The notes beneath the pieces were generated by a model. That model did not search any database. It was not told where the DNA came from and worked only from the letters and a program-made list of their open reading frames with translations. A stretch of 15,097 nt of DNA, from positions 1 through 15,097 of the forward strand of contig JACQVL010000349.1 in the NCBI GenBank assembly GCA_016209865.1, read 5' to 3'. The position numbers were made by a program, and so were the translations under genes. Shown in pieces: positions 1 to 15,097 of the stretch. The DNA comes from Candidatus Latescibacterota bacterium. Lineage in GTDB: Bacteria > JAAXHH01 > JACQVL01. Within the stretch, counting starts at the first letter, position 1; the number at the start of each line of letters is the position of its first letter.

Positions 1-1
1 A

Positions 2-985
2 CACATGATCAGCAAGTTCGAGCCGGTGCGTCCTGCGGAGCACAAGCACGGCTCGCGCATTGCCGTTGTCTTTAGCGGTTCGCCACTCTTCACCGGCGGC
101 GCGGGTTCCGGCGAGAGCGACATCCGCAAGTGGATCATCGAGAACGACTGGCTCGAGGCGATCATCGCCCTGCCGGAGCAGATGTTCTACAACACCGGTA
201 TCGGCACCTACGTCTGGATCGTCACCAACCGCAAAGACAGGCGCCGCAAGGGCAAGATCCAGCTTCTCGACGCCCGCGAGTTCTACGTCCCCATGCGCCG
301 CAGTCTCGGCGACAAGCGCCGGAAGATCGGTGAGAAGGAGGACGGGCGCGACCAGATCGCCGATATCGTCAAACTCTACGGCCGTTTTGCCGAAACGAAT
401 ACCTCGAAGATCTTCGATAACGCCGACTTCGGCTACACCCGTGTCACCGTCGAGCGTCCGTTGCGGCTTCGCTACCAGATGACCATCGAGGACAAGGCCC
501 GATTCCTCGACGCCTGCCCGCATCTACCCGACGACGTACAGGCCATCGACAATGAGCTGGGGCGTGCTCCGCAGCGCGACTGGAATGCCGTGCTGGAACG
601 CATCCTTGATCTGCTCCACGAACGCCGCTCCAGATGGAAGGCCGCAGAGCATAAGCTCTTCCGCGACGTGTTCACCCAGAAAGACCCCGACGCCGAACCG
701 GTGCTCAAGGGTGGCCGCGACGAGGGCTATGACCCCGACGCCGACCTGCGCGACTTCGAGAACGTTCCGCTCAAGGACGATATCGACGAATACTTCTGCC
801 GCGAGGTGCTGCCCCACGTGCCCGACGCCTGGATGGACCGCAGCAAGGACAAAGTGGGCTACGAGATCAACTTTAACCGCCACTTCTACCGCTACACCCC
901 GCCGCGGCCTCTGGAGGAGATCGACGCCGATCTGAAGCAGGCGGAGGAAGAGATTTTGCGGCTGCTGCGGGAGGTGACGGCGTGA
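2..985 (+). CDS. hsdM: Type I restriction-modification methyltransferase subunit M, C-terminal part (5' end outside window)
   Basis: This is the N6-adenine methyltransferase subunit of a type I restriction-modification system. It pairs with HsdS to methylate the target sequence and with HsdR to form the restriction complex. About 327 residues are visible. The frame is open to the window edge and the first visible Met lies inside the conserved core, so the gene starts upstream; the SAM-binding motif and NPPF catalytic motif would be there. Visible family hallmarks are the stretch around VVFSGSPLFTGGAGSGE, then IRKWIIENDWLEAIIALPEQ and NTGIGTYVWIVTNRK, which form the end of the N6_Mtase fold. 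The second half is rich in charged helices (LLHERRSRWKAAEHKLF; PLEEIDADLKQAEEEILRLL), typical of the HsdM tail that contacts HsdS. The stop codon overlaps the hsdS start by 4 bases (GTGA), so translation is probably coupled. Identity is firm; only the missing N-terminus is unseen. Confidence 0.93.
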   Translation, partial: HMISKFEPVRPAEHKHGSRIAVVFSGSPLFTGGAGSGESDIRKWIIENDWLEAIIALPEQMFYNTGIGTYVWIVTNRKDRRRKGKIQLLDAREFYVPMRRSLGDKRRKIGEKEDGRDQIADIVKLYGRFAETNTSKIFDNADFGYTRVTVERPLRLRYQMTIEDKARFLDACPHLPDDVQAIDNELGRAPQRDWNAVLERILDLLHERRSRWKAAEHKLFRDVFTQKDPDAEPVLKGGRDEGYDPDADLRDFENVPLKDDIDEYFCREVLPHVPDAWMDRSKDKVGYEINFNRHFYRYTPPRPLEEIDADLKQAEEEILRLLREVTA

Positions 986-2247
986 GCACCCCTACTGCGG
1001 TTGAACAACGCCGGCTCAAGTACGCGGCGACCATCAACGATGATGCCCTAGCCGAAGACACAGAACCCGACTACGAGCTTCAATATGTGGACATTGGGAA
1101 TGTCGATTCCTCCGGCAGTGTTCACGAGATCGCCACGTACCGCTTCGCAGACGCTCCGAGCCGAGCCCGAAGGCAAGTCCGTGATGGTGACGTCATTATC
1201 TCCACGGTTCGGACGTATCTTCAGGCCATCGCCCCGATACAGCAGCCCCCGGATAACCTAATTGTCTCCACGGGCTTTGCGGTGGTCCGCCCGCGGGCAA
1301 GCGTGTTCGATGCAGGTTTTTGCAAGTATGCACTGCGCGAGCCGGCCTTCCTCGCGGAAGTTGAGATGCGCTCAGTAGGCGTGAGCTACCCCGCGATCAA
1401 CGCTTCCGATCTCGGTGACATTCAGATCCACTTGCCAGGGCTACGACACCAGCGGGCAGTCGCGGACTATCTCGACCGGGAGACGGCGCGGCTGGATGCG
1501 CTCGTGGCGGCGAAGGAGCGGCTGTTGGGGCTGCTGGCGGAGAAGCGTCGGGCGCTCATCACCCGCGCCGTCACCCGCGGCCTCGCCCCTAACGTCCTCC
1601 TCCGCGACTCCGGCCTCTTGTGGCTCGGCCAGATTCCGGCGCATTGGGGTACATCAAAATTTTCATGGAGTGTTTCCATCGCCGAAGGTCAAGTCGATCC
1701 AGAAGTCGAGCCATACTTGAGCATGTTGTTGATTGCTCCGAATCACATTGAATCTGGTACGGGCAAGCTGATCAGCCGAGAGACTGCGGCCGTGCAAACA
1801 GCGATAAGCGGTAAGTACCTTTGCCAGGCAGGTGACGTCATCTACTCCAAAATCCGACCCGCGTTGAGAAAGGCAACGCTGGCACCCGGAGAGTGTTTGT
1901 GCAGTGCTGATATGTACCCGTTACGTCCCCGTCAGGGGCTTGATGCGGAATATCTCCTGTTTTTTCTCTTGTCCGAGCCTTTTTCTGTATGGGCAGTTTT
2001 GGAGTCAGATCGAGTCGCGATGCCGAAGATCAATCGTGAAACCCTGAATGATCTTCGCTTGCCCGTGCCGCCTCTGCAAGAGCAGAAGACAATCATCGCC
2101 TATATCGCAAGCGAGACAGCCAAGCTGGATGCCCTACGCGCAGTGACAGAGCGGACGATCGGGCTGCTGAAGGAGCGCCGCGCAGCCCTTATCGCTGCGG
2201 CTGTCGAGGGCAAGGGTGGACTCACTCATTCGGAGATGGCTTCATGA
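982..2247 (+). CDS. hsdS: Type I restriction-modification specificity subunit S
   Basis: HsdS sets the DNA target of the type I complex; each of its two target recognition domains (TRDs) reads one half of a bipartite site. The 421-residue protein has the expected layout: TRD1 at about 10-155, a helical conserved region at about 156-200 (RHQRAVADYLDRETARLDAL, then LLAEKRRALITRAV), TRD2 at about 210-365, and a second helical region at about 366-410 (QEQKTIIAYIASETAKLDAL, then LLKERRAALIAAAV). The two helical regions are internal repeats of each other, as in this family. Both TRDs keep the usual GDVI(I/Y)S motif (69-74 and 284-289) and end in a proline-rich LPxPPL-like turn. The GTG start at 982 overlaps the hsdM stop, and a GTG is the only sensible start because the TRD begins right after it. 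The stop overlaps the next gene's ATG (ATGA). DNA for TRD2 looks more AT-rich than DNA for the helical regions, suggesting module exchange. The target sequence cannot be read from the protein. Confidence 0.95.
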   Translation: MSTPTAVEQRRLKYAATINDDALAEDTEPDYELQYVDIGNVDSSGSVHEIATYRFADAPSRARRQVRDGDVIISTVRTYLQAIAPIQQPPDNLIVSTGFAVVRPRASVFDAGFCKYALREPAFLAEVEMRSVGVSYPAINASDLGDIQIHLPGLRHQRAVADYLDRETARLDALVAAKERLLGLLAEKRRALITRAVTRGLAPNVLLRDSGLLWLGQIPAHWGTSKFSWSVSIAEGQVDPEVEPYLSMLLIAPNHIESGTGKLISRETAAVQTAISGKYLCQAGDVIYSKIRPALRKATLAPGECLCSADMYPLRPRQGLDAEYLLFFLLSEPFSVWAVLESDRVAMPKINRETLNDLRLPVPPLQEQKTIIAYIASETAKLDALRAVTERTIGLLKERRAALIAAAVEGKGGLTHSEMAS

Positions 2248-3107
2248 GATACACAAGTCCGTTGCGGTACCCCGGTGGCAAGGCCGGTCTGACTGACTTC
2301 CTTTCTGACGTCATTGATCTGAACGATCTGCGGGGGTGCGTCTATTACGAACCCTACGCCGGCGGCGCGGGGGCAGCGTTGAGCCTTCTCAAGCAGGAGG
2401 TCGTCTCCGAATTCTACCTCAACGATGCCGACAGATGTGTGCATGCCTTCTGGCGCTCTGCGCTGCATGCGAGCGAGCACTTCGTGGAGCGCATCCGTAC
2501 CGTGTCGCTGACGATTGAGGAATGGCATCGCCAGCATGACATCTGCGCACGTCCGGGGTCGCATGCCGAGTTTGATGTGGGCTTCGCCACCTTCTTCATG
2601 AACCGCTGCAACCGCTCCGGGGTTCTGACCGGCTCGGGTCCTATTGGCGGCTATGAGCAAGCGGGCAAGTGGCGCATAGATGTGCGGTTCAACCGTGATG
2701 CGTTGGCGGAACGTATTCTGACCCTCTCACGCATGAAGAACCGTATCCATGTGTCGTGCGAGGATGCCATTGACTTCTTGAAGAGCAACCTGCCGCGTGG
2801 CCGTGGGCGTGAGCGAGTCTTCGTCTACCTGGACCCGCCCTACGTCAACAACGGGCAGCGCCTCTATCTGAACGCCTACAAGCCCGATGACCATGCCCAG
2901 TTGGCGCAGTACCTGGACGCACAGAACGTGCTTCCGTGGGTCATGTCCTACGACGACAGCGAGCTGGTGCATGAGTTGTACGCCGGGCACAAGATCGCCC
3001 TGATGCCGATCCGCTATACGCTTCAGAAGAAGCGTTCCACAAGGGAGTTGATCATCGCTCCGCATCACCTGTTTGTGCCCGCAGGCATGCCGTGTTCATG
3101 GCCATGA
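2244..3107 (+). CDS. D12-class (Dam-like) DNA N6-adenine methyltransferase
   Basis: The predicted activity is transfer of a methyl group from SAM to N6 of adenine in DNA. The 287-residue protein has the D12/Dam order of motifs: RYPGGK at 8-13 and EPYAGGAG at 36-43 (SAM binding, motif I), LNDAD at 59-63, FFMNRCNRSG at 117-126 (the conserved Asn-Arg block of this class), and the catalytic DPPY at 197-200 followed by VNNG. Length is normal for the family. The ATG overlaps the hsdS stop by 4 bases (ATGA), so it belongs to the same transcript and is probably translationally coupled. A second, self-contained adenine methylase is not part of a standard type I complex, whose methylase is HsdM. It may protect against the nuclease-like protein two genes downstream, or modify DNA as part of a separate module. 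Orphan regulatory Dam is a less likely reading, given the operon position. The recognition site is unknown. Family confidence is high; role is inference. Confidence 0.9.
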   Translation: MRYTSPLRYPGGKAGLTDFLSDVIDLNDLRGCVYYEPYAGGAGAALSLLKQEVVSEFYLNDADRCVHAFWRSALHASEHFVERIRTVSLTIEEWHRQHDICARPGSHAEFDVGFATFFMNRCNRSGVLTGSGPIGGYEQAGKWRIDVRFNRDALAERILTLSRMKNRIHVSCEDAIDFLKSNLPRGRGRERVFVYLDPPYVNNGQRLYLNAYKPDDHAQLAQYLDAQNVLPWVMSYDDSELVHELYAGHKIALMPIRYTLQKKRSTRELIIAPHHLFVPAGMPCSWP

Positions 3108-3146
3108 GAGTCTTCTGCAGGCCACCCATCATGAAGGGACGTCGCC

Positions 3147-4250
3147 ATGACGACCACACAGGAAACGACGGCACTCCCCGTGGAGAACCTCCATTTCGAC
3201 CGGGCCAATCCCCGCTTGGCCGAGTATGGTATCTCGGATCAATCGACCGATGAGGAGATTCTTGCCATCCTCTGGAATACAATGGATGTCCGAGAGTTGG
3301 TCCAATCCATCGCGGCCAGCGGCTTCTTCCCGCACGAGGCGCTCATCGTCACCCGCGAGAACAACAAGAATATCGTCATCGAAGGCAACCGCCGCCTCGC
3401 GGCGGTCATGGTGCTGCTCGACGATCAGGTCGCGAAGAAGAACGGATGGGAAGTTCCGACGCTTTCTGCGGATGCACGCAAGCAACTGGAAAGCCTCCCC
3501 GTGATCATCTCGGATCGTCAGAAATTCTGGCGCTATCTCGGCTTCAAGCACGTCAATGGACCGGCGAAGTGGAGCAGTTACGCCAAGGCGGAATACATTG
3601 CCAATGTCCATCGTTCCTACCACATCCCCCTGACGGACATCGCCAATCAGATTGGCGACCGGCATCGCACCGTGCAACGCCTCTACCGTGGCCTGATGGT
3701 CATTGAGCAGGCCGAGCGTGAGAAGGTCTATGATCGTGAGGACAGGTTCCGGCAGCGGTTCGCTTTCTCTCATCTCTACACTGGCCTCGATTACGACGGC
3801 GTCAGCTCATTCATCAGTCTCAAGGCCGAGGACGAGGAGACCAAGGATCCCGTCCCTAAGGAGAAGGTGAAGGAACTCGGTGAACTGTGCGTGTGGCTGT
3901 ATGGCAGCAAGAAGGACAATCGCCCTCCAGTCGTCGAGTCGCAGAATCCCGACCTCAGACGCCTCAATGACGCCCTGAGCAGCCGGGAGGCAATAGCCGC
4001 CCTACGGGCCGGGACGGAACTCGCTAAGGCATTCGAGATCAGCCGACCTCCCAAAGCCGTGTTCGAGGAGGCGCTTCTGGCGGCCAAACGTGAGCTGACG
4101 ACCGTCCGGGCATACCTGACGACTGGCTACGACATGTCGGAAGCGCTCCTGAGGATCGCCGGAACCATCGCCGTTATGGCTGACGACATATACACCGAGC
4201 TGGAGCGTAAACAGAATCCCGAGAAGAAGACGCGTCTGACGGAGGAGTGA
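3147..4250 (+). CDS. ParB/Srx-like domain protein within the restriction locus
   Basis: This 367-residue protein has a ParB N-terminal-like region at about 10-125. The key visible element is VIEGNRRLAAVMVL at 77-90, which matches the position and form of the ParB GERR/ENRR box that binds and hydrolyses nucleotide in CTPase members. It is preceded by NPR at 21-23 and by VRELVQSIAASGFFPHEALIV at about 48-68, the usual lead-in of the fold. A helix-turn-helix-like stretch follows at about 160-182 (LTDIANQIGDRHRTVQRL), suggesting DNA binding. The C-terminal third is helical and charged with no family I recognise. The ATG has a good ribosome binding site (AAGGGA, 7 bases upstream). Its stop lies 1 base from the next gene's GTG, so the two are a coupled pair. 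A chromosome or plasmid partitioning ParB is unlikely, as there is no parA. ParB-like proteins occur in defence loci, for example DndB as a regulator, but an equivalent role here is inference. Confidence 0.8.
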   Translation: MTTTQETTALPVENLHFDRANPRLAEYGISDQSTDEEILAILWNTMDVRELVQSIAASGFFPHEALIVTRENNKNIVIEGNRRLAAVMVLLDDQVAKKNGWEVPTLSADARKQLESLPVIISDRQKFWRYLGFKHVNGPAKWSSYAKAEYIANVHRSYHIPLTDIANQIGDRHRTVQRLYRGLMVIEQAEREKVYDREDRFRQRFAFSHLYTGLDYDGVSSFISLKAEDEETKDPVPKEKVKELGELCVWLYGSKKDNRPPVVESQNPDLRRLNDALSSREAIAALRAGTELAKAFEISRPPKAVFEEALLAAKRELTTVRAYLTTGYDMSEALLRIAGTIAVMADDIYTELERKQNPEKKTRLTEE

Positions 4251-4251
4251 G

Positions 4252-5172
4252 GTGTACAAGCTACCTGGTTTTCCGTCACCGAAGGCGGCCACACATGAGA
4301 TAGCGGATTTTGCAGAGGTCTTGTCCTGGGATCGCGGATTGGCGTCGAAGCGCGAGATCGTCGCCGATCTCGGTCGGGGCGACGAGAATGCTAACAATAT
4401 CGGCTGTGACGACGATGATGACGAGAACTCCGAGTTCCTCGACGAGGTGATGAACGAGATTGAGCGTCGTGCGTCGGCATGCGGTAGCGGCTATCCCTTT
4501 CGGCTCGATCTCGAAGGGACGGTCCTTCGACACGACGCGGACAGGGACGACCATCGAGCGGTCGTGTACCGCTATCTGCTGCTGAGTACGCGGCTCGACA
4601 TGGTGGACAACCGTGTCCACGCCGGAGTTGACGGAGCGGCCCTGCTCGAAGAAGTCGCCGCGCACGCACTGAAGAACTACCTTGGAGGCGGACGGACCCA
4701 CGCTCGGGTCTTCGGGACTGCGGCGCCCGGTGGCTTTCAAGACAAAGTCGATGCGTTGTGCCGCGAACTGCGAGAGGGCACCGGGTTCCGGAGTCCAGAC
4801 GATGCTCACACGCATGCGAAGGACGACAAGCTCGATGCGGTAGCCTGGGTGCCGTTTTCGGATTCCTTCCCCGGTCAGTTGATCGTCTTCGCACAATGCA
4901 AAACAGGGACGAATTGGCGCGACACGGTGACCCAGCTTCAACCGGACGCCTTTATCAAGAAGTGGATGAAGGACCCCGTCCTCGTCGATCCCATCCGGGC
5001 ATTCTGCATTTCCGAAGCGGCAGACCGTTCCCGATGGAAGGAAATGTGCACGGAGGCTGGGATACTGCTGGACCGATGCCGTCTGGTCGACTTCTGCGAC
5101 AACCTTGCCCCGGATTTGCTGGACAGGGTCAGCCGCTGGACGACCGTCGCGAAGGAAACCGTCACCCATTAG
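4252..5172 (+). CDS. Putative PD-(D/E)XK-type nuclease (uncharacterised)
   Basis: I do not recognise a named family. The 306-residue product has, in its second half, the order of residues expected for a PD-(D/E)XK nuclease core: Glu133/Glu134 in a helix (ALLEEVAAHALKNYL), Asp195 in a strand (KLDAVAWV), and Gln215-Cys-Lys217 in the next strand (LIVFAQCKTG). The D...QxK form is known from Mrr-like restriction enzymes. The N-terminal half holds an acidic run (DDDDDE, 53-58) and helices without a recognisable domain. No helicase, ATPase or membrane segment is present. The start is GTG at 4252, one base after the stop of the ParB-like gene; no independent ribosome binding site stands out beyond the GGAGG-like end of that gene, so coupled translation is likely. 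If active, the enzyme could cleave DNA that lacks the modification made by the adjacent methylase. The nuclease call rests on motif reading only. Confidence 0.65.
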   Translation: MYKLPGFPSPKAATHEIADFAEVLSWDRGLASKREIVADLGRGDENANNIGCDDDDDENSEFLDEVMNEIERRASACGSGYPFRLDLEGTVLRHDADRDDHRAVVYRYLLLSTRLDMVDNRVHAGVDGAALLEEVAAHALKNYLGGGRTHARVFGTAAPGGFQDKVDALCRELREGTGFRSPDDAHTHAKDDKLDAVAWVPFSDSFPGQLIVFAQCKTGTNWRDTVTQLQPDAFIKKWMKDPVLVDPIRAFCISEAADRSRWKEMCTEAGILLDRCRLVDFCDNLAPDLLDRVSRWTTVAKETVTH

Positions 5173-5201
5173 GCATCCTGAGCAGGAAGAAGGGAAAGGT
5201 C

Positions 5202-8200
5202 ATGGGCGCGAACTACAAGGAGGTCTCCTTCGAGACCGTCATCGAAGCCCACCTCCTTCAGAACGGCTACACGCCCGTCGCACGCGAGGGCTTCGACCGC
5301 GAGCGGGCGATCTTCCCCGAAGCGGTGCTCGCCTTCATCCGCGAAACCCAACCTCACGAGTGGGCCAAACTGGAGGCGTTGCACGGGGAGCGCACTGGCG
5401 AGCAGGTCATCGGCGACCTGTGCAAATGGATGGACACGTATGGCTCGTTGGCCACGCTGCGGCACGGGTTCAAGTGCTACGGCCGGCCCTTACACGTGGC
5501 CTTCTTCAAGGCGGCGCATGAGCTGAACCCGGAGCTTGAGTCCCGCTACGCGGCCAACCGGGTCGGCATCACGCGGCAATTGCACTTCTCGCCACGCTCG
5601 GAGAAGTCGCTCGACGTCACGATCAGCCTGAATGGCATCCCCATCGTCACGGCGGAACTGAAGAACCCCCTGACGGGCCAGACGGTGGAGCACGCGCTCC
5701 GGCAATACCGTCAGGACCGTGACCCGCGCGAGGTCATCTTCGAGTTCAAACGGCGGACGCTGGTGCATTTCGCGGTAGACACTGAGGCGGTGTTCATGAC
5801 CACACGGCTGGCCGGCACGGCGACCCATTTCCTGCCGTTCAACCGGGGCTTCGATGGCGGCGCGGGGAATCCGCCCGACCCGGCAGGGCGGACCTACCGG
5901 ACGGCCTACCTGTGGGAAGAGGTGTTGCAGCGTGATAGCCTGCTTGACCTGCTGGCGCGGTTCCTTCACCTGCAAACCGAGGAGAAGCGTACAGAAGAAG
6001 GATGGAAGGTAAAGAAGGAGACGATGGTCTTCCCGCGTTATCACCAGCTTCAGGCGGTGCGCTCGCTGGTGGAATCTGCCCGTCGGGAGGGTGTGGGGAA
6101 CAATTACCTCGTCGAGCACTCGGCGGGCAGCGGCAAGAGTAATACTATCGGTTGGCTGGCGCACCGGCTGGCATCATTGCACGACGCGCAGAACCATCGG
6201 GTGTTCGATAGCGTGATCGTGGTGACGGATCGCGTGGTGCTCGATCAGCAGTTGCAGGATACGATTTACCAGTTCGAGCACAAGCACGGCGTCGTGCAGA
6301 AGATCGACGAAAGCTCGCGTCAATTGGCGGAGGCGCTGGAGAACGCAGTCCCGGTGATCATCACCACGATGCAGAAGTTCCCGTTTGTCTCGCGGCATTT
6401 GCTCAAGATGGCTGAGGAGCGAGGCGCAAGCAGTACCGGTACACTCGTGACGCGACGATGTGCGGTGATCATCGACGAGGCGCACAGCTCGCAAGGGGGA
6501 GAAACCGCGACCGACCTCAAGGAAGTGCTGGGCGGCGAGGGGTTGAAGCAGGAGGCGCAACGGCGGGCCACCGAAGAGGGCCTGGACAACATGGAGGAAC
6601 TCTTCCGCAGCATGGCCAAGCGCGGGCGGCAGGCGAACCTCAGCTTCTTCGCCTTCACCGCCACCCCGAAGCACAAGACGCTGGCAGTCTTCGGGCGGAA
6701 CGGTGATCCATTCCACCGTTACACGATGCGGCAGGCTATCGAGGAGGACTTTATCCTCGACGTGCTGAAGCACTACACGACTTACGCGACCTACTTTAAG
6801 CTGCTCAAGGCGTGCGAAGACGATCCTCACGTCGAACGCAAAAAGGCCGCGAAGGCGCTGGCACGCTTTCTTAAACTCCATCCACACAACATCGCGCAGA
6901 AGACCGAGGTGATGGTGGAGCATTTTCATGCCGTCACCCGTCACAAGATCGGGGGGCACGCCAAGGGGATGGTCGTGACCGGTTCGCGGCTGGAAGCGGT
7001 GCGCTACAAGCAGAGCTTCGACCGCTATATCAAAGAGAAGGGGTATCCCATCAAATCCTTAGTGGCCTTCTCCGGTATCGTACAGGACGACAAAATCCCG
7101 GACGTCAGTTACACCGAAGAGAAGATGAATGACGGCATCAGGGAGAAGGAATTGCCGGAGAAGTTCGCGACCGTAGAGTACCAGGTGCTCTTAGTCGCAG
7201 AGAAGTATCAGACGGGGTTCGACCAACCACTCCTCCATACGATGTATGTGGACAAGCGACTGGCCGGCATCCAGGCCGTGCAAACGCTCTCACGTCTCAA
7301 TCGGACGCATCCGCTCAAGGAAGACACGTTCGTCCTCGATTTTGTGAACGATCGAGAGGAGATCCGCGAGGCGTTCAAGGCCTACTATGAAGGCGCCAAG
7401 ATGGGCGAGGAAGTAGACCCGGCGCGCCTGTATCAGCTCAAGGCCGAGTTGGACGCATCGGGTATCTATCTTGCTGAGGAAGTGCAACGGTTCTGCGAGG
7501 TGTATTTCAAGCCCAAGCACCATCAGAGCGCGGCAGACCATCAGGCGATGAATGCGGCTTTGGACCCGGCTGTCGCACGGTTCACCGTCACCCAGCAGCA
7601 GGACGAAGACGAGGCAGAGCTCTGGCGCGGCAAGCTGCAGTCGCTTCGCAATCTCTACGGCTTTCTCAGCCAGATCATTCCCTATCAGGATTCCGACCTC
7701 GAAAAACTCTACGTCTTTCTGCGCCATCTCGGCGCCAAACTGCCGCGACGACGGAGCGGATTGGCGTACCAGTTCGACGACGAGGTGCGGCTGGACTATT
7801 ACCGTCTCCAGAAAATCAACGAAGGCTCCATCAGCCTGAAAGAAGGCACAGCCCGTACGCTGGATGGTCCCACCGAAGTGGGCAGCGGCATGGTGCGCGA
7901 GGAGTCGGTCGCGCTGTCGCGTCTGATTGACATCGTGAACGAGCGATTCGGGACGGACTTCAACCAGGCCGACCAACTCTTCTTCGATCAAATCATCGAA
8001 GCTGCGATGACTGACCAGACGCTCAGGCAGGCGGCAGTGGTGAATCCCGGTGACAAGTTTGCGCTGGTGTTCAAGAACTTGTTGGAGATGATGTTCGTGG
8101 AGCGCATGGACCAGAATGAAGAGATCTTCGTTCGATTCATGAACGATACGGCGTTCCAAAAGGTCGTCACGGCTTGGCTGGCTTCCGAAGCGTACCAGAG

Positions 8201-8237
8201 GCTCCGATGCGAGGCCACCGCTGAGCTGAGCCGTTAG
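5202..8237 (+). CDS. hsdR: Type I restriction endonuclease and translocase subunit R
   Basis: HsdR is the ATP-driven motor and nuclease of the type I complex. It pulls in unmodified DNA and cuts it far from the target. The 1011-residue product is of normal length. The nuclease domain carries Asp138 (KSLDVTISL) and the Glu-Leu-Lys triplet at 152-154 (VTAELKNP). The helicase follows: an FPRYHQLQAV box at 277-286, Walker A SAGSGKS at 307-313, DEAH at 425-428, FFAFTATPK at 482-490, EKYQTGFDQP at about 667 and QTLSRLNR at about 694. The C-terminal helical domain, which docks on the methylase, fills the rest. I chose ATG 5202 because AGGAAGAAGGGAAAGG lies just upstream and the product then starts at the usual N-terminus; the frame stays open much further upstream, but that stretch lies over the nuclease-like gene. 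No frameshift or broken motif is visible, so the system looks intact. Confidence 0.96.
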   Translation: MGANYKEVSFETVIEAHLLQNGYTPVAREGFDRERAIFPEAVLAFIRETQPHEWAKLEALHGERTGEQVIGDLCKWMDTYGSLATLRHGFKCYGRPLHVAFFKAAHELNPELESRYAANRVGITRQLHFSPRSEKSLDVTISLNGIPIVTAELKNPLTGQTVEHALRQYRQDRDPREVIFEFKRRTLVHFAVDTEAVFMTTRLAGTATHFLPFNRGFDGGAGNPPDPAGRTYRTAYLWEEVLQRDSLLDLLARFLHLQTEEKRTEEGWKVKKETMVFPRYHQLQAVRSLVESARREGVGNNYLVEHSAGSGKSNTIGWLAHRLASLHDAQNHRVFDSVIVVTDRVVLDQQLQDTIYQFEHKHGVVQKIDESSRQLAEALENAVPVIITTMQKFPFVSRHLLKMAEERGASSTGTLVTRRCAVIIDEAHSSQGGETATDLKEVLGGEGLKQEAQRRATEEGLDNMEELFRSMAKRGRQANLSFFAFTATPKHKTLAVFGRNGDPFHRYTMRQAIEEDFILDVLKHYTTYATYFKLLKACEDDPHVERKKAAKALARFLKLHPHNIAQKTEVMVEHFHAVTRHKIGGHAKGMVVTGSRLEAVRYKQSFDRYIKEKGYPIKSLVAFSGIVQDDKIPDVSYTEEKMNDGIREKELPEKFATVEYQVLLVAEKYQTGFDQPLLHTMYVDKRLAGIQAVQTLSRLNRTHPLKEDTFVLDFVNDREEIREAFKAYYEGAKMGEEVDPARLYQLKAELDASGIYLAEEVQRFCEVYFKPKHHQSAADHQAMNAALDPAVARFTVTQQQDEDEAELWRGKLQSLRNLYGFLSQIIPYQDSDLEKLYVFLRHLGAKLPRRRSGLAYQFDDEVRLDYYRLQKINEGSISLKEGTARTLDGPTEVGSGMVREESVALSRLIDIVNERFGTDFNQADQLFFDQIIEAAMTDQTLRQAAVVNPGDKFALVFKNLLEMMFVERMDQNEEIFVRFMNDTAFQKVVTAWLASEAYQRLRCEATAELSR

Positions 8238-8319
8238 ATCAATCTACAAATGGAATTTTATAAAACCGCTACCCAGCGTTGACCTATACATTCGCAGGAA
8301 AATTCTTCTTCATCATCAT
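8234..8319 (+). promoter_or_regulatory. Intergenic gap after hsdR with a weak promoter candidate
   Basis: This 82-base gap is clearly AT-rich compared with hsdR. TATAAA at 8259-8264, inside the palindrome TTTTATAAAA (8256-8265), is a plausible -10 box; the matching -35 region (TTAGAT, 8234-8239) is poor and the spacing of 19 is long. TTGACC at 8279-8284 resembles a -35 box but has no good -10 box 16-18 bases later. No terminator hairpin is seen after hsdR. The nucleotidyltransferase gene probably starts its own transcript here, but this is weakly supported. Confidence 0.2.
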
Positions 8320-9129
8320 ATGGATAGCACGATTCCGCGTCACATCCACAATACAATCGTAGCACGCCTGGATCACATTGAGGTTGAAGAAGACGTTAGG
8401 ATTTTTTTCGCGTGCGAATCAGGGAGCCGGGCATGGGGATTTCCGTCGACCGATAGTGATTACGATGTGCGGTTTCTCTCTATCCATCCACCAGAGTGGT
8501 ATCTGTCTGTCGACATGGAGCGGAAACGGGATGTCATCGAGCGTCCAATCAATGACCACCTGGATCTCAACGGCTGGGACCTGCGCAAGGCACTCTGGCT
8601 TTTACGTAAGTCGAACCCGCCATTATTGGAGTGGCTTGCTTCGCCCATCGTGTATCGAGAATACTCTGCTATTCCTCAGCGACTACGTGAACTAAAAGCC
8701 AGGTACTATTCGCCACGCGCCTGCGCATACCATTATCTGCACATGGCGAAGGGCAATTATCGAGAGTACCTGCATGGAGCCAGAGTGTGGCTGAAGAAGT
8801 ATCTGTATGTGCTGCGCCCTCTCCTGGCGATCGAATGGATTATCCGTGATCTGGGACCTGTCCCCATGGAATTCGAGCGTCTCATCGAGGCAGTTATTGA
8901 GGATCGGACGTTACGATGGGCCATCGATCAACTGCTGGAAGCAAAGAAAGCAGGCGATGAACTGGCCGTTGGACCACGTATCGACCCAATCAGTCTTTAT
9001 CTGGAAGAAGCCCTTCCGAGATTGGAATGCCTGATCTCAGATACGGAGGTACGTACCGCTCCGATTGACGAGTTGAATGCGGTATTCCGAGAGGGATTGA
9101 GGGAGATGTGGGATATGAAGAGAGCGTGA
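8320..9129 (+). CDS. RlaP/YcgL-like nucleotidyltransferase superfamily protein
   Basis: The 269-residue product matches the polymerase-beta-type nucleotidyltransferases of the RlaP group. Near the N-terminus it has the signature GSRAWG (35-40) followed by D45-S-D47-Y-D49-V, where the Asp pair binds the catalytic metals. HLDLNGWDLRKAL at about 84-96 and the NPPLLEWL block at about 108-115 are also typical of the group, as is the helical second half (YLHMAKGNYREYL; WLKKYLYVLRPLL). The presumed reaction is transfer of a nucleotide to an RNA, protein or small molecule; the substrate is unknown. RlaP proteins have been linked to RNA repair by genome context in some bacteria, but no RNA ligase lies next to this one. 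ATG 8320 has no clear ribosome binding site (AGGAA is 19 bases away), yet the next Met is at residue 66, past the active site, so it must be close to the true start. It reads away from hsdR and is not clearly in the same operon. Its base use looks less GC-rich than the flanks, suggesting transfer. Confidence 0.82.
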   Translation: MDSTIPRHIHNTIVARLDHIEVEEDVRIFFACESGSRAWGFPSTDSDYDVRFLSIHPPEWYLSVDMERKRDVIERPINDHLDLNGWDLRKALWLLRKSNPPLLEWLASPIVYREYSAIPQRLRELKARYYSPRACAYHYLHMAKGNYREYLHGARVWLKKYLYVLRPLLAIEWIIRDLGPVPMEFERLIEAVIEDRTLRWAIDQLLEAKKAGDELAVGPRIDPISLYLEEALPRLECLISDTEVRTAPIDELNAVFREGLREMWDMKRA

Positions 9130-9256
9130 AGACTGGACGCTGAATCAGGCTATGAGGAGTGCTATTCGGCAGCGTTTTGGTGTCCAAATGGTGTCCAGAA
9201 GAGGTCTAGAATCATCGAAATTGGTCTAGAGTGATACAAAGTGGGAACGGCTGCTC
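9130..9256. other. Non-coding gap between the defence half and the metabolic half
   Basis: This 127-base stretch holds no convincing gene. It contains the paired short direct repeats listed separately (9178-9230). No tRNA, integrase or transposase remnant is recognisable in it. It separates the nucleotidyltransferase gene from the small ORF at 9257 and may contain the boundary of the transferred segment. Confidence 0.4.
9178..9230. repeat. Two pairs of short direct repeats
   Basis: TGGTGTCCA occurs at 9178-9186 and again at 9189-9197, an offset of 11 bases, about one helical turn. GGTCTAGA occurs at 9203-9210 and again at 9223-9230, an offset of 20 bases. Each GGTCTAGA copy contains the palindrome TCTAGA. 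The close packing of two different pairs within 53 bases, just ahead of a small ORF, would fit protein binding sites or a recombination core. The repeats are directly visible; their function is unknown. Confidence 0.5.
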
Positions 9257-9406
9257 ATGCCAAGAAAAAGAGGGAGTTACTTCCTCCACCTCGACGACGT
9301 GGAAGTTGGAGTCCCGTATGATTGGTCTCTCTGCCTGGCGTACAAACCCTACGTCAGCCGACGCGATATTCTGCCGGAAGTAGAACGGTATGTCAACGAG
9401 CGATAA
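9257..9406 (+). CDS. Small ORF, 49 residues, unknown function
   Basis: An ATG-to-TAA reading frame encodes a 49-residue, charged product starting MPRKRGSYFLHLDDVEVGVP and ending VERYVNER. The sequence has mixed hydrophobic and charged residues, reads like a folded protein rather than random translation, and has no membrane segment. There is only a weak ribosome binding site (GGGAACGG about 6 bases upstream). It ends 14 bases before the ATG of the next gene, on the same strand, so it could be the first gene of that transcript. It could also be the remnant of a longer gene cut at the repeat zone just upstream. I do not recognise a family. Confidence 0.4.
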   Translation: MPRKRGSYFLHLDDVEVGVPYDWSLCLAYKPYVSRRDILPEVERYVNER

Positions 9407-9420
9407 AAAGGACTGCGCCC

Positions 9421-10299
9421 ATGATTCGCCCTACGATCACCTATCGGTTTGAGACAGACTATCTGATCGGAGAGATCCGTCCCGACCTGCCCAAGGCCGG
9501 AGTGGTGCTGTGCCGGCACAAGCCGAGCGGGTTCGAACTCCTGCCGGAGCCGCCCCTCCATGCGCTCCTCATGCCGGAATGGCTGATGCGGCCCGGCCAG
9601 AGGCGGGAAGGCATTTTTTGGAATCCCTGCTGGGCAAGGCCGGATGTCCGGGTGGAGGGGGAAGGCGTCGTCTTCCATGTGCCCGCGACGCAGACGCGGG
9701 AGTGGAATATCGATGTGACCTTTCGTTACGCGCCCGGCCCGGATTGGATCGACCTCAGTTGCACCCTCGTGCCCGGCAGCGCCATCGATGATTTTGAGTT
9801 CTTTTTTGCTTCCTACATCAACGAGGCGATGGAACGCACCTATGTCTCGGCTGCGTTGCCGGACGGGGAATCCTGGCAATGGTTGGATAACCGCAAGACC
9901 AAACCCTATGGCCCCCCCTATTTCATCGTCAGGGATGAACGGGCGCGACAGTACCTGGAGGACGGACGCTGGCATCTGGGCGGCAACGCTCGCGAAAAAG
10001 GCCTGGAACCGGACTGGTATTACGCACGTCCTATTTTACTTGCCATGCAGGAATCCACCGGCCTGGCGGCGGTCACCTTAGTCGAGCCACAGGTCTGCAC
10101 CCTGCTGGGAGGACAACATCATCATGTGGAAACGGCCCACGACTTCACGTTCAGTGGCCACCTGCGCCCCCAGGAACCGCTGGTGGGACGAGCACGGGTG
10201 GTCATTCGTAAGATCGGCCAATTCCCCCAGGCGAGCGCGCAACTCGACACCATGTGGACCGAGTTCATAGACGCCCTGAAGGAGGGAGGCGTCGTATGA
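9421..10299 (+). CDS. Conserved-looking protein of unknown function, possible beta-sandwich fold
   Basis: I do not recognise this 292-residue product. It has no signal peptide, membrane segment or known catalytic motif. The sequence alternates short beta-type stretches with many aromatic and charged residues (FWNPCW, WIDLSCTLVPG, DFEFFFASYINEAM, WHLGGNAREKG, DWYYARPILLAMQ), which would fit an all-beta sugar-binding or mutarotase-like fold; this is a guess. HHH at about 234-236 (GGQHHHVETAHDF) could be a metal or substrate site. I chose ATG 9421 because AAAAAGGA lies about 9 bases upstream; the frame is open back to 9322 but that stretch overlaps the small ORF. It is 22 bases upstream of the truncated Gfo/Idh gene and probably shares its transcript, so a role in the same sugar-like or small-molecule pathway is likely. 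Confidence 0.7.
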   Translation: MIRPTITYRFETDYLIGEIRPDLPKAGVVLCRHKPSGFELLPEPPLHALLMPEWLMRPGQRREGIFWNPCWARPDVRVEGEGVVFHVPATQTREWNIDVTFRYAPGPDWIDLSCTLVPGSAIDDFEFFFASYINEAMERTYVSAALPDGESWQWLDNRKTKPYGPPYFIVRDERARQYLEDGRWHLGGNAREKGLEPDWYYARPILLAMQESTGLAAVTLVEPQVCTLLGGQHHHVETAHDFTFSGHLRPQEPLVGRARVVIRKIGQFPQASAQLDTMWTEFIDALKEGGVV

Positions 10300-10321
10300 C
10301 CATCACGGAAAGGATGAACGC

Positions 10322-10744
10322 GTGATGCACCGATGGATCGTAGGAATCATCGGCTGTGGATGGATTGCGCCGTTCCATGCGAAGGCGCTGCGTCAGCTCC
10401 GTGAGCGAGCCATCGTGGCATGGGTGGCCGATCCGGATGTGGGACGGGCCGAGCGGCTGGCAGCCGACCTGCAGGGGCTCAGTCCCGGAGCAACCGCCGG
10501 TATCGCTCCGTCCACGATTCGGCTGCTCTCAGATTACCGCGTGGGACTCAGCGATGTCGAGGCAGTCTTCATCCTGGTGCCCCATCACCTCCACTACTCC
10601 ATCACGAGGGACGCGCTGAGAGCCGGCTGTCACGTGCTCCTGGAGAAGCCGTTTGCGTTGACGCTCCCAGAGGCCCATGACATGATCGCTGCGGCGGATC
10701 ATGCTGGAAGAGCTGGGATGGGGGAGTCGCATCATGATCGATAG
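10322..10744 (+). pseudogene. Truncated Gfo/Idh/MocA oxidoreductase (NAD(P)-binding half only)
   Basis: The Gfo/Idh/MocA family consists of NAD(P)-dependent oxidoreductases acting on sugars, inositols and related molecules, normally about 320-400 residues. This product has 140. The N-terminal Rossmann domain is complete: IVGIIGCGWIAPFHAKAL at about 6-23 (dinucleotide binding), the acidic strand end VADPD, VFILVPHHLHY, and the family signature EKPFAL near 109. Translation then stops within about 30 residues, after AADHAGR, with an unrelated tail (AGMGESHHDR) that overlaps the start of the PhyH gene. The catalytic C-terminal domain is absent from the DNA that follows, which is PhyH from its first residues. 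A deletion that joined the front of this gene to the upstream edge of phyH is the simplest explanation. It is therefore called a pseudogene, although a short NAD-binding protein cannot be excluded. GTG 10322 and ATG 10325 are both possible starts; GGAAAGGA lies just upstream. Confidence 0.75.
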
Positions 10745-11462
10745 AACAGCGGTAGCGACTGAGATCAATGAACGCGGGTATTGCGTCCTCGAAGCATGCT
10801 ATCATGAGGAGGAGTGCCGGCAGATACGGGCCATCATGGATCGTCTGTGCGAGCAGAAGGGTGGACTGTCCCCGAACACCTCCTACATCGGCCTCGTCCC
10901 ATTCCTGCAGCTCGCCCCCGAGATGGCGCCGTTCTTCGGCCGTCCAGACCTGGTGGAGACGTTCGCCGAAGTGTTGCAGGACGCCCCGCGCCTGGCCCAC
11001 AGCGGGGCGAGTGTCACAAACGAATACGCCAACCCGTTCATCATCTCCTGGCACACCCATTACCAGTGGGAAGTTCCACCCGACGGGTTGAACCGTCAGC
11101 AGCCGGAGCGCATCTTCTGTAACGTGTACGTGGATGGATCAACTCCGGAGATCGGCCAGCTCATCCTGATTCCACGTCGTCTGAACGACCCGATCGACCA
11201 GCCATGTTCGGACCGGCGGGCGGACTGGCCTGGCCAGGTCAACGTCGTCGCCCCGCCCGGCTCGGCGGTCATCTTCGATTCGGCTCTGTGGCATACCGGA
11301 AAGCGCGGGACGAAGCCCGGACTCCGGCACCTCTTCGGGGGGGAATACCAGAGGTGGCATGACCTCCGGCCGCACCCCGAGGACAACATCAGCGAGAGTC
11401 CAGCCCTGGCTCAGTACAAGCGTGATCTTCCCGCGTTGCGCCGTTTGATCGACGGACCGTAG
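10734..11462 (+). CDS. Phytanoyl-CoA dioxygenase (PhyH) family protein with altered metal triad
   Basis: PhyH proteins are Fe(II)/2-oxoglutarate-dependent oxygenases with a double-stranded beta-helix fold. This 242-residue product has the family layout: an N-terminal NERGYCVLEAC stretch (about 12-22), a core SWHTHYQW at 105-112, ILIPRR at about 144-149 in place of the usual VxPGSH, APPGSAVIFDSALWHTG at 173-189 and GLRHLFGGEY at 197-205. The distal His187 and the 2-oxoglutarate-binding Arg198 are present, but the usual His-x-Asp is His107-Thr-His109. This predicts a three-His site or loss of normal activity. I chose ATG 10734 because GGGGGAG lies 8 bases upstream; an in-frame ATG at 10701 lies over the truncated Gfo/Idh gene. 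The stop is followed by a hairpin between this gene and the convergent Gfo/Idh gene. Substrate is unknown. Confidence 0.78.
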   Translation: MIDRTAVATEINERGYCVLEACYHEEECRQIRAIMDRLCEQKGGLSPNTSYIGLVPFLQLAPEMAPFFGRPDLVETFAEVLQDAPRLAHSGASVTNEYANPFIISWHTHYQWEVPPDGLNRQQPERIFCNVYVDGSTPEIGQLILIPRRLNDPIDQPCSDRRADWPGQVNVVAPPGSAVIFDSALWHTGKRGTKPGLRHLFGGEYQRWHDLRPHPEDNISESPALAQYKRDLPALRRLIDGP

Positions 11463-11468
11463 CCGAGC

Positions 11469-11484
11469 GACACCTTATGGTGTC
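11469..11484. terminator. Small hairpin between convergent genes, possible bidirectional terminator
   Basis: GACACC (11469-11474), a TTAT loop and GGTGTC (11479-11484) form a perfect 6-base-pair stem. It lies in the 38-base gap between the stop of the + strand PhyH gene and the stop of the - strand oxidoreductase gene. There is no T run on either side, so it is a weak candidate for an intrinsic terminator. Confidence 0.3.
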
Positions 11485-11500
11485 CATGATTTGCTGGCAC

Positions 11501-12556
11501 TCATCCACGCTCGTGCGTCAGTCTCTCCCGCACCTGCGCCCACTCCGCATCCTGAAGACGCGGCGGGAAGGACACGCGCTGGCCGTGGAGCGCGGATCGG
11601 TAGGCCGCCATGATGAGATCAAACCCGAGCTTGGCACGCTCGAACCGGCACTGGTGGGGCTGACGATCATCATCGAGCCACTCAGCGATCGCCTGCGTAA
11701 ACGCGCGCTGAGCTGGCAGGTCGTCCGCGAAAAAATTCGTCGGCGACCTGAACGGTTGCGCCATCCCCTCAACCTGATACCCCCACGACCCAAAATCGCG
11801 CCACCAGAACCGTCCGTTCGTCCCCCAGAGGTCGAGGGTACAGCGGGCGGGAATGGGTGGTGCCTCGACCCCAGGGTCGTCTGCGGCACCACAGGCCTCT
11901 GGGGAGGCTTCGAACAAGACCCGGAGGCCGCCGGGGACGGTGTAGGCGGCCAGCACGTTCTCCGGACACGGCGCATCGGGACTGGCGTAGGGCGCGCCCC
12001 CGTCAACCGTGGCCCACACCGCCGTCGGCGACACATCATCCACGGCCAGCAGCGCCAGATCCATCAGGTGCGTGCCCATATTCAGGAGGCCGCCCTGGGT
12101 GGTGGCGCGCACGAAGTGGATCGCGCCCAGCGTGCCCGCCGCGTGGAACGCCCGGAGCGTCGCCGCAAAGGGCATGTACCGCATCTGGTGGTTGACGATT
12201 ACTCTGAGTCCGGTGTGCTGGACCGCCTGCTCCAGGCGCTCGGCTTCAGCGGGCCGGCACGCGATCGGCTTTTCGATGACGAGGGCTTTCACCCCCGCCG
12301 CCGCGGCCGGCTCGACCCACAGGGCCCGTGGGAGGGCGGGAGCGGTGATCGCGTGCACGATGTCGGGGCGTTCGTGGGCGAGCATGTCCTCGTAGTCGGC
12401 ATAGCCCTTCACCCCGAGCTCCCGTGCCCCCGCGTTCCGGCGTTCTTCGTCGATCTCACAGAGCGCGACGACCTGCATGTTTTCTACGCCGTCATACGCT
12501 CTGGCATGATGCAGCCCGCGGCGGGCGCCCACGATCGCCGTGCGATACATCCCCAT
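11501..12556 (-). CDS. Gfo/Idh/MocA family oxidoreductase, full length
   Basis: This 351-residue product is an NAD(P)-dependent oxidoreductase of the Gfo/Idh/MocA family. The N-terminal nucleotide-binding region starts TAIVGARRGLHHARAY at about 6-21; GARRG replaces the usual GxGxxG. VVALCEIDEER follows at 29-39, then the signature EKP at 95-97 (ALVIEKPIAC). The C-terminal alpha/beta domain carries NHQMRY at 122-127 and NMGTHLMDLALL at 159-170, where His163 and Asp166 match the catalytic GxHxxD motif. It is full length, unlike the copy at 10322. A strong ribosome binding site (AGGAGGG on the minus strand, 12567-12561) precedes ATG GGG ATG; I start at 12556, though 12550 is equally possible. 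The frame is open 33 bases further, without support. It is transcribed away from the second PhyH gene and ends facing the first. Substrate is unknown, but the context suggests a sugar or polyol. Confidence 0.88.
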   Translation of the reverse strand: MGMYRTAIVGARRGLHHARAYDGVENMQVVALCEIDEERRNAGARELGVKGYADYEDMLAHERPDIVHAITAPALPRALWVEPAAAAGVKALVIEKPIACRPAEAERLEQAVQHTGLRVIVNHQMRYMPFAATLRAFHAAGTLGAIHFVRATTQGGLLNMGTHLMDLALLAVDDVSPTAVWATVDGGAPYASPDAPCPENVLAAYTVPGGLRVLFEASPEACGAADDPGVEAPPIPARCTLDLWGTNGRFWWRDFGSWGYQVEGMAQPFRSPTNFFADDLPAQRAFTQAIAEWLDDDRQPHQCRFERAKLGFDLIMAAYRSALHGQRVSFPPRLQDAEWAQVRERLTHERG

Positions 12557-12819
12557 CAAGCCCTCCTGTGAGAAATTGTCAGCAGTCACCCCACGCGTAT
12601 CCAGAAAAAACGCTGCAATGGAGAAAAAGTCAACGAGGGAATCGCGGTTCTCAGGAGAGAGCCGTGGGATGGCAATGCGGTCAGAAATTCAACCAGTGTT
12701 CGTCACCGGTTCAAATGTTCTTGACATCTGTTGAACTCCTCCCCTTTTTGGTATCCAATCAACTCCGCAGACCCGTGACCACAACGACACACACAGATAC
12801 CCTTACAAGGAGGCGAACG
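12557..12819. promoter_or_regulatory. Divergent intergenic region with both start signals
   Basis: This 263-base gap separates the minus-strand oxidoreductase from the plus-strand PhyH gene, so it must hold the promoters of both if they are transcribed separately. Near one end is AGGAGGG (minus strand, 12567-12561) and near the other a full Shine-Dalgarno AAGGAGG (12807-12813), 6 bases before ATG 12820. A consensus -35 box TTGACA lies at 12721-12726, but I see no good -10 box at 16-18 bases. No gene on either strand is convincing here, although the plus frame stays open through it. Confidence 0.5.
12709..12736. promoter_or_regulatory. Inverted repeat around a TTGACA box, possible operator
   Basis: GTTCAA (12709-12714) and TTGAAC (12731-12736) form a perfect inverted repeat with a 16-base spacer. 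The spacer contains the consensus -35 hexamer TTGACA (12721-12726). A regulator bound to the two arms would cover the -35 box of the plus-strand PhyH promoter. The arms are short, so chance is possible. Confidence 0.22.
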
Positions 12820-13596
12820 ATGCTAACGAACGAGCAAGTGGCGGCGTATCAGCGAGACGGCTACCTGAAAGTCGAAGGCCTGTTCACCCCGGAAGAGGTT
12901 GGCGAGCTGTCGTCTGACATGATCCGGATTATCGAAGAGTGGGGACAGGAGACGATCGGGTGGCACGGGCCGTGGCGGGACCGCTACCTGCCGGAGCAGG
13001 AGCGCCAGAACACCAAAGCGGTGTTCATGCACAACCCGCATTTTTATTCCTCCGCGTGGGGACGTGTGATCTTCCATCCGGGCCTGATCGGGTGCGTGCA
13101 GGACCTCATCGGCCCGTGCGTCCAATGGCATCACACGGTGCTGCACGGGAAACCGCCCGAATTAGGCACTCCCTTCCCGATGCACCAGGACTATCCGTTC
13201 TACCCGCACGACGGCCTGGATTTTGTCGACTGTCTCCTCCACCTCGACGATGCGCCCTTAGAGAGCGGCTGTCTCTGCGTCGTGCCGGGCAGCCACAAGA
13301 ACGGGCCGTTAGAGCACATCACCGGCTCGCACACCGCGCCCCACCTGCCGCCCGACGTGTACCATCCGACCAAAGTCAAAACCATCCCCATCCCGGCGAA
13401 GACCGGGGATGTGATCTTCTTCAGCTATTGTACGATCCACTGGTCGGACGCCAACCGGACGGAGCAATGGCGCAAGGCAGTCCGGTTCGGCTACCATCAT
13501 CCGGCGATGCGTCCGACCGGGCATAACCCGAACGACCCGTACAACAACATCGTCGTCACCGGGTTTAAGGCGAATCAGCAGGCGACTGGTAACTGA
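12820..13596 (+). CDS. Phytanoyl-CoA dioxygenase (PhyH) family protein, intact active site
   Basis: This 258-residue product is a Fe(II)/2-oxoglutarate-dependent dioxygenase of the PhyH family, likely to hydroxylate or otherwise oxidise a small molecule. The layout is textbook: LTNEQVAAYQRDGYLKVEGL at 2-21, PMHQDYPFYP at 120-129 with His122 and Asp124, LDDAPLESGCLCVVPGSHK at about 142-160, GDVIFFSYCTIHWSDANRT at about 196-214 with the distal His207, and an Arg at 218 or 222 (WRKAVRFGY) that would hold 2-oxoglutarate. The start is fixed by a full AAGGAGG 6 bases before ATG 12820; the longer frame from 12424 would run through the promoter region and over the opposite gene. The stop overlaps the aldo/keto reductase ATG by one base (TGATG), so these two are an operon and probably act in one pathway. 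Compared with the PhyH at 10734 it differs widely, so they are not a recent duplication. Confidence 0.9.
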   Translation: MLTNEQVAAYQRDGYLKVEGLFTPEEVGELSSDMIRIIEEWGQETIGWHGPWRDRYLPEQERQNTKAVFMHNPHFYSSAWGRVIFHPGLIGCVQDLIGPCVQWHHTVLHGKPPELGTPFPMHQDYPFYPHDGLDFVDCLLHLDDAPLESGCLCVVPGSHKNGPLEHITGSHTAPHLPPDVYHPTKVKTIPIPAKTGDVIFFSYCTIHWSDANRTEQWRKAVRFGYHHPAMRPTGHNPNDPYNNIVVTGFKANQQATGN

Positions 13597-14564
13597 TGGG
13601 GGGCATGGCCATGCCAGAAGCGCCGTTGACGCCGGGGTGTTGTCCGCGACGCCGGTGGGGCAACACCGGCCTCTCCATCCCGGTCATCCCATTCGGGACG
13701 CAAGGGTTCGGGAACAATTTCGGGCCGGTCAGCGATGAGCAGGCGATCGCCCTCATCCGCCGCGCCGTCGACTTAGGCGTGAATCATTTCGACTGCGCGC
13801 GGTGTTATGGCGACTCGATGCGCAAGCTGGGACTGGCCATCACGCAGGGTGTCGTCAAGCGGGATGAGGTCATCATCAGCGGCCGGCTGTGCTGCCACAG
13901 CGCGGCGCAGTGGGGCGGGTACGGCAAGGGGGAGGCCGACTATTCCGCTGAACGGGCGATCGCCGACGTCCAGGATCAGCTTGCGCGGCTCGGGACGGAT
14001 TATTTCGATGCCATGCTGATCCATGACCCGACCGCGATCGAGCCGACCTTAGCGCCGGACGGGTGTCTCGACGGGCTGAAGCGGCTGAAGGCCGATGGCC
14101 TCGTCCGGTCCGTCGGCTACGGGATGAACCCGCATCCTTTCCATCTGAAGGCCATCGCCGAGGGGGACATCGACGTCCTGCTCACGTTCAACGATTACAA
14201 CCTGTTCCGGCAAACGGCGGCCGACGAGGTTCTGCCCGCGGCGGCGAACAAAAGTCTCGGCGTGCTCAACGGCTGGTCGATCAAGCGCGGACTCTTGACG
14301 GGGAGGCCGGTCGAAGAGGTCGTCCCGCGCGACACCTGGCAGCCGGGATCCGATCCGGAACGGGCGGAAGCGATGCGGCTGTGGTGCGCTGAGCACGAGA
14401 TCAGTCTGATCCGGCTGGCGTTGCAGTTCTGCCTCCGGGAAGGCCGGATCCATGGCAATCCACTCGGCAACCTGACGATCGACCAATTAGAGATGAACGT
14501 CGCCGCCGTGCTGAATCCCCTCCCCGACGCGATCTTCGAGGAATTCAGAGCGGCTCATCTGTGA
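13596..14564 (+). CDS. Aldo/keto reductase family protein with Arg at the catalytic Lys position
   Basis: Aldo/keto reductases are NAD(P)H-dependent enzymes with a TIM-barrel fold. The 322-residue product has RRRWGNTGLSIPVIPFGTQG at about 18-37 (the usual N-terminal strand), NHFDCARCYGDSMRKLG at 63-79 with catalytic Asp66 and Tyr71, FDAMLIHDPT at 137-146 with His143, and the GLVRSVGYG segment (nt about 14098-14124). The catalytic Lys normally found in a TKVG-like strand is replaced: the text here is DEVIISGRLCCH, placing Arg97 there. The enzyme may be altered or may tolerate the change. The ATG at 13596 overlaps the PhyH stop; two further in-frame ATGs at 13605 and 13611 follow, and the GGGGGG run suits 13611, so the true start may be 15 bases later. 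It ends convergent to the M20 peptidase gene. Confidence 0.85.
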   Translation: MGGMAMPEAPLTPGCCPRRRWGNTGLSIPVIPFGTQGFGNNFGPVSDEQAIALIRRAVDLGVNHFDCARCYGDSMRKLGLAITQGVVKRDEVIISGRLCCHSAAQWGGYGKGEADYSAERAIADVQDQLARLGTDYFDAMLIHDPTAIEPTLAPDGCLDGLKRLKADGLVRSVGYGMNPHPFHLKAIAEGDIDVLLTFNDYNLFRQTAADEVLPAAANKSLGVLNGWSIKRGLLTGRPVEEVVPRDTWQPGSDPERAEAMRLWCAEHEISLIRLALQFCLREGRIHGNPLGNLTIDQLEMNVAAVLNPLPDAIFEEFRAAHL

Positions 14565-14596
14565 GGGATGATCTGACCGAGGTCGAGGAAGGAGAG

Positions 14597-15097
14597 TTAG
14601 ACGGCGAAGAATCGCTGTACGGTTTCCACGTACACCCGCGCTACCGGTTCCAGGGTGGCGATCTCCACGTACTCGCCCGCTTCGTGGAGTCCGGCCCCGG
14701 CCGGCCCGAACGTCACCGTTGGGATGCCGCCTTCGGTGACGTAGATGTTGCCGTCGATGATCCCACGCCGCCCGGCCAGCAGTGGGCTTCGCCCGAACAC
14801 GGTCTGGTAGCCTTCCTGAAACGCGGTGAGAACGAGAGCTCGTTGATCGAGGAAGAACGGGTCGTAATACGGCGGGGGCGTCTCGACCGTCACCCGGGAG
14901 GGCAGGTCGAGCGAGGCGATCAGGTCGTGCATCTCTTGAATGGCCGTCTCGCGGGTCTCGCCAGGCACGGTGAGGCGGGTGATAATGATCTCGCAGTGCT
15001 CGGGGACGACGACCGCGTACTCCCGGTAGCCCCCGTCGACCTTCAGGGTCGAGTAGTTCCCCTGGCCGATCAGCGGATGCGCGCCCAAGCGTAAGCG
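14597..15097 (-). CDS. M20-family metallopeptidase/deacylase, C-terminal part (5' end outside window)
   Basis: This minus-strand frame runs off the window's right edge; the 166 visible residues are the C-terminal part of an M20 (ArgE/DapE/carboxypeptidase G2-like) zinc hydrolase, which removes acyl or amino acid groups from small amide substrates. Visible signs are the end of the lid or dimerisation domain (REYAVVVPEHCEIIITRLTV, then GETRETAIQEMHDLI, the classical VPGET element), then the return to the catalytic domain with GIIDGNIYVTEGGIPTVTFGP and LHEAGEYVEI, where the His in LHEAGEYV is the last metal ligand of the family. The zinc-binding N-terminal motifs lie outside. No internal start is supported; the nearest is a TTG inside the domain. 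Its stop lies 32 bases from the convergent aldo/keto reductase stop. No terminator hairpin of useful size is seen in that gap. Confidence 0.86.
   Translation of the reverse strand, partial: RLRLGAHPLIGQGNYSTLKVDGGYREYAVVVPEHCEIIITRLTVPGETRETAIQEMHDLIASLDLPSRVTVETPPPYYDPFFLDQRALVLTAFQEGYQTVFGRSPLLAGRRGIIDGNIYVTEGGIPTVTFGPAGAGLHEAGEYVEIATLEPVARVYVETVQRFFAV

Follow-up and report, generated by a model that had tools for sequence, protein, structure and literature searches.

A methylase, a ParB-like protein and a putative nuclease recur together in what looks like an undescribed restriction-type defence system

The stretch of DNA analysed here (the window, 15,097 bases from a Candidatus Latescibacterota bacterium) belongs to a 3.75-Mb draft genome that is 83% complete. 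Within it, three genes lie between hsdS and hsdR of a type I restriction operon. The features of the locus are as follows.

5 to 985, + strand: hsdM, C-terminal half (PADLOC MTase_I, residues 1-325 against positions 333-660 of the 661-position model).
982 to 2247, + strand: hsdS, type I specificity subunit (Pfam PF01420; PADLOC Specificity_I).
2244 to 3107, + strand: D12-class N6-adenine DNA methyltransferase, the modification subunit, with an ATG start; closest to PD-Lambda-5_B.
3147 to 4250, + strand: ParB/KorB/Noc-like protein with an ATG start; predicted NTP-binding (ParB-CTPase) and HTH domains and a helical C-terminal part.
4252 to 5172, + strand: putative PD-(D/E)XK endonuclease with a GTG start; N-terminal winged-helix-like part; D191, D195, Q215 and K217.
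5202 to 8237, + strand: hsdR, type I restriction subunit, with an ATG start and HSDR_N, SWI2_SNF2 and T1R_D3 domains.

Both the list of open reading frames and the sequence place the trio, hsdS and hsdR on the + strand. The methylase gene overlaps hsdS by 4 bases and is followed by a 39-base gap to the ParB-like gene; a single base then separates the ParB-like gene from the third gene, and 29 bases separate the third gene from hsdR. These coordinates agree with the original prediction of three co-directional, tightly packed genes between hsdS and hsdR. That prediction also took hsdM, hsdS and hsdR to be intact. While hsdS and hsdR do look complete, hsdM is represented only by its C-terminal half, because base 1 of the window is also base 1 of the contig (C319) and the start of the gene lies outside it. 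Directly 3′ of hsdR, at positions 8320-9129 of the window, is an RlaP-type nucleotidyltransferase of the RNA repair pathway (Pfam PF10127, 2.3e-89).

The methylase matches Pfam MethyltransfD12 (PF02086, 2.2e-12) and carries DPPY and EPYAGGAG motifs. Its best PADLOC model is PD-Lambda-5_B (PDLC04018), matched over the full length of the protein (335 bits, residues 1-279), followed by a type II methylase model at 250 bits.

The ParB-like protein has only sub-threshold matches to GmrSD_N and parB in Pfam, also falls below NCBIfam cut-offs, and resembles PADLOC PD-Lambda-5_A over its N-terminal third only (69 bits, positions 13-175 of 473 in the model). Its AlphaFold2 model (pLDDT 93.7) matches KorB (8qa9) with a Z score of 10.3 over 201 residues and Noc (7nfu) with 9.6 over 198, and the protein shares 29% identity over 80 residues with the CTP-binding domain of Myxococcus xanthus ParB (7bnk). 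From these matches, the model contains both a nucleotide-binding domain and a DNA-binding HTH domain, and we predict a ParB/KorB/Noc-type NTP-switch fold joined to a DNA-binding domain. At the position of ParB Box II, the motif EGNRR is invariant in all 83 sequences compared. The protein is therefore like the ParB, KorB and Noc switches in its predicted N-domain and HTH fold and in its conserved Box-II-like GNRR, but unlike them in its partners, which are a methylase and a nuclease. It is probably a DNA-sensing, nucleotide-gated switch, with the caveat that a 2025 survey found no NTP binding in 17 of 28 ParB-fold proteins (PMC12704722), so that gating should not be assumed from the fold.

Two families suggested by partial similarity can be set aside. 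Membership of the type IV GmrSD systems is contradicted by a GmrSD_N (DUF262) score of 14.3 bits against a cut-off of 33.2, and by EGNRR in place of DGQQR. Membership of PDC-M38 was likewise rejected, as the ParB-like protein covers only positions 57-336 of the 715-position A protein. PDC-M38A itself (PDLC04607) is a candidate defence protein with a ParB-like N-terminal half. Searches with it mostly returned matches to its unrelated C-terminal half, which resembles proteins of about 380 residues found in most genomes.

The third protein belongs to no family in Pfam, PADLOC or NCBIfam and has no sequence match in the PDB; in PHROGs it corresponds to families 14650/3984, both without functional annotation. 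Its AlphaFold2 model (pLDDT 94.0) is most similar to MspJI (Z 6.9), FokI (6.2), N.BspD6I (6.2), AspBHI (5.4), EcoT38I (5.2) and NgoMIV (5.2), with NucC and Can2 next, so that restriction-type nucleases make up most of the top matches. Residues 11-96, approximately, are winged-helix-like by structural match. The scores are moderate (Z 5-7, below 8), making the PD-(D/E)XK fold likely rather than proven, and the protein is likely to be an endonuclease of this kind. An E...D...QxK motif had been proposed for it. The D...QxK part holds up and is conserved (D191 and D195 in 99/99 sequences, Q215 in 97/99, K217 in 54/99) and corresponds to the Mrr-like variant of the PD-(D/E)XK site (PMC4926085). The upstream glutamate fared less well, occurring in 34 of 99 sequences at its likeliest position. 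Among the 45 sequences that lack K217, a lysine is found 8 to 12 residues past Q215 in 44, bringing to 98 of 99 those with a lysine at one of the two positions. Catalytic lysines are known to migrate in the PD-(D/E)XK fold, and we infer from the alignment that this has happened in the relatives without K217.

Relatives were gathered with the ParB-like protein, which was the productive query. It retrieved plasmid relatives, whose alignment was then used to collect the best 80 bacterial-genome loci and the best 80 viral-contig loci; the sample comprises best-scoring matches only, retrieved using one or two peptide patterns. The relatives are up to 82% identical to the query and span more than 12 phyla. 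Across bacterial genomes, plasmids and prophages, iterated profiles show the third gene immediately behind the ParB-like gene in 160 of the 164 relatives that could be assessed, a count that includes a few near-duplicate loci. Of 165 relatives, 150 have a DNA methylase gene no more than 2.5 kb away. The retention of the pair rules out a chance insertion, and the trio is a genuine, widespread module, recurring as a unit both with and without type I genes. The nuclease used as sole query found no plasmid or viral match and was present in only one of 142 other genomes around the host; this poor yield is explained by the rapid divergence of the nuclease.

Many of the copies lie in P2-like prophages, between the portal and replication genes (the P2 Q-A hotspot), an interval that is the hotspot treated in PMC9122126. 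Named phages with copies include Wphi (gp98-gp96-mth), Peduovirus 12474III and Pseudomonas phage D14A, in whose records the proteins are annotated as hypothetical or as ParB-domain proteins beside a methylase. No description of the three-gene unit was found in the text of the published papers searched, which included the 2025 ParB-fold survey (PMC12704722). The trio looks like an undescribed restriction-type defence that uses a chromosome-segregation-type protein as its sensor. On a Neorhizobium plasmid (L006, 1638-11042), the ParB-like/nuclease pair follows a cluster of cytosine-methylase, DUF262, Z1-domain and DUF4420 genes, which may be another modification-type locus hosting the pair.

The identity of the methylase varies. 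Nearby methylases belong to three unrelated families: D12 in 87 loci, C5 (PF00145) in 39, a total that comes from a later C5 search, and N6/N4 (PF01555) in 24. Several of the 15 loci with no visible methylase are at contig ends. Members of the window's clade carry a co-directional D12 gene upstream of the pair; prophage copies often have a convergent methylase on the downstream side. On the tree of ParB-like proteins, the methylase family changes about 8 times, some C5 labels in this count being assigned by position, compared with 23 times when labels are shuffled. This indicates that the methylase has been swapped on several occasions, although a given sensor lineage tends to stay with its own kind. 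Such a pattern, exchangeable yet coupled to the sensor lineage, is expected if the methylase supplies protection.

The closest characterised relative is PD-lambda-5, a proven anti-phage system (Vassallo et al. 2022, PMC9519451). For comparison, we used two full PD-lambda-5_A proteins (L173 and L174). Their N-terminal half, comprising the N-domain and HTH, aligns with the family of the window's ParB-like protein at 99.7% hhalign probability (E 2e-26, 222 columns), and the D12 methylase beside one of them is 38% identical to the window methylase over 281 residues. The two systems therefore share a homologous ParB-like N-domain and HTH and a D12 methylase of the PD-Lambda-5_B family. They differ in that PD-lambda-5_A has an unrelated C-terminal domain of its own, whereas the trio has a separate nuclease gene, and in gene order, which is A-B in PD-lambda-5 and methylase-ParB-nuclease in the trio. 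The idea that the nuclease is a split-off C-terminal part of PD-lambda-5_A was rejected, the two being unrelated (probability 0.3%). With a shared sensor and methylase and a different effector, the trio is best described as a sister system of PD-lambda-5 and was not counted among its members, since it lacks the C-terminal domain, one defining feature. In Vibrio phage ValB1MD-2 (L172, 3132-5571), PD-lambda-5 itself occupies three genes, A being seemingly split into a ParB-like protein and a C-terminal part, followed by the D12 methylase.

We propose that the trio is a stand-alone, mobile restriction-modification (RM)-like system whose ParB-type switch links unmethylated DNA with a separate nuclease, and give this reading a probability of about 0.62. 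It is built on computed features: gene order, recurrence, predicted folds, conserved catalytic and nucleotide-site residues, and exchange of methylase families. Host-site methylation, NTP gating, nuclease activation and defence are what we infer from them. In this scheme, the methylase would place its mark on a specific site in host DNA. The ParB-like protein would bind DNA through its HTH under nucleotide control, in the manner of KorB, Noc and ParB, and would serve as both sensor and loading platform for unmarked sites. There it would recruit or activate the PD-(D/E)XK-like nuclease, which would cut the unmarked, incoming DNA. A more specific version, in which a clamp gated by CTP (or another NTP) loads at unmethylated sites, spreads and licenses the nuclease, with methylases of three chemistries plugging into a widespread RM-like immunity, is offered tentatively. 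The second defence-like layer originally predicted for this locus, with its own modification, ParB switch and nuclease, gains support from recurrence and predicted folds.

The proposed system is like type II RM in that a methylase of its own adjoins an endonuclease-fold protein, in the window and in the 150 relatives with a nearby methylase. Unlike type II RM, it always includes a ParB/KorB-type third protein, draws on three interchangeable methylase families, and has a nuclease with no sequence relation to any Pfam, NCBIfam or PADLOC family. Phage Wphi, in its genes gp98-gp96-mth, has both core proteins (PHROG 3694 and 3984) next to a methylase in convergent orientation; there, however, the methylase is a C5 cytosine enzyme, and gp98 and gp96 are without function in the record.

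The position of the window copy invites a different explanation, in which the ParB-like protein and nuclease stay silent until a phage inhibits the type I enzyme or the methylase, and then attack the host or act indiscriminately, aborting the infection. The logic would be that of PrrC, a type I-linked anticodon nuclease with an ABC-type ATPase that depends on the type I enzyme. In favour of this, the trio lies in the hsdS-hsdR gap not only in the window but also in L013, L027, L029, L040 and L042, with the same 4-base overlap with the upstream gene in L013, L027 and L042, and PD-lambda-5, which has the same sensor and methylase, has been described as RM+Abi-like (PMC9519451). Yet about ten relatives adjoin type I genes (the labels of L009 and L034 resting on fragments), and the majority of copies have none. 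On the ParB-like tree, the minimum number of changes in the type I label is 5, or no fewer than 3 when judged by well-supported branches. The hsdR genes beside the trio are 84% identical to that of the window in L010 and L013, range from 84 to 63% across L010, L013, L025, L040 and L042 (a fragment), and are 44-46% identical in L027 and L029. Other members of the window's clade have housekeeping or mobile-element neighbours, and no type I family is among the 25 most frequent in a neighbour scan of these remaining members. In L029, a Fic-family gene (3898-5079) lies between hsdM and hsdS of the trio-bearing type I locus.

When relatives of hsdR were surveyed independently of the presence of the trio, the same gap was found to hold unrelated genes. 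In Ketogulonicigenium (hsdR 78% identical), it contains a Septu PtuA-PtuB pair; in other genomes, a GmrSD-like, Schlafen/AlbA or IrrE-like protein; in three genomes, it is empty; and L025 carries a tandem of Septu and the trio ahead of hsdR. The GmrSD-like cargo resembles NsnA/PD-T4-2_A, and examples of cargo are found in L200 (7048-8992), L025 (145-3073), L202, L204 and L206. In this type I family, the hsdS-hsdR gap is therefore a cargo slot, comparable to that of E. coli type I loci such as EPEC, where DarTG2 is the cargo (PMC12255303). The trio shares with DarTG2 and PrrC this position and a tight coupling to the operon, but consists of different genes and is mostly found outside type I operons. 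None of its three proteins matches a PrrC-like family, ATPase or anticodon nuclease in Pfam, PADLOC or NCBIfam. Such variable cargo makes the PrrC analogy less convincing and speaks for joint transport and expression. The predicted PrrC-like dependence on the type I enzyme is thus not supported, and a type I-specific partnership was rejected as a general rule. With an effector that resembles a restriction-type DNase and not the C-terminal domain of PD-lambda-5, the abortive explanation is unlikely. Under the RM-like reading, the window copy would occupy a slot used by many defence cassettes, probably sharing expression with the operon without sensing its enzyme.

A modification-dependent, type IV-like restriction, in which modified phage DNA is the target of the nuclease and the methylase serves another purpose, would fit the presence of modification-dependent MspJI and AspBHI among the nearest fold matches. 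It is very unlikely, however, as the match covers the catalytic domain only, and the methylase that accompanies most loci, in whichever of its three exchangeable families, would be superfluous for a type IV enzyme and would make self-cutting likely. Equally hard to credit is a role in maintaining mobile elements, by selfish stabilisation (methylase loss killing the cell) or as a plasmid or prophage partition or regulatory module with little antiviral function: many copies are on prophages and plasmids, and mobile elements often encode ParB folds (PMC12704722), but a place inside a restriction operon is characteristic of defence cargo (PMC12255303), the bacterial copies examined mostly have housekeeping genes or a mixture of genes as neighbours, and no ParA partner is seen among the neighbours annotated or scanned.

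The RM-like reading describes a defence family with interchangeable components, in which a single sensor is combined with two unrelated effectors (the PD-lambda-5 one and the nuclease of the trio) and with three unrelated methylases. Chromosome segregation is where ParB-type CTP switches first came to light. Which other biological settings use ParB-fold switches is a question raised by the 2025 survey (PMC12704722). The trio would be a concrete, widespread and phage-borne setting for such a switch, one whose cognate DNA signal may be read by methylome sequencing.
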